Assembly: GCF_014201135.1 (NCBI RefSeq)
Contig: NZ_JACHDR010000001.1
Span: forward strand, 1 to 64,000
DNA length: 64,000 bases
Reading direction: 5' to 3'
Source: Neomicrococcus aestuarii
Lineage (GTDB): Bacteria > Actinomycetota > Actinomycetes > Actinomycetales > Micrococcaceae
How positions within the stretch are numbered: the first letter of the stretch is position 1; each line of letters starts with the position of its first letter. The notes below the pieces were generated by a model, which was not told where the DNA came from, did no database searches, and worked only from the letters and a program-made list of their open reading frames with translations. The position numbers and the translations under genes are program-made. Positions 1 to 64,000 of the stretch are shown piece by piece.

Positions 1-187
1 CGGTGACGGGGGATTCGGGTATGACCCCATCCTGTTGCCTGAGGGTCATGACCGAAGCGTCGCAGAGCTCACCGCGGATGAGAAAAACGCCATCAGCCAC
101 CGCGGGCAAGCTTTCGCCGCGCTCGTGCCGCACGTGCAACGAGCCCTAGAACAACTAACCGCGCGTCCAAGCGCCACCGAGAGGTAA
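1..187 (+). CDS. rdgB: RdgB/HAM1 non-canonical purine NTP pyrophosphatase, C-terminal part
   Basis: Only the last 61 codons are in the window, in the frame starting at base 2 and ending with TAA at 185-187. The visible residues [13 protein letters not shown], then [16 protein letters not shown], match the conserved C-terminal half of the XTP/dITP diphosphatase family, including the SHRG motif that contacts the purine base. The family hydrolyses ITP, dITP and XTP to monophosphates so that deaminated purines stay out of DNA and RNA. The DedA gene follows 11 bases later on the same strand and may be co-transcribed. The start lies outside the window. Confidence 0.9.
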
Positions 188-198
188 GACACCACCGT

Positions 199-909
199 AT
201 GACGAGTCTTATATCACTGCTGTTCGTAGGAAGTGTGGCCGCACAGACCGGCTCCACCGGTAGCTCGGGAAGCTGGCTGACCCAGCTCTCCGATTGGGCC
301 GTGAGCCTTATGGAGATCATCGGCCCTCCGGGAGCTGCTCTCGCGATTGCGCTCGAGAACCTCTTTCCACCATTGCCCTCGGAAGTTATCCTTCCGCTGG
401 CGGGTTTCGCGGCAGCACGTGGTTCCTTCACTCTCGCTGAGGCACTGATCTGGACCATCGTGGGTTCCGTGGTGGGCGCTGTCGCCCTGTACTGGGTGGG
501 TCGCTTGCTGGGCCGCGAACGTACCCGCAAGATCTTTGGATGGCTTCCTCTCGTGGACATCAGCGACGTGGACAAAGTGGAGGCGTGGTTCGTCAAGCAC
601 GGTCCCAAGGCCGTGTTCTTTGGCCGCATGGTGCCGATCTTCCGCTCGCTCATCTCCATTCCGGCCGGCGTCACCCAGATGCCGTTCGGTCAGTTCGTGC
701 TCTTGACCACCGCCGGTTCGGCGATCTGGAACAGCATCTTCGTCCTGGCAGGTTTCTACCTGGGGGATAACTGGCACATCGTGGAAGAGTACGCGAACGT
801 GTTCCAGAAAATCGTGATTGTGGTGGTGGTCCTCGCGATCATCGGCTGGGTGATTTACAAGCTGAACAAGCGCCGCGGCGCAAAGGTTTCCTCGACAGAT
901 GAGCGTTGA
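199..909 (+). CDS. DedA family integral membrane protein
   Basis: This 236-residue protein carries the DedA/SNARE-associated signature. It has the re-entrant-loop motif ENLFPPLPSEVILPLAGF near residues 53-70, a GR-containing loop, and FFGRMVPIFRSLISIPAG near residue 140. There are several hydrophobic membrane segments and a Lys/Arg-rich C-terminal tail. DedA proteins are inner-membrane proteins, and some members act as phospholipid or undecaprenyl-phosphate flippases; the substrate here cannot be assigned. It sits just after rdgB, and its end overlaps the next start by 11 bases, which suggests co-transcription. The ATG at 199 is weakly preceded by GAGAGG. Confidence 0.88.
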   Translation: MTSLISLLFVGSVAAQTGSTGSSGSWLTQLSDWAVSLMEIIGPPGAALAIALENLFPPLPSEVILPLAGFAAARGSFTLAEALIWTIVGSVVGAVALYWVGRLLGRERTRKIFGWLPLVDISDVDKVEAWFVKHGPKAVFFGRMVPIFRSLISIPAGVTQMPFGQFVLLTTAGSAIWNSIFVLAGFYLGDNWHIVEEYANVFQKIVIVVVVLAIIGWVIYKLNKRRGAKVSSTDER

Positions 910-1903
910 TTTCACGGCCATCGACTTTGAGACGGCGAACGGATTCCGCGGTTCGGCCTGCTCTGTCGGTGTAGTAAAAGTACGGGATTCGCGCGTGGTG
1001 GAAACGGCGAGCTGGCTCATGCGGCCGCCTCCCGGTTTCGATCATTTCGATCCGCGCAACGTCCAGATTCACGGCATTACCCCGGAGATGGTGCGGGACG
1101 CACCACGCTTTGGAGAGCTCTATACGCCTCTGATGAACTTTGTGGGGGACGACATTCTGGTGGCGCACAACGCCGCCTTTGACCTCGGCGTGATTCGTTC
1201 GGCCGCTGAAATGTCAGAGCTGAACGTGGACCCTCGCAATTTCGCCTGCACCGTCATTCTGTCTCGCAAGACCTACGATCTTCCGTCGTATTCCTTGCCG
1301 TTCGTGGCAGAAGCGGCCGGCGCCCCGTTAGAGAATCACCATGAGGCTCTGGCGGATGCCACAGCCTGCGCCAACATCATGACGGACATTGCTCAACGTC
1401 AAGAGGCTGCCACAGTTCCAGCGTTGCATGAGTCCTTGAGGATTTCTTTGGGGCATGCTGAGGGTTATCACGTGGGCGATCCGCTGTCGCGGGCGAGTGC
1501 GGATGGACTGCGTTGGAAGTCCGCGCAGCGTGAGATTCCGCAGCCTCCCGATTGGCAGATTTGGCCGCACGAGGGCAATAACCCGCAGCCGAACCTCGAC
1601 GCCGATCCAAGCCACCCGTTGTTCGGGCAGAACGTGGTGTTCACGGGGAATCTGGCGATGAGCCGTCAGGACGCTAAGAACCGTGCCGCTGCCGTGGGCG
1701 CCATTACCGCTAGCCGCGTGACGCGCCAGACCACCGTGCTGGTGGTGGGCGACGGCTTCGTCGCGAGCGACCTCAACTCGGGCCGCGTCACCAACAAGGC
1801 GCGCAAGGCGCTTGAATTGCGTGAGCGCGGTCAGCACATTGAGGTGGTCTCTGAGGGAGAGTTCCTGCAAATGGTGGGCGGTCCCTGGCCGCTGAGCGTC
1901 TAG
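899..1903 (+). CDS. DEDDh 3'-5' exonuclease (Pol III epsilon-like) with C-terminal BRCT domain
   Basis: The protein has 334 residues. The N-terminal module (about 1-170) is a DnaQ-type exonuclease with Exo I AIDFET (Asp9, Glu11), an Exo II-like segment DILVAHNAAFDLGV, and Exo III HHEALADA, giving the DEDDh catalytic set. The last part, from about residue 240 (LFGQNVVFTGNLAM...), is a BRCT domain like the one at the end of NAD-dependent DNA ligases. Exonuclease plus BRCT is a common actinobacterial arrangement thought to act in DNA repair or proofreading; the target is not known. The start overlaps dedA by 11 bases. The gene is convergent with the next minus-strand gene. Confidence 0.88.
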   Translation: MSVDFTAIDFETANGFRGSACSVGVVKVRDSRVVETASWLMRPPPGFDHFDPRNVQIHGITPEMVRDAPRFGELYTPLMNFVGDDILVAHNAAFDLGVIRSAAEMSELNVDPRNFACTVILSRKTYDLPSYSLPFVAEAAGAPLENHHEALADATACANIMTDIAQRQEAATVPALHESLRISLGHAEGYHVGDPLSRASADGLRWKSAQREIPQPPDWQIWPHEGNNPQPNLDADPSHPLFGQNVVFTGNLAMSRQDAKNRAAAVGAITASRVTRQTTVLVVGDGFVASDLNSGRVTNKARKALELRERGQHIEVVSEGEFLQMVGGPWPLSV

Positions 1904-1919
1904 GTCTTCCTACCGCGGC

Positions 1920-2702
1920 TTAAGTGGTAGCGCGGACCCAGCGGGCAGCGAGTTCTTGAGCGAAAGCGTGCAGTGCGGCGAGCGTTGCATCATTTTTCGG
2001 TACGACGACGCCGCTTGGGTCCCGCAGATTCTTCAAGGCCGCAGTGGCTTGCGTCAGGCTTGACCCAAGTTCTAGCGGGATATCCCCGGCTTCACTAGCG
2101 GCCTGGCCGTGGACCTCAGGCCAGAATGACTTGTTAGCCCAGACACCCACACCCTGAGCGTACTGATAGCTGGCTTCGGCCCCATGCGTGAGGGCGGCAG
2201 CATCGCGTGCAAGCCGCGTCATGAGGGATCCGTCCCCATCCGGTAGTAGCGCCAGAACAAACGATCGCAACGCAAGCTGAGCTGCGTCGTCGTTCGCGTA
2301 ATTCGCTTCCGGGCCGCGGCGAATACCGAACGGGCGCGAAGGAATGCTCATCTCCGGGTTACGCAAAGACACCGTGTCCGGGTGCTCGCTAACCGCGGTG
2401 CGCTGCTCGGGCGTGAGCGCGCGGGCCACAGCGGTGAAGTGTGCGTCCGTCCAACGCGTCGGCGGCTCAGGAGCCCCAGCCGGAACGCTGCCATCCAGTG
2501 CGCGCACCCACCGCAGCGTGCTGAGCCACATGCACGCTGGCTCATCCGCAGCAATGCCATCATTGGCCCATTCCACGGCATCCAAGAGACCGTCAAAAAT
2601 CGCGAAAGCGATGACGGTCTGAGTCAGAGTTTCGGTGGAAGCGGTCGTCGCGATCGATTCAAGGACAACCGGGGCGGGATGGGTTTCAGCGCTAAAAGTC
2701 AC
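1920..2702 (-). CDS. ADP-ribosylglycohydrolase-like protein lacking the N-terminal catalytic motif
   Basis: The 260-residue product resembles actinobacterial ADP-ribosylglycohydrolase (DraG) family proteins in two stretches: GLLDAVEWANDGIAADEPAC followed by MWLSTLRW near residues 34-62, and DAAALTHGAEASYQYAQ in the C-terminal half. The usual N-terminal GxxxGDALG segment and the DDT metal-binding motif are not visible, so activity is doubtful. Start is GTG at 2700-2702. Its -10 (TAGGCT on the minus strand) sits only 6 bases upstream, a leaderless arrangement. It diverges from sbcD. One copy of the recurrent 13-mer lies inside the gene, read as NDDAAQ. The family call is from partial resemblance only. 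Confidence 0.5.
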   Translation of the reverse strand: MTFSAETHPAPVVLESIATTASTETLTQTVIAFAIFDGLLDAVEWANDGIAADEPACMWLSTLRWVRALDGSVPAGAPEPPTRWTDAHFTAVARALTPEQRTAVSEHPDTVSLRNPEMSIPSRPFGIRRGPEANYANDDAAQLALRSFVLALLPDGDGSLMTRLARDAAALTHGAEASYQYAQGVGVWANKSFWPEVHGQAASEAGDIPLELGSSLTQATAALKNLRDPSGVVVPKNDATLAALHAFAQELAARWVRATT

Positions 2703-2708
2703 CCCGAT

Positions 2709-2714
2709 AGCCTA
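2709..2714 (-). promoter_or_regulatory. -10 box for the ADP-ribosylglycohydrolase-like gene (leaderless)
   Basis: Minus-strand TAGGCT is followed by six bases and then the GTG start. It fits the TANNNT spacing of actinobacterial leaderless promoters, where transcription begins at the start codon. There is no ribosome-binding site. Confidence 0.5.
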
Positions 2715-2766
2715 CCGATAATTCCACCGTGCACTGCGCCAGATTCTAGGTGTCAGGGGGAGTCCC

Positions 2767-2772
2767 TAGAGT
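2767..2772 (+). promoter_or_regulatory. -10 box for sbcD (leaderless)
   Basis: TAGAGT is followed by exactly six bases and the ATG of sbcD at 2779, so the predicted transcript begins at or next to the start codon. It diverges from the minus-strand promoter at 2709. Confidence 0.5.
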
Positions 2773-2778
2773 AGAAGT

Positions 2779-3936
2779 ATGAGATTCCTACACACCTCCG
2801 ACTGGCATTTGGGCCGGTCCTTTCACGGCATGGACGTGATTGACCATCAGCGGGACTTTGTCCAGCAAGTCAGCGAGATCATCGCTGAGCGTCAAGTTGA
2901 TGCACTGTTGTTGAGCGGCGATGTTTATGACCGCGCACTTCCCGCTGTTGCCGTGGTGGAGATGTTTGATGAGGCGCTGAGTCGTCTCATGGGTGCAGGA
3001 ATCCCCATCATTATTTCCAGTGGCAACCATGACTCCGCCGTGCGCTTGGGCTTCGGCTCCCGAGCGTTTGAAAAAGCCGGCGTGCATATCCGGGCAAGCG
3101 TGGAGGAACTGAACCGGCCCATCGTGATTCCGGGACCGGATTTTGATGCACTCGTGTACGCGCTGCCGTATCTCGAGCCGCGACTGGTCGCTGAGCAGCT
3201 GGGAGTGCAGGCTCCGGGGCACGAACCCATCATTGTTGCTGCGCTTGATCGCATCCGGCAGGATCTCGCGGAACGGAAGTCTGTTACTGTACGGGCACAG
3301 GTTCCGTTGGTGATGGCTCACGTGTTTGCCGCCGGGGGAGCTCCGAGTGAAAGCGAGCGCGAGCTCAGCGTGGGCGGCCTCGATAAGGTGTCTCACCAAG
3401 TGTTTTCCGACTTCACGTACACGGCGCTCGGGCACTTGCACGGACGCCAAACCCTAGCGCCGAATGTCCGCTATTCGGGTTCACCGCTCGCGTACTCGTT
3501 CTCTGAAGCCACGCATCGCAAGGGGGCCTGGCTCGTCGACGTGGATGCGTCCGGACTCGTGGACGTCACCGAGGTTCAGTTCAAGCAGCCGCGAGCTTTG
3601 GCCACGCTCAAGGGTCCCATTGAGGACTTGCTCTCCAACCCTGCCCACGCAGCTGCCGAAGAGGCGTTTGTTCAAGCGACCGTCACGGATGTTGACCAGC
3701 CTCAGCGTGGAATGGACAGGCTCCGAGAACGTTTCCCGGGCATCTTGGTGTACCGCTGGGAACCGAGTGAACGCCGGGAGCAGCGTCGCTACGCGGATCG
3801 CGTGCGTGTTCAAGCGACCCCCGAAGAAGTCTGCGGGGAGTTCTACTCCCATGTCCGCGCCCGCGAGCTAGATGCCAGCGAGTCCGCGATCATGCAGGAC
3901 GTACTGACCCATTCCTTGACGGCAGGAGCTAAATAG
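2779..3936 (+). CDS. sbcD: Exonuclease subunit SbcD
   Basis: This 385-residue protein is the Mre11-like nuclease of the SbcCD complex, which cleaves DNA hairpins and protein-blocked ends. Calcineurin-type phosphoesterase motifs are intact: HTSDWHLGR (residues 5-13), a GDVYD segment, SGNHDS, and ALGHLHGRQ for the two-metal site. It runs straight into sbcC: the TAG stop shares its last base with the GTG start of sbcC, so the two are translationally coupled. A -10 box six bases before the ATG suggests a leaderless transcript for the pair. Confidence 0.96.
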   Translation: MRFLHTSDWHLGRSFHGMDVIDHQRDFVQQVSEIIAERQVDALLLSGDVYDRALPAVAVVEMFDEALSRLMGAGIPIIISSGNHDSAVRLGFGSRAFEKAGVHIRASVEELNRPIVIPGPDFDALVYALPYLEPRLVAEQLGVQAPGHEPIIVAALDRIRQDLAERKSVTVRAQVPLVMAHVFAAGGAPSESERELSVGGLDKVSHQVFSDFTYTALGHLHGRQTLAPNVRYSGSPLAYSFSEATHRKGAWLVDVDASGLVDVTEVQFKQPRALATLKGPIEDLLSNPAHAAAEEAFVQATVTDVDQPQRGMDRLRERFPGILVYRWEPSERREQRRYADRVRVQATPEEVCGEFYSHVRARELDASESAIMQDVLTHSLTAGAK

Positions 3937-6900
3937 TGAGACTTCACTCCCTTGAATTAAGCGCTTTTGGTCCCTTCGCCGGCAAGGAACGGATCGATTT
4001 TGACGCGCTCGCAGAAGCCGGATTGTTTTTGCTCAACGGCGAGACAGGTGCTGGCAAGACCAGCATCCTGGACGCTGTCTGCTTCGCCCTCTATGGCTCC
4101 TTACCCGGTGCTCGAGACAGCATGTCCAAAGAGCGCGTGCGCAGCGATCATGCCTCGGATGACCCTGCGACCTACCAGCCCACGTACGTTGAGTGCGAGT
4201 TCTCGGTGGGGTCTCGACGCTTCCGGGTGAATCGTTCGCCCGCCGTCAAGCGTCCCAAACGCCGCGGTGAGGGCTACACCACCGAGCAAGCCAAAACGCT
4301 GCTGGAAGAATTCAGGGACGGGTCTTGGGTTGCGCTGACCAACCGCAATGACGAAGCCGGGCAACAGCTCACGGCTGTGCTGGGGTTGCAGCGTGACCAG
4401 TTCACCAAGCTGGTGATGTTGCCTCAAGGCGAGTTCGCCGCATTCTTGCGCTCCAACGCGAATGAGAAGGACGCCATCCTGCGCCAACTCTTTGACACTC
4501 GAACCTTCGCGCGCATTGAAGAAGTTTTGTGGCAGCGCTTTGCCGAAGCTCGCGATGCCATTGGAGCGGATGAGATCCGCTTGGGAACGGACGAGAAACG
4601 GTTGTTTGAGGCCGCCGAAAATGCACTGACTGCCTGGCGCCAAACTCGCATTGCCGCAGGATTCACGGATGACCCTGAAACCGTCGTAGCTCTCGAGGAT
4701 CTCACCCTTGAACTTCGAGCCCAACAGCTCGAAGCGGCCGAGGCTGTTGCCAAGGCGTGGTCCGCTGCAAGCAATACCGCCTATCACGACGCCGAGAAAG
4801 TCTTCGAGCAACGCAAGGAGAAGCTCGCCGACGCTGAGGCATTCGAGGCGTGGCAGCGTCGTCGTACTCAACTCACCGAACGTGAGTCTCACGTCGTGAA
4901 GTTGCGCGCCCTCTTGGAGCGGGACGAACGGGCGCGTGCTCTTCGACCCGCCCAAGAACAGCGCGATCAAGCGTGCCATCTCTATTTTGCAAAGCGCGAT
5001 ACCTTCAACGAAGCATTGTCCAAGCGCCACGATTCACCGCTCGCGAATGCTATCTACGAGAAGCACGAAGGCTACCTCGACGAAATCGTTGACACCCTAG
5101 CCGAGCGCATTGCCGTCCTGACCGAACGGGCGAAACAAGAGGAACTGCTCGTCGCAAAGACGGCGCAGCGGAAATCCACCGGTACGGCGCTTGAGACCGT
5201 TCGTACCAAAATTGCTGAGCTGACGGCGTCCTATGAGGCGAGCGTGGCCGCATTGCCAGGACTGGAAGAGCAACTCACCGTTGCGCAAGCTGGCGTCCTC
5301 AGTGTTGAAGCGGCGCAATTGAAGTTGACGCAAGCAGGGGAAATCCTCGACGCCGCCACCAAGCTCGAGGCTGTGCGGGCGGAAGTTGCGGAGCTGGCGC
5401 TCCACTGGCAAACGCGAAGCGATGCGACGCGCTCTGCTCAGGAACGGGAGCGTCTCCTCACGGAGACGGCGCATCGCCAAGTCGCTGCGAGGCTCGCACT
5501 TATTCTTGAAGATGATCAACCGTGCCCCGTGTGTGGTTCGGCAGAGCACCCGGCGCCAGCAGTGTTGGTGGAAGGGCAGATTGTCACCGATGATGAGCGC
5601 GAGGAAGCCGCCGCGCAGTCAGAATCTTGCCGGCTCGCGGAAACCGCCGCAGAAAAGGTTCTCCGTGCGGCGCAGGATCGTGAGACGCAACTTGCTGCGC
5701 ATGCGCGGGACCTCACGCTGGAAGACGCCGCCACAGCAGTGTCCACTGCCAAAGCCGCTGTAAAAGCTGCCGAAGGGACCGTGACCGCTGCGGACGCGGC
5801 CGCTCAGCACCTCAAGCGAGCCCACGAGACTGTTTCAGCTACCGAGGTTGAGCTGGCCTCATCCCGGGTTCGCGAGGAATCCCTCGCTCGTGACGTCGAA
5901 ACACTCGATCAAGAAGTGGGCGTGTTGACCGAAGAAATCGTCAAGGATCGCGGCGAGTACGGAAGCGTGAGCGAACGCGTTGCCGCGGAGAAAGCGGCGC
6001 GAGCCCTGCTCTTGGCTGAAATGGAAACCGAGGATGAAAAAGACCGGGCGTTCAAAGGAGTGGTGGAGGCCGCCAAGTTGTGGGGCGACCGGCTCTTCGC
6101 CGCAGGCTTCATTGACACTCTTACGAAAACCAGTAGCGAAGCCAAATTCGTCGAGGCACTCCTGGAAGATCCTGTGCGAGAAGCGCACCAGGCCGAAGTG
6201 ACGTCCTATGCGGATGAGCAATCTCGCGTGGCTGAACTTGAAGTTTCAGCGCCAGTGACACGGCACCGCACGCGGGTTCAAGAGGGTGAGCCGGCCGTGA
6301 CTCCGGCCGAACTCGAAAGCGCCGGCAAACTCGTTGAGTCCACTCTCCGAACCGCAAACATCGCGTCCAAGGCGCGGATTTTGTTGACCTCGCAACGAGA
6401 AGGTTTCGATTCTGGTGTTGCCCGGAATGCGAAAGATCGAGAAGCGCTCGAACCTCGCCGTGCCGTTCTGCGCGAGCTCGAAGGGTTGGCCAAGGTGGCG
6501 CGTGGCGAAGGCGATAACCGTCTGCGCATGAGACTGTCCTCGTTCGTACTCGCGGCCAAGCTTGAAGCGGTGGCGTCCGCCGCCACGGTCAGGCTTCATG
6601 AGATGACCGATGGCCGCTACCAGTTGATCCACGTTGATGATCGGCAGGGGCGCGGCAAGGGCGGTCTGGATCTCGCGGTCAGTGACGCGTGGACTGGACA
6701 GCAGCGTGACACCAACTCGCTTTCTGGCGGCGAAACGTTCATGGTCTCGCTCTCGCTTGCGCTGGGTCTTGCCGAGGTGATTCAAGCCGAAGCAGGCGGA
6801 ATTTCGTTGGAGACGCTCTTTGTCGATGAGGGCTTCGGCACACTCGATCAAGGCAGTCTTGAGCAGGTCATGAACGCCATCGACGACCTCCGCGAAGGCG

Positions 6901-7022
6901 GACGCGTGGTGGGGTTGGTGTCTCACGTGGAGGAGCTCAAACAGCGGATTCCGGCCCAGATTCAAGTACACAAAACGCAACGAGGATCCACCACCAGTGT
7001 GATCCTGGGAGACGCTGCCTGA
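3936..7022 (+). CDS. sbcC: Exonuclease subunit SbcC (Rad50-like ATPase)
   Basis: A 1028-residue SMC-like ATPase. The Walker A GETGAGKT lies at residues 35-42. Long Ala/Glu-rich coiled coils flank a zinc hook CPVCG at about residues 530-534. The ABC signature LSGGETF and the Walker B/D-loop LFVDEGFGTLD are near the C-terminus. It partners SbcD as an ATP-driven nuclease acting on hairpins and double-strand ends. The start is GTG and overlaps the sbcD stop by one base. Length and motif order are normal for actinobacterial SbcC. Confidence 0.96.
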   Translation: MRLHSLELSAFGPFAGKERIDFDALAEAGLFLLNGETGAGKTSILDAVCFALYGSLPGARDSMSKERVRSDHASDDPATYQPTYVECEFSVGSRRFRVNRSPAVKRPKRRGEGYTTEQAKTLLEEFRDGSWVALTNRNDEAGQQLTAVLGLQRDQFTKLVMLPQGEFAAFLRSNANEKDAILRQLFDTRTFARIEEVLWQRFAEARDAIGADEIRLGTDEKRLFEAAENALTAWRQTRIAAGFTDDPETVVALEDLTLELRAQQLEAAEAVAKAWSAASNTAYHDAEKVFEQRKEKLADAEAFEAWQRRRTQLTERESHVVKLRALLERDERARALRPAQEQRDQACHLYFAKRDTFNEALSKRHDSPLANAIYEKHEGYLDEIVDTLAERIAVLTERAKQEELLVAKTAQRKSTGTALETVRTKIAELTASYEASVAALPGLEEQLTVAQAGVLSVEAAQLKLTQAGEILDAATKLEAVRAEVAELALHWQTRSDATRSAQERERLLTETAHRQVAARLALILEDDQPCPVCGSAEHPAPAVLVEGQIVTDDEREEAAAQSESCRLAETAAEKVLRAAQDRETQLAAHARDLTLEDAATAVSTAKAAVKAAEGTVTAADAAAQHLKRAHETVSATEVELASSRVREESLARDVETLDQEVGVLTEEIVKDRGEYGSVSERVAAEKAARALLLAEMETEDEKDRAFKGVVEAAKLWGDRLFAAGFIDTLTKTSSEAKFVEALLEDPVREAHQAEVTSYADEQSRVAELEVSAPVTRHRTRVQEGEPAVTPAELESAGKLVESTLRTANIASKARILLTSQREGFDSGVARNAKDREALEPRRAVLRELEGLAKVARGEGDNRLRMRLSSFVLAAKLEAVASAATVRLHEMTDGRYQLIHVDDRQGRGKGGLDLAVSDAWTGQQRDTNSLSGGETFMVSLSLALGLAEVIQAEAGGISLETLFVDEGFGTLDQGSLEQVMNAIDDLREGGRVVGLVSHVEELKQRIPAQIQVHKTQRGSTTSVILGDAA

Positions 7023-7047
7023 TATGGCCACCCGGAGATGAAGGATC

Positions 7048-7053
7048 TATAAT
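7048..7053 (+). promoter_or_regulatory. Consensus -10 box upstream of the MFS transporter gene
   Basis: A perfect TATAAT lies 69 bases before the chosen ATG at 7122. No good TTGACA box is seen at the usual distance, so this is a partial promoter call. Confidence 0.4.
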
Positions 7054-7121
7054 AGGAAGAGTTTGAGGGTTCAGTGCGTCGGGAGGCTGGGACGGCGCGC
7101 ACGTACAAAGGAAAACCCAAA

Positions 7122-8432
7122 ATGTCTGCGTCACGCGTAGATTCCCTTTCCCCTGCCCCCAAAAATTCTTCATCTCCGGCGCCGTCAGGATCAGCGTTTT
7201 CGGCACTTGGCCGACTCGCCGGTCCCGCGTTCTTCCCGCTAGCACTGATCGCTCGTGTGCCACTGGGCATGCTCACCATCGGTTCCATCACCTTTGTGGT
7301 GTCCACGACCGGTTCTTACACGGCCGGCGGTATTGCTGCTGCACTGGTAGGCGTCGGCTCAGCAATTGGTTCCCCGTTGGCGGGCGCCATTTCCGATGCC
7401 CGCGGGCAACGCGGCGTGCTCCTTGCACTGTCGCTGCTGCACGTGATCTCACTTGCGCTCTTGCTGTTCTTCGGCTTCACCGAAGGCGCCCAGTTTGCTC
7501 AAAGCGATGCCACCACCGCCGCCCCGTGGATGACCTGGCTCTCGGCGCTGCTCGCCGGCGCAACCTGCGCTCAAGTGGGACCAATGTCCCGCTCGCGCTG
7601 GGTTGGACTCACGAACGGACGGACTACCCAGGGCCGCGAACTCAACGCCGCTCTCGGCTACGAGTCCACTGTGGACGAGATTACCTTCGCCCTTGGCCCT
7701 GCCATCGTCGGCATCGTCGCCGCACCGATCACCCCGTGGATGCCGCTGGTGATCTCAGGCATCATCACAGCTATCTTGGTTCCCGCGTTCGCGATGCACC
7801 GCACAGCGCTGGCCGCTCCGCGACGTGAAAAGGGCCAGGTAGCCGCGAAATGGACCATGCGTCAGCGTGTAGGCGTGGCCCTCGCAAGCATCACCATGGT
7901 GGGACTTGGCACCATCTTTGGCTCGACCGCTTCCGGAACTCTTGCCTTCGCCGATGAACACGGGATCGCTAGCGGCGGTGGACTCATCTACGCCGCCCTC
8001 GGAAGTGTCTCGGCACTGACAGCCCTCTCCGTCGTCGCGTGGCCGGCGTCCTTCACGTTTACCTCACGATGGCTGGCAGCAGCTATCGTCCTGGTTCCAG
8101 CAACGCTCTTCTTACAGTTCGCGGACAATGTGGTGCTTGTAGTGATTGCGCTCGCGTGCATCGGCTTGCCCATTGGACCGATTCTGGTCACCATGTTCGC
8201 CTTCGGAAACACCGTGACCCCTCAGGGTCGGCTGGGTTTCGTCATGGGACTGCTGGCCTCTGGCATTACTATCGGCACCTCCATCGGTAACTCGCTGGCC
8301 GGTTACTTCGCGGACACAATCGGCTACACGGCGTCCTACCAGATTGCGCTTGTAGCGGCATTTGTCATCCTCGCTGCTGCAGCATGTGCGGTGCTCACCT
8401 CGCGCCATTACAGCAAGCCCCAGAGCGCTTAA
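7122..8432 (+). CDS. Major facilitator superfamily transporter
   Basis: The product has about 436 residues and roughly twelve hydrophobic segments. It carries an MFS-like loop (AGAISDARGQRG) after the second helix and a second-half segment QGRLGFVMGLLASG. Substrate unknown. The ATG at 7122 was chosen because AAAGGAAA lies a few bases upstream; an in-frame GTG at 7074 would add 16 residues (MRREAGTARTYKGKPK) that do not look like part of the fold. The cytoplasmic N-terminus is Ser/Pro-rich. The gene stands alone between sbcC and the transglutaminase-like gene. Confidence 0.85.
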   Translation: MSASRVDSLSPAPKNSSSPAPSGSAFSALGRLAGPAFFPLALIARVPLGMLTIGSITFVVSTTGSYTAGGIAAALVGVGSAIGSPLAGAISDARGQRGVLLALSLLHVISLALLLFFGFTEGAQFAQSDATTAAPWMTWLSALLAGATCAQVGPMSRSRWVGLTNGRTTQGRELNAALGYESTVDEITFALGPAIVGIVAAPITPWMPLVISGIITAILVPAFAMHRTALAAPRREKGQVAAKWTMRQRVGVALASITMVGLGTIFGSTASGTLAFADEHGIASGGGLIYAALGSVSALTALSVVAWPASFTFTSRWLAAAIVLVPATLFLQFADNVVLVVIALACIGLPIGPILVTMFAFGNTVTPQGRLGFVMGLLASGITIGTSIGNSLAGYFADTIGYTASYQIALVAAFVILAAAACAVLTSRHYSKPQSA

Positions 8433-8590
8433 GAACGCTCGGCATCATGGCAGAACTCACGACACGAAACGCTAATTTCAGAAGAGGGCTACCATGGTGC
8501 AGGACGTTCCGTTCTTGCCACACCCCTGGGCCTGAAAATGATCGTCGCTAGGTCAACACAGTCCATCGATACTGATTGAGAAAGTAGTCA

Positions 8591-9397
8591 ATGAAGCGCA
8601 CCGTTTCCGCTCATTTGATCGCCACCGCGCAGCCAGATACCAAACTGGTCTACGCGATCGCCCCGGTCAAGGATCCCGGGTATGACTCCTTCGAGGAGGA
8701 GCTGATTGCAACCATCGATGGCAAACCTCTGGAAGTTACCGAGGTCGCTGATTTCCATGGCGGACGTTTCCATGTGGTGGAAACTGAAGAAGGTGGCGTG
8801 ATTCAGATTGATTACGCTGCCACCATCGTGGGCCAAGCGAACGTGCCCGTGGTGGAGGAAGCGGACTTGATCCGTTACATCCGCCCGTCGCGCTATTGCG
8901 AATCGGACACCTTGTTCTCCACGTCTATCGCTAACTTCGGCCAGATGACCGGCAAGGAACTCTTCAACGCTGCGCGCAACTGGGTGAACCAGGAACTTGC
9001 CTACGTGTCGGGCTCTTCGCGCGCTACGGACAGCGCCGTCAACACGTTGCTCGCGCGCCGCGGCGTGTGCCGAGATTACTCGCACCTGCTGATTTCGATG
9101 CTGCGCGCCAGGAACGTGCCGGCTCGTATGGTGGCCGTTTACGCGCCGCAGTTGGATCCCATGGACTTCCATGCCGTGGTGGAAGCGTACATTGACGGTG
9201 AATGGCGCGTGGCAGATGCCACCGGGCTTGCACCTCGTCAAGGTTTCGTGCGCATCGCCACCGGCGAAGATGCCACCGATACCGCGTTCTTGAGCACGGT
9301 ACGCGGATCCATCATCTTCAATAGGATGCGAGTCACCGCGGAGATCGACGAAGAGCTCACGGATCCCTCTCTCGAAGAACTGGTCGTCCTTCGCTAA
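8591..9397 (+). CDS. Transglutaminase-like (papain-fold) domain protein
   Basis: A 268-residue protein with an N-terminal beta-rich region (about 1-115) and a transglutaminase-like core. The expected Cys-His-Asp triad is visible: Cys in RRGVCRDYSHL, His in MDFHAVVEAY, and Asp in WRVADATGLAPR. Bacterial members are usually proteases or amidases rather than cross-linking enzymes. No signal peptide is visible, so a cytoplasmic location is inferred. The upstream 158 bases hold only a tiny open frame. A hairpin terminator follows at 9476. Confidence 0.85.
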   Translation: MKRTVSAHLIATAQPDTKLVYAIAPVKDPGYDSFEEELIATIDGKPLEVTEVADFHGGRFHVVETEEGGVIQIDYAATIVGQANVPVVEEADLIRYIRPSRYCESDTLFSTSIANFGQMTGKELFNAARNWVNQELAYVSGSSRATDSAVNTLLARRGVCRDYSHLLISMLRARNVPARMVAVYAPQLDPMDFHAVVEAYIDGEWRVADATGLAPRQGFVRIATGEDATDTAFLSTVRGSIIFNRMRVTAEIDEELTDPSLEELVVLR

Positions 9398-9475
9398 TTC
9401 GAATTTAGGCCAGGTCAGCCAACTTTCGCTTGTCGAAGGAGACCTCGGCCGTAAAGAGAATCCATAACAAAGAAA

Positions 9476-9508
9476 TGCTCCCCGCCTTGAAGAACGGGGA
9501 GCACTTTT
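9476..9508. terminator. Intrinsic terminator between the transglutaminase-like and marR genes
   Basis: TGCTCCCCG (9476-9484) pairs with CGGGGAGCA (9495-9503) around a ten-base loop, followed by CTTTTG on the plus strand. The minus-strand reading has a weaker T-rich tail. It probably serves both converging genes. Confidence 0.75.
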
Positions 9509-9537
9509 GTGCGCTGATGCGCGTGTGACTGCGAGAG

Positions 9538-10014
9538 TTACTCGGTACAAGCTTCTGCGTGGCTAAGGTCAGCGTCGGCAATGATCGAGTTGAGTCGGCT
9601 GATCTCTTGCAGCTGCTCGGTGGTGAGCAGGGGCTGCAATAGGCGGTGAATGTGCCGTACGTGCTCGCGACCTACGGCCGCTTGCTTGGCGCGTCCCTCC
9701 TTTGTCAGGGAGACCAACACGGCGCGCGAGTCGCTAGGGTCCTTCTGCCGAGTCACCAGACCGCGCTTCTCTAGCCGTTCCGCGGTGCGGGAGAGGCTAG
9801 GTTGGCTCATGAGCAGGTGCTCATTGAGGTCAGTGAGGCGGGATGTTCCATCGGGACAGCGCGTGAGGTTGAAGAGGACGTCGTATTCAGACATGGATAA
9901 GTCCGCAAATGCGCGCCCCCGCTGTAGCTCGCGCATGACCTTGACCTGAGCGCGGAAAATAGCTTCCCAAGCTTCGGCGCTGGCCCGTACGCTCTTTTGC
10001 TGTTCGGGGCTCAT
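9538..10014 (-). CDS. MarR family transcriptional regulator
   Basis: A 158-residue winged-helix regulator. The helix-turn-helix region reads LTDLNEHLLMSQPSLSRTAERLEKRG, followed by the MarR wing DPSDSRAVLVSLTKEG. It lies immediately downstream of the flavin monooxygenase gene on the same strand (6-base gap), with AAGGAG overlapping the end of that gene as its ribosome-binding site, so the two form an operon. MarR proteins usually repress their own operon and respond to small phenolic or oxidising ligands; the palindrome at 11163-11179 is a candidate operator. Confidence 0.9.
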   Translation of the reverse strand: MSPEQQKSVRASAEAWEAIFRAQVKVMRELQRGRAFADLSMSEYDVLFNLTRCPDGTSRLTDLNEHLLMSQPSLSRTAERLEKRGLVTRQKDPSDSRAVLVSLTKEGRAKQAAVGREHVRHIHRLLQPLLTTEQLQEISRLNSIIADADLSHAEACTE

Positions 10015-10020
10015 GCTGGA

Positions 10021-11139
10021 TTACTCCTTGGTTTCAGAATTTTCGGATGACGACGACGCAGCTTGGGCTTCCTTGGCAGCTACCCGGTTGGCGTGGGTTG
10101 GGGGAGCCGGGTGATCCGCTGGGGTGCGAGATTCCAGTTCCTTGCGCAACTCTGGAAGCACCTTGTCTCCGAAGAGATCCAGCTGTTCCAAGACGGTCTT
10201 CAACGGCAGGCCGGCGTGATCAACCAAGAAGAGCTGGCGGTGGTAATTGCCGAAGTACTCCTGGAAGGTGAGGGTCTTCTCGAGGACTTCTTGCGGGCTG
10301 CCCACGGTCAGTGGGGTCTGCGACGTGAAGTCTTCGAGGGACGGTCCGTGGCCGTACACGGGAGCGTTGTCGAAGTATGGGCGGAACTCGTTGACGGCGT
10401 CTTGCGAGTTCTCACGCATGAAGAACTGTCCGCCCAAGCCCACGAATGCCTGGTCTGCCCGACCGTGACCGTAGTGCTCGAAGCGTTCACGGTACAGGCC
10501 AATGAGCTGCTGGTAGTGCTCTTTTGGCCAGAAGATGTTGTTGGCGAAGAAGCCGTCACCGTAGTAGGCGGCGATTTCGGCCACTTGAGGCGTGCGGATG
10601 GAACCGTGCCAGACGAACGGTGCTACGTCATCTAGTGGGCGCGGGGTAGAGGTGAAGCTCTGCAACGGGGTGCGGTACTTACCCTGCCACGAGACCACAT
10701 CTTCATCCCAGAGACGGCGAAGCAAGTGATAGTTCTCCACCGTGAGCTCAACGCTGTCTTGTGGGTTCTTGCCGAACCATGGGTACACCGGTGCCGTGTT
10801 TCCTCGGCCCAGAACCAAGTCCACGCGACCATCGGAGAGGTGCTGGAGCATCGCAAAGTCTTCAGCGATCTTCACGGGATCATTCGTGGTGATCAAGGTG
10901 GTGGCGGTGGACAGAATGATGCGCTCGGTCTGTGCCGCGATGTAGGCGAGCGTCGTAGTGGGGGAGGAGGAGAAGAATGGGCGGTTGTGGTGCTCGCCAA
11001 TGGCGAAGACGTCCATACCGATTTCTTCGACCTTCTTAGCGATAGCGACCATCGCCTTGACGCGCTCTTGCTCGCTAGGGTACTTCCCGGTGATGGGGTC
11101 CTGAGTGATATCTGAAACGCTAAATACGCCAAACTGCAT
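10021..11139 (-). CDS. LLM-class (luciferase-like) FMN-dependent monooxygenase, CE1758 type
   Basis: A 372-residue TIM-barrel flavin monooxygenase. The start MQFGVFSVSDI, then FAIGEHH, DLVLGRGN and a substrate-proximal VWHGSIRTPQ, match the bacterial luciferase-like family related to Corynebacterium CE1758. The substrate is unknown. The ATG at 11137-11139 is chosen over an in-frame start seven codons upstream because AAGGAGAG sits just before it. The extreme C-terminal tail is low-complexity (AQAASSSSENSETKE) and contains a copy of the recurrent 13-mer, read as Ala-Ala-Ser-Ser-Ser. First gene of an operon with marR. Confidence 0.88.
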   Translation of the reverse strand: MQFGVFSVSDITQDPITGKYPSEQERVKAMVAIAKKVEEIGMDVFAIGEHHNRPFFSSSPTTTLAYIAAQTERIILSTATTLITTNDPVKIAEDFAMLQHLSDGRVDLVLGRGNTAPVYPWFGKNPQDSVELTVENYHLLRRLWDEDVVSWQGKYRTPLQSFTSTPRPLDDVAPFVWHGSIRTPQVAEIAAYYGDGFFANNIFWPKEHYQQLIGLYRERFEHYGHGRADQAFVGLGGQFFMRENSQDAVNEFRPYFDNAPVYGHGPSLEDFTSQTPLTVGSPQEVLEKTLTFQEYFGNYHRQLFLVDHAGLPLKTVLEQLDLFGDKVLPELRKELESRTPADHPAPPTHANRVAAKEAQAASSSSENSETKE

Positions 11140-11162
11140 GATTCTCTCCTTATGCTTCACAT

Positions 11163-11179
11163 CAGTTTATATGCAACTG
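11163..11179. promoter_or_regulatory. Candidate MarR operator upstream of the monooxygenase-marR operon
   Basis: A 17-base imperfect palindrome with outer arms CAGTT and AACTG lies in an AT-rich promoter region 24-40 bases before the monooxygenase ATG. Size and position suit a dimeric MarR regulator. Binding is inferred. Confidence 0.45.
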
Positions 11180-11244
11180 AATATAATAAGAAGAATCCGC
11201 TCCAAATTATTCCGGTGGCTTCCGTCACCGAGTGCCACGAAACG

Positions 11245-11277
11245 AAACGCGAGCGACTCAGCAAAACGCGAACGACT
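11245..11277. repeat. Two 14-base direct repeats at the 3' end of the RND gene
   Basis: AAACGCGAGCGACT and AAACGCGAACGACT are spaced 19 bases apart, start to start. They run up to the stop codon of the RND transporter. No function is evident. Confidence 0.4.
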
Positions 11278-14200
11278 ACGCGGCGCGCGTGCGACGCTCC
11301 CGCAATCGCTCCACCATGCGGTACAGCACGGGCACCAATACCAGGGTCAGCAAGGTAGAGCTGATCAGTCCACCAATGACGACGACGGCGAGTGGTTGCG
11401 AAATGAATCCGCCTCCGCCGGTGAGACCCATGGCCATAGGAGTGAGAGCGAAGATCGTGGCAGCTGCGGTCATGATGATGGGACGCAAACGCTGACGAGC
11501 ACCTTGCTCAATGGCCTCGTCCAGACTCATCGGAGGCAGTGCCCCGCGAGGTCGCCGGTATTGATTGATGAGGTCAATGAGCACAATGGCGTTCGTGACC
11601 ACGATTCCCACGAGCATGAGCATGCCGATCAAGGACGGAAGACCAAGGGGTACGCCCGTGATGAGCAACATGCCGATAGCGCCCGTTGCAGCGAATGGCA
11701 CGGAGACCAACAGAATCAGTGGCTGAATCAGGGACTTGAAGGTAGCCACCATGATCACGTACACAATCGCAACGGCCGCGATGAGCGCGAGACCAAGGTC
11801 GCGGAAGGAGTTGGCCTGCTGGACCGCAGCGCCGCCAATCTCTGCGGTAGTGCCCGCGGGGAGTTCGATGGTTTCAAGCCGCTTGGTTACTTCTGCGGAG
11901 ACTGCGCCCAGGGCGTTCTCCTCAGGAGTGACGGAGACGGTGACAATACGCTCGCCGTTGGAACTCGTGATGGTAGAAAGCGTTTGACTTTCCGTCACTT
12001 CGGCAACATCCGAAAGCGTGATCATGCCTTGAGGCGTGAGGATCTCTACTGCTTGAAGCTCAGAGATGGTGTTGACGATCTTGTCACCAGTAATCACCAC
12101 CGGGTAGTCGGTGTAACCAAAGCGCACGCTGCCAGCGGGAACGGCTGACAATTTGGAGGCGGCAAGACCGCCGACCGCTTCCTCGGTCAGGCCGTAGCTG
12201 GCCGCCTTGGCACGGTCTACATCGATGGTGATGACTGGGCTCTCCGTGGTCAGGTTGGATTCGAGGCTCTTGGTGCCTTCAATACCTTCTAGTCCCTTCA
12301 CCACCGCAGCGTTCGCTTCGGCAAGAAGTTCCGGCGAAGGAGCGGACACGTTGACGCTAACGCTCGAGCCGAAGCCCTGGCCCTGGTTGGTGCTGAAGTT
12401 GATTTCTCCCGAAGGCTTCTGCGCAGCAATGGCATCCCGGGCAGCATCCTGAATAGCCTGCTGATCGGCGGATTCAGCCGTGGTCACCGTGAAGTTCGCT
12501 TGATCTGCGGTGGAGCCGCCCAGGAAGGCGAACATTCCGCCGGATCCAATGGTGAGCTGGACGTCTTCGACGCCCTCGACGCCACGGAGTGCGGACTCCA
12601 CCGGCTTGGCAAGACGAGTGGTCTCAGCCAGCGAGCTACCCGCCTGGACCTTCTGGGTAAGACGGAAGGAGTTCTCCCCGGAGCTTCCCAACAAGTTTGT
12701 GGGGACCAAAGGAATCATGGCCACCGTTCCCACCAGAATCAGCACGGCAGTCACCAAAGTGATGACCGGGCGCTTCTGGGTCGAACGCAAAACGGGCAAG
12801 TAACCGCGCTGCAGCCACGTGTTGCGCTCGCGCTGATGTACTTCGTTGACGTCCGGGAGCGACTCGCTCTGCGCCTCAGATTCATGCACCACAGATTCGC
12901 GCGATGTAGATACTTTAGACCCGAGGGAAGACACCGCCCGGTGCTTGCCGGTCCCTGGCGCTACTCCAACGCCAGTGTCCGCGAGAAGCGCGCCTTCGCG
13001 AGCTGCGTCGTCGTCCTGAACATCCTCAGCGGAAGCCTTCGCCGACTTTCCACGGCCCAAGAACCAATACGCGAGGACGGGCACAATCGTGAGGGAGACG
13101 AAGAGCGAGCCCAACAAAGCGATGGTCATGGTGATCGCAAAGGGACGGAAGAGCTCGCCCGCAATGCCGGACACGAACGCGACCGGCAAGAACACCGCAA
13201 CCGTGGTGAGCGTCGCTGCGGTGACGGCTGTGGCCACTTCACGCACAGCCTGCAAGATGGCGCGGCCCTTCGGCTCACCGTATTCGAGGTGGCGCTTGAT
13301 GTTTTCGATGACCACAATCGAGTCATCCACCACACGGCCAATCGAAATGGTCAAGGCGCCCAAGGTCAGCAAGTTCAGGGAAAAGCCGAACGCCTGCAAA
13401 CCAATGAACGTGACCAGCAAAGACAGTGGAATGGAGATTGCGGTGACGATCGTCGAACGCAGCGACATCAAGAACACCAGAATCACGATCACCGCAAAGC
13501 CGAGGCCCAGAAGGCCTTCAACGGTCAAGTCCTTGATGGACTTCTCGATGAACGGCGCCTGATCGAAGACCGTGGTGATGGTGGCGTTGTTTCCGAGTTC
13601 CGTTTCGAGCTCATCCACCAGATCCGCTACGGCGTGGGAAATACGGACCGTGTCACCCTCGGGCGTCTTGGTGAGGGAGAGGCTCAGCGTCTCGACGCCG
13701 TTGGTCCGGGTGATGGACGTGGCAGGCGCGTTAGCGAGCATTACGTCGGCAACGTCCTTGATGAGCGTCGTCTGCGATTCCATCGAAGGCGTCGACGGGG
13801 TCGAGGGGGTTGCCGTGGGATTGTCCGGATCTGGGACCGGGACAGCTGGGGCGACGCTGTCATTGGCAGCCAGCGGGATGTTCTGGATGTCCTCGATCGA
13901 GTTCACCGTGGTGCCGGCCTGAACCGGAAGGGACTGTTTTCCCTCGTTGAGGGAACCTACGGGGAACAGCCCGGCGTTCTTGCTCAGCGCGTCCGTGATG
14001 CTCTGAGTGGTGTAGCCGCGAGCGGTGAGCTCGGTTTCATTGGGAGCGATGGAAATGCGCTGCTCGGTACCGCCAGAGACGTCCACAGAACGGACGCCCT
14101 CAAGCTTGGTCAAGCGAGGAACAGTAAGGCGTTCTAGATCAGACTTCAGCTCACTGAGGTCCTGGTCAGAAGAGACTGCCATGAACACCACAGGGAAGTC

Positions 14201-14602
14201 GCTGACCGAACCGGAGAAAGATTGAGGATTAGCGTCATCGGGCAATTGTGCTCGCACGTTGCTGATGGCGCGGTCCACTTGGCTACGTGCCCGGTCCAGA
14301 TTGGTGCCGTAGACGAAGGACAACGACACCGTGGACACGCCTTGGCGGCTGGTGGCGGAGGAGGATTCGAGGCCCTCAACGGCCTGCAGTGCAGATTCAA
14401 GCGGCTCGCTGACCTGCTTATCCACCACTTCAGGCGAAGCACCAGGCAACTGCGTAACCACCGCGACTTGCGGGAATTCGAGGCTAGGAATGATCTCTTG
14501 CTTGAGTCCACCCATCGCCAACACTCCAAAGATGGAGATAAAAACGGAGACCAGCGCTATGAGCGCCTTATTGCCGAGTGAAAAGTTGGCAAGGCGATGC
14601 AT
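11276..14602 (-). CDS. RND-superfamily efflux transporter (HAE1/AcrB-like)
   Basis: This 1108-residue transporter has the AcrB/HAE1 layout: N-terminal TM1, a first large extracytoplasmic domain (GLESSSATSRQGVSTVSLSF), TM2-6 with the TM4 stretch ISIGRVVDDSIVVIENIKRH, then TM7, a second large domain, and TM8-12 (GIVVTNAIVLIDLINQYR). The Asp pair in GRVVDDSIVV is the expected proton relay. No adaptor or outer-membrane partner is adjacent, as expected for a monoderm. A hydrophilic linker of about 80 residues (about 515-592) joins the halves and contains a copy of the recurrent 13-mer. AGGGGGGACC precedes the ATG. The substrate is unknown. Confidence 0.9.
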   Translation of the reverse strand: MHRLANFSLGNKALIALVSVFISIFGVLAMGGLKQEIIPSLEFPQVAVVTQLPGASPEVVDKQVSEPLESALQAVEGLESSSATSRQGVSTVSLSFVYGTNLDRARSQVDRAISNVRAQLPDDANPQSFSGSVSDFPVVFMAVSSDQDLSELKSDLERLTVPRLTKLEGVRSVDVSGGTEQRISIAPNETELTARGYTTQSITDALSKNAGLFPVGSLNEGKQSLPVQAGTTVNSIEDIQNIPLAANDSVAPAVPVPDPDNPTATPSTPSTPSMESQTTLIKDVADVMLANAPATSITRTNGVETLSLSLTKTPEGDTVRISHAVADLVDELETELGNNATITTVFDQAPFIEKSIKDLTVEGLLGLGFAVIVILVFLMSLRSTIVTAISIPLSLLVTFIGLQAFGFSLNLLTLGALTISIGRVVDDSIVVIENIKRHLEYGEPKGRAILQAVREVATAVTAATLTTVAVFLPVAFVSGIAGELFRPFAITMTIALLGSLFVSLTIVPVLAYWFLGRGKSAKASAEDVQDDDAAREGALLADTGVGVAPGTGKHRAVSSLGSKVSTSRESVVHESEAQSESLPDVNEVHQRERNTWLQRGYLPVLRSTQKRPVITLVTAVLILVGTVAMIPLVPTNLLGSSGENSFRLTQKVQAGSSLAETTRLAKPVESALRGVEGVEDVQLTIGSGGMFAFLGGSTADQANFTVTTAESADQQAIQDAARDAIAAQKPSGEINFSTNQGQGFGSSVSVNVSAPSPELLAEANAAVVKGLEGIEGTKSLESNLTTESPVITIDVDRAKAASYGLTEEAVGGLAASKLSAVPAGSVRFGYTDYPVVITGDKIVNTISELQAVEILTPQGMITLSDVAEVTESQTLSTITSSNGERIVTVSVTPEENALGAVSAEVTKRLETIELPAGTTAEIGGAAVQQANSFRDLGLALIAAVAIVYVIMVATFKSLIQPLILLVSVPFAATGAIGMLLITGVPLGLPSLIGMLMLVGIVVTNAIVLIDLINQYRRPRGALPPMSLDEAIEQGARQRLRPIIMTAAATIFALTPMAMGLTGGGGFISQPLAVVVIGGLISSTLLTLVLVPVLYRMVERLRERRTRAA

Positions 14603-14653
14603 GCGCTGGTCCCCCCTGGGTATCGCTAGCGTCTCTCTGGTGAGAGATCTAAA

Positions 14654-16132
14654 TTATGCGAGTTCAAGAACCTTATTGGTGTGGTTCGTGACCTCTTCCA
14701 GAAGCTTCACATTGGTGTTCAGCTTCTCGCCGTGGCTTGGAATCATTTCTGCAATCTTGGACTCCCAGCCACCGAAGTGTGTTGGGAAGCAACGCTTGAG
14801 CAGGCCAACCATGATCGGTGCTGCCGTGGAGGCTCCTGGGGAAGCACCCAGCAGACCGGCCATCGTGCCGTCCGCGGAGGTGACTACCTCGGTGCCGAAC
14901 TGCAGGACGCCGCCCTTGGCAGGATCCTTCTTGATGACCTGAACGCGCTGGCCAGCAGTGATCAGTTCCCAGTTCTCGCCCATGGCTTGTGGGTAGTAAT
15001 CCTGCAAGGACTCGTTCTTCTTGCTACGGGTCTTGACCACTTCGTTGACCAGGTACGTCACAAGGCTCAGGTTGTCCTTGGCCACGTTGAGCATCGGCAA
15101 CAAGTTGTGCGGACGGATGGACAACGGCAAGTCCAGCAAGGAGCCGGTCTTGAGAAAGTTCGTGGAGAATCCGGCGTAGGGGCCGAACATGAGCGAGCGC
15201 TTGCCATCCACAAAACGGGTGTCAAGGTGAGGCACGGACATCGGTGGGGCACCCACAGAAGCCTGACCGTAGACCTTGGCGTGGTGGCGTGCAATCACGT
15301 TCTCATCCGTGCAACGCAAGAACTGACCGGAGACAGGGAAGCCGCCGAAGCCCTTGGCCTCGGAGATACCGGAGTTCTGCAACAAGTGCAGTGCGCCGCC
15401 ACCGGCACCCACGAAGACGAACTTCGCGTTGACGGTGAAGTCCTGCTTGGTAGCGCGGTTCTTGACGCCTACGCTCCAGCCGCCGGAGTTGCGGTCCAGC
15501 TTGGTCACGCGGTGGCCGAAGTGCAGATCGGCGCCAGTGGTGCCCAAGTAAGCGGTGAGCTGGCGAGTCAAAGAACCAAAGTCAACGTCCGTGCCACCTT
15601 CAACACGGGAAGCGGCGACGCGGCCGGAGTCGCGGCCTTCGGCAACCAAAGGTGCCCATTCGCCGATCTTGGCAAGGTCTTCGCTGTGCTCCATGGTGGC
15701 GAAGAGCGGCTGAGCGCTCAAAGCCTCGTAGCGGGTGCGCAGGTAGTTAGCGTGATCGTCGCCAATCACAAAGCTCATGTGCGGCAGCGGGTTGATAAAG
15801 GTCTTCGGGCTACCGATCAGACCCTGCTGCACCATGAAGGAGTAGAACTGGCGTGACACCTGGAACTGCTCGTTGATGGTGACGGCCTTGGCCGGATCCA
15901 CCTTGCCGTCTTTGCCCAGCGGCGAGTAGTTCAACTCGCACAGTGCTGCGTGACCGGTTCCGGCGTTGTTCCATGGGTCCGAAGACTCAAGGCCAGCCTG
16001 ATCTAGGTTCTCGAAGATGCCGATGGTCCAGGATGGCTCGAGCTGCTTGATGAACGTACCCAAGGTGGCGCTCATGATGCCGGCGCCAACTAGAACGACG
16101 TCGTAATTCTTTGCGGGTTCTTGTGAGGACAA
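14654..16132 (-). CDS. mqo: Malate:quinone oxidoreductase
   Basis: This 492-residue FAD enzyme oxidises malate to oxaloacetate and passes electrons to membrane quinones. It is the TCA-cycle malate dehydrogenase used by many actinobacteria. The N-terminal dinucleotide-binding stretch [14 protein letters not shown], the family-typical [21 protein letters not shown] and [13 protein letters not shown] are all present. Translation probably starts with TTG at 16132, since AAGGGAG lies a few bases upstream. It is separated from the downstream RND gene by 51 bases and is probably transcribed alone. Confidence 0.96.
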
Positions 16133-16242
16133 AATTCGTCTCCCTTTATCTCTATTGGGCTAAGGCTATCGCGATACACGGCTCCTCCTACAATTGCTGA
16201 GCAATCGTGTGGGGTGGGATCCGCCGGGCAGTTTGACGTAGG

Positions 16243-17937
16243 TTACGGGCTCGTGGGAGTCACCTCGACGCGAGCGAAGGGTTCATCCAGGACAGGGCTT
16301 ACCGGGTAGTTCACCACATCGTTGTTCAGAGCCAACGCGGAGATCGGGTAGAGCAGTGGATATGCGGGAAGATCAACCGCAAGGGTCTCCAGAATCTGCC
16401 CGTACAGCGCTGTACGTTCGGCGCCGGCCGGTGTGGAGCGCGCGTCACGAATCATCGTTTGAACAGTGGGGGAGTCGTATCCGAATTCATCAGAATACTG
16501 CGCAAAGAGGGTGGACAAGAAGTAGTCAGGATCACGGTAGACGCCGGAGAGTCCCAACAAGTGAAACCCAGGGTTTTTTCCGGCAGCAATATTGGCGATG
16601 TAGTCGTTGTTCCATTCCATCGGCACTGGCTTGATGGAGAATCCGGCAGCGGTGAGCTGACGAGCAATCCTCGCGTAAATGCGCTCTGGCTGGGGAAGAT
16701 AGGCGCGCGCCGTGCCCGTGGGGTAGACGAACGGGATTTCTTGACCACGGTAGGTGCTCGTGGAGAGAAGCTCGGCTGCCTTCGTAGCGTCGTAGCCGTA
16801 CACCGTTTCGGGATCTGGAATCGCGAGGCTGGGTGGCAAGAAGCTCTTGGCTTCGTTGGTGCCGCGCAAGAAGAATTCGCTGGCCACGTTGTTGTTGTCA
16901 ATGGCGTACGCGGCGGCTTGACGGACTTGCTGATCCTCGAGGACCGAATTGAGCTGGTTCATGCCCAAGTAGAGGATTGCGAAAGGATCGCGCTGCAGCA
17001 TCTGCCGACCCTCTTGGACGATGGTTTTGAGCTCTTCCACGGTGACCAGGTCATAGCCGTGAACGTCGCCGCGGTGCAGCGCGCTAAAGCGGGCGTGCGC
17101 TTGGCGGAAGATTTTCACGGTGGCTTGGTCCACGGTTTGGGTTCCGCCCCAGTACGACGACGCCGCGTTCAGCACGATTTCCTGCTCCGTTGCGGAGTGG
17201 ATGCGGTAGGGGCCGGATCCGGTGGGGAATTCGTCATCCCACGTTCCCGGTTCGATGATTCCGAAACCTGGGTGGGTGAGCGCTTCGATCAGCATGGTGA
17301 GCGGGCGACGTAACGTAAGTTCAAACTCGAACTCAGATACCGCGCGTGCTCCCGCATAGAAGCTAGCGGAGGGACGGGTGCCTTCTTCCTCCGTGGCGCT
17401 TGAGGTGCGAAAACGGGGGACCACATCTTCTGGCACGGTGGCGTGATGGTGGAAGACCACTTCGAACGGGGTGCGACGGGCTCCGCTTTCGGTGGCTTCC
17501 ATGGCCGCCCAGCGCTCAAAGTTTTTCACGATGGAATCGGCGGTGACTGGCATTCCCGAATGGAACTTGACGTCCTTGCGCAGAATAAATCGGTGCGTCA
17601 GTCCGTCCTCGCTGGCCCTCCAGGACTCTGCCAGCTCGGCAGTTGGGGCGCCGGTTTCAGCATCGACACCTACAAGATTGTTGAAGATCTGCCGAGACAA
17701 CCGGAAGGTCTCGACGTCCAAACCCAGCGATGGATCAAAGGAACCGGGGTAGGACGGAACCGCAAACTGAAAGCGGATGGTGGGCTGCGTCGTCGTACTA
17801 GAAGTACCGGAGCCAGCCGCGCCGTCGCCACCAGTGCACGCAGTCAACGCGAGGGTGGGCAGTCCTAAAGCGGACCAAGCAAGGAGAGTTCGGCGAGAGA
17901 CGCCATGAGGTTGAGGATCGTCGCTGCTCAACGCCAC
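16243..17937 (-). CDS. ABC transporter substrate-binding lipoprotein, family 5 (peptide/nickel type)
   Basis: A 564-residue extracytoplasmic solute-binding protein. The N-terminus has a twin-arginine motif, SRRTLLAWSALGLPTLALTAC, ending in a lipobox-type Cys, so it is probably a Tat-exported lipoprotein. The mature part has the SBP_bac_5 signatures TAELAESWRASEDGLTHRF and LRKDVKFHSGMPVTADSIV. No permease or ATPase genes are nearby, so it is an orphan receptor here. The start is GTG with GGGAGGA upstream. A copy of the recurrent 13-mer lies in the flexible stretch right after the lipobox, read as Thr-Thr-Thr-Gln. Confidence 0.9.
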   Translation of the reverse strand: MALSSDDPQPHGVSRRTLLAWSALGLPTLALTACTGGDGAAGSGTSSTTTQPTIRFQFAVPSYPGSFDPSLGLDVETFRLSRQIFNNLVGVDAETGAPTAELAESWRASEDGLTHRFILRKDVKFHSGMPVTADSIVKNFERWAAMEATESGARRTPFEVVFHHHATVPEDVVPRFRTSSATEEEGTRPSASFYAGARAVSEFEFELTLRRPLTMLIEALTHPGFGIIEPGTWDDEFPTGSGPYRIHSATEQEIVLNAASSYWGGTQTVDQATVKIFRQAHARFSALHRGDVHGYDLVTVEELKTIVQEGRQMLQRDPFAILYLGMNQLNSVLEDQQVRQAAAYAIDNNNVASEFFLRGTNEAKSFLPPSLAIPDPETVYGYDATKAAELLSTSTYRGQEIPFVYPTGTARAYLPQPERIYARIARQLTAAGFSIKPVPMEWNNDYIANIAAGKNPGFHLLGLSGVYRDPDYFLSTLFAQYSDEFGYDSPTVQTMIRDARSTPAGAERTALYGQILETLAVDLPAYPLLYPISALALNNDVVNYPVSPVLDEPFARVEVTPTSP

Positions 17938-18005
17938 AACCGATCTGTCCTCCCAAAAAGTGCAGCTCGGTCAGCTATCACTGCTGACCGAGTACCTGCT
18001 GTGAG

Positions 18006-18087
18006 TGCGGGCGGAGGGACTTGAACCCACACGTCCGAAGACACTGGAACCTAAATCCAGCGCGTCTGCCAATTTCGCCACGCCCGC
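18006..18087 (-). tRNA. tRNA-Leu (anticodon UAG)
   Basis: On the minus strand the acceptor arms GCGGGCG and CGCCCGC pair, a variable arm is present (class II, 82 bases), the T-loop is GTTCAAG, and the anticodon loop TTTAGGT gives anticodon TAG. No CCA is encoded. Confidence 0.95.
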
Positions 18088-18161
18088 ATGTTCTTGAACC
18101 CACAAGATACTACGTCAACCCGCTGGGCTAACCGCTCTCAGTGATTCAAGCTCGTAATAGT

Positions 18162-18659
18162 CTAACCGAGATTTTGGAGGTCGCGGAGCAACTTCTCCAC
18201 GTGTCCTTTTGCGCGCACGTTGTATTGCGCCAGATCAAACGCACCTTGCTCGTTGATCACGAAGGTGGATCGGATCAGGCCCTCGTAGGTGCGGCCGTAA
18301 TTCTTCTTCTCGCCCCACGTGCCAAAAGCCACCGAAGCCTCATGCTCAGGATCGGCCAACACTGTGAAATTCAACTCATGCTTTGCCGCGAACTTGGAGA
18401 GCGTCTCCACCGAATCTGGAGATACGCCATAGACGGGCAGCCCCTGCGTTCCGAAATCTTCGACGTGATCACGGAAATCGCACGCTTGCTGGTTGCAGGC
18501 GGGCGTGTTGGCGGCAGGGTAGAAGTAGAGCACATAGCGGGTGCCGAGAAGGCTCTGCTTGGAGACGGTGTTGCCCTGGTGGTCTTGAATCTGAAAATCG
18601 GGAGCTTCTTGACCTACCGTGAAGCGGTGACCGGTGGGAGCTGCTGATGCCTGAGTCAT
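18162..18659 (-). CDS. bcp: Peroxiredoxin, BCP/thiol peroxidase type
   Basis: A 165-residue atypical two-cysteine peroxiredoxin that reduces hydroperoxides using thioredoxin. The motif YPAANTPAC fits PxxxTxxC with peroxidatic Cys55, and a second Cys five residues later (Cys60) fits the resolving position of BCP proteins. The usual TPGCT is TPACN here, a mild deviation. The ATG is preceded by GAAGGAAC. It lies between tRNA-Leu and tRNA-Lys. Confidence 0.93.
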   Translation of the reverse strand: MTQASAAPTGHRFTVGQEAPDFQIQDHQGNTVSKQSLLGTRYVLYFYPAANTPACNQQACDFRDHVEDFGTQGLPVYGVSPDSVETLSKFAAKHELNFTVLADPEHEASVAFGTWGEKKNYGRTYEGLIRSTFVINEQGAFDLAQYNVRAKGHVEKLLRDLQNLG

Positions 18660-18754
18660 GAGTTCCTTCGCTGTGGTGCTTCTGCTTCGATGCTTCTTCG
18701 CGGGGTGGTCTGTGGGGTGTCCGGCTGGCCGTGAAACCCACGAAAGCCGTATAA

Positions 18755-18790
18755 CAAAAATTCCCCAATCAGCAAGCTGATCAGGGAATT
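18755..18790 (-). terminator. Intrinsic terminator downstream of tRNA-Lys
   Basis: Read on the minus strand, AATTCCC and GGGGAATT arms with an inner TGATCAGC segment form a hairpin followed by a T run (GAATTTTTG). It ends the tRNA-Lys transcript. Confidence 0.75.
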
Positions 18791-18801
18791 CTTGGTTTTG
18801 G

Positions 18802-18874
18802 TGCGCCCCCCGGGACTCGAACCCGGAACCTAATGATTAAGAGTCATTTGCTCTGCCAGTTGAGCTAGAGGCGC
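18802..18874 (-). tRNA. tRNA-Lys (anticodon CUU)
   Basis: A 73-base cloverleaf on the minus strand: acceptor GCGCCTC/GGGGCGC with one G-T pair, D-arm AGCTCAACTGGCAGAGC, anticodon loop CTCTTAA (anticodon CTT), T-loop TTCGAGT. No CCA is encoded. Confidence 0.95.
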
Positions 18875-19091
18875 ATTCTCAATGCTGCATTTTTCGCTTT
18901 CCGGCGTTCCTGCAACGACAGAAAACTCTACCGGAAAGTTGGCGAAAAACCAAAATCGAGGAGTGGGTGATGGTGCTCACCGAGAGTTTTCCGCGAATTT
19001 CCGGGGAATTGGGGCTTTGAGAGTGTTGGTGGAGGCCATCAAACAACTCCTCAAGCGCATTGGTAGCCAAAAATAAGAGGTGTGTAACGCA

Positions 19092-19550
19092 TCACTCTGA
19101 GAGCGCGAGGATCAGGCTGTCAACAAATGCGATGAAGTCCACGGAGTCCACTGCCTGCTCCAGGAGGATGAATGACTCGCGATCGTCAGGGGAGTCTGCC
19201 GGGCGCCACCGCACCAAGAGGGACGCGGGAACAGTAAAGCGGTACACGTGGCCGGTGGTGGTTGCCAGCTGAACCTGGTTCATGCCATCCACGCCCACCT
19301 CATTGATGTTGGTGAGGTTGATGGTGCGGGCCACCCCCAGGGGTTCGCCACTCAAAGGGTCTATGGGCGCCACGATGCACTCAAGCGGTTGTGTGCGGTA
19401 TCCCACCAAAAAGCTTCCCCCGGACCCGGCGATTCCCGTGGCGTACACCACGTTGTAACTACCGAAGTTCGGGATCTGCGAATCGAAGGATTCCCTGAGT
19501 TTGCGCTTGAGTTCAGCGTCCACGGGTGACTCTTGCTGGGGATCCGTCAT
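19092..19550 (-). CDS. Conserved-looking hypothetical protein
   Basis: I do not recognise this gene. The 152-residue product (start ATG 19548-19550; a GTG at 19583 would add 11 residues) has no signal peptide or membrane segment. It has an acidic N-terminus and a central beta-rich part (SGGSFLVGYRTQPLECIVAPI, then INLTNINEVGVDGMNQVQLA). It is divergent from ilvD. The codon usage looks like neighbouring backbone genes. Confidence 0.6.
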   Translation of the reverse strand: MTDPQQESPVDAELKRKLRESFDSQIPNFGSYNVVYATGIAGSGGSFLVGYRTQPLECIVAPIDPLSGEPLGVARTINLTNINEVGVDGMNQVQLATTTGHVYRFTVPASLLVRWRPADSPDDRESFILLEQAVDSVDFIAFVDSLILALSE

Positions 19551-19621
19551 GCTCTCGATTCTAGGCGGAGACGAATGTTTCACGAATTGGTCACAGGTTC
19601 AGCGCGAGTCGCGGGCGGACG

Positions 19622-19627
19622 TAGGAT
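19622..19627 (+). promoter_or_regulatory. -10 box for ilvD (leaderless)
   Basis: TAGGAT is followed by six bases (CGACTC) and the ilvD ATG. It fits a leaderless promoter. Confidence 0.5.
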
Positions 19628-19633
19628 CGACTC

Positions 19634-21337
19634 ATGACGCAGGAATCCACAGTAGATATCAAGCCTCGTAGTCGTACTGTTACGGACGGCATTCACGCGG
19701 CTCCGGCACGCGGAATGTTCCGCGCCGTGGGCATGGGCGACGAGGATTTTTCGAAGCCCCAGATCGGCATTGCGAGCTCTTGGAATGAGATCACGCCGTG
19801 TAACTTGTCCCTCAACCGTTTGGCCCAGGGCGCTAAGGAAGGCGTCCACGCTGGTGGCGGTTTCCCGATGCAGTTCGGAACCATTTCCGTATCCGATGGC
19901 ATTTCCATGGGCCACGAAGGTATGCACTTCTCGCTGGTCTCTCGCGAAGTCATTGCTGACTCTGTAGAAACCGTCATGGAGGCCGAGCGCCTCGACGGCT
20001 CCGTCCTCTTGGCTGGTTGCGATAAGTCCCTCCCGGGCATGCTGATGGCAGCTGCTCGCCTCAACCTCTCCTCGGTGTTCTTGTACGCCGGATCCATCAT
20101 GCCGGGCTTCGCCAAGCTTGAAGATGGCACGGAAAAAGAAGTGACCCTCATTGACGCTTTCGAAGCCGTTGGCGCATGCGTCGCCGGCAAGATGAGCATG
20201 AAGGACCTCGATGCCATTGAGCGCGCCATCTGCCCAGGCGAAGGCGCTTGTGGCGGCATGTACACGGCTAACACCATGGCGTGCATCGGTGAAGCTCTTG
20301 GCATGTCTTTGCCAGGCTCCGCCGCCCCACCATCGGCAGACCGCCGCCGCGACATGTTCGCTCGCCAGTCCGGCGAAGCCGTGGTGGAGTTGCTCCGCAA
20401 GGGCATCCGGGCTCGTGACATCATGACTAAGGAAGCTTTCGAGAACGCCATCGCCGTCACCATGGCCTTCGGTGGTTCCACGAACGCTGTTCTTCACTTG
20501 CTCGCGATTGCTCGTGAAGCAGAGGTTGATCTGACCCTCGAGGACTTTAACCGTATTGGCGACAAGATCCCGCACTTGGGTGACCTCAAGCCGTTCGGCC
20601 GCTACGTCATGCATGACGTGGACAAGATCGGCGGTGTTCCCGTGATCATGAAGGCGCTGCTCGATGCAGGCCTGCTCCACGGCGATGCGCTCACCGTGAC
20701 CGGCAAGACTGTTGCCGAGAACCTCGCGGGCATCAACCCACCAGATCCTGATGGCAAGGTGCTCCGTGCGATGGATAACCCCATCCACAAGACCGGTGGC
20801 ATCACCATCCTTCACGGCTCCTTGGTGCCTGAAGGAGCTGTGGTGAAGTCTGCTGGCTTCGACGCGGACATCTTCGAAGGCACCGCCCGCGTGTTTGACC
20901 GCGAGCAGGGCGCGCTGAAGGCACTCGACAACGGCGAAATAAAGGCCGGCGACGTCGTAGTCATCCGCTACGAAGGCCCTAAGGGCGGACCGGGCATGCG
21001 CGAAATGCTCGCCATCACCGGCGCCATCAAGGGTGCTGGCTTGGGCAAGGACGTTCTTTTGCTCACCGATGGTCGCTTCTCCGGCGGAACCACCGGCTTG
21101 TGCATCGGTCACGTTGCTCCGGAAGCCGTTGACGGCGGTCCTATCGCTTTCGTGAAGGACGGCGACAAGATCCGCGTTGATATCGCGGCTCGTACCCTCG
21201 ATTTGCTCGTAGACGAAGCTGAGCTAGAGGCCCGCAGGGTGGGCTGGGAGCCGCTTCCGGCTCGTTACACCAAGGGTGTGCTCGCGAAGTACGCCAAGTT
21301 GGTGAACTCTGCCAGCAAGGGTGCCTACACCGGCTAA
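19634..21337 (+). CDS. ilvD: Dihydroxy-acid dehydratase
   Basis: The 567-residue enzyme dehydrates 2,3-dihydroxy acids to the 2-keto acid precursors of valine, isoleucine and leucine. Family signatures include [10 protein letters not shown] with an iron-sulfur Cys, [33 protein letters not shown], and the C-terminal [19 protein letters not shown]. The length is normal. It is transcribed separately from ilvBNC: a -10 box abuts the start, and a hairpin at 21488-21510 follows the gene. Confidence 0.97.
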
Positions 21338-21376
21338 GTAGTTAGCACGGCGCTGCTCAGCAGTACCGCGTGAAGT

Positions 21377-21420
21377 GAGCTGTGTCGTCGTCCTTTCTAG
21401 GGATTACGACGACGCAGCTC
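21377..21420. repeat. Inverted pair of the recurrent 13-mer (hairpin) downstream of ilvD
   Basis: A 15-base arm (21377-21391) is complementary to the arm at 21406-21420 apart from one G-T pair, with a 14-base loop. The right arm is an exact copy of the recurrent motif on the minus strand, and the left arm has one substitution. No T tract follows, so a terminator role is unproven. Confidence 0.7.
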
Positions 21421-21487
21421 GCCCCCGGTGCCTCGCTGACACAAGGTGCCACCCCGGACCGCAATCCGGGCTCGACCCGAGCGGGGT

Positions 21488-21510
21488 GCGTCCAAAGAAT
21501 GGACGCTTTG
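21488..21510 (+). terminator. Probable intrinsic terminator of ilvD
   Basis: GCGTCC (21488-21493) and GGACGC (21501-21506) pair around a 7-base loop, followed by TTTG. The tail is short, so efficiency is uncertain. It lies between ilvD and the ilvB leader. Confidence 0.5.
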
Positions 21511-21574
21511 TCCAAATAATGAGATTGGTGTTTCGGTAATTGACGAGGCAACAATCGCGGGGGAGACTAATCAC

Positions 21575-21628
21575 ATGCAGAAGCTGGTATCCGTCGTCCT
21601 AGTCATTCGTGAGCGCGTCTCTGAATGA
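21575..21628 (+). CDS. ilvB leader peptide (attenuation)
   Basis: A 17-codon open frame encoding [17 protein letters not shown]. Eight of 17 residues are Val, Leu or Ile, five of them in the run VVLVI. GGGGGAGAC lies just upstream as a ribosome-binding site. It stands 101 bases before ilvB and directly ahead of a terminator hairpin. This is the expected layout for ribosome-mediated attenuation of ilvBNC, known in corynebacteria and enterobacteria: slow translation when branched-chain aminoacyl-tRNA is scarce would prevent terminator formation. Too short for routine gene finders. Confidence 0.85.
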
Positions 21629-21654
21629 CCACTTCGTCGTAACCGGTGACGCGC
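21613..21654 (+). promoter_or_regulatory. Leader hairpin (GCGCGTC/GACGCGC) upstream of the ilvB attenuator
   Basis: GCGCGTC (21613-21619, inside the last codons of the leader peptide) is perfectly complementary to GACGCGC (21648-21654), which ends one base before the terminator stem. It may be the pause hairpin or part of the switch. The exact alternative folds were not computed. Confidence 0.5.
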
Positions 21655-21693
21655 GAACCCCAACCGCCAAACACGGCCGGAGGGGTTCTTTTT
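21655..21693 (+). terminator. ilvBNC attenuator (Rho-independent terminator)
   Basis: GAACCCC (21655-21661) pairs with GGGGTTC (21682-21688); the inner CCGCC and GGCCGG can extend the stem. A run of five T follows (21689-21693). It lies between the leader peptide and ilvB, so it would stop transcription when branched-chain amino acids are plentiful. Confidence 0.85.
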
Positions 21694-21728
21694 ATGTGCA
21701 GGTCACAGAACAAGCAAAGGAAGAACAC

Positions 21729-23609
21729 ATGAGTCAGGGAAAACCTGTGAGTCCGCAACAGGCAGCTAAGGCTGCTGGGTGGTCCAAGGATCCTGCTCCG
21801 GTCTCTTCCGCCGTGGAAGCGTCGTCCCTTATTCAAGGGCCGAACAACATAGTTGCTCCCACGGAGATGACTGGCTCACAAGCCATCGTCCGCTCATTGG
21901 AAGAACTGGGCGTCACAGACGTCTTTGGGTTGCCAGGTGGAGCTATCCTCCCCACCTACGACCCGCTCATGGACTCGTCCAAGATCAACCACATCTTGGT
22001 CCGTCATGAGCAAGGAGCTGGCCACGCCGCGCAAGGCTACGCCATGGTCACCGGAGAAGTCGGCGTGTGCATTGCCACGTCTGGCCCCGGAGCTACCAAC
22101 CTCGTCACCCCGATCGCCGACGCGCACATGGACTCTGTCCCGCTCGTCGCAATCACCGGTCAGGTCAACAGCGCTTTCATCGGCACCGACGCCTTCCAAG
22201 AAGCGGACATCGTGGGCATCACGATGCCTATCACCAAGCACGCGTTTTTGGTGACCAACCCTAATGACATCCCACGCGTCATGGCCGAAGCGTTCTACAT
22301 CGCCTCCTCCGGACGCCCAGGACCGGTCTTGGTGGATATCTCCAAGGATGCCCAGCAGGCCAAGATGACCTTCGAATGGCCACCCAAGATCGATTTGCCC
22401 GGCTACCGCACCGTGGTCCGCGGCCACGCCAAGCAGGTTCGCGAAGCTGCGAAACTGATTGCTGCGGCAGAACGTCCCGTGTTCTACGTGGGCGGCGGTG
22501 TGATCAAGGGTCACGCCTCCGTCGAACTGAAGGAACTGGCCGAGCTCGTGGGCGCACCTGTTGCCACCACGCTGATGGCTCGCGGCGCCTTCCCTGACTC
22601 GCACGAACAGCACGTCGGCATGCCTGGCATGCACGGCTCGGTGTCCGCTGTGACCGCTCTTCAGCAGGCTGACCTGCTGATTACCCTCGGCGCGCGCTTC
22701 GATGACCGCGTGACCGGTGTCTTGGAGTCTTTCGCTCCAAACGCCAAGGTCATCCACGCTGACATTGATCCGGCAGAAATTTCCAAGAACCGCACCGCCG
22801 ATGTTCCCATCGTGGGCTCGGTCAAGGAGATCATCCCGGAGCTTCGCGAAGCTGTGGAGCAGGCCTTCGCAGAATCCGGTCGCCCGGATATCTCCGCTTG
22901 GTGGGCAACGCTCAACCGCATCCGCGAGACCTACCCCATCGGTTGGACCCCCACCGAAGACGGTCTCACGGCTCCGCAGAACGTCATCCAGCGCATTGGC
23001 GAACTCACCGGCCCCGAGGCTGTCTACGTTGCAGGCGTGGGCCAGCACCAGATGTGGGCTGCTCAATTCGTCAAATACGAGCGCCCTCACCAGTGGCTGA
23101 ACTCCGGCGGCTTGGGAACCATGGGTTACTCAGTGCCAGCGGCCATGGGCGCCAAGGTCGGCAACCCGGACCGCGTGGTCTGGGCCATCGATGGCGACGG
23201 TTGCTTCCAGATGACCAACCAAGAGTTGGCTACCTGCGTTATCAACAACATCCCCATCAAGGTTGCTGTCATCAACAACTCCTCGCTGGGCATGGTGCGT
23301 CAGTGGCAGACCCTCTTCTACGATGGCCGCTACTCCAACACGGACCTGAACACGGGTGCCGGCACGGTACGCGTTCCTGACTTCGTAAAGTTGGCAGACG
23401 CTTACGGCATGGTGGGCTTGCGTTGCGAACGCGACGAAGACATCGATGCCACCATCCAAAAGGCCCTCGAGATCAATGACCGCCCTGTGCTCATTGACTT
23501 TGTGGTGAGCCGGGACGCGATGGTGTGGCCGATGGTCCCGTCCGGCGTCTCCAACGATGACATTCAAGTTGCCCGCGGCATGACTCCTACGTGGGAAGAA
23601 GAGGACTAA
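21729..23609 (+). CDS. ilvB: Acetolactate synthase large subunit
   Basis: The 626-residue TPP enzyme makes acetolactate or acetohydroxybutyrate, the first common step to Val, Ile and Leu. Visible are the TPP glutamate region ([16 protein letters not shown]), the FAD/central domain, and the Mg-TPP motif [20 protein letters not shown]...NN. The ATG at 21729, preceded by AAGGAAG, is chosen. An upstream in-frame ATG at 21609 is rejected because it would run through the leader peptide end and attenuator. First gene of ilvBNC. Confidence 0.97.
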
Positions 23610-23612
23610 ATC

Positions 23613-24131
23613 ATGGCCCGTCATACCCTGTCTGTCCTCGTGGAGGACGTGCCCGGTACGTTGACCCGCGTTGCTGGCTTGTTTGCCCGACGCGCATTCA
23701 ACATCAATTCTCTTGCGGTGGGACCCACCGAAATCAAGGGCGTCTCCCGCATGACTGTGGTGGTGGACGCCGAAGGCGATTTGTTGGAGCAGGTTACCAA
23801 GCAGCTCAACAAGCTCGTCAACGTCATTAAGGTCGTGGAACTTGCGCCGGAAGCATCCGTGCAGCGTGACCACATCCTCGTGAAGGTGCGCGCTGATTCG
23901 GCGACTCGTTTGCAAGTGACGCAAGCGGCCGATCTGTTCCGCGCCCAAGTGGTGGACGTGTCCAACGATTCGCTCGTCATCGAGGCGACCGGTGGGGCAG
24001 AGAAGCTCAACGCGCTTCTCTCCGTACTGGAACCATTCGGTGTTCGCGAGATTGTGCAGTCTGGCACCGTTGCGGTGGCACGCGGCTCAAAGTCGATGTC
24101 TGACCGAGCTCTTCGTCAAGCGTCTGCGTAA
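23613..24131 (+). CDS. ilvN: Acetolactate synthase small (regulatory) subunit
   Basis: A 172-residue ACT-domain protein, MARHTLSVLVEDVPGTLTRV then FARRAFNINSLAVGPTE. It binds the large subunit and confers valine feedback inhibition. It begins three bases after the ilvB stop, with a purine-rich ribosome-binding site in the end of ilvB. The second half (from about residue 85) is the usual ALS small-subunit C-terminal domain. Confidence 0.97.
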   Translation: MARHTLSVLVEDVPGTLTRVAGLFARRAFNINSLAVGPTEIKGVSRMTVVVDAEGDLLEQVTKQLNKLVNVIKVVELAPEASVQRDHILVKVRADSATRLQVTQAADLFRAQVVDVSNDSLVIEATGGAEKLNALLSVLEPFGVREIVQSGTVAVARGSKSMSDRALRQASA

Positions 24132-24182
24132 ACCCTTCGCGGATCACTGACACGAATTTAATACCTGTAAGTAATTTCAATA

Positions 24183-25255
<1,073 letters not shown>

Positions 25256-25299
25256 GCGTTCCGCGCTTCGCGACTGACCGTCCCCAAAATGTGTCAATG

Positions 25300-25343
25300 A
25301 CGACGCCGCCGCTCCGCACCTACGGACGCGGCGGCGTCGTTTT
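25300..25343 (+). terminator. Intrinsic terminator of ilvBNC
   Basis: ACGACGCCGCCGC (25300-25312) and GCGGCGGCGTCGT (25328-25340) are perfectly complementary. Inner TCCG and CGGA extend the stem, and a T run (25340-25343) follows. It is a very stable hairpin, and its arms resemble the recurrent 13-mer. Confidence 0.9.
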
Positions 25344-25396
25344 ACCTTAAGTAAGTACCAAACCCCACACCCCCCCTCAACCGAAGGTTTTCCCTC

Positions 25397-26986
25397 GTGA
25401 CTGCAAAACCCATCGTTTTGATCGCTGAAGAACTCTCGCCCGCAACCGTCGAAGCTCTCGGCCCAGACTTTGAAGTGCGCAACACCAATGGTGCAAACCG
25501 CGCCGAACTGCTTCGCGACATCGTTGATGTTGACGCCATCTTGGTGCGCTCCGCCACGCAGTTAGACGCCGAAGCTATTGCCGCAGCTAAGAACCTCAAG
25601 GTCATCGCGCGCGCTGGCGTTGGCTTGGACAACGTTGACATCAAGGCCGCCACTGTGGCCGGCGTGATGGTAGTGAACGCTCCTACCTCAAACATCATTT
25701 CCGCAGCCGAGCTCACCGTAGGCCACATTGTGTCCTTGGCGCGCAACATCCCAGCAGCCAACGCGTCGTTGAAGAACGGCGAGTGGAAGCGCTCCAAGTA
25801 CACCGGTACCGAGCTGTATGAAAAGACCGCAGGCATCATCGGTTTGGGCCGCATCGGCGCCCTCGTCGCCGCCCGCCTTCAGGGCTTCGAAATGGAGATC
25901 GTTGCCTACGATCCCTACGTAACCCCTGCTCGCGCACAGCAGCTCGGCGTGAAGCTCTTGCCCCTTGAGGAACTCCTTGAGGTCTCCGACTTCATCACCA
26001 TCCACATGCCAAAGACGCCGGAGACGGTGGGCATGTTGGGCGCTGAGGCGTTCAAGAAGATGAAGAAGTCCGCGTTCGTTATCAACGTGGCCCGCGGTGG
26101 ACTCGTGGACGAGGCCGCTCTTGAAGAGGCCCTCGAAGCAGGCGAAATCGCTGGCGCCGGCATTGACGTGTTCGTCAAGGAACCAGCAACTGACGTGCCA
26201 TTCTTGGGCCGCGAAAACGTGACCGTAACTCCTCACCTGGGCGCTTCCACGGATGAAGCACAGGAGAAGGCTGGTATTGCGGTTGCCAAGTCTGTGCGCT
26301 TGGCACTGGCTGGCGAGTTGGTTCCGGACGCAGTGAACGTTGCCGGCGGCGTGATTGCTTCCGAGGTTCGTCCTGGTATCCCGCTCGTGGAGAAGCTCGG
26401 CCGCATTTTCACGGCTCTTGCCACGGACCGCGTGGTCAACGTGGACATTGAAGTTGCCGGTGAAATCGCTTCCCTCGATGTAAAGGCGCTTGAACTCGCT
26501 GCTCTCAAGGGTGTCTTCATGGACGTAGTATCCGATTCCGTGTCCTACGTGAACGCGCCGCTTCTTGCCGAACAGCGCGGCATGGCTCACCGCTTGGTGA
26601 CCACCTCCGTTTCTGAGGAATACCGCAACGTGCTGACCGTTTCCGGTGCTCAAGCCAACGGTGCCCAGATCTCTGTCTCCGGTACGCTCACCGGTCCTAA
26701 GCAGATCGAGAAGCTCGTAGCCGTGAACGGTTACGAACTCGAAATGCCGCTATCCGAGCACATGATCGTGTTGCAGTACCAGGACCGCCCCGGCGTGATT
26801 GGTAGCTTGGGCTCGCTGTGCGGTGCTGAAGACGTCAACATTGCTGGCATGCAGGTCTCCCGCAGCAAGGCTGGCGAAGCTCTCGCCGTCTTGTCCGTGG
26901 ACAACGGCCTTCCTGAAGGCTTGCTCGAGCGCGTGCGCGACGGCATTGGCGCCACGGTAACCCGCGAGATCAACCTCAGCGAGTAA
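25397..26986 (+). CDS. serA: D-3-phosphoglycerate dehydrogenase
   Basis: The long-form (529-residue) enzyme catalyses the first step of serine synthesis. It has an NAD-binding GLGRIGALVAARLQGFE, the catalytic Arg/Glu/His segments (INVARGGLVDEAAL; TPHLGASTDEAQEKAG), an intervening domain (about 320-450) and a C-terminal ACT domain (QYQDRPGVIGSLGSLCGAE) for serine feedback. The start is GTG at 25397 with GAAGG upstream. It follows ilvC as commonly seen in Micrococcales. Confidence 0.97.
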   Translation: MTAKPIVLIAEELSPATVEALGPDFEVRNTNGANRAELLRDIVDVDAILVRSATQLDAEAIAAAKNLKVIARAGVGLDNVDIKAATVAGVMVVNAPTSNIISAAELTVGHIVSLARNIPAANASLKNGEWKRSKYTGTELYEKTAGIIGLGRIGALVAARLQGFEMEIVAYDPYVTPARAQQLGVKLLPLEELLEVSDFITIHMPKTPETVGMLGAEAFKKMKKSAFVINVARGGLVDEAALEEALEAGEIAGAGIDVFVKEPATDVPFLGRENVTVTPHLGASTDEAQEKAGIAVAKSVRLALAGELVPDAVNVAGGVIASEVRPGIPLVEKLGRIFTALATDRVVNVDIEVAGEIASLDVKALELAALKGVFMDVVSDSVSYVNAPLLAEQRGMAHRLVTTSVSEEYRNVLTVSGAQANGAQISVSGTLTGPKQIEKLVAVNGYELEMPLSEHMIVLQYQDRPGVIGSLGSLCGAEDVNIAGMQVSRSKAGEALAVLSVDNGLPEGLLERVRDGIGATVTREINLSE

Positions 26987-27003
26987 CTAGAAAACAACGT
27001 GTG

Positions 27004-27096
27004 AAGGTGCGGTGAACGTTCCTCCTACGTGTTCTTCGGTACGTGTATTTCACTACGCGTGACCGAATACATGGCGGGGGAGCGCACCGCACCTTT
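27004..27096 (+). repeat. Long-range inverted repeat after serA
   Basis: AAGGTGCGGTG (27004-27014) and CACCGCACCTT (27085-27095) are perfect complements about 70 bases apart. Nested arms TTCGGT (27035-27040) and ACCGAA (27062-27067) lie inside. A short T run follows the outer arm, so it may act as the serA terminator despite its unusual loop. Confidence 0.5.
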
Positions 27097-27215
27097 GCTG
27101 TGTCCGCACCGCAGTTTTACCGGTTCTAACGCTGGTGTGCTGACGAATGCGTGTGATGTTGCGGTCATGTGGGTCAAGTGGCGATGAAAACCACAGTCGT
27201 GGCGCGGAACTGCGG

Positions 27216-27221
27216 TAGATT
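27216..27221 (+). promoter_or_regulatory. -10 box for metG (leaderless)
   Basis: TAGATT lies three bases before an ATG and six bases before the following GTG (27228). The spacing suggests transcription starts at the GTG codon. Confidence 0.45.
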
Positions 27222-27224
27222 CTT

Positions 27225-28793
27225 ATGGTGACTGAGCAGCAATCAACTACCGTGCAGAAGCCGTTCTACATTACGACGGCGATTTCCTATCCGAACGGTG
27301 ACCCTCACTTGGGCCACGCTTACGAGTTCATTGCCACTGACGCAATGGCACGTTTTAAGCGTTTGGACGGGTTCGAGGTCTTCTTCCTCACCGGAACGGA
27401 CGAGCACGGTCAGAAGATGCTCCAGACCGCTACCAAAGAGGGCCTGACGCCTCGCCAGCTCGCGCAGCGAAATTCTGATCGCTTCCAGCGTGCTCAGCAG
27501 GGCTTGGGCATCAGCTTCGATCGCTTCATCCGCACCACGGATCCCGATCACTTGGTGGCGTGTCAGGATATTTGGCGCAAGATGGAAGCCAACGGCGACA
27601 TCTACCTCGACAAGTACGCTGGCTGGTACTCCGTGCGCGACGAAGCCTTCTACATTGAAGATGACACCGAGATCCGCGATGGTGTGCGGTACTCGAAGGA
27701 AACCGGTACTGAGGTGGAATGGACCGAAGAAGAGTCTTACTTCTTCCGCCTTTCCAAGTACCAGGACAAGCTTCTGGAGCTCTACAAGAACCAGCCCGAT
27801 TTCGGTGCACCCCGCTCACGCTTCAACGAAGTGATTCGCTTCGTGGAACGCGGACTCGAGGACCTGTCGATCTCCCGCACCACCTTTGACTGGGGCATTC
27901 CGGTCCCTGGCAATGACAAGCACGTGATGTACGTGTGGGTGGATGCTCTTACGAACTACCTCACCGGTGTGGGGTACCCGGATAAGGATTCCGAGCTTTT
28001 CAAGAAGTTCTGGCCAGCCGATGTTCACGTAATCGGTAAGGACATCTCTCGCTTCCACGCCATCTACTGGCCAGCGTTCTTGATGTCCGCCAAGATCGAG
28101 CTGCCCAAGCGCATCATGATCCACGGCCACCTACACAACAACGGCATCAAGATGTCCAAGTCCCTCGGAAACGTAGTTTCACCTGAGGACTGGGTGACTT
28201 CCTACGGCCTTGACCAGATGCGCTTCTTCCTCTTGCGTGAAGTGCCTTTTGGCGCGGATGGAAACTACTCCCACGATGCAATCGTGGGCCGCATGAACTC
28301 CGACCTCGCCAACAACCTGGGCAACTTGGCGCAGCGTTCCCTATCCATGGTGGCGAAGAACCTGGGCGGAGTTGTTCCGGAGCCGGGCGAATTTACGGAC
28401 GCGGATCAGGAGATTCTGGCGAAAGCTGCTGAGCTCTTGGGCGTTTCCCGCACGTTCTACGAAACGCAGGAATTTAGCCGTGCTCTGGAAGCTACGTGGG
28501 CGGTTCTTGGTGACACCAACGCGTACTTCGCCGAGCAGGAGCCGTGGGTGCTCCGCAAGACGGATCCCGCGCGTATGGCAACGGTCTTGTACGTGACACT
28601 TGAGGTGTTGCGTCGCGTGTCTTTGCTGGTTCAGCCCATCATGCCGGACTCAGCGAGCTTGTTGCTGGACGCCCTCGGACAGTCCGAAGGCGCCGGACGC
28701 ACCTTCGCGGCTTTTGATGTTCCGCTGGCCGCCGGCACTCAGCTTCCTGCCCCACAGCCGATCTTCCCCAAGTATGAGGAGCCGGCAGAGTAA
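27225..28793 (+). CDS. metG: Methionyl-tRNA synthetase
   Basis: A 522-residue class I synthetase that charges tRNA-Met. The HIGH-type motif is [15 protein letters not shown] and the KMSKS motif is [10 protein letters not shown]. The short form lacks a C-terminal tRNA-binding/dimerisation domain. The start could be ATG 27225 or GTG 27228; the latter fits a leaderless transcript from the TAGATT box. No T-box leader is visible. Confidence 0.95.
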
Positions 28794-28819
28794 GAGTGAT
28801 CTCGCACCCTCAAGGGGTT

Positions 28820-28880
28820 CGATTTCCCGCTTCTTCTTCACATCGCAGGTCGAATTAGTTTGGGAACAATAGGGAAATCG
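28820..28880. repeat. 9-base inverted repeat between metG and the secreted-protein operon
   Basis: CGATTTCCC (28820-28828) and GGGAAATCG (28872-28880) are perfect complements 43 bases apart in an otherwise AT-rich spacer. No T run follows; function unclear. Confidence 0.35.
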
Positions 28881-28959
28881 TAATCCATCACAGTGGCCCA
28901 CGATTGTTATGTAAATGTGACATTCAAAACGGTTGTTAGTAAAAACCCGTTGAGGTAGC

Positions 28960-28994
28960 GTCAAGTTGACAGTGAACTACTGCCACTTGGCAAT
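28960..28994 (+). promoter_or_regulatory. Candidate promoter and palindrome for the secreted I36-like protein operon
   Basis: The palindrome GTCAAGTTGAC (28960-28970) overlaps a consensus -35 TTGACA (28966-28971). Seventeen bases further is GGCAAT (28989-28994), a weak -10. The ribosome-binding site GGGGGGAAG and the ATG at 29009 follow. The overlap suggests a repressor site, which is inferred. Confidence 0.4.
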
Positions 28995-29008
28995 GGGGGG
29001 AAGTCAAA

Positions 29009-29380
29009 ATGGGTGCGAAAAAGAAAATCTCTGTCTACGCACTTTCCGCTATTTCAAGCGTCGCGCTTGTATCGTCGCTCTCCGTGTCGGGAGCACCGCG
29101 GGCTGAGGCGGCGTTAAGTCAGTGTGGTACCAATAGGGCTTGTGCATGGTGGGACCAGAATTATTCCGGAACATTTGGATATTGGACGTCAAGCCAGTCC
29201 TATCTGTCTGGGTGGAACGATGTGATAAGTTCCACCATGAATCACCGGAGCGGTGATATTGGATGGTGGACTGATGCTGGCTATTCAGGACTTTCAATGA
29301 TCTATGGACCAGGTGTCGGCGGCTATTATGTTTGGCCGCATATTGCGGAAAACAGCATTAGTTCAGTCTATTTCTACTAG
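29009..29380 (+). CDS. Small secreted I36/beta-gamma-crystallin-like protein
   Basis: A 123-residue precursor. The Sec signal peptide (MGAKKK, a hydrophobic core, then AEA cut site near residue 34) leaves a mature protein of about 89 residues, rich in Trp, Tyr, Gly and Ser. The pattern CGTNRACAWWDQNYSGTFGYW, then GDIGWWTDAGYSG, resembles peptidase-inhibitor family I36 (Streptomyces metalloproteinase inhibitor, a crystallin fold), with a Cys pair at 39 and 45. It is the first gene of an operon with a lipoprotein, an adaptor and a MacB-like ABC protein. Role (inhibitor, bacteriocin-like or signal) is unknown. The AT content is above the flanks. Confidence 0.65.
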   Translation: MGAKKKISVYALSAISSVALVSSLSVSGAPRAEAALSQCGTNRACAWWDQNYSGTFGYWTSSQSYLSGWNDVISSTMNHRSGDIGWWTDAGYSGLSMIYGPGVGGYYVWPHIAENSISSVYFY

Positions 29381-29387
29381 GAAAACC

Positions 29388-30212
29388 ATGTTTCGGCGTT
29401 TCTGCTATCTGGCGGCTATTGCGATCACAGTAACTGTCTCGACTTCGTGTGGACCAGAAACGATAAACGAAGTCGCCGCGTCGCGGGCTGTTCTTAATGA
29501 AAGTTCAGGTGAAATAGATTTGCCACTTGAAGCGTACGCTATGAACTCCGATGAATATCGGTTGGTGTCTCACGCTAATGCCATTTTAGTTGCGCGGTGT
29601 ATGCAAAAGACTGGTCGGGACTTTCCGAGGGCAAACCAAGACTGGTCCAAACTGACAGTTTTCCCCGATCGACGATATGGGCTATGGTCCATGACTGAAG
29701 CAGAAGCGAATGGCTACGAAGTGGCGGAGTCCTCTGAAAGTCAGAGGGTCGCTCAACTTGAGGGGGGCTACGCGGAGGATTGGTGGAGAGCAATGTATTC
29801 GTGCTTTGACGAAGTAGAAAGGTTGCCGTTGATGGGCGTTAATACCACTCCAAGCCAGCCGTCGTCCGTTGACCGGGGAATGCTTGACTCCTTCAACGCG
29901 CTCATTGCCACTGATGCATTCTCTGAAATTCGAGGTTTTTGGCGAGAATGCATCGAGTCCAAGGGCATTAGCCCGGACGACTCTGCTCGAGTGCTCGTGC
30001 CAAAGATTCCAGAACCCGGTGAGTCACAAATCCGTATTGCTATCGGCGACGTGGAGTGCAAACAACAACATTCTGTGGTTCAAAAACTTGCCGACGCCGA
30101 GGCCGTGATTCAAGCAGGCTACATCCGAAGTCACGAGGCTGAATTGGTTGAGTACCGGAAACAGGCCGATGAAATCGTCGCCAAAGCACGCGACATTATT
30201 GCCTCCGGATAG
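29388..30212 (+). CDS. Predicted lipoprotein of the I36-MacB operon
   Basis: I do not recognise a named family. The ATG at 29388 follows AGGAAAA; an in-frame start at 29304 inside the upstream gene is rejected. The 274-residue product has a lipoprotein signal (MFRRFCYLAAIAITVTVSTSC) with the lipidated Cys near residue 21, then a hydrophilic helical extracytoplasmic part with three further Cys (ARCMQKTG, YSCFDEVE, RECIESKG) plus VECKQQ. Its last base overlaps the next start, so it is co-translated with the adaptor. It could be an immunity protein or a docking subunit. Confidence 0.65.
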   Translation: MFRRFCYLAAIAITVTVSTSCGPETINEVAASRAVLNESSGEIDLPLEAYAMNSDEYRLVSHANAILVARCMQKTGRDFPRANQDWSKLTVFPDRRYGLWSMTEAEANGYEVAESSESQRVAQLEGGYAEDWWRAMYSCFDEVERLPLMGVNTTPSQPSSVDRGMLDSFNALIATDAFSEIRGFWRECIESKGISPDDSARVLVPKIPEPGESQIRIAIGDVECKQQHSVVQKLADAEAVIQAGYIRSHEAELVEYRKQADEIVAKARDIIASG

Positions 30213-31303
30213 TGGTGCTCCGAGTGACTGAACTGAGGAGATTTGCGCACCCATGGAGGGCGTTAGCCTTCATTGTCATCGTTTTGCTGGTTGCTGCCGC
30301 TTCCTATCTCGTAGGGCTCAATGTCAAGTCTTCCGATGTGGCGCTGGTGGAGGCGAAAGATGAACGGATCTCGGTCTATGCAATGGTCGAAACCCGCGTG
30401 GTGACGGATTCTGTGCGACTTCAAGGAGAAGTTGCATCGGCCGTCGTGGAGACGATTTCTCTGCCAGCTCCGGCAGGAGCGGGACTCCCCATCGTTACGT
30501 CGACGCGAGCCAAGATAGGTGACCGCCTTACATCTTTTCAGCTGTTAGGGGTGGTTTCGGACAGACCAATATTTGTGTATTTCTCTGACATCCCGCTGTA
30601 CCGCGATGTGAAATATGGAGAAAAGGGTTCGGACGTTGCTGGACTCCAAAAGGCATTAGGTATTGAGCCTGACGGAGAGTTCGGTAAGCAAACTTTGGCT
30701 TCCATCAAGAGCATCTATAAACAGGCAGGATTCTCCGTGCCAGGAGGGTCAAGTCCGAGCATCACTATGGCCGAATTCAGATCCCTCAAAGGCACAACGG
30801 GAATCGTGAGGAGTATCGCGGCGGTGGGCGAAGACTTGTCTGACAATTTGTCGCTAGCAACTGTAAGTCGAGGGTCGGCCTATGTTGCGGTTCGGGCGAC
30901 GGTACGCGAAGCGGACAAGTTGAAAGTTGGCACGAGCGCTAAAATCCAGAGCGATAACCTCAAACCGCTGGTCGGGAAGATTACGGCAATCAGCCCGTTT
31001 CGAGAAGCGGATGCGGCTGGCGGAAAACCCCCAGGGCGTGACATCACTATAGGCATTCCGGACGAATCAACCATCGCGTCAGGAACGCCTGTTTCAGTAA
31101 TTTTCGGGGACGTAGGTACAGTGGCGATCGCAGTTCCCACCGTTGCGGTGCGAACTGATGCAGCAGGATCTTACGTATTGCAGAAGCGGGATACCGGGAA
31201 CGTTCGCGTCAACGTGTCGCAAAAACAAAGTGCTGACGGGTGGACGTCAATAGATTCCGATGTCTTAGAAATCGGCGACCACGTGCTCGTCTCAGGGCAG
31301 TGA
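30212..31303 (+). CDS. Membrane-fusion-like adaptor with peptidoglycan-binding domain
   Basis: The 363-residue protein has one N-terminal membrane helix (about 15-38), a beta-rich barrel part, a peptidoglycan-binding type 1 domain (YGEKGSDVAGLQKALGIEPD then FGKQTLASIKSIYKQAGF, about 130-175), and HlyD/MFP-like C-terminal barrels. Such adaptors accompany MacB-like transporters in Gram-positive bacteria and could anchor the complex to the wall. It starts with GTG sharing one base with the lipoprotein stop, and its TGA overlaps the next ATG by one base. Confidence 0.8.
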   Translation: MVLRVTELRRFAHPWRALAFIVIVLLVAAASYLVGLNVKSSDVALVEAKDERISVYAMVETRVVTDSVRLQGEVASAVVETISLPAPAGAGLPIVTSTRAKIGDRLTSFQLLGVVSDRPIFVYFSDIPLYRDVKYGEKGSDVAGLQKALGIEPDGEFGKQTLASIKSIYKQAGFSVPGGSSPSITMAEFRSLKGTTGIVRSIAAVGEDLSDNLSLATVSRGSAYVAVRATVREADKLKVGTSAKIQSDNLKPLVGKITAISPFREADAAGGKPPGRDITIGIPDESTIASGTPVSVIFGDVGTVAIAVPTVAVRTDAAGSYVLQKRDTGNVRVNVSQKQSADGWTSIDSDVLEIGDHVLVSGQ

Positions 31304-33228
31304 TGACGGCGCTTCTGTCACTCTCGCAAGTCTCAAGGCCCTATGGTGAACAACTGGAATGCAACGCTGTTTCCAATATTTCACTAGATATAGCCGAGGG
31401 CGAGTTCGTGGCGGTGATTGGATCGTCAGGCTCCGGAAAATCGACGCTGCTCAACATCCTGGGGCTTCTCGACGAACAGTGGACGGGGAGCTACGAACTT
31501 GAAGGCGTTGACATAAAGGCCCTGACGTCCCGGCAAAAAGATACATTGCGCGGCGAAATTTTTGGGTTCGTCTTTCAATCCTCTTACCTCGATGTGTGGG
31601 CGACTGCAATCAGAAATGTTTCATCGTCGCTCTCGGCGCGAGGCGCCAGCATCCGAAGCCAGCGGGAAGTGTCTCTTAAAGCCCTCGAAATCGTGGGATT
31701 GGCGCACAAAGCGTCATCGATTGCACGGTACCTTTCAGGCGGCGAGCGCCAACGAATTGCCATTGCCCGGGCTATTTCCACTCATCCGCGGATTCTTCTG
31801 GCTGACGAGCCCACTGGAAATTTGGACTCTGTATCCACCATGAAAATCATGGAGCTTTTCCGCGAACTCAACGCCCAGGGGACAACAGTCATCATGGTTA
31901 CACATGATGACGACGTCGCCGCGCATGCCGATCGTGTTATTACGTTGAGAGATGGACTTCTCGCGGACGACACCGCAACAGCCAGTTCCCACAGTGACGG
32001 AGCGACCGAAAACACGGCGAGCATCACTTCCGCGGTGAACTCTGAAGTGCCCAAGAGGGTTGGCTATTTGCGCCGAGCCACTTTCTACGATCGGCTGGCA
32101 CGAGCAGTGAATAGCGCTACGAGCCGACCGGTAAGATCTCTCGCTTTGGCGCTCGCGTTCGGTTTGGCGATCACAGGGCTCGTGATAGCAACTGGACTTG
32201 GCGCTAGCGCGTCTTTGCAGGTATCAGAACGAATTTCAGAGTCGGCGCGAGACGAAGTTCGCGTCAATGTCCCGGTGGGTATGCATCCTCAAGAAAGAGC
32301 TCGTTGGAAGGAGAAAATTAGCTCGCTTGAACGTGTCAACGCCGTTGGAGAACTAGGCGTTATGGAAGGGGCAATGGCGCAACCTTCCCGGACTGGAGGT
32401 TATGTGGGTCCATCGCCCATTTCGGCGAGTGTTTACGCGCTGGATGCGTCCGCATTAAATCTTTTTGAGGCAAAAATTAGCCCGGTCTATGACGTATACC
32501 AAACTTTCAGAACGAATGAACATGTGGCATTGGTTGGGTCACAAGTGGCAAAAACAATTGGCGTTTCCGGATCTAGTTTTGGTCAAGAGATCTGGGTTGC
32601 TCAACGGCCTTTTACTGTCGTGGGAATTGTCACTAGTTCGTCAAATGAAAATTTTCTTGAACATGCGATTGTGATTCCCCTGCAAGAGGATATCCCTTCA
32701 AACATGCAGCTCATTGCGAAAACCGAGATGGGTTATCCTGCAGCGGTTGCTGAGGCAGTTCCGTTTGCCGTGAGTCCCGGGAACCCGGGCGGCGTCAACG
32801 TGGCTACAGTCGGCGACTTGCGGAATCTTCGAATGGGTGTCGCTGGCGACTTGCAGGGCCTGTTGCTCTGGCTATCGATTTCGGTGCTGCTTTTGGCGAT
32901 CTTCAGCGTTTCCGCTGCCATGTTTCTGACGGTGCAGACTCGGACCCAGGAACTCGCACTGGCTCGTTCGCAAGGAATGAGTCCTGTGGCCGTGGGTACT
33001 GTCTTTGTTGTTGAGGGGGCTGTGCTGGGGCTAGCGGGAGCGTTGGCAGGAGTCTCGCTGGGTCTCTTGGGGTGCGTAGGGGTCTCCGCCTGGCAAGGTT
33101 GGACAGCCGTTGTTCCATGGACATCTTTGGTAGCGGCGCCCTTCGTAGGCGTCGTTGCCGGATCGCTCTCAGCGGCTATTCCTGCGTGGAAAGCTGCCAT
33201 GGTCGATCCGGCTGACGGAATCCGGTAA
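31303..33228 (+). CDS. MacB-like ABC transporter (ATPase fused to FtsX permease)
   Basis: A 641-residue fusion. The ATPase domain (about 1-225) has Walker A GSSGSGKST, signature LSGGERQRIAIARA, Walker [14 protein letters not shown] and switch VTHDDD. A linker leads to TM1 (SLALALAFGLAITGLVIATG), a large extracytoplasmic domain, and three C-terminal TM helices typical of MacB/FtsX. MacB proteins export peptides or relay ATP energy to extracytoplasmic substrates. The ATG at 31303 overlaps the adaptor stop; an earlier in-frame start at 31240 is rejected. Together with the secreted protein, lipoprotein and adaptor it forms one tight operon. Confidence 0.9.
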   Translation: MTALLSLSQVSRPYGEQLECNAVSNISLDIAEGEFVAVIGSSGSGKSTLLNILGLLDEQWTGSYELEGVDIKALTSRQKDTLRGEIFGFVFQSSYLDVWATAIRNVSSSLSARGASIRSQREVSLKALEIVGLAHKASSIARYLSGGERQRIAIARAISTHPRILLADEPTGNLDSVSTMKIMELFRELNAQGTTVIMVTHDDDVAAHADRVITLRDGLLADDTATASSHSDGATENTASITSAVNSEVPKRVGYLRRATFYDRLARAVNSATSRPVRSLALALAFGLAITGLVIATGLGASASLQVSERISESARDEVRVNVPVGMHPQERARWKEKISSLERVNAVGELGVMEGAMAQPSRTGGYVGPSPISASVYALDASALNLFEAKISPVYDVYQTFRTNEHVALVGSQVAKTIGVSGSSFGQEIWVAQRPFTVVGIVTSSSNENFLEHAIVIPLQEDIPSNMQLIAKTEMGYPAAVAEAVPFAVSPGNPGGVNVATVGDLRNLRMGVAGDLQGLLLWLSISVLLLAIFSVSAAMFLTVQTRTQELALARSQGMSPVAVGTVFVVEGAVLGLAGALAGVSLGLLGCVGVSAWQGWTAVVPWTSLVAAPFVGVVAGSLSAAIPAWKAAMVDPADGIR

Positions 33229-33241
33229 AACTGGCGAGGAG

Positions 33242-35839
33242 TTAGGCCACAGCCTCTCGCATACCCGCAACGGGGCTGAGATGAACCGCCCGACGAATGG
33301 GAACAATCGCCGCGATCAGTCCGGCAAGAATGGCGCAGACCAACACCACGCCGAGCGTGATCCAAGGTAGATCCAGCACCAGCGGGGCGAAGTTCCCCAT
33401 GGCCGCTTGAGCGCCGGCCAGCCCGTAGCCCACACCCAGCACTGTTCCAAGAATGGCGGCTGTCAAGCTGACCAAGAGCGCCTCTCGAGAGATCATGGCC
33501 CGCAGCTGGGAGGTCGTCAAACCTAGTGCACGCAGGAGAGAGTTCTCTTGCGAGCGTTCGATGATGGACAGGGACAAGGTGTTAGAGACACCAATGACGG
33601 CAATTAGAATGGACACCGCTAGCAGTCCGCTGACGATCATGAGCAGGATGTCAATGAATCCGCCCACGGATGCCCGCATCATGGCGGCACCGCCGATGTT
33701 CATAGGTGCCACGCCAAGGGTCGAGGAGATGTCGTCTCGAATCTGATTCAGGGTGGTGGAATCCAGATCCGAGCTTCCCCGAGCGTAGAGGGTGGGCAAC
33801 ATGGCGTCTTCATCGGCTGAAGCACCAGATGAGGTCGCAGGAGACACCGCGCCCCAGGACTGAGCCGTTTCTAAGGTCACGATGGGCTGGAAGTAGTCTG
33901 CCCCGGCATGGACCACTGGAACGGTGATGGTTTTCCCGCTCGTCAGTTCAACCTGCACAGAGTCCGCTGGGATCGCTTCCTTTCCGGCAATGATCGAGCC
34001 CTCCGGCGGCACCATAGCGGGATCATTCAGGACGGCTCGGAGATCCGCAGCCGAGGCGGCGAGGACTTCTCCGGACTCGTCGGTCACGCCCACAGGTTGC
34101 ATGAGCGCCGCGGCTTCGATCCCTGAGATGGTCTTGAGACGGTCCGCATCTGCGGCGGTCAAAGGCGTTGACGTCGCTTGCGAGTCAAAGCTGCCGCCAG
34201 AGCTCACGGTGAAGTCCACGGGATATTGGGTAGCTACGGCGCCATCGAGCGTCGCTTTCGCCACGGTTCCGCCCGTGAGGAACATGGTCACGAGGGAAAC
34301 ACCGATGACGAGCGCGGTACCGGTTGCCGATGTGCGCCGAGGTTGACGTACTGCGTTGAGTGCGGCGAGCTTGGCTGGGGCGGTGCGGGTGCCGGTGAGC
34401 TTACCGAGCGCCGCAACGGTGCGCGGGATATACGTAGGAGCCAGTACGACGACGCCAGTCAGGGACACTACCCCCGCAAAGAAGGCGATGATCAGGTTGG
34501 GGGAAAACACCGAGAAGGTCACGAGAGCGCCCGTGCCCGCCAGGAAGACGAGGAGCCACCAGATGAAGAGTCCCTTCGACATGCCAAGTGTGGAGGCATG
34601 GCCGAAGTCCTGATCGGTGGTGGAGACATCTTGAGGACGAAGCGCCTCCAGAGGCGTGACCTGGGTTGCCCGGCGAGCGGGGGCGCTCGCAGCAATGAGC
34701 GTCAACAGGGTGCCCACGACCAACGGCACTAATAGGGCAGTCGGCGTGAGAGAGAACGTGGTGAAGATGGCACCGGGAAGGGTTTTCGCCCAAGCCACCA
34801 GCCCCGCCATAACGGCGACGCCGAGTACTACACCTAGCACGCTTGCCACGATGCCCAAGAGCGCCGCTTCAACTCGGACCATGCGGCGGATCTGACGCTG
34901 ATCTGCGCCGAGGGTGCGAAGCAGGCCTAGCTCGCGAGTACGTTGCGCCACAATCACGGCGAACGTGTTGCTGACCACCAGGGTCATGACAAACAGGGCG
35001 ACACCAGCGAAGATCAGCAGCACAGTGGTGAGAACATCAGATTCTCCCGTGAAGCTTGCGACTTGATCATTGACCACTTCGTCAGGGGTCTTAAATGTGA
35101 GGTCCGTGAGGCCTTGGGACGTGGCCGCTTGAGATAGCTCGCTCTCTGCCTGAGCGATGCTGACGCCCGGCGCCAACTTCAGAGCGATGGCGTCATAGCG
35201 CAGGTCATTCTTCATGATGCTGCGCACCAGGGGGAGATCTGCCCAGACTTGCACCCCGAACGTGTTGGTGGGGTTGTTGCTATCTGCCGAGAGACCGGAG
35301 ATGGTCACGGCTTGTGCGCCCACATTTATGGTGTCGCCAACGCCCAACTCGAGTCGCTCTGCTTGAGAGCGAGGAATCGCTGCCTGATTTGCACCTACGG
35401 GAGCCTTGCCTTCAAGGACACTGAGCGCGCCGATTCCGGCGGCGGTGGGTGCGATGGTCAGCATGGCGGATTCGGCTACTGGTTTCGCGTCACCATTCTC
35501 GCCACTTCGCTCAACGAGGAGAGTGGTGCCGGTGAGTCCCACGGGCTGGGCTGCACTGATGAGCGAGGTGCCTTCAAGGAATTGCAGATGGGAGTCGTTC
35601 AGGATCGGCGGTTCGGACATGTCGGCCGCGGACCCGTCCTGATATGCGGCGGCGTCCCGTTCTAGCACGAGCGCCGAGCCCCGGTAGGACTCACCCAGAC
35701 TGGCGCCCAAGGACGCGCGCGTAATGGATTGCACCATGAGCGTTGCCGCCAAGAACGCGACGCCCACCATGATGGCGAGCGCCACGGCAACATAGCGTCG
35801 CCAATAGGCGCGAAGGGTGGAGAGAGCAATCGTCTGCAT
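33242..35839 (-). CDS. FtsX-family ABC transporter permease (large, two-repeat)
   Basis: This 865-residue permease has two FtsX-type repeats. TM1 is at the N-terminus (YWRRYVAVALAIMVGVAFLA), a first extracytoplasmic domain is followed by three TMs (about 270-385), then a second copy with TMs around 435-470 and a C-terminal set ending NTLSLSIIERSQENSLLRAL. The ATG at 35839 lies one base after the ATPase stop with GAGGTGGG upstream. It pairs with the LolD-like ATPase and lies downstream of a two-component system, which suggests export or sensing of an envelope-active peptide or lipid. It converges on the MacB gene with only 13 bases between. Confidence 0.88.
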   Translation of the reverse strand: MQTIALSTLRAYWRRYVAVALAIMVGVAFLAATLMVQSITRASLGASLGESYRGSALVLERDAAAYQDGSAADMSEPPILNDSHLQFLEGTSLISAAQPVGLTGTTLLVERSGENGDAKPVAESAMLTIAPTAAGIGALSVLEGKAPVGANQAAIPRSQAERLELGVGDTINVGAQAVTISGLSADSNNPTNTFGVQVWADLPLVRSIMKNDLRYDAIALKLAPGVSIAQAESELSQAATSQGLTDLTFKTPDEVVNDQVASFTGESDVLTTVLLIFAGVALFVMTLVVSNTFAVIVAQRTRELGLLRTLGADQRQIRRMVRVEAALLGIVASVLGVVLGVAVMAGLVAWAKTLPGAIFTTFSLTPTALLVPLVVGTLLTLIAASAPARRATQVTPLEALRPQDVSTTDQDFGHASTLGMSKGLFIWWLLVFLAGTGALVTFSVFSPNLIIAFFAGVVSLTGVVVLAPTYIPRTVAALGKLTGTRTAPAKLAALNAVRQPRRTSATGTALVIGVSLVTMFLTGGTVAKATLDGAVATQYPVDFTVSSGGSFDSQATSTPLTAADADRLKTISGIEAAALMQPVGVTDESGEVLAASAADLRAVLNDPAMVPPEGSIIAGKEAIPADSVQVELTSGKTITVPVVHAGADYFQPIVTLETAQSWGAVSPATSSGASADEDAMLPTLYARGSSDLDSTTLNQIRDDISSTLGVAPMNIGGAAMMRASVGGFIDILLMIVSGLLAVSILIAVIGVSNTLSLSIIERSQENSLLRALGLTTSQLRAMISREALLVSLTAAILGTVLGVGYGLAGAQAAMGNFAPLVLDLPWITLGVVLVCAILAGLIAAIVPIRRAVHLSPVAGMREAVA

Positions 35840-35840
35840 G

Positions 35841-36569
35841 TTAGGCACCCACCTCGGCGAGCGCGCCCGTCACGGACTGCACGGTGGGGTGCTCGATGCT
35901 GTCCACGAGGGAACCATCGCGCATGACCAGTACTTTGTCAGCGTACGACGCGGCGGCGGGATCGTGAGTGACCATGATGATGGTCTGTCCGGCGTCCGCG
36001 GAGCTACGCAAGAATCCCAAGACGCTGCGTCCGGAGGTAGAGTCCAGATTGCCCGTTGGCTCATCAGCGAAGAGCACCGCCGGCTCGGTGACAAGGGCCC
36101 GGGCAATGGCCACACGCTGCTGCTGTCCACCGGAGAGCTCGTGCGGCTTGTGACTCAAGCGCTCCTGAAGACCCAACATCGCGGTGATCTCGTTCAAGCG
36201 CTGCGCGTTCGGCTTTTTAGAGTCCAGCAAGAACGGCAGCTCGATGTTCTGGCGCGCATTCAGTGTGGGCACCAAATTGAAAGCTTGGAAAACAAAGCCC
36301 ACGCGGCGTCGTCGTAATTCAGTGAGCTCAGTGTCCTTCATCCCGGTGATGAGGCGCCCCTCAATGAAAATCTCTCCGGCGCTCGCAGTATCCAGGCCCG
36401 CCAAGCAGTGCATGAGCGTGGACTTGCCGGAACCGGACGGGCCCATGATGGCCACGAAGGAACCGTGGGCGATGTCGAGGGAAACCTCACGCAGGGCGTG
36501 GACGGTGTTCTCGCCGGAGCCGTACGTTTTGGACAATCGGTGTGCGGAAACCGCAGGTGCTTCATTCAT
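35841..36569 (-). CDS. ABC transporter ATP-binding protein (LolD/MacB type)
   Basis: A 242-residue ATPase with Walker [14 protein letters not shown]-loop [12 protein letters not shown], signature [16 protein letters not shown], Walker [14 protein letters not shown] and H-loop VTHDPAA. It energises the FtsX-family permease encoded next. ATG at 36569. A TATAGC box ends nine bases before the start, so a near-leaderless own promoter is possible, separate from the two-component genes 115 bases upstream. Confidence 0.93.
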
Positions 36570-36684
36570 ACCTTCACGCTATAGACGTGAGGGCCACCTG
36601 TGCATCGGCTTTAAGTTCCCTCTTGAGGGAGGATTTTCTCCACCCTCGGTATGAGAGACCCCCTAGGTAGGAGTAGGGGAAGAG

Positions 36685-37383
36685 CTAAGGGGAGACCACT
36701 CCCGCTTGGTACGCGAGCACCACCACGTGGACGCGATCCCTCGCGTTGAGCTTGGACAAAATGCGTCCCACATGGGTTTTGACGGTAGCCATGGACAAGA
36801 AGAGCTCTTCGGCGATCTCCGGGTTGGACTTACCCTCAGCCACTTTCACGAAGACGTCGTACTCACGCGGCGTCAGAGATTCGATGAGTTGCAAGGTTTC
36901 ATCGCAGGCCGGGTTGTTGCGTGCCAAGAGCGGCGAGACGTGCTCGAGCAACCGCCGCGTGGTGCTCGGCGCGATCACCGCATTGCCGGTATGTACAGAG
37001 CGAATCCCGGAGAGCAGATCCTCCGGCTGCACGTCCTTGAGCAAGAACCCGCTCGCGCCGGCCTGAATGGCGGCGAAGGCGTACTCGTCCTGATCGAAGG
37101 TTGTCAGCACCACAATGCGCGGAGGAGACGGGCGCCCGTGCAGTGCGGGCATTGCGAGCAATTTCTGGGTGGCCTCAATGCCATCCATCTCCGGCATGCG
37201 CACGTCCATCAGGATCACATCCGCCGAATGGATCGCGGGGGACTGCAGCGCCTCACGCCCACTCGCGGCCTCGGCGATCACGGTGAGATCCGGTTGGGAG
37301 TCGATCAGCATCTTGAAGCCGCTGCGCACCAACACCTGATCATCCACCAGCGCTACGCGAATCACGTCGGCAGGGGAGGTCAT
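36685..37383 (-). CDS. NarL/LuxR-family response regulator
   Basis: A 232-residue regulator. The receiver has the acidic patch VALVDDQ, phospho-acceptor Asp in DVILMDVRMPEMDG, and the Thr/Lys switch residues (VLTTF; GFLLKD). The C-terminal LuxR helix-turn-helix is LTPREYDVFVKVAEGKSNPE. The ATG overlaps the histidine kinase stop (ATGA). It probably controls the adjacent ABC transporter genes. Confidence 0.93.
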   Translation of the reverse strand: MTSPADVIRVALVDDQVLVRSGFKMLIDSQPDLTVIAEAASGREALQSPAIHSADVILMDVRMPEMDGIEATQKLLAMPALHGRPSPPRIVVLTTFDQDEYAFAAIQAGASGFLLKDVQPEDLLSGIRSVHTGNAVIAPSTTRRLLEHVSPLLARNNPACDETLQLIESLTPREYDVFVKVAEGKSNPEIAEELFLSMATVKTHVGRILSKLNARDRVHVVVLAYQAGVVSP

Positions 37384-38603
37384 GAGGTCACTTTCGAATA
37401 GGGGACATACACTTCGAGTCGGAACCCACCGGCAAGGTCCGGTCCCGCGAACACGGTACCGCCGAAATGCTCCACGCGCTCGCGGACACCGCGCAAGCCC
37501 TGTCCCAGTCCATCCTTTGACGAAGACAGTCCGCCGCGCCCGTTATCTCTCACTATGACGCGCGCACCGTCCACGCCCCACCGCAACACCACGGTGGCGG
37601 TCACGGCCGGCCCGGCGTGCTTGATGACGTTGGTGAGGCCTTCTTGCGCGGCCCGGTAGAGCGTCAGTTGCGCGCCGCCGGGCAAATTTCCCGTCAAGGA
37701 CGACGACGCCTCCGCGCGTCCCAGCCGTTCCTCGCGGAAGGAGACATCGACTCCGGATTGCTCGGCATTGCGCAACAGGTCCGGAATGTCCGCAAGGGTG
37801 GGCGCCGGACGCAAGGCTGCGTCGTCGTCCTGGCGCAGAATTCCCAGCAGGGTGCGCATTTCCGCGAGCGCACCGCGACCCGTTGCGGCAATCGTGGCGA
37901 GGGAGTCTTTGGCCAAGTCTGGGTGTGAATCGATCGCGTAGCGGCCGCCGTCCGCTTGGGCGATCATGACCGAGAGCGAGTGAGCCACAATGTCATGCAT
38001 TTCGCGCGCTACGCGGTTGCGTTCATCGGCGGCCGCAAGGGCACGTTCGGTTTGGTTCTCGCGTTCAAGGCGTTCGGCGCGCGCGTTGAGGGTGACGACC
38101 ATGTCCCTGCGGTGCCGGGTCATTTCACCCACAAGCCAGGACAAGCCCACAATCGCGAACAGCGCACAAAAGACGAGGGCTGATGAGACCAGATCAAACC
38201 GGTCCACCGGCACGTAGGTAATGGTGGCTAGAATCGCGCCCAGAAAGCCCAGTCCCAAGCCCAACCAGGACACGGCGCGGGATCCATGGGCGGCAGCGGA
38301 GTAAATGGCGATCGGAACCGCAATTTGAGACGGTAAGAACTCAGGGATGCTCGCGAGCTGAATCATGGATCCCGCCGCGACCAAAAGCAACATCACGGTG
38401 GGCCACTTGCGGCGAATCGCCAGAGGGAGAACTTGCAGCGTGACAGCGACCGCAAGAACGCGGACGTGCTCATCGCTTAACCCGCCGCTCGTAAAGCCAG
38501 AGCTGATGACGAGGATCCCCAGCCACAGGACGGCGGCCAAGAGAACGTCGAGCCACCACGGCCGTAGCCGCAGGAGTCGGTCAATTCTGGAGCGCCATCC
38601 CAT
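37380..38603 (-). CDS. Sensor histidine kinase (HPK7/DesK-like)
   Basis: A kinase of about 407 residues. The N-terminal half has several TM helices with no large sensor domain. The dimerisation motif is EMHDIVAHSLSVMIAQADGG (phospho-His in MHDIVAHSL), and the HATPase has DNGRGG and GQGLRGVRERVEHFGG. The ATG at 38603 is preferred: a -10 box (TACGCT on the minus strand) lies seven bases upstream, a leaderless arrangement; TTG 38621 is an alternative. A copy of the recurrent 13-mer lies in a weakly conserved loop between the two catalytic halves, read as DDDAA. Confidence 0.92.
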   Translation of the reverse strand: MGWRSRIDRLLRLRPWWLDVLLAAVLWLGILVISSGFTSGGLSDEHVRVLAVAVTLQVLPLAIRRKWPTVMLLLVAAGSMIQLASIPEFLPSQIAVPIAIYSAAAHGSRAVSWLGLGLGFLGAILATITYVPVDRFDLVSSALVFCALFAIVGLSWLVGEMTRHRRDMVVTLNARAERLERENQTERALAAADERNRVAREMHDIVAHSLSVMIAQADGGRYAIDSHPDLAKDSLATIAATGRGALAEMRTLLGILRQDDDAALRPAPTLADIPDLLRNAEQSGVDVSFREERLGRAEASSSLTGNLPGGAQLTLYRAAQEGLTNVIKHAGPAVTATVVLRWGVDGARVIVRDNGRGGLSSSKDGLGQGLRGVRERVEHFGGTVFAGPDLAGGFRLEVYVPYSKVTS

Positions 38604-38610
38604 GACACGT

Positions 38611-38616
38611 AGCGTA
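38611..38616 (-). promoter_or_regulatory. -10 box for the histidine kinase operon (leaderless)
   Basis: Minus-strand TACGCT is followed by seven bases and the ATG at 38603. It diverges from the leuB promoter. Confidence 0.4.
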
Positions 38617-38719
38617 TCCAAAAGCTCGAGTCAGCGGCGGTAAGCGCGGGCGTGACGTCGAATGAACAGCATTATGACCACATAGTGAGACCTGTTGCTC
38701 AGCATGCGGGACGCAGTTT

Positions 38720-38725
38720 TAGACT
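38720..38725 (+). promoter_or_regulatory. -10 box for leuB (leaderless)
   Basis: TAGACT is followed by seven bases and the leuB ATG at 38733. TTGCTC (38695-38700) is a possible -35 at 19 bases. Confidence 0.55.
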
Positions 38726-38732
38726 GGTTTTT

Positions 38733-39788
38733 ATGACTAAGAGTATCGATATTGCAGTAATTCCCGGCGATGGCATTGGCCCAGAGGTCATTACGGAGGC
38801 CGTCAAGGTCTTGAAAGCGGTTGCCGCCGTGGAGCAGCTCGATCTCGCGTTTACCGAGTATGAACTCGGCGCGAAGCACTGGCTTGAGACCCAAGAGACG
38901 CTGAGCGAAGAAACCCTGGCGAAGCTGCGCGAGCACGAGGTCATCCTGTTCGGTGCCGTGGGAGCGGATCCATCCGACACCCGCATTCCGTCCGGCATCA
39001 TCGAGCGCGAGCTGCTCTTGAAGCTGCGCTTCAGCATGGACCACTTCGTGAACCTGCGCCCGGCCAAGTCCTATGACGGCGTGCCCACGCCGCTCGCTAA
39101 CCCCGGAAAGATCGACTTTGTGGTGGTCCGCGAAGGCACCGAAGGTCCTTACGCCGGCAACGGTGGCGTCCTTCGAGCTGGCACCCCTCACGAGATCGCA
39201 ACCGAAGTTTCGCTGAACACCCGTCACGGAGTGGAGCGCGTGGTGCGCGATGCCTTCCGCCGTGCTTCCTTGCGCGAACGCAAGCACCTCACCTTGGTGC
39301 ACAAGCACAACGTGCTGGTCAACGCCGGTCACTTGTGGCGCCGCGCGGTGGAAGAGGTAGCCCCTGAATTCCCCGAGGTCACGCGCGACTACATGCACGT
39401 TGACGCGGCCACCATCTTCATGACCACGGATCCGGGACGCTTTGATGTGATTGTCACGGACAACCTCTTTGGTGACATCCTCACTGACCTCGCTGGCGCC
39501 GTTACGGGCGGCATTGGGCTCGCGGCTAGCGGCAACATCAACATGGACCGCACTGCGCCGTCCATGTTTGAGCCCGTCCACGGCTCCGCTCCGGACATTG
39601 CTGGTAAGGGTCTCGCGGATCCTACGGCAGCCATTTTGTCCGCGGCTTTGCTTCTTGAGCATGTGGGCCAGTACGACGCCGCAGCTCGGGTTGAGCAGGC
39701 AGTGGAAGCGGACATTGCGGCCCGGTTGGGTAGCGGAGCTCGCTCGACGTCGCAGATCGGCGACGCCATCGCCGCACGTGTGGCGTAA
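38733..39788 (+). CDS. leuB: 3-isopropylmalate dehydrogenase
   Basis: The enzyme (about 351 residues) carries out NAD-dependent oxidative decarboxylation of 3-isopropylmalate in leucine synthesis. Signatures include [13 protein letters not shown] at the N-terminus, the substrate region [12 protein letters not shown], and the metal/NAD motif [19 protein letters not shown] then [17 protein letters not shown] 38733 is the correct start: an upstream in-frame GTG (38652) would add 27 unrelated residues and the -10 box lies inside that stretch. A motif variant of the recurrent element sits near the C-terminus. Confidence 0.96.
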
Positions 39789-39813
39789 TCTGTAAATACT
39801 TTTAGGAGGAACC

Positions 39814-40914
39814 GTGGAAACACTGACTTTTCGTCGTGACCTCTCGCAACAACCCAAGAGCGAGACTGAGCGAGCTGAAATCCTGGCCAATCCAGGATTC
39901 GGTAATTACTTCACGGACCACACGGCAGTTGTCGATTACAGCGTGGATGCCCAAGGTGAAGGATCTTGGCACGACGCCCGAATTGAACCGTATGGCCCCA
40001 TTGCGCTTGACCCCTCTGCTGCGGTCTTGCACTACGGTCAAGAGATTTTTGAAGGTCTCAAGGCCTACCGTCACGCAGACGGTAGCGTCTGGACGTTCCG
40101 TCCCGAGGCCAACGCAGCACGCTTGAACACCTCGGCTCGCCGCTTGGCACTGCCCGAGTTACCAGAGAGCGTCTTCTTGGATGCCTTGCGCGAGTTGGTT
40201 TCTGTCGACGCCGCATGGGTACCCACCGGCGATGGTGAAGCACTGTACTTGCGTCCATTCATGATTGCCACGGAGCCATTCTTGGGCGTGCGCCCAGCAC
40301 GCGAGGTCTCCTTCCGTGTCATCGCGTCTCCAGCGGGTAACTACTTCGGTGGCGAACTACACCCTGTGTCCATCTGGCTCTCCGAGCACTACGCTCGCGC
40401 TGGCCGCGGCGGCACCGGCGAAGCCAAGTGCGGCGGCAACTACGCTGCCTCTCTGGCGGCACAGTTGGAAGCTGAAGCTCAGGGCTGCCAGCAGGTGTTG
40501 TTCTTGGATCAGTTCAACGACAACGCGGTGGATGAGCTCGGCGGCATGAACGTGTTCTTCGTCTTCAAGGACGGACGGATCGTGACTCCAGAACTCAACG
40601 GCAACATCCTGCACGGCGTGACCCGTTCCTCCGTGTTGGAGATCGCGAAGGAACGCGGCCTGCATGCCGAAGAGCGCAAGATCACCCTCCAGGAATGGAA
40701 GGATTCCGTAGCTGACGGAAGCCTTGGCGAAGTGTTTGCGTGCGGTACTGCCGCCGTCATCACGCCAATCGGTGAGCTCAAGACCTCCACCGGATCCATC
40801 GTGACGCCAGCAGCTGAAGGCGAGCCACACTGGAAGGCCATTCGTGCTGAACTTCTTGGCATCCAGACTGGCACCGTTGAAGACACGCGTGGCTGGTTGA
40901 CCCGTTTGGTCTAG
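39814..40914 (+). CDS. ilvE: Branched-chain amino acid aminotransferase
   Basis: A 366-residue class IV PLP enzyme, the last step to Val, Leu and Ile. It has YGQEIFEGLKAYRH near residue 70, the PLP-lysine in GGTGEAKCGGNYAAS, and DELGGMNVFFVF. The GTG start follows a strong AGGAGGAA, 25 bases after leuB, so it is in one operon with leuB. A strong terminator follows. Confidence 0.96.
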   Translation: METLTFRRDLSQQPKSETERAEILANPGFGNYFTDHTAVVDYSVDAQGEGSWHDARIEPYGPIALDPSAAVLHYGQEIFEGLKAYRHADGSVWTFRPEANAARLNTSARRLALPELPESVFLDALRELVSVDAAWVPTGDGEALYLRPFMIATEPFLGVRPAREVSFRVIASPAGNYFGGELHPVSIWLSEHYARAGRGGTGEAKCGGNYAASLAAQLEAEAQGCQQVLFLDQFNDNAVDELGGMNVFFVFKDGRIVTPELNGNILHGVTRSSVLEIAKERGLHAEERKITLQEWKDSVADGSLGEVFACGTAAVITPIGELKTSTGSIVTPAAEGEPHWKAIRAELLGIQTGTVEDTRGWLTRLV

Positions 40915-40956
40915 TTTCTTGACCGAAGAATTCTTTCTTGAAGATCTTCAATAAGT

Positions 40957-40999
40957 CGTAGTCGGTTCTTCCCGAATGGGAGGAGCCGACTACGCTTTT
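40957..40999 (+). terminator. ilvE terminator overlapping the galE promoter
   Basis: CGTAGTCGG (40957-40965) pairs with CCGACTACG (40986-40994), and inner CTTCCC and GGGAGG extend the stem; CTTTTA follows. The 3' arm also supplies the -10 TACGCT of galE. Confidence 0.85.
40991..40996 (+). promoter_or_regulatory. -10 box for galE (leaderless)
   Basis: TACGCT is followed by seven bases and the GTG start at 41004. It lies inside the 3' arm of the ilvE terminator hairpin. Confidence 0.45.
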
Positions 41000-41003
41000 A
41001 AAT

Positions 41004-42038
41004 GTGCGAATTTTAGTTACTGGGGGAGCCGGCTATATCGGCTCGCATACTGTCTTGCAGCTGCTCACCGCTGGCCATGAAGTCTGCGCCGTGGACAACT
41101 ACGTGAACTCGTCCCCGGAAGCGTTGGAACGAGTCTTTGAGCTGGCCGTTGCTGCAACGTCTGCGGAGCCGATCCTCGAGATCGCCGAGATTGACATCAA
41201 CGACGCCACCGCGCTGGATCTGGTCTTCGCTGATTTCAAGCCCGAAGCTGTCATCCACTTCGCTGGCCTCAAAGCGGTCGGCGAATCCGTCGCGCAGCCG
41301 CTCATGTACTACCGCAACAACATCATGGGCACCATCACCTTGCTTGAAGCCATGGCCAAGCACAGCGTGAAGAACCTCGTCTTCAGCTCCTCAGCCACGG
41401 TCTACGGCGACACCAAGACACTCCCCGTGGCAGAAGATGCGCCACGCAGCGTTACCAACCCGTATGGCCGCACCAAGCTCATGATTGAAGAAATCCTGGA
41501 AGACCTCGTGGTCGCAGACCCCGAATGGTCTGTTGGGGTCTTGAGGTACTTCAACCCAGTAGGCGCGCACGAATCCGGACGCATCGGCGAAGATCCGCAA
41601 GGAATCCCGAACAACCTCATGCCGTTCATTGCCCAGGTGGCTGTGGGCCGGCGCGACGCCGTCAACGTCTTCGGCAACGACTATCCCACGGTCGATGGCA
41701 CGGGCGTTCGTGACTACATCCACGTCATGGATCTGGCCCAGGGCCACTTGCAGACCGTGGACTATGTGGTACGAAACTCCGGCTGGCGTTCATGGAACCT
41801 CGGCACCGGCGAAGGCATCTCCGTCCTCCAGCTCATCGATTCCTACTCGAAGGCCTGCGGCCGCGAGCTACCAGTGAACATCACCGATCGACGTGCCGGG
41901 GATATCGCCTCGAGCTACGCCGACGTCACTCGCGCGCGCACCGAACTCGGCTGGTCGGCCACCAAGAACGTGGATGACATGACCGCCGACTCGTGGCGCT
42001 GGCAATCGGCAAATCCGCAAGGCTACCGCGAAAGCTAA
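41004..42038 (+). CDS. galE: UDP-glucose 4-epimerase
   Basis: A 344-residue short-chain dehydrogenase-type epimerase that interconverts UDP-glucose and UDP-galactose. The NAD motif is TGGAGYIGSH, the catalytic segment is SSSATVYGD with YGRTK, and the length and C-terminal DRRAGDIASSYAD are typical. The GTG start has a -10 box seven bases upstream and no ribosome-binding site, consistent with a leaderless mRNA. It probably feeds cell-surface glycan synthesis. Confidence 0.94.
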   Translation: MRILVTGGAGYIGSHTVLQLLTAGHEVCAVDNYVNSSPEALERVFELAVAATSAEPILEIAEIDINDATALDLVFADFKPEAVIHFAGLKAVGESVAQPLMYYRNNIMGTITLLEAMAKHSVKNLVFSSSATVYGDTKTLPVAEDAPRSVTNPYGRTKLMIEEILEDLVVADPEWSVGVLRYFNPVGAHESGRIGEDPQGIPNNLMPFIAQVAVGRRDAVNVFGNDYPTVDGTGVRDYIHVMDLAQGHLQTVDYVVRNSGWRSWNLGTGEGISVLQLIDSYSKACGRELPVNITDRRAGDIASSYADVTRARTELGWSATKNVDDMTADSWRWQSANPQGYRES

Positions 42039-42121
42039 GCCTGTCGGCGAAAAATCAGCCGTACGGGCCTAGGCCTGACACCGGAAACCGAGCTGCGTCG
42101 TCGTCCGGGAAGTGATCCCAC

Positions 42122-42127
42122 TAGAAT
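42122..42127 (+). promoter_or_regulatory. -10 box for the fumarylacetoacetase-family gene (leaderless)
   Basis: TAGAAT is followed by seven bases and the ATG at 42135. An exact copy of the recurrent 13-mer (42092-42104) lies just upstream, where a -35 element would be expected. Confidence 0.55.
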
Positions 42128-42134
42128 CGACAGC

Positions 42135-42899
42135 ATGCGTATTGCTCGATTTGTTGTTGACTCTGATCCTATGTACGGCGTTGTTGAGGGGGACGAAGTC
42201 ACCCAGATCGCGGGTGATCCGTTCTTCCACGGCGTGCAGACCACCGGAACCAAATATTCGCTGGATGATATTCGTCTGGTAGCGCCCATCATTCCGCGCT
42301 CCAAGATTGTGGGCGTTGGCCGCAACTACGCCGACCATGTCAAGGAAATGGGCAACGAAATGCCCGCTTCTCCACTGCTGTTCTTCAAGCCCAACACCTC
42401 CGTGGTGGGACCCAACGAACCCGTGACCTTGCCGTCCTTCTCCGAGGAAGTCTCCTACGAAGGCGAACTCGCCGTCGTGATCGGACGCATCTGCAAGGAT
42501 GTGCCCGCTGAGAAGGCCAAAGATGTGATCTTCGGCTACACATGCGCGAACGATCTCACCGCTCGCGACGCCCAGCGCACCGACGGCCAGTGGGCCCGCG
42601 CCAAGGGCTGGGACGGCTCCTGCCCGATCGGTCCATGGATCGAGACCGAACTGGACACGGACAACCTTCGCGTCACCTCCCGTCTCGACGGCGAAACCCG
42701 TCAAGACGGAAACACCGCAGACATGATCTGGGGCATTCCTGAGCTCATCGCCTACATCTCCGAAGCATTCACGCTGCTTCCGGGCGACGTGATCCTCACG
42801 GGCACCCCTGCAGGTGTGGGCCTGGTCCGCGACGGCCAGCGCTGCGAAGTAGAGATCGAAGGCATCGGCACGCTGCAGAACGTTTTCCGTTCCGCCTAA
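42135..42899 (+). CDS. Fumarylacetoacetate hydrolase family protein
   Basis: A 254-residue FAH-family protein. The metal-binding and active-site region reads FKPNTSVVGPNEPV, VSYEGELAVVIGR and GYTCANDLTARDAQ, and the C-terminal GDVILTGTPAGVG is typical. Members hydrolyse or decarboxylate acyl-pyruvates or oxaloacetate; the substrate here is not known. This gene commonly precedes gltX in Micrococcales. A leaderless promoter lies upstream. Confidence 0.93.
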   Translation: MRIARFVVDSDPMYGVVEGDEVTQIAGDPFFHGVQTTGTKYSLDDIRLVAPIIPRSKIVGVGRNYADHVKEMGNEMPASPLLFFKPNTSVVGPNEPVTLPSFSEEVSYEGELAVVIGRICKDVPAEKAKDVIFGYTCANDLTARDAQRTDGQWARAKGWDGSCPIGPWIETELDTDNLRVTSRLDGETRQDGNTADMIWGIPELIAYISEAFTLLPGDVILTGTPAGVGLVRDGQRCEVEIEGIGTLQNVFRSA

Positions 42900-43000
42900 G
42901 TAGCCGCCTCAGCGCCGCTTAACCGACGCCGCCAGTGAGAGACACCAGTCCCGCACTCGCGGCGTCGTCGTATTCGCAAAGGGTTCACCGCAAGGGGGAC

Positions 43001-43006
43001 TAGAAT
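43001..43006 (+). promoter_or_regulatory. -10 box for gltX
   Basis: TAGAAT lies ten bases before the ATG at 43017, implying a leader of only a few bases. An upstream ATG (43005) falls inside this box and is rejected as the start. Confidence 0.45.
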
Positions 43007-43016
43007 GCTGAACATC

Positions 43017-44531
43017 ATGGCTTCTGAAATTTCAATCCCCACTGTTGATGACTCAACCCCCGTCCGCGTGCGCTTTTGCCCCTCACCCACGGGCACCCCA
43101 CACGTTGGACTGATCCGCACCGCCCTCTTCAACTGGGCCTACGCCCGGCACACCGGCGGCAAGATGATCTTCCGCATCGAAGACACGGACCAAAAGCGAG
43201 ACAGTGAAGAGAGCTACCTGCAGCTCCTTGACGCGCTCAAGTGGCTCGGCATCACGTGGGACGAAGGCGTGGAAGTCGGCGGTCCTCACGAACCGTACCG
43301 CCAGTCCCAGCGCTCGAACATTTACCAGGACGTCATCGCCAAGCTCGTTGCTGGGGGACACGTCTACGAGTCCTACTCCACCCCCGAAGAAATTGAAGCG
43401 CGCCACAAGGCCGCCGGTCGGGACCCCAAGCTGGGCTATGACAACTTCGACCGCGAACTTACCGCAGATCAAATCGCGGCGTTCAAGGCTGAGGGCCGCG
43501 AGCCTGTGCTGCGCGTGCGCATGCCGGACGACGACATCACGTTCAACGACTTGGTGCGCGGCGAAATCACCTTCGCAGCCGGCACCGTCCCGGACTTCGT
43601 GGTGGTTCGCGCCAACGGCCAGCCGCTCTACACGCTGGTCAACCCCGTAGACGACGCTCTCATGGGTGTCACGCACGTCCTCCGTGGCGAGGACTTGCTG
43701 TCCTCAACGCCGCGCCAGATCGCGCTGTACCGCGCGCTCTACGCCATTGGTGTTGCCGAGTACATGCCGCTGTTCGGCCACTTGCCGTACGTCATGGGCC
43801 AAGGCAACAAGAAGCTCTCCAAGCGTGACCCAGAATCCAGCCTGTTCTTGCACCGCGAGCGTGGCTTCATTCCCGAGGGCTTGCTGAACTACTTGGCGCT
43901 TCTGGGCTGGAGCTTGTCCGCCGATGAGGACATCTTCACCGTAGAGCAGCTCGTGGAGAACTTCGACATCCACGACGTCCTCGCGAACCCTGCACGCTTC
44001 GACGTGAAGAAGGCTGAAGCTATCAACGGCACGCACGTGCGCATGTTGGAGCCACAGGTCTTCCGGGATCGCTTGGTGCCGTACCTTCAGCACGCGCAGT
44101 TGGTAGGGGAGACCCTCACCGATCGCGAGAACGAGATCCTCGACGCAGCCGCACCGCTTGTGCAAGAGCGCATTGGCTTGTTGGGTGAAGCGCCGGCCAT
44201 GATGGCGTTCTTGTTCACCGCTGATGAAGACATCGTGGTGGCTCAGGACGCGCTCAAGGGCCTTCCCGGCAACACGGATGAGATCCTCGCGGCAGCTACC
44301 GAAGCGCTCGATGCTGTGGAGACCTGGGACGCTGCCAGCCTCGAGGCAGCCTTGCGCGCCAAGCTCATCGACGAAATGGGCACCAAGCCACGCCTAGCTT
44401 TCGGTCCACTGCGCACGGCAGTCTCCGGCCAGCGCATCTCACCACCCCTGTTTGAGTCCATGGAGATCCTGGGACGCGAGTCTTCCATGAAGCGCATCGC
44501 GGCCTTCGCCAAGGACATAAAAGAGGATTAG
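43017..44531 (+). CDS. gltX: Glutamyl-tRNA synthetase
   Basis: A class I synthetase of about 504 residues that charges tRNA-Glu. The HIGH motif is [19 protein letters not shown] and the KMSKS motif is KKLSKRD. Whether it also charges tRNA-Gln cannot be read from the sequence. ATG 43017 ([10 protein letters not shown]) is chosen because the -10 box overlaps the earlier ATG. The gene is followed by tRNA-Gln and two tRNA-Glu genes, its likely substrates. Confidence 0.96.
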
Positions 44532-44544
44532 GTCACAAAACGCC

Positions 44545-44583
44545 GGAGTGGGGCATCTCAGTTTGGAAATGGTGCTCCACTCC
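44545..44583 (+). terminator. Hairpin after gltX
   Basis: GGAGTGGGGCA (44545-44555) pairs with TGCTCCACTCC (44573-44583), eleven base pairs with one G-T. There is no T run, but its loop contains the -35 box of the tRNA promoter, so terminator and promoter overlap. Confidence 0.55.
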
Positions 44584-44591
44584 TGTAAAGT
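44563..44591 (+). promoter_or_regulatory. Promoter of the tRNA-Gln/Glu/Glu cluster
   Basis: TTGGAA (44563-44568), a 17-base spacer and TAAAGT (44586-44591) make a near-consensus promoter 66 bases ahead of tRNA-Gln. Confidence 0.7.
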
Positions 44592-44656
44592 AGTTTGTCG
44601 TGCCGGGGAGCAAAAAGAAACGGTTTAGGCCGCTTCTGGATATTCATTCGGCGCAT

Positions 44657-44728
44657 TGGGATATGGTGTAATTGGCAACACTACGGTTTCTGGTACCGTC
44701 ATTCTAGGTTCGAGTCCTGGTATCCCAG
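44657..44728 (+). tRNA. tRNA-Gln (anticodon CUG)
   Basis: A 72-base cloverleaf with acceptor TGGGATA/TATCCCA, anticodon stem ACGGT/ACCGT, loop TTCTGGT (anticodon CTG) and T-loop TTCGAGT. No CCA encoded. Confidence 0.95.
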
Positions 44729-44814
44729 CTTGAAGTTCTTCGGAATTTCAACGATAAAGGGAAAGCAATTAATTCTGTTTCAGTTTTGATTATTTTCTTC
44801 ACATATATCGTGAC

Positions 44815-44887
44815 GGCCCCATCGTATAGCGGCCTAGTACGTCGCCCTCTCACGGCGGTAACGCGGGTTCGAATCCCGCTGGGGTCA
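44815..44887 (+). tRNA. tRNA-Glu (anticodon CUC), copy 1
   Basis: A 73-base cloverleaf: acceptor GGCCCCA/TGGGGTC, anticodon loop CTCTCAC (anticodon CTC), T-loop TTCGAAT. It differs from copy 2 at one base of the anticodon stem (G-T pair here). Confidence 0.95.
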
Positions 44888-44927
44888 CGGTCATATGTGC
44901 AGGGCGTAGCTCTGTCATGTGAGTACT

Positions 44928-45000
44928 GGCCCCATCGTATAGCGGCCTAGTACGCCGCCCTCTCACGGCGGTAACGCGGGTTCGAATCCCGCTGGGGTCA
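44928..45000 (+). tRNA. tRNA-Glu (anticodon CUC), copy 2
   Basis: Tandem near-identical copy of the preceding tRNA-Glu, 40 bases downstream, with a fully paired anticodon stem (CGCC/GGCG flanks). It ends 39 bases before rmlB. Confidence 0.95.
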
Positions 45001-45027
45001 CAAATCTTTTTCTTCATTCCGCTCTTG

Positions 45028-46038
<1,011 letters not shown>

Positions 46039-46053
46039 GGAAAAGGGATTCTT

Positions 46054-47481
46054 GTGGAGTTTTCTCAACAGCTGACCGTTACCCCTGTCCCGAACATTCC
46101 GGGCATGTTCTTGCTGAGTCTTCCCGTCCATGGGGATAACCGTGGGTGGTTCAAGGAGAACTGGCAACGCGAAAAGATGATTGCGTTGGGGCTTCCCGAT
46201 TTCGGGCCGGTCCAGAACAACATTTCTTTCAACGATAAAACCGGTACTACGCGCGGCATTCATGCTGAGCCGTGGGATAAATACATCTCCGTGGCGACCG
46301 GCAAGATTTTCGGCGCGTGGGTGGACTTGCGCGAAGGCGAAAGCTTCGGCCAAACCTTCACCGCCGAGCTGGATGCAGCAAGCGCTATTTTTGTGCCACG
46401 CGGCGTGGGAAATTCCTACCAGACCCTTGAGGACAACACGGCGTACGTGTATCTGGTCAACAATCACTGGTCCGCAGACAAGCAAGCCGAATACACCTTC
46501 TTGAATCTGGCTGATGAGACCGCCGCCATTCAGTGGCCCATCCCGCTTGCCGATGCTGAATTGTCCGCCAAGGATGAGGCCCACCCTCGACTTGCCGACG
46601 TCACTCCGATGGCTAACGCGGTCCGCAAGTACCTGGTCGTTGGCGGAAACGGGCAGTTGGGTAGGGCGCTGCGGACCGCGCTCACCGAAGAGCAGGCCGT
46701 GTTCACCACGCGCGCGGAGCTCGATATTGAACAGCGTGACCTGAGCCAGCCAAACTCGCTCGAGTCGTGGAACCTGAGCGAGTACGCGGCCGTCATCAAC
46801 GCTGCTGCGTACACGGCAGTGGATGCGGCGGAGACCGCTGAGGGCCGTGTGGCCGCGTGGTCCGGCAACGCTGAGGCCGTGGCCCGCTTGGCGAAGGCGT
46901 GCGCAGGTGCCGCGGTTCCCCTGGTGCACGTTTCCACGGACTACGTGTACGACGGCGCAGCTTCCGGCGAGCAGGCAGAAAACGGACACTACGCTCCTTT
47001 GGGCGTCTACGGGCAGAGCAAGGCCGCTGGTGAGCTTGCGGTGTCGATGCTGGAGAAGCACTACATTGTGCGCACGAGCTGGGTGATCGGCGACGGCAAG
47101 AACTTTGTTGAGACCATGAAGTCGCTCGCTGGTCGCGGGATTGCTCCTGCCGTGGTTTCTGATCAGGTGGGACGATTGACCTTTGCTGAGGATCTGGCAG
47201 CCGCCATCCTTCACTTGGTGTCCACCAACGCTCCGTATGGTATCTACAACGTCTCCAACGATGGCGAGCCATGGTCCTGGGCTGACGTGGCGCGAGAGGC
47301 GTTCGAATCAGTGGGCGTTTCCGGGGACGCGGTTTCTGATGTCACCACCGAGGAATACTTCGCAGGCAAAGAAGCGGCCCCGCGTCCACTGAATAGCACG
47401 TTTGATCTGTCCAAAATTAAGTCCACAGGCTTTACGCCACGGGACCAACGCGACGCTCTGAAAAGCTATTTGAACGGATAG
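46054..47481 (+). CDS. rmlCD: Fused dTDP-4-dehydrorhamnose 3,5-epimerase/reductase
   Basis: A 475-residue fusion. Residues 1-185 are RmlC-like (cupin: NRGWFKENWQREKM, TTRGIHAEPWDKYI with the catalytic His, FVPRGVGNSYQTLED). From about residue 190 it is RmlD: KYLVVGGNGQLGRALRTAL, STDYVYDG, YGQSKAAGE. It performs the last two steps to dTDP-rhamnose. The RmlC-RmlD fusion is known in actinobacteria. The GTG start follows AAAAGGG. Confidence 0.94.
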   Translation: MEFSQQLTVTPVPNIPGMFLLSLPVHGDNRGWFKENWQREKMIALGLPDFGPVQNNISFNDKTGTTRGIHAEPWDKYISVATGKIFGAWVDLREGESFGQTFTAELDAASAIFVPRGVGNSYQTLEDNTAYVYLVNNHWSADKQAEYTFLNLADETAAIQWPIPLADAELSAKDEAHPRLADVTPMANAVRKYLVVGGNGQLGRALRTALTEEQAVFTTRAELDIEQRDLSQPNSLESWNLSEYAAVINAAAYTAVDAAETAEGRVAAWSGNAEAVARLAKACAGAAVPLVHVSTDYVYDGAASGEQAENGHYAPLGVYGQSKAAGELAVSMLEKHYIVRTSWVIGDGKNFVETMKSLAGRGIAPAVVSDQVGRLTFAEDLAAAILHLVSTNAPYGIYNVSNDGEPWSWADVAREAFESVGVSGDAVSDVTTEEYFAGKEAAPRPLNSTFDLSKIKSTGFTPRDQRDALKSYLNG

Positions 47482-47509
47482 CTTCACTCATCTAGGGCAA
47501 GATAGGCGA

Positions 47510-49315
47510 GTGACTACTTTGAATTCCTCGAACGAGCCCGAAAACCAAGCGCTCTCGACGATGCATGCTGTCACCACGCTGGAGACAGCGCGGACTGAGC
47601 TGGAAGCTGCCTCTTTTCCACTCGAACTCGGCAGTGCTGCTCAAGCCAGGCGTGAGCGTGAAGCGACCATCAACCAAGTGGAGGACTATGTTCTCCCGCG
47701 GTATAGATCCCTCGACGCACCCTTGCTGGTGGTGGTGGGTGGATCCACCGGTGCCGGCAAGTCCACGCTCGTGAACGCGCTGATTGGACACCCGGTGACG
47801 CGTGCCGGGGCAATTCGTCCCACCACGCGTCAACCGATTCTCTTGCACCACCCCAGCGAAGAACAGTGGTTTTCCACGCAGCGAGTGCTCCCAGGACTGA
47901 ACCGCATCAAGGGGCGTCGTGCGGAGCCGAACGAGCGCGTGATCGCGTCCGAAGCTGGGGACACTCCTGATCCGCAAGCAATCGGTTCAGTGGTGCTTCT
48001 TGCCGAAGAACGCGTCCCGCAAGGTGTCGCACTGCTGGATGCCCCGGACATCGATTCTGTTTCAGACGATAACCGCGCACTCGCCGGTCAGCTCTTGGCA
48101 GCAGCAGATTTGTGGCTGTTCGTCACCACTGCGAACCGTTACGCGGACGCCATCCCGTGGCGTCTACTCGTGGACGCCGCCAAGCGTGACATCACCGTTG
48201 GCGTTGTTTTGGACCGCGTGCCACCAGAGGCCGCCGAGGAAATTGGCGCACACTTGCGCTCGATGCTCAGCGCCGAAGGTCTCTCAGACTCACCGCTCTT
48301 TGTGGTGGAAGAAGCGCGCCTGAACGATCAAGGGATGCTCCCGGCTGAGTCCGTGGCACCCATCCAGAAATGGCTCGGGGACATCGCCGAGGATTCCACC
48401 GGTCGTGCAGGCCTCGCCCGCAAAACCCTCAATGGAGCGGTGCGTCAGTTGGCTGAGCGTATGACCGTCATTGGCGATGCCGAAATGGATCAGGTCAATG
48501 CGGCTGATCGCTTGGCTGAAGATGTTCACGACGCGTATCGCGATGCTGCAGTGGAGATCGATTCCTCCACCAAGGACGGCACCCTTTTGCGCGGCGAAGT
48601 GTTGGCCCGCTGGCAAGACTTCGTGGGAACGGGAGAATTCTTCCGCTCCCTCGAGAGCACCATCGGCAGGCTCCGGGACAGGATCGGATCCTTCTTCACG
48701 GGAAAGCCCGCCCCGGTGCAGACGGTGGAAGACGCGATCGAAACGGGACTCCACGCGGTCATCGTGAGCGCGGCAGCCCGTGCGGCCGAAGTATCCGAAC
48801 AGCGGTGGAAGTCTGAACCGGCCGGCCGCTCCCTGATCGGCACCGAGGACCTCGCACGGGTCTCACCAGGTTTCCAAGACAAGGTCGCCGAGGAAGTCCG
48901 CAATTGGCAGGGCGACCTGCTGGAACTGATTCGTACCGAGGGCGAAGGAAAGCGCATGACCGCGCGCTTGGCCTCGTTCGGCGTCAACGGTGTGGCTGTA
49001 GCCCTCATGATCGTGGTCTTCGCCTCTACGGCGGGCCTCACGGGCATCGAAGTGGGTATTGCGGGCGGTTCCGCGATTGTGGGCCAGAAGCTCCTTGAAG
49101 CGATCTTCGGCGAAGACGCGGTGCGCCGCCTCGCCAAAATCGCTCGCGAACAACTCGGTGAACGCGTTCAGCGCTTGCTCGACGAAGAATCGAATCGTTT
49201 CATCGATCGACTCGACGGCGTTCGCACGCAGGACGAAGTCAACCGACTCATTGCATCTGGACAAGAACTGGCAGCCCTAGCGCACGCCGCGAAGGAGGAT
49301 CATGGTCAAGCATAA
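47510..49315 (+). CDS. Dynamin-like GTPase, first of a pair
   Basis: A 601-residue P-loop GTPase with G1 GGSTGAGKSTLVNALIG (about 85-100), a switch I Thr segment (RPTTRQPILL) and G3 LLDAPDIDS. The C-terminal third has a predicted membrane hairpin (VNGVAVALMIVVFASTAGLTG then GIAGGSAIVGQ) followed by an amphipathic helix. It overlaps the next gene, a second GTPase, by 14 bases. Tandem dynamin-like GTPases are known in actinobacteria (DynA/DynB in Streptomyces septation); orthology here is not proven. The GTG start has only a weak ribosome-binding site. Confidence 0.8.
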   Translation: MTTLNSSNEPENQALSTMHAVTTLETARTELEAASFPLELGSAAQARREREATINQVEDYVLPRYRSLDAPLLVVVGGSTGAGKSTLVNALIGHPVTRAGAIRPTTRQPILLHHPSEEQWFSTQRVLPGLNRIKGRRAEPNERVIASEAGDTPDPQAIGSVVLLAEERVPQGVALLDAPDIDSVSDDNRALAGQLLAAADLWLFVTTANRYADAIPWRLLVDAAKRDITVGVVLDRVPPEAAEEIGAHLRSMLSAEGLSDSPLFVVEEARLNDQGMLPAESVAPIQKWLGDIAEDSTGRAGLARKTLNGAVRQLAERMTVIGDAEMDQVNAADRLAEDVHDAYRDAAVEIDSSTKDGTLLRGEVLARWQDFVGTGEFFRSLESTIGRLRDRIGSFFTGKPAPVQTVEDAIETGLHAVIVSAAARAAEVSEQRWKSEPAGRSLIGTEDLARVSPGFQDKVAEEVRNWQGDLLELIRTEGEGKRMTARLASFGVNGVAVALMIVVFASTAGLTGIEVGIAGGSAIVGQKLLEAIFGEDAVRRLAKIAREQLGERVQRLLDEESNRFIDRLDGVRTQDEVNRLIASGQELAALAHAAKEDHGQA

Positions 49316-51035
49316 AGAAGAGACCACGGATCAATCCCCGCTCACTCTCCGCCTCGAAGCTCTCGACGAAGCACGCACCCTCGGCGAGGGTCGCGTTGAA
49401 CAAGTCACTCTCGATGCAGCCCTCTTGGTGCTGGAACGCGCCGCGGCACGCCGCTCCCTGAGCGCTGAACACACGGTCGTGGGATTCTTCGGCGCCACCG
49501 GTTCCGGAAAGTCCACGCTCTTCAACGCTGTTACGGGCGAGAACATTGCACGATCGGCTGCGACTCGACCCACCACCAGCCAGCCGCTCGCCGGCATCTG
49601 GGGATCCGAAGGCGCCGGGCCGCTCTTGGACTGGCTCGACGTCGCCGAACGGCACGTCCTCGATAACGCAACCCCACAAAACTCGACCCCGCAGAACGCG
49701 CAGTCGGGCACCCAAGCCGGGGCTGCGTCGTCGTCCTCTGAAAAGGGAAGCGTCCGCAACTGGTTCCGCAAGGACCCGAAGGTGCCCGGGGGACTGATCC
49801 TGCTGGATCTTCCGGATTTTGATTCGACCGAGCTCAAGCACCGCGAGATCGTGGAGCGCCTGGCGGGCATGGTGGACGTCATTGTGTGGGTGCTGGATCC
49901 GCAGAAGTACGCCGACGCCACGGTGCATCACGATTTCATGCGCAAGTTCAGCGCGCACGGCGCCGTGACCATGGTGGTGCTTAACCAGATCGATCGCCTC
50001 AACGAGCGCGAGGTGCCGCAAGTGCTCGATTCCTTGCGCGGCATCATGGCGCAGGACGGCCTCACCAAGGTTGATTTGCACGCCGTGAGCGCGCGCACCG
50101 GACAAGGCGTGGATAAGTTGCGCGCCTCGATTCGACGCGTCGCCGATGAACGGGCTGCACTTTCCACCCGTCTGATGGCAGACGTGGAACGTACCTCCGA
50201 GGCGCTTGCTCAAGGCGCCACTTGGGAGCCGCTCGCGCAAATTGAAAGCGTGGACGAGCAACGTTTGGCACGGCAGCTTGCGCACGCCTCCGGCGTGGAT
50301 GTGGTGGTGCGTGCCGTGCAGCGTTCTTACGCTCTCGACGCCGGCGCGAAGACCGGCTGGCCCGTGACGCGCTGGATCTCGCGCTTGCGACCTGATCCGC
50401 TGCGTCGCTTGAACTTGAAGTCCAAGGACGTCAACCCGGCCGTGAACCGTACCTCGCTCCCTAAGCCGGGCGCCGCGCAGCGTGCTGAAGCCGATGGTGC
50501 CGTCCGCGAATTCGCCGATCGCGCGAGCACCGGCGCCCCCGATGCGTGGCGTTCCTCGATTCGCAAGGCTGCGCGAAGTTCCGCCGAGATCTTGCCGGAT
50601 CGTCTGGACCAAGCCCTCGCTAACACGGATCTGGCCGCGAACAAGGGTTCGTGGTGGTGGCCAATTTTCTCTGTTATTCAGTGGCTCGCACTCGTTGCCG
50701 CCGTGGTGGGACTGGGCTGGCTCGGCGTGCTCTTTGGCCTGCAGTATTTCCAGATTCAGCCTCCCGAAACACCCACCGTTGAAGGGTGGCCAGTTCCAAC
50801 CCTGTTGGTGGCCTTTGGTGTGCTGTTGGGAATTGTGCTGGGGATTGCGGGCTCCGTCTTCGCTCGCTTTGGGGCGAAATCGCGTGCGCGAACTGCTCGG
50901 AAGCGCTTGAACGAGGCCGTGCGAAAAGTCGCTCACGAGCACGTCACCGCCCCTGTCAGCGCGGAAATTGATCGCTACAACCGCTTCATCAACGCCGTCT
51001 CGCGCGCCCGAGGTCAGCAAGGGCGGCGTCGCTAG
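49302..51035 (+). CDS. Dynamin-like GTPase, second of a pair
   Basis: A 577-residue GTPase: G1 GATGSGKSTLFNAVTGENI, G3 LLDLPDFDST and G4 NQID are intact. Two C-terminal TM helices (WWWPIFSVIQWLALVAAVVG and VPTLLVAFGVLLGIVLGIAG) suggest membrane anchoring. A low-complexity insert between switch regions, about residues 123-155 (TPQNSTPQNAQSGTQAGAAS...), includes an exact copy of the recurrent 13-mer. ATG at 49302 overlaps the first GTPase; the stop abuts the thiL GTG, so the three genes are probably one operon. Confidence 0.82.
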   Translation: MVKHKEETTDQSPLTLRLEALDEARTLGEGRVEQVTLDAALLVLERAAARRSLSAEHTVVGFFGATGSGKSTLFNAVTGENIARSAATRPTTSQPLAGIWGSEGAGPLLDWLDVAERHVLDNATPQNSTPQNAQSGTQAGAASSSSEKGSVRNWFRKDPKVPGGLILLDLPDFDSTELKHREIVERLAGMVDVIVWVLDPQKYADATVHHDFMRKFSAHGAVTMVVLNQIDRLNEREVPQVLDSLRGIMAQDGLTKVDLHAVSARTGQGVDKLRASIRRVADERAALSTRLMADVERTSEALAQGATWEPLAQIESVDEQRLARQLAHASGVDVVVRAVQRSYALDAGAKTGWPVTRWISRLRPDPLRRLNLKSKDVNPAVNRTSLPKPGAAQRAEADGAVREFADRASTGAPDAWRSSIRKAARSSAEILPDRLDQALANTDLAANKGSWWWPIFSVIQWLALVAAVVGLGWLGVLFGLQYFQIQPPETPTVEGWPVPTLLVAFGVLLGIVLGIAGSVFARFGAKSRARTARKRLNEAVRKVAHEHVTAPVSAEIDRYNRFINAVSRARGQQGRRR

Positions 51036-52091
51036 GTGACGGCAGCTTCTTCAGATTCTTCAGTTCCCTCTGAGTACGACGACGCTGCTCGCTTCCCGCT
51101 AGATTCCTCCGGTGAGGAGCGGCTCATTGGCCGCTTGCTTTCGCGGTACCGTTCCGCTCCAGCTCTCTTGGGTCCGGGGGATGATGCGGCGATGATTGCC
51201 GCGCCAGACGGTCGCTTTGTGATCTCCGTGGACACTCTGGTGGAGGATCAGGATTTTCGTGTGGAGTGGCCCTCCGGTGTGCGGACGTCGGGGTATGACG
51301 TGGGTTGGAAGTCGGCCGCGCAGAATCTCTCCGACATCAACGCCATGGGAGCTATTGCCACCGCGGCCGTCATCAGCTTGAGCCTGCCGCGAGACACTCC
51401 GCTGGAATGGGTTGAAGGCGTGGCGCTGGGATTCTCGGCGGCGCTCGAACAACTCGGTGCCGGTCGCTGTTCCATCGCCGGGGGAGACGTGGGACGATCC
51501 GGAGAAATCTCCATCACCGCAGCAGTCACCGGGCACCTGTCCGGCGCTGAACCACGAGTGCGATCCGGCGCCCGACCACACCATGTCATCGCCGTGTGCG
51601 GTCACCTCGGTGCGGCTGGTGCTGGGCTGGCGTTGCTCGATCAGCCTGCAGCGAGCGGCGTTTCCGAACGTCCGTGGAGTTCCGACGAGCAGCGCTGCGT
51701 GGACCTGCAGTTGCGTCCGGAACCGCCATTACGTGAAGGCCCGGTAGCGGTTGCGCGCCGGGCGTCGTCGATGATGGACATTTCCGATGGCCTATTGCGC
51801 GATGCTGGGCGAATCGCTCGCGCGAGCGGTGTAGTAATGGCGATCGATTCGTCTGCTTTGACCTTCGACCTGGACATGTTGCGCGACGCGGGTGAACGCC
51901 TTGAAACCAATCCACTGAACTGGACGCTCACCGGGGGAGAAGGGCACGCCCTTCTTGCGACCTACGCGAGCCTCGAAGATGTTCCCAGCGGATGGCACGC
52001 CATCGGCGAAGTGCGCGCCGGCCAACCCCAGGTGCTCGTGGATAACCAGGAGCCGTCAGCGCTGGGGTTTGATCACTTCTCTGGGGTTTGA
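51036..52091 (+). CDS. thiL: Thiamine-monophosphate kinase
   Basis: A 351-residue ThiL of the PurM/SelD fold, making thiamine diphosphate from the monophosphate. Visible are LLGPGDDAAMI, SVDTLVEDQDF, KSAAQNLSDINAMGA, GGDVGRS and MDISDGLLRDAGRIA. The GTG start immediately follows the upstream stop with no gap. The N-terminal 28 residues are an extra Ser/Asp-rich extension that includes a motif variant (EYDDAARF). The stop codon lies in the second unit of a 19-base tandem duplication. Confidence 0.93.
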   Translation: MTAASSDSSVPSEYDDAARFPLDSSGEERLIGRLLSRYRSAPALLGPGDDAAMIAAPDGRFVISVDTLVEDQDFRVEWPSGVRTSGYDVGWKSAAQNLSDINAMGAIATAAVISLSLPRDTPLEWVEGVALGFSAALEQLGAGRCSIAGGDVGRSGEISITAAVTGHLSGAEPRVRSGARPHHVIAVCGHLGAAGAGLALLDQPAASGVSERPWSSDEQRCVDLQLRPEPPLREGPVAVARRASSMMDISDGLLRDAGRIARASGVVMAIDSSALTFDLDMLRDAGERLETNPLNWTLTGGEGHALLATYASLEDVPSGWHAIGEVRAGQPQVLVDNQEPSALGFDHFSGV

Positions 52092-52099
52092 TTACTTCT
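52062..52099 (+). repeat. 19-base tandem duplication at the thiL stop
   Basis: Units 52062-52080 and 52081-52099 differ at one base (GATCAC versus GATTAC). The second unit supplies the stop, so the duplication has set the C-terminus of ThiL. Confidence 0.8.
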
Positions 52100-52109
52100 C
52101 TAGTTGAGG

Positions 52110-52883
52110 TCAGCGCTCTTTGAGCGCATCGCTGAGCGCATTTGCGGCCTGAACAACCACTTCGGAGTACAACCGACCCGGCTGCCGCGTTAAACGCTCA
52201 ATGGGACCAGAGATGGAAACTGCGGCGACCACGCGACCCGAAGGACCGCGGACGGGAGCCGAAACGGAGGACACACCGGGCTCTCGTTCACCCAAGCTTT
52301 GAGCCCAACCGCGACGGCGGACAGCTGAGAGGATCGTTGGCGTAAAGCGCGCGTTGGCCAGTCCGTCGAGCAAACGCCCGTGATCCTCCCACGCCAACAG
52401 CACTTGAGCTGCCGAACCCGCCTTCATGGAAAGCTTGGTGCCCACAGGGATGGTGTCTCGAAGCCCCACAGGGCGCTCGGCGCTTGCCACGCAGACGCGG
52501 AAATCACCCTGCCGGCGGAAGACTTGGGACGACTCTCCGGTGGCATCCCGCAAACCGATCAAAATTGGACCCGCCGCGGTAGTGAGGCGATCTTCGCCGG
52601 TCGCGGCCGAGAGCTCAACTAATCGGGGGCCCAGCATGAACCTGCCCTGCAAGTCCTTGGCTGCCAATCGGTGATGGACCAAGGCTTGAGCAATGCGGTG
52701 TGCCGTGGGTCGGGCGATTCCGGTGCCCGTGACAAGCTCGGCCAGCGAGGCCGGTCCGGCCTCAAGGGCGTTCAGAATCGCGACGGACTTATCTACTACA
52801 CCGACGCCGCTCACGTGAGACAAAGTGTTCGGAATGTGCCCGCCCGAACCGAGCTGCGTCGTCGTCTCATCTGAAGAAGTCAT
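52110..52883 (-). CDS. ltbR: IclR-family regulator (LtbR/NdgR-like)
   Basis: A regulator of about 257 residues. The N-terminal winged helix is [21 protein letters not shown]...[14 protein letters not shown]; the C-terminal effector domain follows ([20 protein letters not shown]). ATG 52883 has AGAAGGAAC upstream; an earlier TTG would add seven residues. It is divergent from leuCD, as LtbR of corynebacteria and NdgR of Streptomyces are; those repress leucine genes. The gene symbol is by context. An exact copy of the recurrent 13-mer lies in the disordered N-terminal tail (TTTQ). Confidence 0.88.
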
Positions 52884-52898
52884 ACAGCCATTGTTCCT

Positions 52899-52913
52899 TC
52901 TCAAAATATGAGA
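52899..52913. promoter_or_regulatory. Palindrome between the IclR gene and leuC (candidate operator)
   Basis: TCTCAAAATATGAGA has perfect five-base arms (TCTCA/TGAGA) around an AT-only centre. It lies 16-30 bases before the IclR start and 76 before leuC, where an autoregulated IclR repressor would bind. Not matched to a known consensus. Confidence 0.5.
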
Positions 52914-52988
52914 TGCAAGTCCGAATACTGGAATGCGAGGCGCCGTTGCGAGACAGTTAATGCAAGCAATTTTTTACCGGGAGGAATC

Positions 52989-54419
52989 ATGACTGGCATT
53001 CAACAGCCGCGAACCATGGCTGAGAAAGTCTGGCAGCAACACGTTGTCTCGCAAGGAGAAGGCGCAGGCGACGCTCGTCAGCCCGACCTGATCTACATCG
53101 ACCTTCACTTGCTTCACGAAGTCACCTCTCCGCAGGCATTCGAAGGTTTGCGCCTGGCGGGTCGCAAGCTGCGTCGGCCGGACCTGACCATCGCGACCGA
53201 AGATCACAACACTCCTACTTTGGACATCGACAAGCCCATTGCCGATCCAATTAGCCGCAAGCAAATCGAGACGCTGCGCACTAACTGCCAGGAATTCGGT
53301 GTTCGCTTGCACTCGCTCGGCGACAAGGAACAAGGCATTGTTCACGTCGTAGGGCCACAGCTGGGCCTCACTCAGCCAGGCATGACCGTGGTTTGCGGCG
53401 ACTCGCACACCTCCACTCACGGCGCTTTCGGCGCGCTGGCCTTCGGCATTGGTACGTCCGAAGTTGAGCACGTCATGGCGACTCAGACTCTGAGCCTGAA
53501 GCCCTTCAAGACCATGGCCATCACCGTCAACGGAACCCTGCGTCCGGGCGTGTCCTCGAAGGACATCATCCTGGCAGTTATCGCGAAGATCGGAACCGGC
53601 GGCGGACAGGGCTACGTTCTGGAATACCGTGGCACGGCCATCGAGAAGCTGTCCATGGACGCTCGCATGACCATCTGCAACATGTCCATCGAGGCTGGCG
53701 CCCGAGCAGGCATGATCGGTCCAGATGAGACCACCTTCGAATACTTGAAGGGACGCGCTCACGCTCCCGAGGGCGAAGACTGGGATGCCGCCGTTGCAGC
53801 GTGGCGCGATCTGCGCACCGACGAAGGCGCAACCTTTGACGCCGAGGTCATCATTGACGCCGACACCCTCGAACCATTCGTCACGTGGGGCACCAACCCA
53901 GGACAGGGTGTATCCCTTTCCGACAGCGTTCCATCGCCCGAAGACTTCGGTGACGAGAACGCGAAGAAGGCTGCCGAGAAGGCCCTGGAGTACATGGGCC
54001 TTGAAGCTGGAACGCCGATGAAGGATATTCGTGTGGACACGGTGTTCTTGGGCTCTTGCACGAACTCCCGCATGGAGGACCTGCGTGCTGCCGCCGACGT
54101 TATCAAGGGAAAGACCAAGGATCCGAACGTCCGCATGATTGTGGTTCCCGGATCTGCGCGCGTGCGCTTGGAAGCCGAAGCTGCCGGTCTGGACAAGATC
54201 TTCAAGAACTTCGGCGCCGAATGGCGTTTCGCGGGCTGCTCGATGTGCTTGGGCATGAACCCAGACCAGTTGGCACCGGGGGAACGTTGCGCTTCTACGT
54301 CCAACCGAAACTTCGAAGGCCGTCAAGGTAAGGGCGGACGCACCCACCTGGTCTCGCCTGTTGTTGCTGCCGCGACCGCCATTCGTGGCACGCTCTCCGC
54401 GCCAAGCGACCTGGCCTAA
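52989..54419 (+). CDS. leuC: 3-isopropylmalate dehydratase large subunit
   Basis: An aconitase-family subunit of about 476 residues that isomerises 2- to 3-isopropylmalate with LeuD. Features: [20 protein letters not shown], [4Fe-4S] ligand Cys in [13 protein letters not shown], and [15 protein letters not shown] 52989 follows GGGAGGAAT; a longer in-frame extension upstream is rejected. leuD follows after 38 bases, so leuCD is one operon. Confidence 0.97.
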
Positions 54420-54457
54420 ACGTTCTGACTAGTAGTTTTCACAACTGAGGATTCATC

Positions 54458-55057
54458 ATGGAAAAATTCACAACCCATACCGGTGTTGGTGTTCCACTGC
54501 GAGCCAGCAACGTTGACACGGATCAGATCATCCCAGCCGTTTATCTCAAGCGCATCACGCGTACGGGCTTCGAGGACGCGCTCTTCGCCGGCTGGCGCAA
54601 CGACCCTAACTTCATCCTGAACCAGGAGCCCTACTCCGCCGGAACCGTTCTGGTGGCCGGCCCGGACTTCGGAACGGGTTCCTCCCGCGAGCACGCCGTG
54701 TGGGCGCTCAAGGATTACGGTTTCAAGGTAGTGCTTTCGGCGCGTTTCGCTGACATCTTCCGTGGCAACTCCGGCAAGCAGGGCCTCCTCGCTGCCGAGG
54801 TGGCCCAGGATGATATTGAAATCATCTGGAAGGAAATCGAAAACAACCCCGGCACCACGGTGACGGTGGACCTGGTTTCGAAGACGGTCACGTGCGGTTC
54901 AGTATCCGCGCCATTCGATATTGATGATTACACGCGTTGGCGTTTGCTGGAAGGTCTTGACGACATTGACCTGACGCTCACAAAGGCTGATGAGATTACC
55001 GCTTTTGAAACTACGCGGCCGTCATATAAGCCAAAGACGTTACCGGCAAAGTTCTAA
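54458..55057 (+). CDS. leuD: 3-isopropylmalate dehydratase small subunit
   Basis: The 199-residue swivel-domain partner of Leu[16 protein letters not shown] and [21 protein letters not shown] are typical. GAGGA precedes the ATG. A strong terminator follows. Confidence 0.97.
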
Positions 55058-55096
55058 TTGTCCCGCTGTAGTGGTTAAGTTGATGGGGATATGATG

Positions 55097-55127
55097 GGTC
55101 GGGCGTCTTAGGATGCCTGACCTTTTC
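55097..55127 (+). terminator. Intrinsic terminator of leuCD
   Basis: GGTCGGGCGTC (55097-55107) pairs with GATGCCTGACC (55112-55122), eleven pairs with two G-T, a four-base loop, then TTTTC. Confidence 0.85.
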
Positions 55128-55163
55128 ATGATGTCGTCTCAATCACTTGGGTAGGGGAGAGCT

Positions 55164-56003
55164 ATGGCTATGCGCCGCAAAGCGATCAAGGGAGCGGGCT
55201 TTGCTCTCGGCTTCGTTTTCCTAGCTGGTGCCATTTCGCCTTCGGTGGCGTTCTCCGAGCCAGTTGGCGTACCCGCGTCCGTTTTTTCGACTGTAACGAC
55301 TCCCACGCCCGAAGCTACCCCCACGGAAAGTCCTTCGGACCCTACTCCAACCGAGTCTCCCGTAGTTTCGGAGACGCCATCGCCCACTCCAGCGGCACCG
55401 ACAGTAGAAGCAACTCGGACTCAGAGACCGACGTATACGGTCCCGACTTCAGCCGTCACGGTCCCTCGCGCAACGCAGCAAGTCAGCGTCCCGCAACAGA
55501 ACACCGTTGAGCTGGATCCGGCGACAGGGTTTCAGCTTGACCCGACGAGCGGTTGGGCTATTCACCCACGAACTGGATTGCTGATCCGTCCCTCTGACGG
55601 TCGGTTAGTGGCTCAAGGATCGCTTGCTGAAAGTGACTTCTACTACGACTTCGATGCTCGTCTGGTAAAAGCTTTTGTTCCACCGTCCGCGGAAGCTTCG
55701 GAATCTCTTGACGCATCGAGCAGTGCGACTGAACTACCTTCCACGGAAGCCTCGGTGAGCACTGAAGCTTCCGAATCCGTTAGCTCTTCGGCCCGGAGCA
55801 CCTCAAGTAAGAAATCGTCTACTTCGGCTGCGACCGTGGGCCCAAGCGCAAGTTCATCGGATATTGGTGCAATGGACAGCACTTCAAATGAAGACGATTT
55901 GAGCGGCACCTATCAGTTTTTCGTGAATGCTGGAGTAGTTGTAATAGTGGTTCTATTGGGAATCTTGTATTACTCGAAAGTTTTCCGGAGGAGCAAGCCT
56001 TGA
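55164..56003 (+). CDS. Membrane-anchored Thr/Ser/Pro-rich surface protein
   Basis: I do not recognise a named family. The 279-residue product has an N-terminal signal (MAMRRKAIKG then a hydrophobic core), a Thr/Pro/Ser-rich stretch (about 45-110), a small central segment with tandem-like phrases DPATGFQLDPTSGWAIHPRT, GLLIRPSDGRLV, then a Ser/Glu-rich region, and a C-terminal TM helix (NAGVVVIVVLLGILYYSK) with a basic tail. No LPXTG-like sorting motif precedes the helix. It opens the AT-richer surface island. Confidence 0.65.
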   Translation: MAMRRKAIKGAGFALGFVFLAGAISPSVAFSEPVGVPASVFSTVTTPTPEATPTESPSDPTPTESPVVSETPSPTPAAPTVEATRTQRPTYTVPTSAVTVPRATQQVSVPQQNTVELDPATGFQLDPTSGWAIHPRTGLLIRPSDGRLVAQGSLAESDFYYDFDARLVKAFVPPSAEASESLDASSSATELPSTEASVSTEASESVSSSARSTSSKKSSTSAATVGPSASSSDIGAMDSTSNEDDLSGTYQFFVNAGVVVIVVLLGILYYSKVFRRSKP

Positions 56004-56079
56004 TGCCGACATCTTGGCTGGTAATCACCTTGGCATCCAGCTTCCGTGACATTTGCAATGTTGATTTCAAGAGAGCGCA

Positions 56080-57894
56080 TTGCGGGTGCTGAAAATTAAA
56101 AGAAATTCATCGTATTTATCGGCGTGGGTTGGCGCGCGCTCTTACCCGAGCTTTTTCTCACTGAGGCGCCCCCTCATGGATTCTTGGCGGGCTGAACCCG
56201 TTAGTTTGATAGTTAATCTCCATCGACGCAGAGGAACGGAACGTTCCGCCGCCGTCGTAGAATTTCTGAATCGCTTCTACGGTAAAACAAATCTTTGGAG
56301 CCTTTCTGCACTGACTGCTTTGTTGGCGGAAGATAATGAAAACTTGGAATCTCGTTTGCGGGCTGCGTTGGAAAGTCGCGTAACTTCCCGTGGCGCGAAG
56401 GTTCTCGCGGATATTGCAATCACGGCAGGTCATGTGAACTTGGCAGAACAGTTTGCCGCCTCTATCGAGAGTTCAGATCCTGGTGCCCGGCTGACGCGAG
56501 CCAAACTTATGTGGCACAACGGCGAGCTTTCCAGAGCAATTCATGAGCTAACAGGCGACAATCATCGTGTTCAAAAATTGCGAGCCGTGTATGAAGCTGA
56601 ACGCGAGGTCTTTGGTGGCTGGCGTCCTTCAGTAGAGCCAATCGTGGACTATCGGCCCATTCCGAATGTTGTACTCCATTTGTTGACGAATTCACTCCCG
56701 CATACATCGTCGGGATATACCCAACGATCTCACTCGCTCCTCTTGGAACAGGCTAAAGCTGGGATAGAAGTCCACGCGGTAACGCGGTTGGGCTACCCGC
56801 AAAGCATCGGGATTTCTCATACACATGGAGTGGATGTAGTTGATGGGATCAAATACCACCGAATGTATCTCGACGGTTCTCGTACCAACTTGCGTGATCA
56901 CCATCAGCAAGAGGCTGAAGATCTACTTGAGCTCGTCCAGAGAATACGGCCCTCCGTTATTCATACAACCACCCATTTCATTAACGGAATGGTGGCAAAT
57001 GCTGTTGCGCGTGCCGCTGGAATTCCGTGGATCTATGAAGTGCGCGGTCAACTCTCAGACACTTGGGCTTCAAAACGCGGACCTGAAGCGATCCGTAGTG
57101 AAAGATACCTATCGTTCAAACGTGAAGAAATTGAAATAGCACGTTCAGCTGACGCTGTGATAACAATCGGTCAGTATATGAAGAACTTACTGGTAGCACG
57201 TGAAGTGAGCCCAGAGTCCATTTCAATGTCTCCGAATGCAGTTGGAGAGGATTTCCTATTCCAGCCCAAGTCGCCAGAACAGGTACGCGAAGAACTGGGC
57301 CTGGACAGTGGATCGGTATATGTCGGAACCGTTAGCTCGCTTGTGGAGTATGAAGGCATCGAGACTCTCCTTCGAGCGTACGAGCTTCTTTTGCGTCGGA
57401 GAAATGATATCCGACTAATGATCGTTGGTGATGGCGAAGCTGGGCTCAGACTTCGCCGCACTGCAGCTGACATTGGCCTGAATCCGAACGAAATTTTCGT
57501 CGGTCGTGTTCCACGCGAGGAAGCAGTCAGGTATCACCAAGCGCTTGATATCTTCGTGGTACCTCGAAACGATCTTCTCGTTACCCGTGCCGTGACACCT
57601 CTAAAACCCGTGGAAGCGATGGCAATGGAGCGTCCAGTGATCGCCTCCGACCTTCCAGCTTTGAGGGAGATCGTGGTGGACGGGATCACTGGAGTTCTCG
57701 TACCTCCCGCCGATTCTGAATCGCTGGCAAGGGCAATTGAGGAATTGGTTGACGACGCGGAATTGCGCTGCCGCATGGGAAAAGCCGGTAGGGAAACTGT
57801 TCTCTTGAACCGAACGTGGAAGGGAAGCGTCAGCGCAAGCCTAGACCTTTACCAAAAGTTTGCCCAAGGAAGTGCATCTGTCGTCAATGACTGA
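56080..57894 (+). CDS. Glycosyltransferase family 4 protein
   Basis: Up to 604 residues from the TTG at 56080 (the start is uncertain; ATG 56176 is an alternative). The N-terminal part (to about 175) has helical repeat-like character (ALLAEDNENLESRLRAALES). The GT-B fold follows: THTTSSGYT-like SLPHTSSGYTQRSHSLL, YEVRGQLSDTWASKRG, MSPNAVGEDF, GTVSSLVEYEGIETLLRAYE, and the nucleotide-sugar motif RAVTPLKPVEAMAMERPVIA. It is homologous to the first module of the 1469-residue protein downstream and probably elongates the exported polysaccharide. Its stop overlaps the permease start by 8 bases. Confidence 0.85.
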   Translation: MRVLKIKRNSSYLSAWVGARSYPSFFSLRRPLMDSWRAEPVSLIVNLHRRRGTERSAAVVEFLNRFYGKTNLWSLSALTALLAEDNENLESRLRAALESRVTSRGAKVLADIAITAGHVNLAEQFAASIESSDPGARLTRAKLMWHNGELSRAIHELTGDNHRVQKLRAVYEAEREVFGGWRPSVEPIVDYRPIPNVVLHLLTNSLPHTSSGYTQRSHSLLLEQAKAGIEVHAVTRLGYPQSIGISHTHGVDVVDGIKYHRMYLDGSRTNLRDHHQQEAEDLLELVQRIRPSVIHTTTHFINGMVANAVARAAGIPWIYEVRGQLSDTWASKRGPEAIRSERYLSFKREEIEIARSADAVITIGQYMKNLLVAREVSPESISMSPNAVGEDFLFQPKSPEQVREELGLDSGSVYVGTVSSLVEYEGIETLLRAYELLLRRRNDIRLMIVGDGEAGLRLRRTAADIGLNPNEIFVGRVPREEAVRYHQALDIFVVPRNDLLVTRAVTPLKPVEAMAMERPVIASDLPALREIVVDGITGVLVPPADSESLARAIEELVDDAELRCRMGKAGRETVLLNRTWKGSVSASLDLYQKFAQGSASVVND

Positions 57895-58774
57895 ACCAAT
57901 GGCTCATTCTCCGGGTTCTAATCCAATTCACATAGACGTCTCAGGAATGCGGCGTCTCTACCGACGTCCCAGGTTACTCGACTATCTAGGCCAACTTTGG
58001 CGGGCACGCTCGTTGGCTTTTAGTGAGGCCAGGGCGGGAGTGCTTCTAAAGAATCAAAGAAGTTACTTGGGTGGAGTGTGGCTGATTCTCAATCCGCTGC
58101 TGAATGGACTAGTTTATTTCGCAGTATTCGGGCTCGTTCTTCAAGTCGGTTCTCGAGTCGAAAACTACCTTGGGTTCTTGCTCATCGGTGTGTTCATGTT
58201 TCAGATGACTTCGGGAACGATCAACCAGAGTTCAGACTCCATTTTCTCATTGCGCAAAGTTCTGTCAGGACTCTCTCTACCTGTTGCCTTGGCTCCAACG
58301 ATTACAACGATCAGGCGCTGGCTCGACGGGCTTCCGTCCTACTTAGTGATGATCGTAATGCTCATCATTATTCCTCCGGCAGAGACCCTCACCTGGAAAG
58401 CACTAATGATTATTCCTTTAGTGCTCTTGCAATTCGCTATGTCTTTGGGAATGTCCTACATAGCTGCCTATCTTGTTGCGAGAGTGCACGACTTAAGCAA
58501 TATCTTGACCGTCTTGATTCGCGGCTGGATGTTTGCTTCAGGTGTTATGTTTCCCATTGATGATATTTCAAATATTCATCCGACTTTGGGAGATATGGTT
58601 TATTGGAATCCTCTTCACCATGTGCTCGAAATTGCTCGGGGGATCCTCATCTATGACACATTGCCAGGATTGGATTCGTGGCTAGTGGTCCTAGGGTGGA
58701 CGGTCGCCGCACTCATGCTGGGACTGTTTCTACTTTGGCGACGAGAGGGAAAGTATGATCTCAGCGACCTTTAG
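57887..58774 (+). CDS. ABC-2 type polysaccharide export permease (TagG/Wzm-like)
   Basis: A 295-residue permease with about six TM helices and a cytoplasmic N-terminus; LLKNQRSYLGGVWLILNPLL and YWNPLHHVLEIARGILIYD are typical of TagG/Wzm exporters of teichoic acid and O-antigen. ATG 57887 overlaps the glycosyltransferase stop; a TTG at 57860 is an alternative. The ATPase-like gene overlaps its end by 20 bases. Confidence 0.9.
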   Translation: MTEPMAHSPGSNPIHIDVSGMRRLYRRPRLLDYLGQLWRARSLAFSEARAGVLLKNQRSYLGGVWLILNPLLNGLVYFAVFGLVLQVGSRVENYLGFLLIGVFMFQMTSGTINQSSDSIFSLRKVLSGLSLPVALAPTITTIRRWLDGLPSYLVMIVMLIIIPPAETLTWKALMIIPLVLLQFAMSLGMSYIAAYLVARVHDLSNILTVLIRGWMFASGVMFPIDDISNIHPTLGDMVYWNPLHHVLEIARGILIYDTLPGLDSWLVVLGWTVAALMLGLFLLWRREGKYDLSDL

Positions 58775-59558
58775 CACGCCATCGGAGAGACCGACATTGG
58801 TGCTTCAGAACGTGTCCGTCCAACACCATGACGCCGGTTCCTCAGGACAACGACGTTCGGATCTTCCGAAACTTGAGGATGTCTCGATGTATATGGTCGA
58901 AGGGGAGTCCGTAGGTATCCTCGCGTCGACCACGGACGGATCAACGTTGCTTACTGACTTAGTCAGTGGGAACTTGGCTCCAGACACTGGTGCAGTTTTC
59001 ATTCGTCCGGGCTCCTGCATTCTAGGCGCACCAACTACATCTGAACTCAAGTTGAGCCTTGAGGAAGTGATTCAACGTTTAGCTATGACTCAAGAAGTTA
59101 ATGGTCGGGCTTTGAAGAAGGCGGTGGCTCGCACAGTCCGCCAGATTGGACTCGAGGATGACCATCTCTTCACGAGGGTTTCGGATCTCGAGCCGGCCAT
59201 TGTTGAACTTGCTCGCCTTTCGGCTGCCCTAAATACGTCACCTTCGTTGCTGATTGCAGTCTCAAGTATCGCGAGCGGAAATGTGCTCCTCACTGATCCA
59301 GGCAAAGCCTGGTACGAGCGTTACTTGTCGCGTCGTGGATCGTGTCTTATGTTTGCCTCGAATACCCGCACTTTAGTTCGAGCATGTTCCCGCATTATTT
59401 GGCTGTACGAGGGACGGGTGATTATGGACCGACCGGCAATTGAAGTACATCGAGAATTCGTACGATTCGAAGCTGCTAAAGATGACAGGATGCAGCAAGC
59501 GCAGTTACTCAGACGCTACGCACTGGAACTCGTACAGCCCAAAATCACTACATACTGA
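58755..59558 (+). CDS. ABC ATPase homologue with degraded catalytic motifs (TagH/Wzt position)
   Basis: A full-length, uninterrupted 267-residue protein in the position of the export ATPase. The overall layout is kept (LVLQNVSVQHH..., LPKLEDVSMYMVEGESVGIL; IIWLYEGRVIMDRPAIEVHREF), but catalytic motifs are lost. The P-loop is ILASTTDGST with no Lys (residues 56-64), the LSGG signature region reads VSDLEPAIVELARLSAAL, the Walker B is SLLIAVSSIASGN without the Asp-Glu pair, and the switch His is absent (FASNTRTL). It overlaps the permease gene. ATP hydrolysis is unlikely; a structural or regulatory role is inferred. Confidence 0.75.
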   Translation: MISATFSTPSERPTLVLQNVSVQHHDAGSSGQRRSDLPKLEDVSMYMVEGESVGILASTTDGSTLLTDLVSGNLAPDTGAVFIRPGSCILGAPTTSELKLSLEEVIQRLAMTQEVNGRALKKAVARTVRQIGLEDDHLFTRVSDLEPAIVELARLSAALNTSPSLLIAVSSIASGNVLLTDPGKAWYERYLSRRGSCLMFASNTRTLVRACSRIIWLYEGRVIMDRPAIEVHREFVRFEAAKDDRMQQAQLLRRYALELVQPKITTY

Positions 59559-59569
59559 AAGCTAGCCGG

Positions 59570-62500
59570 ATGCCTCCCGAAAATGATCAACGCCTGTCAC
59601 TCGCTGAGCGGGCGCGTCAATTTGCATTGAAGCAGGAAATCGAACTGTCTGACCTGAACATAGAAAATATGAGTAGGCGGCTCGTAGACCTTCAGTTTAG
59701 ATATGACCAGCTACGGGAAGCTGAGATCAACCAATCTGAGCAGCTACGTCTAGCCCAGGCTCGCGCTTCACAATTCAAGAATCAGTTGGAAGATCTCCGT
59801 ACTAATTATGAGAAGCAATTAGCAAGAGCTACTAAGTTCAAATCGGCCTACGAGTCCATGAAACAATCGCCTGATTTCAAGATTGGGCGATTATTAGCGG
59901 CACCAACCCGTCGTCTCCGAAAGCTTGTCGGGAAATCTACTATCCAACTTTCGGGTAACAATTCGGGCGTGGATCGTACGTCGGACTCGGTTTCCCTAGC
60001 CGTTTCCCCAACGAAGAACTTAGTAACTTCGACTCGGCGTGAAATCGACGAGGCTAAGCGGCGTTATGTGAAGGACGGGGAAGTTGTTGCTCCGCTCGAG
60101 GTGCTTGAATCTTTTGAAGAGCATTTGCACGATAATGAGCGCGTCTTATTGGAGCAAATGCGAGGCGTTAAACGTCTTTTGGAGAATCTGTTCGACATTC
60201 CGCCTAGGCAGTTCTCCGCTGGCTATGTCCCGAAGCGAGGCCGTGTTATTTATTGTGCGCACAGTACGGGTCACTATAACTCGAATGGGTACTCAACAAG
60301 AACTGCGGGTCTGACCTCGGCATTGGGGAAGATATCGGACATTGTTGTGGTGGCCCGCCCAGGCTACCCGTGGGATTCATCCACAAGAGTTCCAGCGGAA
60401 AACAAGGATAGATATACACAGATAATCGGCGACGTTACTCACGTATTTAACAATGGACCGTCTCTTCGTCGCGATCCTGTTGATCTGTATATCCATCGAT
60501 CCGCTGATATTTTGGCCCGTGAAGCAACAATTCAGCGTGCGGAACTAATTCATTCCGCTTCTAATCATTTGACTGCCCTTCCGGCTCTCATTGCGGCGAG
60601 GCGTTTGGGAATTCCCTTTGTCTACGAGGTACGCGGTCTGTGGGAGCTAACCGAAGCTTCAAATAATGAGAAATGGGCCTCTTCTGAAAGATTTCAATCG
60701 GCGGTTCGATTGGAAACTCAGGTAGCTATTGAAGCCGACAGGGTGCTAGCGATCACATCCCAGGTCAAAGAGGAGCTTATTCGACGTGGTGTACGTGAAG
60801 ATCGGATTGAGCTTTTACCGAACGCTGCTGACACTGTCGAATTTGCCCCCGTGCCAAAGGATCGTGGACTACTTCGGTCTCGAGGAATTTCCGAGAATGA
60901 TGTTGTGATCGGATATGCGGGTTCAATAGTGGCGTACGAGGGATTGGATACCTTGGTAGAAGGATTTTCCAAGGCGAGTATTCACTCGGCCCGTCTCAAA
61001 TTGCTAATCGTCGGAGATGGGAAGGATCTTGGCAGGGTTCGTGAAATAGTCAAGGCGAACAACCTTGAAGACCGGGTCATTTTTACAGGCCGAATTCCGT
61101 CACAGCAGGTTCCAAAGCATGTTAACTTGATGGATGTTGTAGTTTGTCCGCGTCGCTCTAATACGGTGACCGAAATGGTTTCGCCGATAAAGCCCCTAGA
61201 GGCTTTTGCAGCAGGCAAGGCCGTAATCGTTTCGAACGTCGGACCGCTGGTGGAGCTCGTAGGTCAAGACCAAGACCGGGGACTGATTTTTGAGGCCGGT
61301 GAACCAGAAGATCTATCTCGAAAGATTCGGACCCTAATAGAAGATTCAGAGACTAGAACCGAGCTGGGTCGGAAAGCGAGGAGCTGGACTCGCCAAACGC
61401 GTGATTGGTCAGAAATGGCGCGAATTGTGAGGCACGCTTACGCCGCTGTCTTTGAAGAGAGCAAGCGAGCATCAACGAGTCTTATAAATGAGTCTGAACC
61501 GCGATCCATATCAGACCTACGTTTGGCACTTATATCGGACGAGTTCACCTATCATTCTGTGAAATCTGAGTGTGAAGTAATTCAGATTCACCCAGATTCA
61601 TGGAAAGAAGTGCTTTCCCCAGATTCGATTGATGCCCTTCTGATTGAATCGGCGTGGGAAGGGAACAACGGTAGCTGGCATCGCAAGGTCGGCTATTATG
61701 ACGACGATTCGTTCTCAACAATCGTTGAGCTGACGGATTGGTGCCGGAAATTCGGTATTCCGACGCTCTTCTGGAATAAGGAAGACCCAGTACATTTTGA
61801 GCGATTCCGAAAAACTGCTTCGCTCGTTGATCATGTGTTCACAACGGACTCCAATATGATTCCGAAGTACTTTAGCTCTCGAGGATCGGAGAACAAGACT
61901 TACTCTGCTTTACCGTTCTGGGCACAGCCGAGTATCCATAATCCATTCCCCCCGCGGGGGAGTCGGAAAGATACCGTTGCCTACGGAGGCTCCTTCTATG
62001 GCGAACGCTATCCGGAGAGGTCTCATAGCCTCCAGATTCTGCTTAATTCTGTTGCTGAACACGGTCTTACAATCTATGACCGTCAAGCCAATCATCCTGA
62101 ATCTCCATATCGGTATCCGCAAAAACTGGTTCGATTTGTTCAAGGGGGTCTCAAGTATTCAGAAATGCTGGACGCCTATAAACAACATCCCCTACACCTA
62201 AATGTGAACTCGGTTGTAAATTCTCCGACAATGTTCTCGCGCAGGGTCGTGGAGTTAGCGGCCTGTGGAACGCCGATCATTTCGGGGCCGGGCGCTGGGG
62301 TTGATTATCTTTTTGGAGACCTAGTACCCACCACCGAGTCCGGCGACCTTGTCGGTAAGATTAGTAATCTTTGGATGAATAACGAGCGAGATCGGATTCT
62401 GGACGGGTGGAATCTTCACCGTCACGTTTATAGAGCCCACCTGGCCCAACACAGGCTCGCGTACATGTTGCGCACGGCTGGAATCAAGCTTCAGATGGAG

Positions 62501-63979
62501 GAATTGCCAAGGTACCGGCTGCGTCTTGACGCTCTTACTGCGGAGTCCACAGCATCAACACTCCGACAGTCGCTCCTTCCGAATGAAGTTGTTGTCGGGA
62601 AAGACCAAGTTCTAGACAAGGCCTTGGTTGAGAGATTGAATTCCGAAAGTGTCTCTGTAGATTTCGAGAACAACGCGAATGATGATGAACTGCTCGATGT
62701 CTATTTGGGAAACTTCTTAGACGACTCTGAAGCGGCTGAGGATCTTGTGCGGACATCATTTTACTGGCCTGGACGAATTCAAATTACCTCGCCTGCCAAG
62801 TTCCGCAATCGGCATAGCCTCTGGGAGTTCGACAAGTTTGATAAATCCTCGCCGGCACTCAACAGGGGAGTAGGAAGCCCTGCAAGCGCCGTAACCGAGG
62901 GTGATCAGACTGCGGTCCTCGCATTAGTTCGACCGCGCGAAGAATTGTCGGCGGAACCTCAAGTGTCGCCTAAAGTTGAGGTTTCCTTCGAGCCTAAACG
63001 AATTGTATTAGCGGGCCATGATCTCAAGTTCGCCTCAACCATTGTTCAAGGTCTTCGGAATGCAGGACATGACGTAAGAATCGATCAATGGACGGGTCAT
63101 GCGACTCATGACGAACTGCTGAGTGAAGAACTAAGCCTTTGGTCGAATGTGGTTTTCTGTGAGTGGGCGTTAGGCAATCTTGAATGGTATTCCAGTAGGC
63201 GACGACCCGGTCAAAAACTCATAACAAGGTTCCACTCTCAAGAGTTGTTCTGGCCTTACATGGAGCGAATTCACCCAGAAACTGTTGACAAGTTTGTATT
63301 TGTTGGCGAATTTGTTAGGCAACGCGCTATGCGACAGTTTGGGATTCCATATGAACGAACCGTAGTCATCCCGAATGCCCTAGGGGTTGAACCAGGGCTA
63401 CGCAAAGTGGATTCTGACAATAGATTCCGTATTGGATTTGTTGGGTCGGTTCCTCGTCAAAAGCATCTCGATCGAGCCCTAGATATTCTTGAAATGGTAC
63501 GCAAGCAAGATACGCGATTCGAGCTACATGTTAAGGGGAGGAGACCTGAGGAATACTCGTGGATGCTTGATCGGCCCGATGAACTTGCGTTCTATCAAGA
63601 ACAGTATGCGCGGATTGAGCAGAATCCGTTACTGACAGGTTCAGTACATTTTGATCCGCATGGAGACGATATGTCTGAGTGGTACAGCCAAATTGGTGTT
63701 GTCCTTTCTCTGAGTGATTTCGAATCGTTTCATATGACTCTCGCGGATGGTGCCGCGAGCGGAGCCGTACCGCTCTCATTGTCTTGGCCAGGAGCCGAAC
63801 TGATCTATCCAGTCACGTGGATTCACGACGAAAAGAGGGACATTGCCAACCATCTTTTGGAAGTGACGGCCGACGAGCTCAATTTTGAGGAGACCGCTAG
63901 AGGAGCTCAAATGTTCGCTCTCGGAAATTTTGCGACCAAATCAATCGTGGACACATATCTAGCCCTTATAGCTCACTAA
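59570..63979 (+). CDS. Multi-domain glycosyltransferase (coiled coil plus three GT-like modules)
   Basis: The 1469-residue product has an N-terminal coiled coil (about 10-100). Module 1 (about 223-630) is GT4: YEVRGLWELTEAS, YAGSIVAYEGLDTLVEGF and EMVSPIKPLEAFAAGKAVIV. Module 2 (about 650-985) resembles CgeB/YkvP-type glycosyltransferases: GIPTLFWNKEDPVHFERF, VAYGGSFYGERYPERS, MFSRRVVELAACGTPIISG. Module 3 (about 1140-1469) is GT4-like: IPNALGVEPGLRKV, IGFVGSVPRQKHLDRALDIL, and SLSDFESFHMTLADGAASG. It follows the export ATPase homologue by 11 bases and probably assembles a repeating glycan. The TAA stop lies near the window end. Confidence 0.85.
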   Translation: MPPENDQRLSLAERARQFALKQEIELSDLNIENMSRRLVDLQFRYDQLREAEINQSEQLRLAQARASQFKNQLEDLRTNYEKQLARATKFKSAYESMKQSPDFKIGRLLAAPTRRLRKLVGKSTIQLSGNNSGVDRTSDSVSLAVSPTKNLVTSTRREIDEAKRRYVKDGEVVAPLEVLESFEEHLHDNERVLLEQMRGVKRLLENLFDIPPRQFSAGYVPKRGRVIYCAHSTGHYNSNGYSTRTAGLTSALGKISDIVVVARPGYPWDSSTRVPAENKDRYTQIIGDVTHVFNNGPSLRRDPVDLYIHRSADILAREATIQRAELIHSASNHLTALPALIAARRLGIPFVYEVRGLWELTEASNNEKWASSERFQSAVRLETQVAIEADRVLAITSQVKEELIRRGVREDRIELLPNAADTVEFAPVPKDRGLLRSRGISENDVVIGYAGSIVAYEGLDTLVEGFSKASIHSARLKLLIVGDGKDLGRVREIVKANNLEDRVIFTGRIPSQQVPKHVNLMDVVVCPRRSNTVTEMVSPIKPLEAFAAGKAVIVSNVGPLVELVGQDQDRGLIFEAGEPEDLSRKIRTLIEDSETRTELGRKARSWTRQTRDWSEMARIVRHAYAAVFEESKRASTSLINESEPRSISDLRLALISDEFTYHSVKSECEVIQIHPDSWKEVLSPDSIDALLIESAWEGNNGSWHRKVGYYDDDSFSTIVELTDWCRKFGIPTLFWNKEDPVHFERFRKTASLVDHVFTTDSNMIPKYFSSRGSENKTYSALPFWAQPSIHNPFPPRGSRKDTVAYGGSFYGERYPERSHSLQILLNSVAEHGLTIYDRQANHPESPYRYPQKLVRFVQGGLKYSEMLDAYKQHPLHLNVNSVVNSPTMFSRRVVELAACGTPIISGPGAGVDYLFGDLVPTTESGDLVGKISNLWMNNERDRILDGWNLHRHVYRAHLAQHRLAYMLRTAGIKLQMEELPRYRLRLDALTAESTASTLRQSLLPNEVVVGKDQVLDKALVERLNSESVSVDFENNANDDELLDVYLGNFLDDSEAAEDLVRTSFYWPGRIQITSPAKFRNRHSLWEFDKFDKSSPALNRGVGSPASAVTEGDQTAVLALVRPREELSAEPQVSPKVEVSFEPKRIVLAGHDLKFASTIVQGLRNAGHDVRIDQWTGHATHDELLSEELSLWSNVVFCEWALGNLEWYSSRRRPGQKLITRFHSQELFWPYMERIHPETVDKFVFVGEFVRQRAMRQFGIPYERTVVIPNALGVEPGLRKVDSDNRFRIGFVGSVPRQKHLDRALDILEMVRKQDTRFELHVKGRRPEEYSWMLDRPDELAFYQEQYARIEQNPLLTGSVHFDPHGDDMSEWYSQIGVVLSLSDFESFHMTLADGAASGAVPLSLSWPGAELIYPVTWIHDEKRDIANHLLEVTADELNFEETARGAQMFALGNFATKSIVDTYLALIAH

Positions 63980-64000
63980 GTGAGTTTGGGGTTGTAGTTC
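63980..64000. other. Window end after the glycosyltransferase gene
   Basis: Only 21 bases remain and hold no start with an open frame; the GTG at 63980 meets a stop after five codons. Confidence 0.6.

Follow-up and report, generated by a model that had tools for sequence, protein, structure and literature searches.

A conserved, probable pseudo-ATPase of TagH/Wzt type in a wall-glycopolymer gene cassette of Micrococcaceae

TagH/TarH and Wzt are the nucleotide-binding domains (NBDs) of ABC exporters of type V, which carry wall teichoic acid and O-antigen. In heterodimeric ABC transporters with a degenerate NBD, one of the two composite ATP sites stays complete. For TarH, an inter-subunit contact between the Asn of Walker A and the Asp of the D-loop has been described (PMC11971408). 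Outside the ABC transporters, the dynein light intermediate chain, with its Ras-like fold, is an example of a pseudo-nucleotidase scaffold (PMC4359372). Our search of the open-access literature found no report of a TagH/Wzt-type pseudo-ATPase with all of its motifs lost. Here we describe one encoded in a 64,000-nucleotide stretch of Neomicrococcus aestuarii DNA (contig NZ_JACHDR010000001.1, positions 1 to 64,000), referred to below as the window. The genes of its cassette, and the gene that precedes them, are:

55164..56003, + strand: protein of 279 aa whose N-terminal segment is signal-like and whose C-terminal segment is hydrophobic; a homologue (p233) occupies the same place in intact clusters
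56080..57894, + strand: GT4 glycosyltransferase (GT), 604 aa; orthologues flank an intact TagGH pair in relatives
57887..58774, + strand: ABC-2 (Wzm/TagG-type) permease, 295 aa, with a 20-nt overlap with the pseudo-NBD (PF01061 E 3.7e-14, alignments, AlphaFold2 helices)
58755..59558, + strand: pseudo-NBD of TagH/Wzt fold, 267 aa, without catalytic motifs (profile, alignment, AlphaFold2, structural alignment)
59570..63979, + strand: giant glycosyltransferase with several domains, 1469 aa; in relatives, its orthologues are found in clusters that hold intact TagGH

An ABC fold without its catalytic motifs

The pseudo-NBD is encoded beside a TagG/Wzm-type permease, as members of the TagH/Wzt family are. 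Its first 20 nt are shared with the 3' end of the permease ORF and its 267-aa frame is unbroken from end to end, in agreement with an earlier note on this DNA, which had described an overlapping exporter gene pair with an open ATPase frame. The match to Pfam ABC_tran is sub-threshold (17.2 bits against a cut-off of 25 bits), and domain scans alone would therefore miss the protein. A profile built from the orthologues, on the other hand, matches Wzt of Aquifex (6amx, E 5e-28) and TarH (6jbh, E 2e-23), in both cases spanning the NBD with the motif regions free of gaps. The AlphaFold2 model has a mean pLDDT of 86 and a pTM of 0.83, and the solved structures closest to it are TagH and WzmWzt (Z about 22-23, rmsd 2.6-4.2 Å, 222-234 residues). 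The protein has the fold of an ABC NBD, nearest to TagH/Wzt, which agrees with the fold-level pattern that the earlier note had read from the sequence.

The lost positions were defined by alignment with 43 intact homologues, across which the Walker A Lys and Asn, the P-loop glycines, the Walker B Asp and Glu, the D-loop Asp and the switch His are invariant. In the window copy, Walker A has changed from G-x-N-G-S-G-K-S-T to A-S-T-T-D-G-S-T-L (Lys to S63, Asn to Thr, the middle Gly to Thr and Ser to Thr), and an intact Walker A (GxxGxGKS/T) is absent. The S-S-G of the signature has become E146-P147-A148, the D-loop Asp is Asn and the A-loop Tyr is His. The earlier note had listed the Walker A lysine, the signature, the Walker B pair and the switch histidine as lost; the alignment confirms these losses and adds the D-loop Asp and the A-loop Tyr. 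The positions concerned, all assigned from the alignment, are:

58914..58970, + strand: remnant P-loop, residues 54-72, GILASTTDGSTLLTDLVSG, with S63 in place of Lys and a new D61 that is fixed in 8/8 orthologues
59187..59204, + strand: signature position (YSSGM in intact relatives), here LEPAIV, residues 145-150
59247..59264, + strand: Walker B position (IIVIDE in the intact paralogue), here residues 165-170, with V169 and S170 for Asp and Glu
59358..59360, + strand: position of the switch histidine, here S202

The same pattern extends to the orthologues described below. All eight have lost the Walker A Lys together with the Asn and the middle Gly of the P-loop, the first Ser and the Gly in the signature, the D-loop Asp and the A-loop Tyr, and in every copy a P-loop Ser is replaced by Asp (D61). 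The structural glycines of the P-loop are partly retained, the last in 8/8 and the first in 7/8, with Ala in the window copy. The loss hits the catalytic and phosphate-contacting residues, not the P-loop itself. The Walker B Asp-Glu pair is retained in two copies (G018 and G021) and the switch His in G021 only. This places the loss of the ATP-binding residues and the signature first, and that of the other catalytic residues later, in separate steps. The idea that the losses are confined to the catalytic motifs was not supported (motif columns kept 24% and the remaining conserved columns 35%, a non-significant difference, Mann-Whitney p 0.35): conserved non-motif positions are also much altered, indicating that drift affected the whole protein and not the active site alone. 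The stretch matching the TarH/Wzt gating helix has 10-13 residues in the pseudo-NBDs against 16-46 in the 43 intact homologues, some of which are also short; in the window copy it comprises 13 aa and the AlphaFold2 model has no such helix.

Both partners of the TarH-type dimer contact, the Asn and the Asp, are missing in 8/8 pseudo-NBDs. With the Lys, the Asn and the signature lost, an Asp now in the phosphate loop and neither residue of the Asn-Asp contact left, an ATP-closed dimer of the pseudo-NBD, with itself or with an intact TagH, would be very unlikely, and this favours a nucleotide-independent structural or regulatory role with the permease and the GTs. We regard as highly improbable that the protein is still an ATPase, working with unusual motifs: the last P-loop glycine persists in 8/8 and the Walker B Asp-Glu in G018 and G021, but the Lys, the signature Ser and Gly and the P-loop Asn are lost in every copy, and the phosphate loop has acquired a fixed acidic residue.

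Orthologues, origin and selection

Orthologues were sought in 395 genomes from the family and in 347 from the order, and turned up in 8 genomes from three Micrococcaceae genera. These are both genomes of the window's genus (G000, G001), one of g18 (G018, Micrococcaceae bacterium RIT 802) and five of g21 (G048, Zhihengliuella salsuginis; G129, a record named Kocuria polaris MS50-16; G021, G109 and G146). The G129 record groups with Zhihengliuella, and its name is probably wrong. A profile scan of named genomes returned only Z. salsuginis, RIT 802 and MS50-16, and otherwise weak, unrelated matches; among the best order-level matches outside the cassette no degenerate Walker A was found, the motif being intact in all. 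At 445-480 bits, the cassette permeases stand clear of the next ones, which reach at most 315 bits, and the orthologue set therefore has a sharp boundary. In G021, the permease and the pseudo-NBD were taken from open frames that the automatic ORF picker had overlooked.

In the NBD tree the pseudo-NBDs form one clade (support 100/100), and the cassette permeases do the same in theirs (100/100). Two matching subclades recur in both trees, which disagree on how G109 and G146 branch within g21, on long branches. The pseudo-NBD has a single origin, which predates the split between the two subclades of the three genera.

All eight orthologues are full-length. Pairwise comparison of the pseudo-NBDs gives pS of 0.68-0.83 against pN of 0.25-0.57; as pairwise dN/dS is saturated for most pairs (pS 0.7-0.8), a comparison of codon models was used. 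Under the MG model, omega is 0.045-0.074 for the pseudo-NBD and 0.026-0.043 for the permease and the intact NBD, and fixing omega at 1 costs 311 log units for the pseudo-NBD; with synonymous sites saturated the omega figure is rough, the constraint itself being clear. The pseudo-NBD evolves faster than the neighbouring genes and under strong purifying selection. Its terminal branches, whose length is for the most part two to four times that of the permease's, are what ordinary pseudogenisation under way would have in its favour, a reading to which we give almost no credence, as it is contradicted by the selection test and faces eight full-length copies in three genera, with omega of 0.05-0.07 and a conserved operon slot. 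Taken together, the full length of 8/8 copies, the conservation of the motif-less form, purifying selection and the fixed operon slot establish that the pseudo-NBD is not a decaying gene. The earlier note had argued as much from the open frame; the degenerate form in 8/8 orthologues, the omega of about 0.05-0.07 and the difference of 311 log units from omega = 1 now bear it out.

The exporter slot, its coupling and the intact pair

Gene order is the same in 8/8 genomes: GT4 (about 580-610 aa), permease, pseudo-NBD and giant GT (1337-1523 aa). An LCP-family gene lies upstream of the cassette in g21 (PF03816 in the two tested). The giant GT of G109 (L074 3938-7951) is shorter, at 1337 aa, and partly divergent, with pseudo-NBD and permease still present. 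In the window's genome, transposase-like ORFs are found just 3' of the giant GT (L036 4456-8931, about 64456-68931 in the genome, past the window).

Two genomes of other genera (G026 and G201) carry a cluster of a secreted protein, a GT, a GT4, a permease, an intact NBD, a GT, a nucleotide-sugar dehydrogenase-like gene and a giant GT; this type of cluster also has an LCP gene, seen in G026. The GT4 and the giant GT of the cassette are about 41-49% identical to their counterparts there. Since the same GTs flank an intact permease/ATPase pair in these relatives, the cassette appears to be a derived copy, in which the pseudo-TagGH stands where relatives have a working pair, its motor subunit dead. 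The clusters of G026 and G201 (loci L127 and L128) represent a conserved wall-glycopolymer cluster of Micrococcaceae, in which TagGH is joined by an LCP ligase, a secreted TM protein, a nucleotide-sugar dehydrogenase-like gene and several GTs in addition to a giant multi-domain one. In g23/g24 (G132, G217), the GT4/giant-GT cluster has no TagGH inside and the nearest permease of the family is about 40-45 kb off; a dead copy is therefore not a general requirement of these GTs. The simplest history would be a duplication with reciprocal loss afterwards.

The cassette permease has an ABC2_membrane domain and a TM2-TM3 coupling helix (model helices 94-116, 118-128 and 135-161, pLDDT 71). The region concerned is:

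58229..58318, + strand: permease coupling-helix region, residues 115-144; the family residues G115, F129, F131, R133 and E144 are lost in 8/8

The coupling-helix F-P-R and Glu of the intact Micrococcaceae family (F129, F131, R133, E144) occur in 0/8 cassette permeases. Of 69 positions with a conservation of 90% or more across 28 intact relatives, the cassette permease retains 65%, and it is under purifying selection. Ten positions around the coupling helix retain 25%, against 72% elsewhere, the lowest value of all windows of that size (random-subset p 0.0004, an optimistic figure, because the region was picked after viewing the lost residues). The matching groove of the NBD (canonical G139-L144 and L156-M161) is mostly altered in the pseudo-NBDs too. 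Both sides of the motor-permease coupling have changed, which fits a pair that no longer runs an ATP cycle and argues against simple use of a distant TagH. The retention of many permease residues although the motor is dead would suit a pair that serves as an ATP-independent channel or scramblase for a lipid-linked polymer. We think this improbable: no precedent of a TagG-type permease working without ATP was found in the open-access literature, and energy-free export would need a pull by ligation.

The genome of the window does encode another TagH-like ATPase, for which the earlier note had advised a search: it lies at C1:914443-915366, shares about 22% identity with the pseudo-NBD and has all motifs intact. 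A single intact TagH is encoded in every one of the eight genomes (best matches E 2e-67 or better, the next at most 70 bits). Its own permease adjoins it in the six genomes whose surroundings were read (G000, G001, G048, G021, G146 and G109), and in G018 and G129 a permease is adjacent as judged by coordinates. This intact TagGH pair probably exports the polymer.

One of the two readings offered by the earlier note, that the permease is driven by an ATPase encoded elsewhere, is right in that an intact TagH exists, and is weakened by the permease that this TagH has of its own and by the loss of the coupling-helix F-P-R and Glu in 8/8. A cassette permease acting as a working exporter powered by the distant TagH, with the pseudo-NBD as an accessory, would account for the 65% of conserved positions retained under purifying selection, and the TagGH of the g23/g24 relatives is likewise 40-56 kb from the GT cluster; F129, F131, R133 and E144, however, are lost in 8/8 just where the NBD drives the permease, and the intact TagH has an adjacent permease, which makes this reading unlikely in our view. 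Rather doubtful too, if somewhat less so, is a regulatory heteromer, in which the pseudo-NBD, the permease or both would mix with intact TagG/TagH and the dead half would tune or limit export. An intact TagGH is at hand in 8/8 genomes, and degenerate NBDs are known from heterodimeric ABC transporters such as ABCG5/G8, but in the present case one subunit has lost both Walker A and the signature, which would leave a mixed dimer without a complete site, and the Asn-Asp dimer contact is gone on the pseudo side.

Proposed role and comparison with known systems

The other reading of the earlier note, in which the subunit has taken on a new role and binds, for instance, the permease or a glycosyltransferase, is to be preferred of the two, the form being conserved, selected and fixed in one operon slot. 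Beyond that note lie the conservation in eight genomes, the single origin, the order of the losses and the putative replacement of an intact TagGH pair within an existing glycopolymer cluster.

The explanation we favour, with belief and doubt about evenly balanced, is that the protein is a conserved pseudo-ATPase that needs no nucleotide and serves its permease and the GTs as a structural or regulatory partner, while the intact pair exports. We infer that it does not bind ATP, that it binds the permease and docks GTs, and that export is left to the intact pair. The TagH/Wzt paralogue would keep its ABC fold with neither normal ATP binding nor an ATP-sandwich dimer. Its single origin would have been in a copy of the wall-glycopolymer cluster that in relatives comprises an LCP ligase, a secreted protein, a GT4, a permease, an intact NBD and a giant GT. 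The intact TagGH pair, now at a second locus, would most likely be the polymer exporter, and the copy in the GT operon would have become a nucleotide-independent membrane module, in which the permease may hold the pseudo-NBD and the pseudo-NBD may dock or regulate the GT4 and the giant GT. The more specific proposal, that a complete exporter of permease and NBD has been turned into a non-transporting, nucleotide-independent membrane platform that organises wall-polymer GTs, with export by the intact paralogous pair, we put forward more tentatively; it would be a 'pseudo-ABC transporter' in which neither ATP site works and which selection maintains in three genera. A dead motor whose shape and whose place beside polymer-building enzymes have been kept by selection in three genera suggests a part in docking or control. 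The pair, held by selection in the slot of a working exporter, offers a natural separation of the ATP motor from other functions of TagGH, and makes it testable whether TagGH exporters double as assembly platforms for polymer-making enzymes.

The pair resembles the TagH/TarH and Wzt systems in fold, size and TagG/Wzm-type partner permease, and like them it lies among LCP and GT genes in a glycopolymer cluster. It differs from them in that the pseudo-NBDs are without the Walker A Lys, the signature, the D-loop Asp and the A-loop Tyr (8/8), in the altered coupling helix of the permease and perhaps in the short gating-helix segment. With heterodimeric transporters of the ABCG5/G8 type it shares an NBD that selection keeps although its catalytic motifs are lost; unlike these, it has lost Walker A and the signature on one subunit (8/8) and has no intact NBD in the operon, and hence no complete site. 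Known degenerate NBDs are one half of asymmetric ABC transporters with one good ATP site, whereas here none can remain in the pair. As in pseudo-nucleotidase scaffolds such as the dynein light intermediate chain, a nucleotide-binding fold is kept and a structural role is proposed; the two belong to different protein families, and for the pseudo-NBD the role is one that we infer from its sequence and setting.
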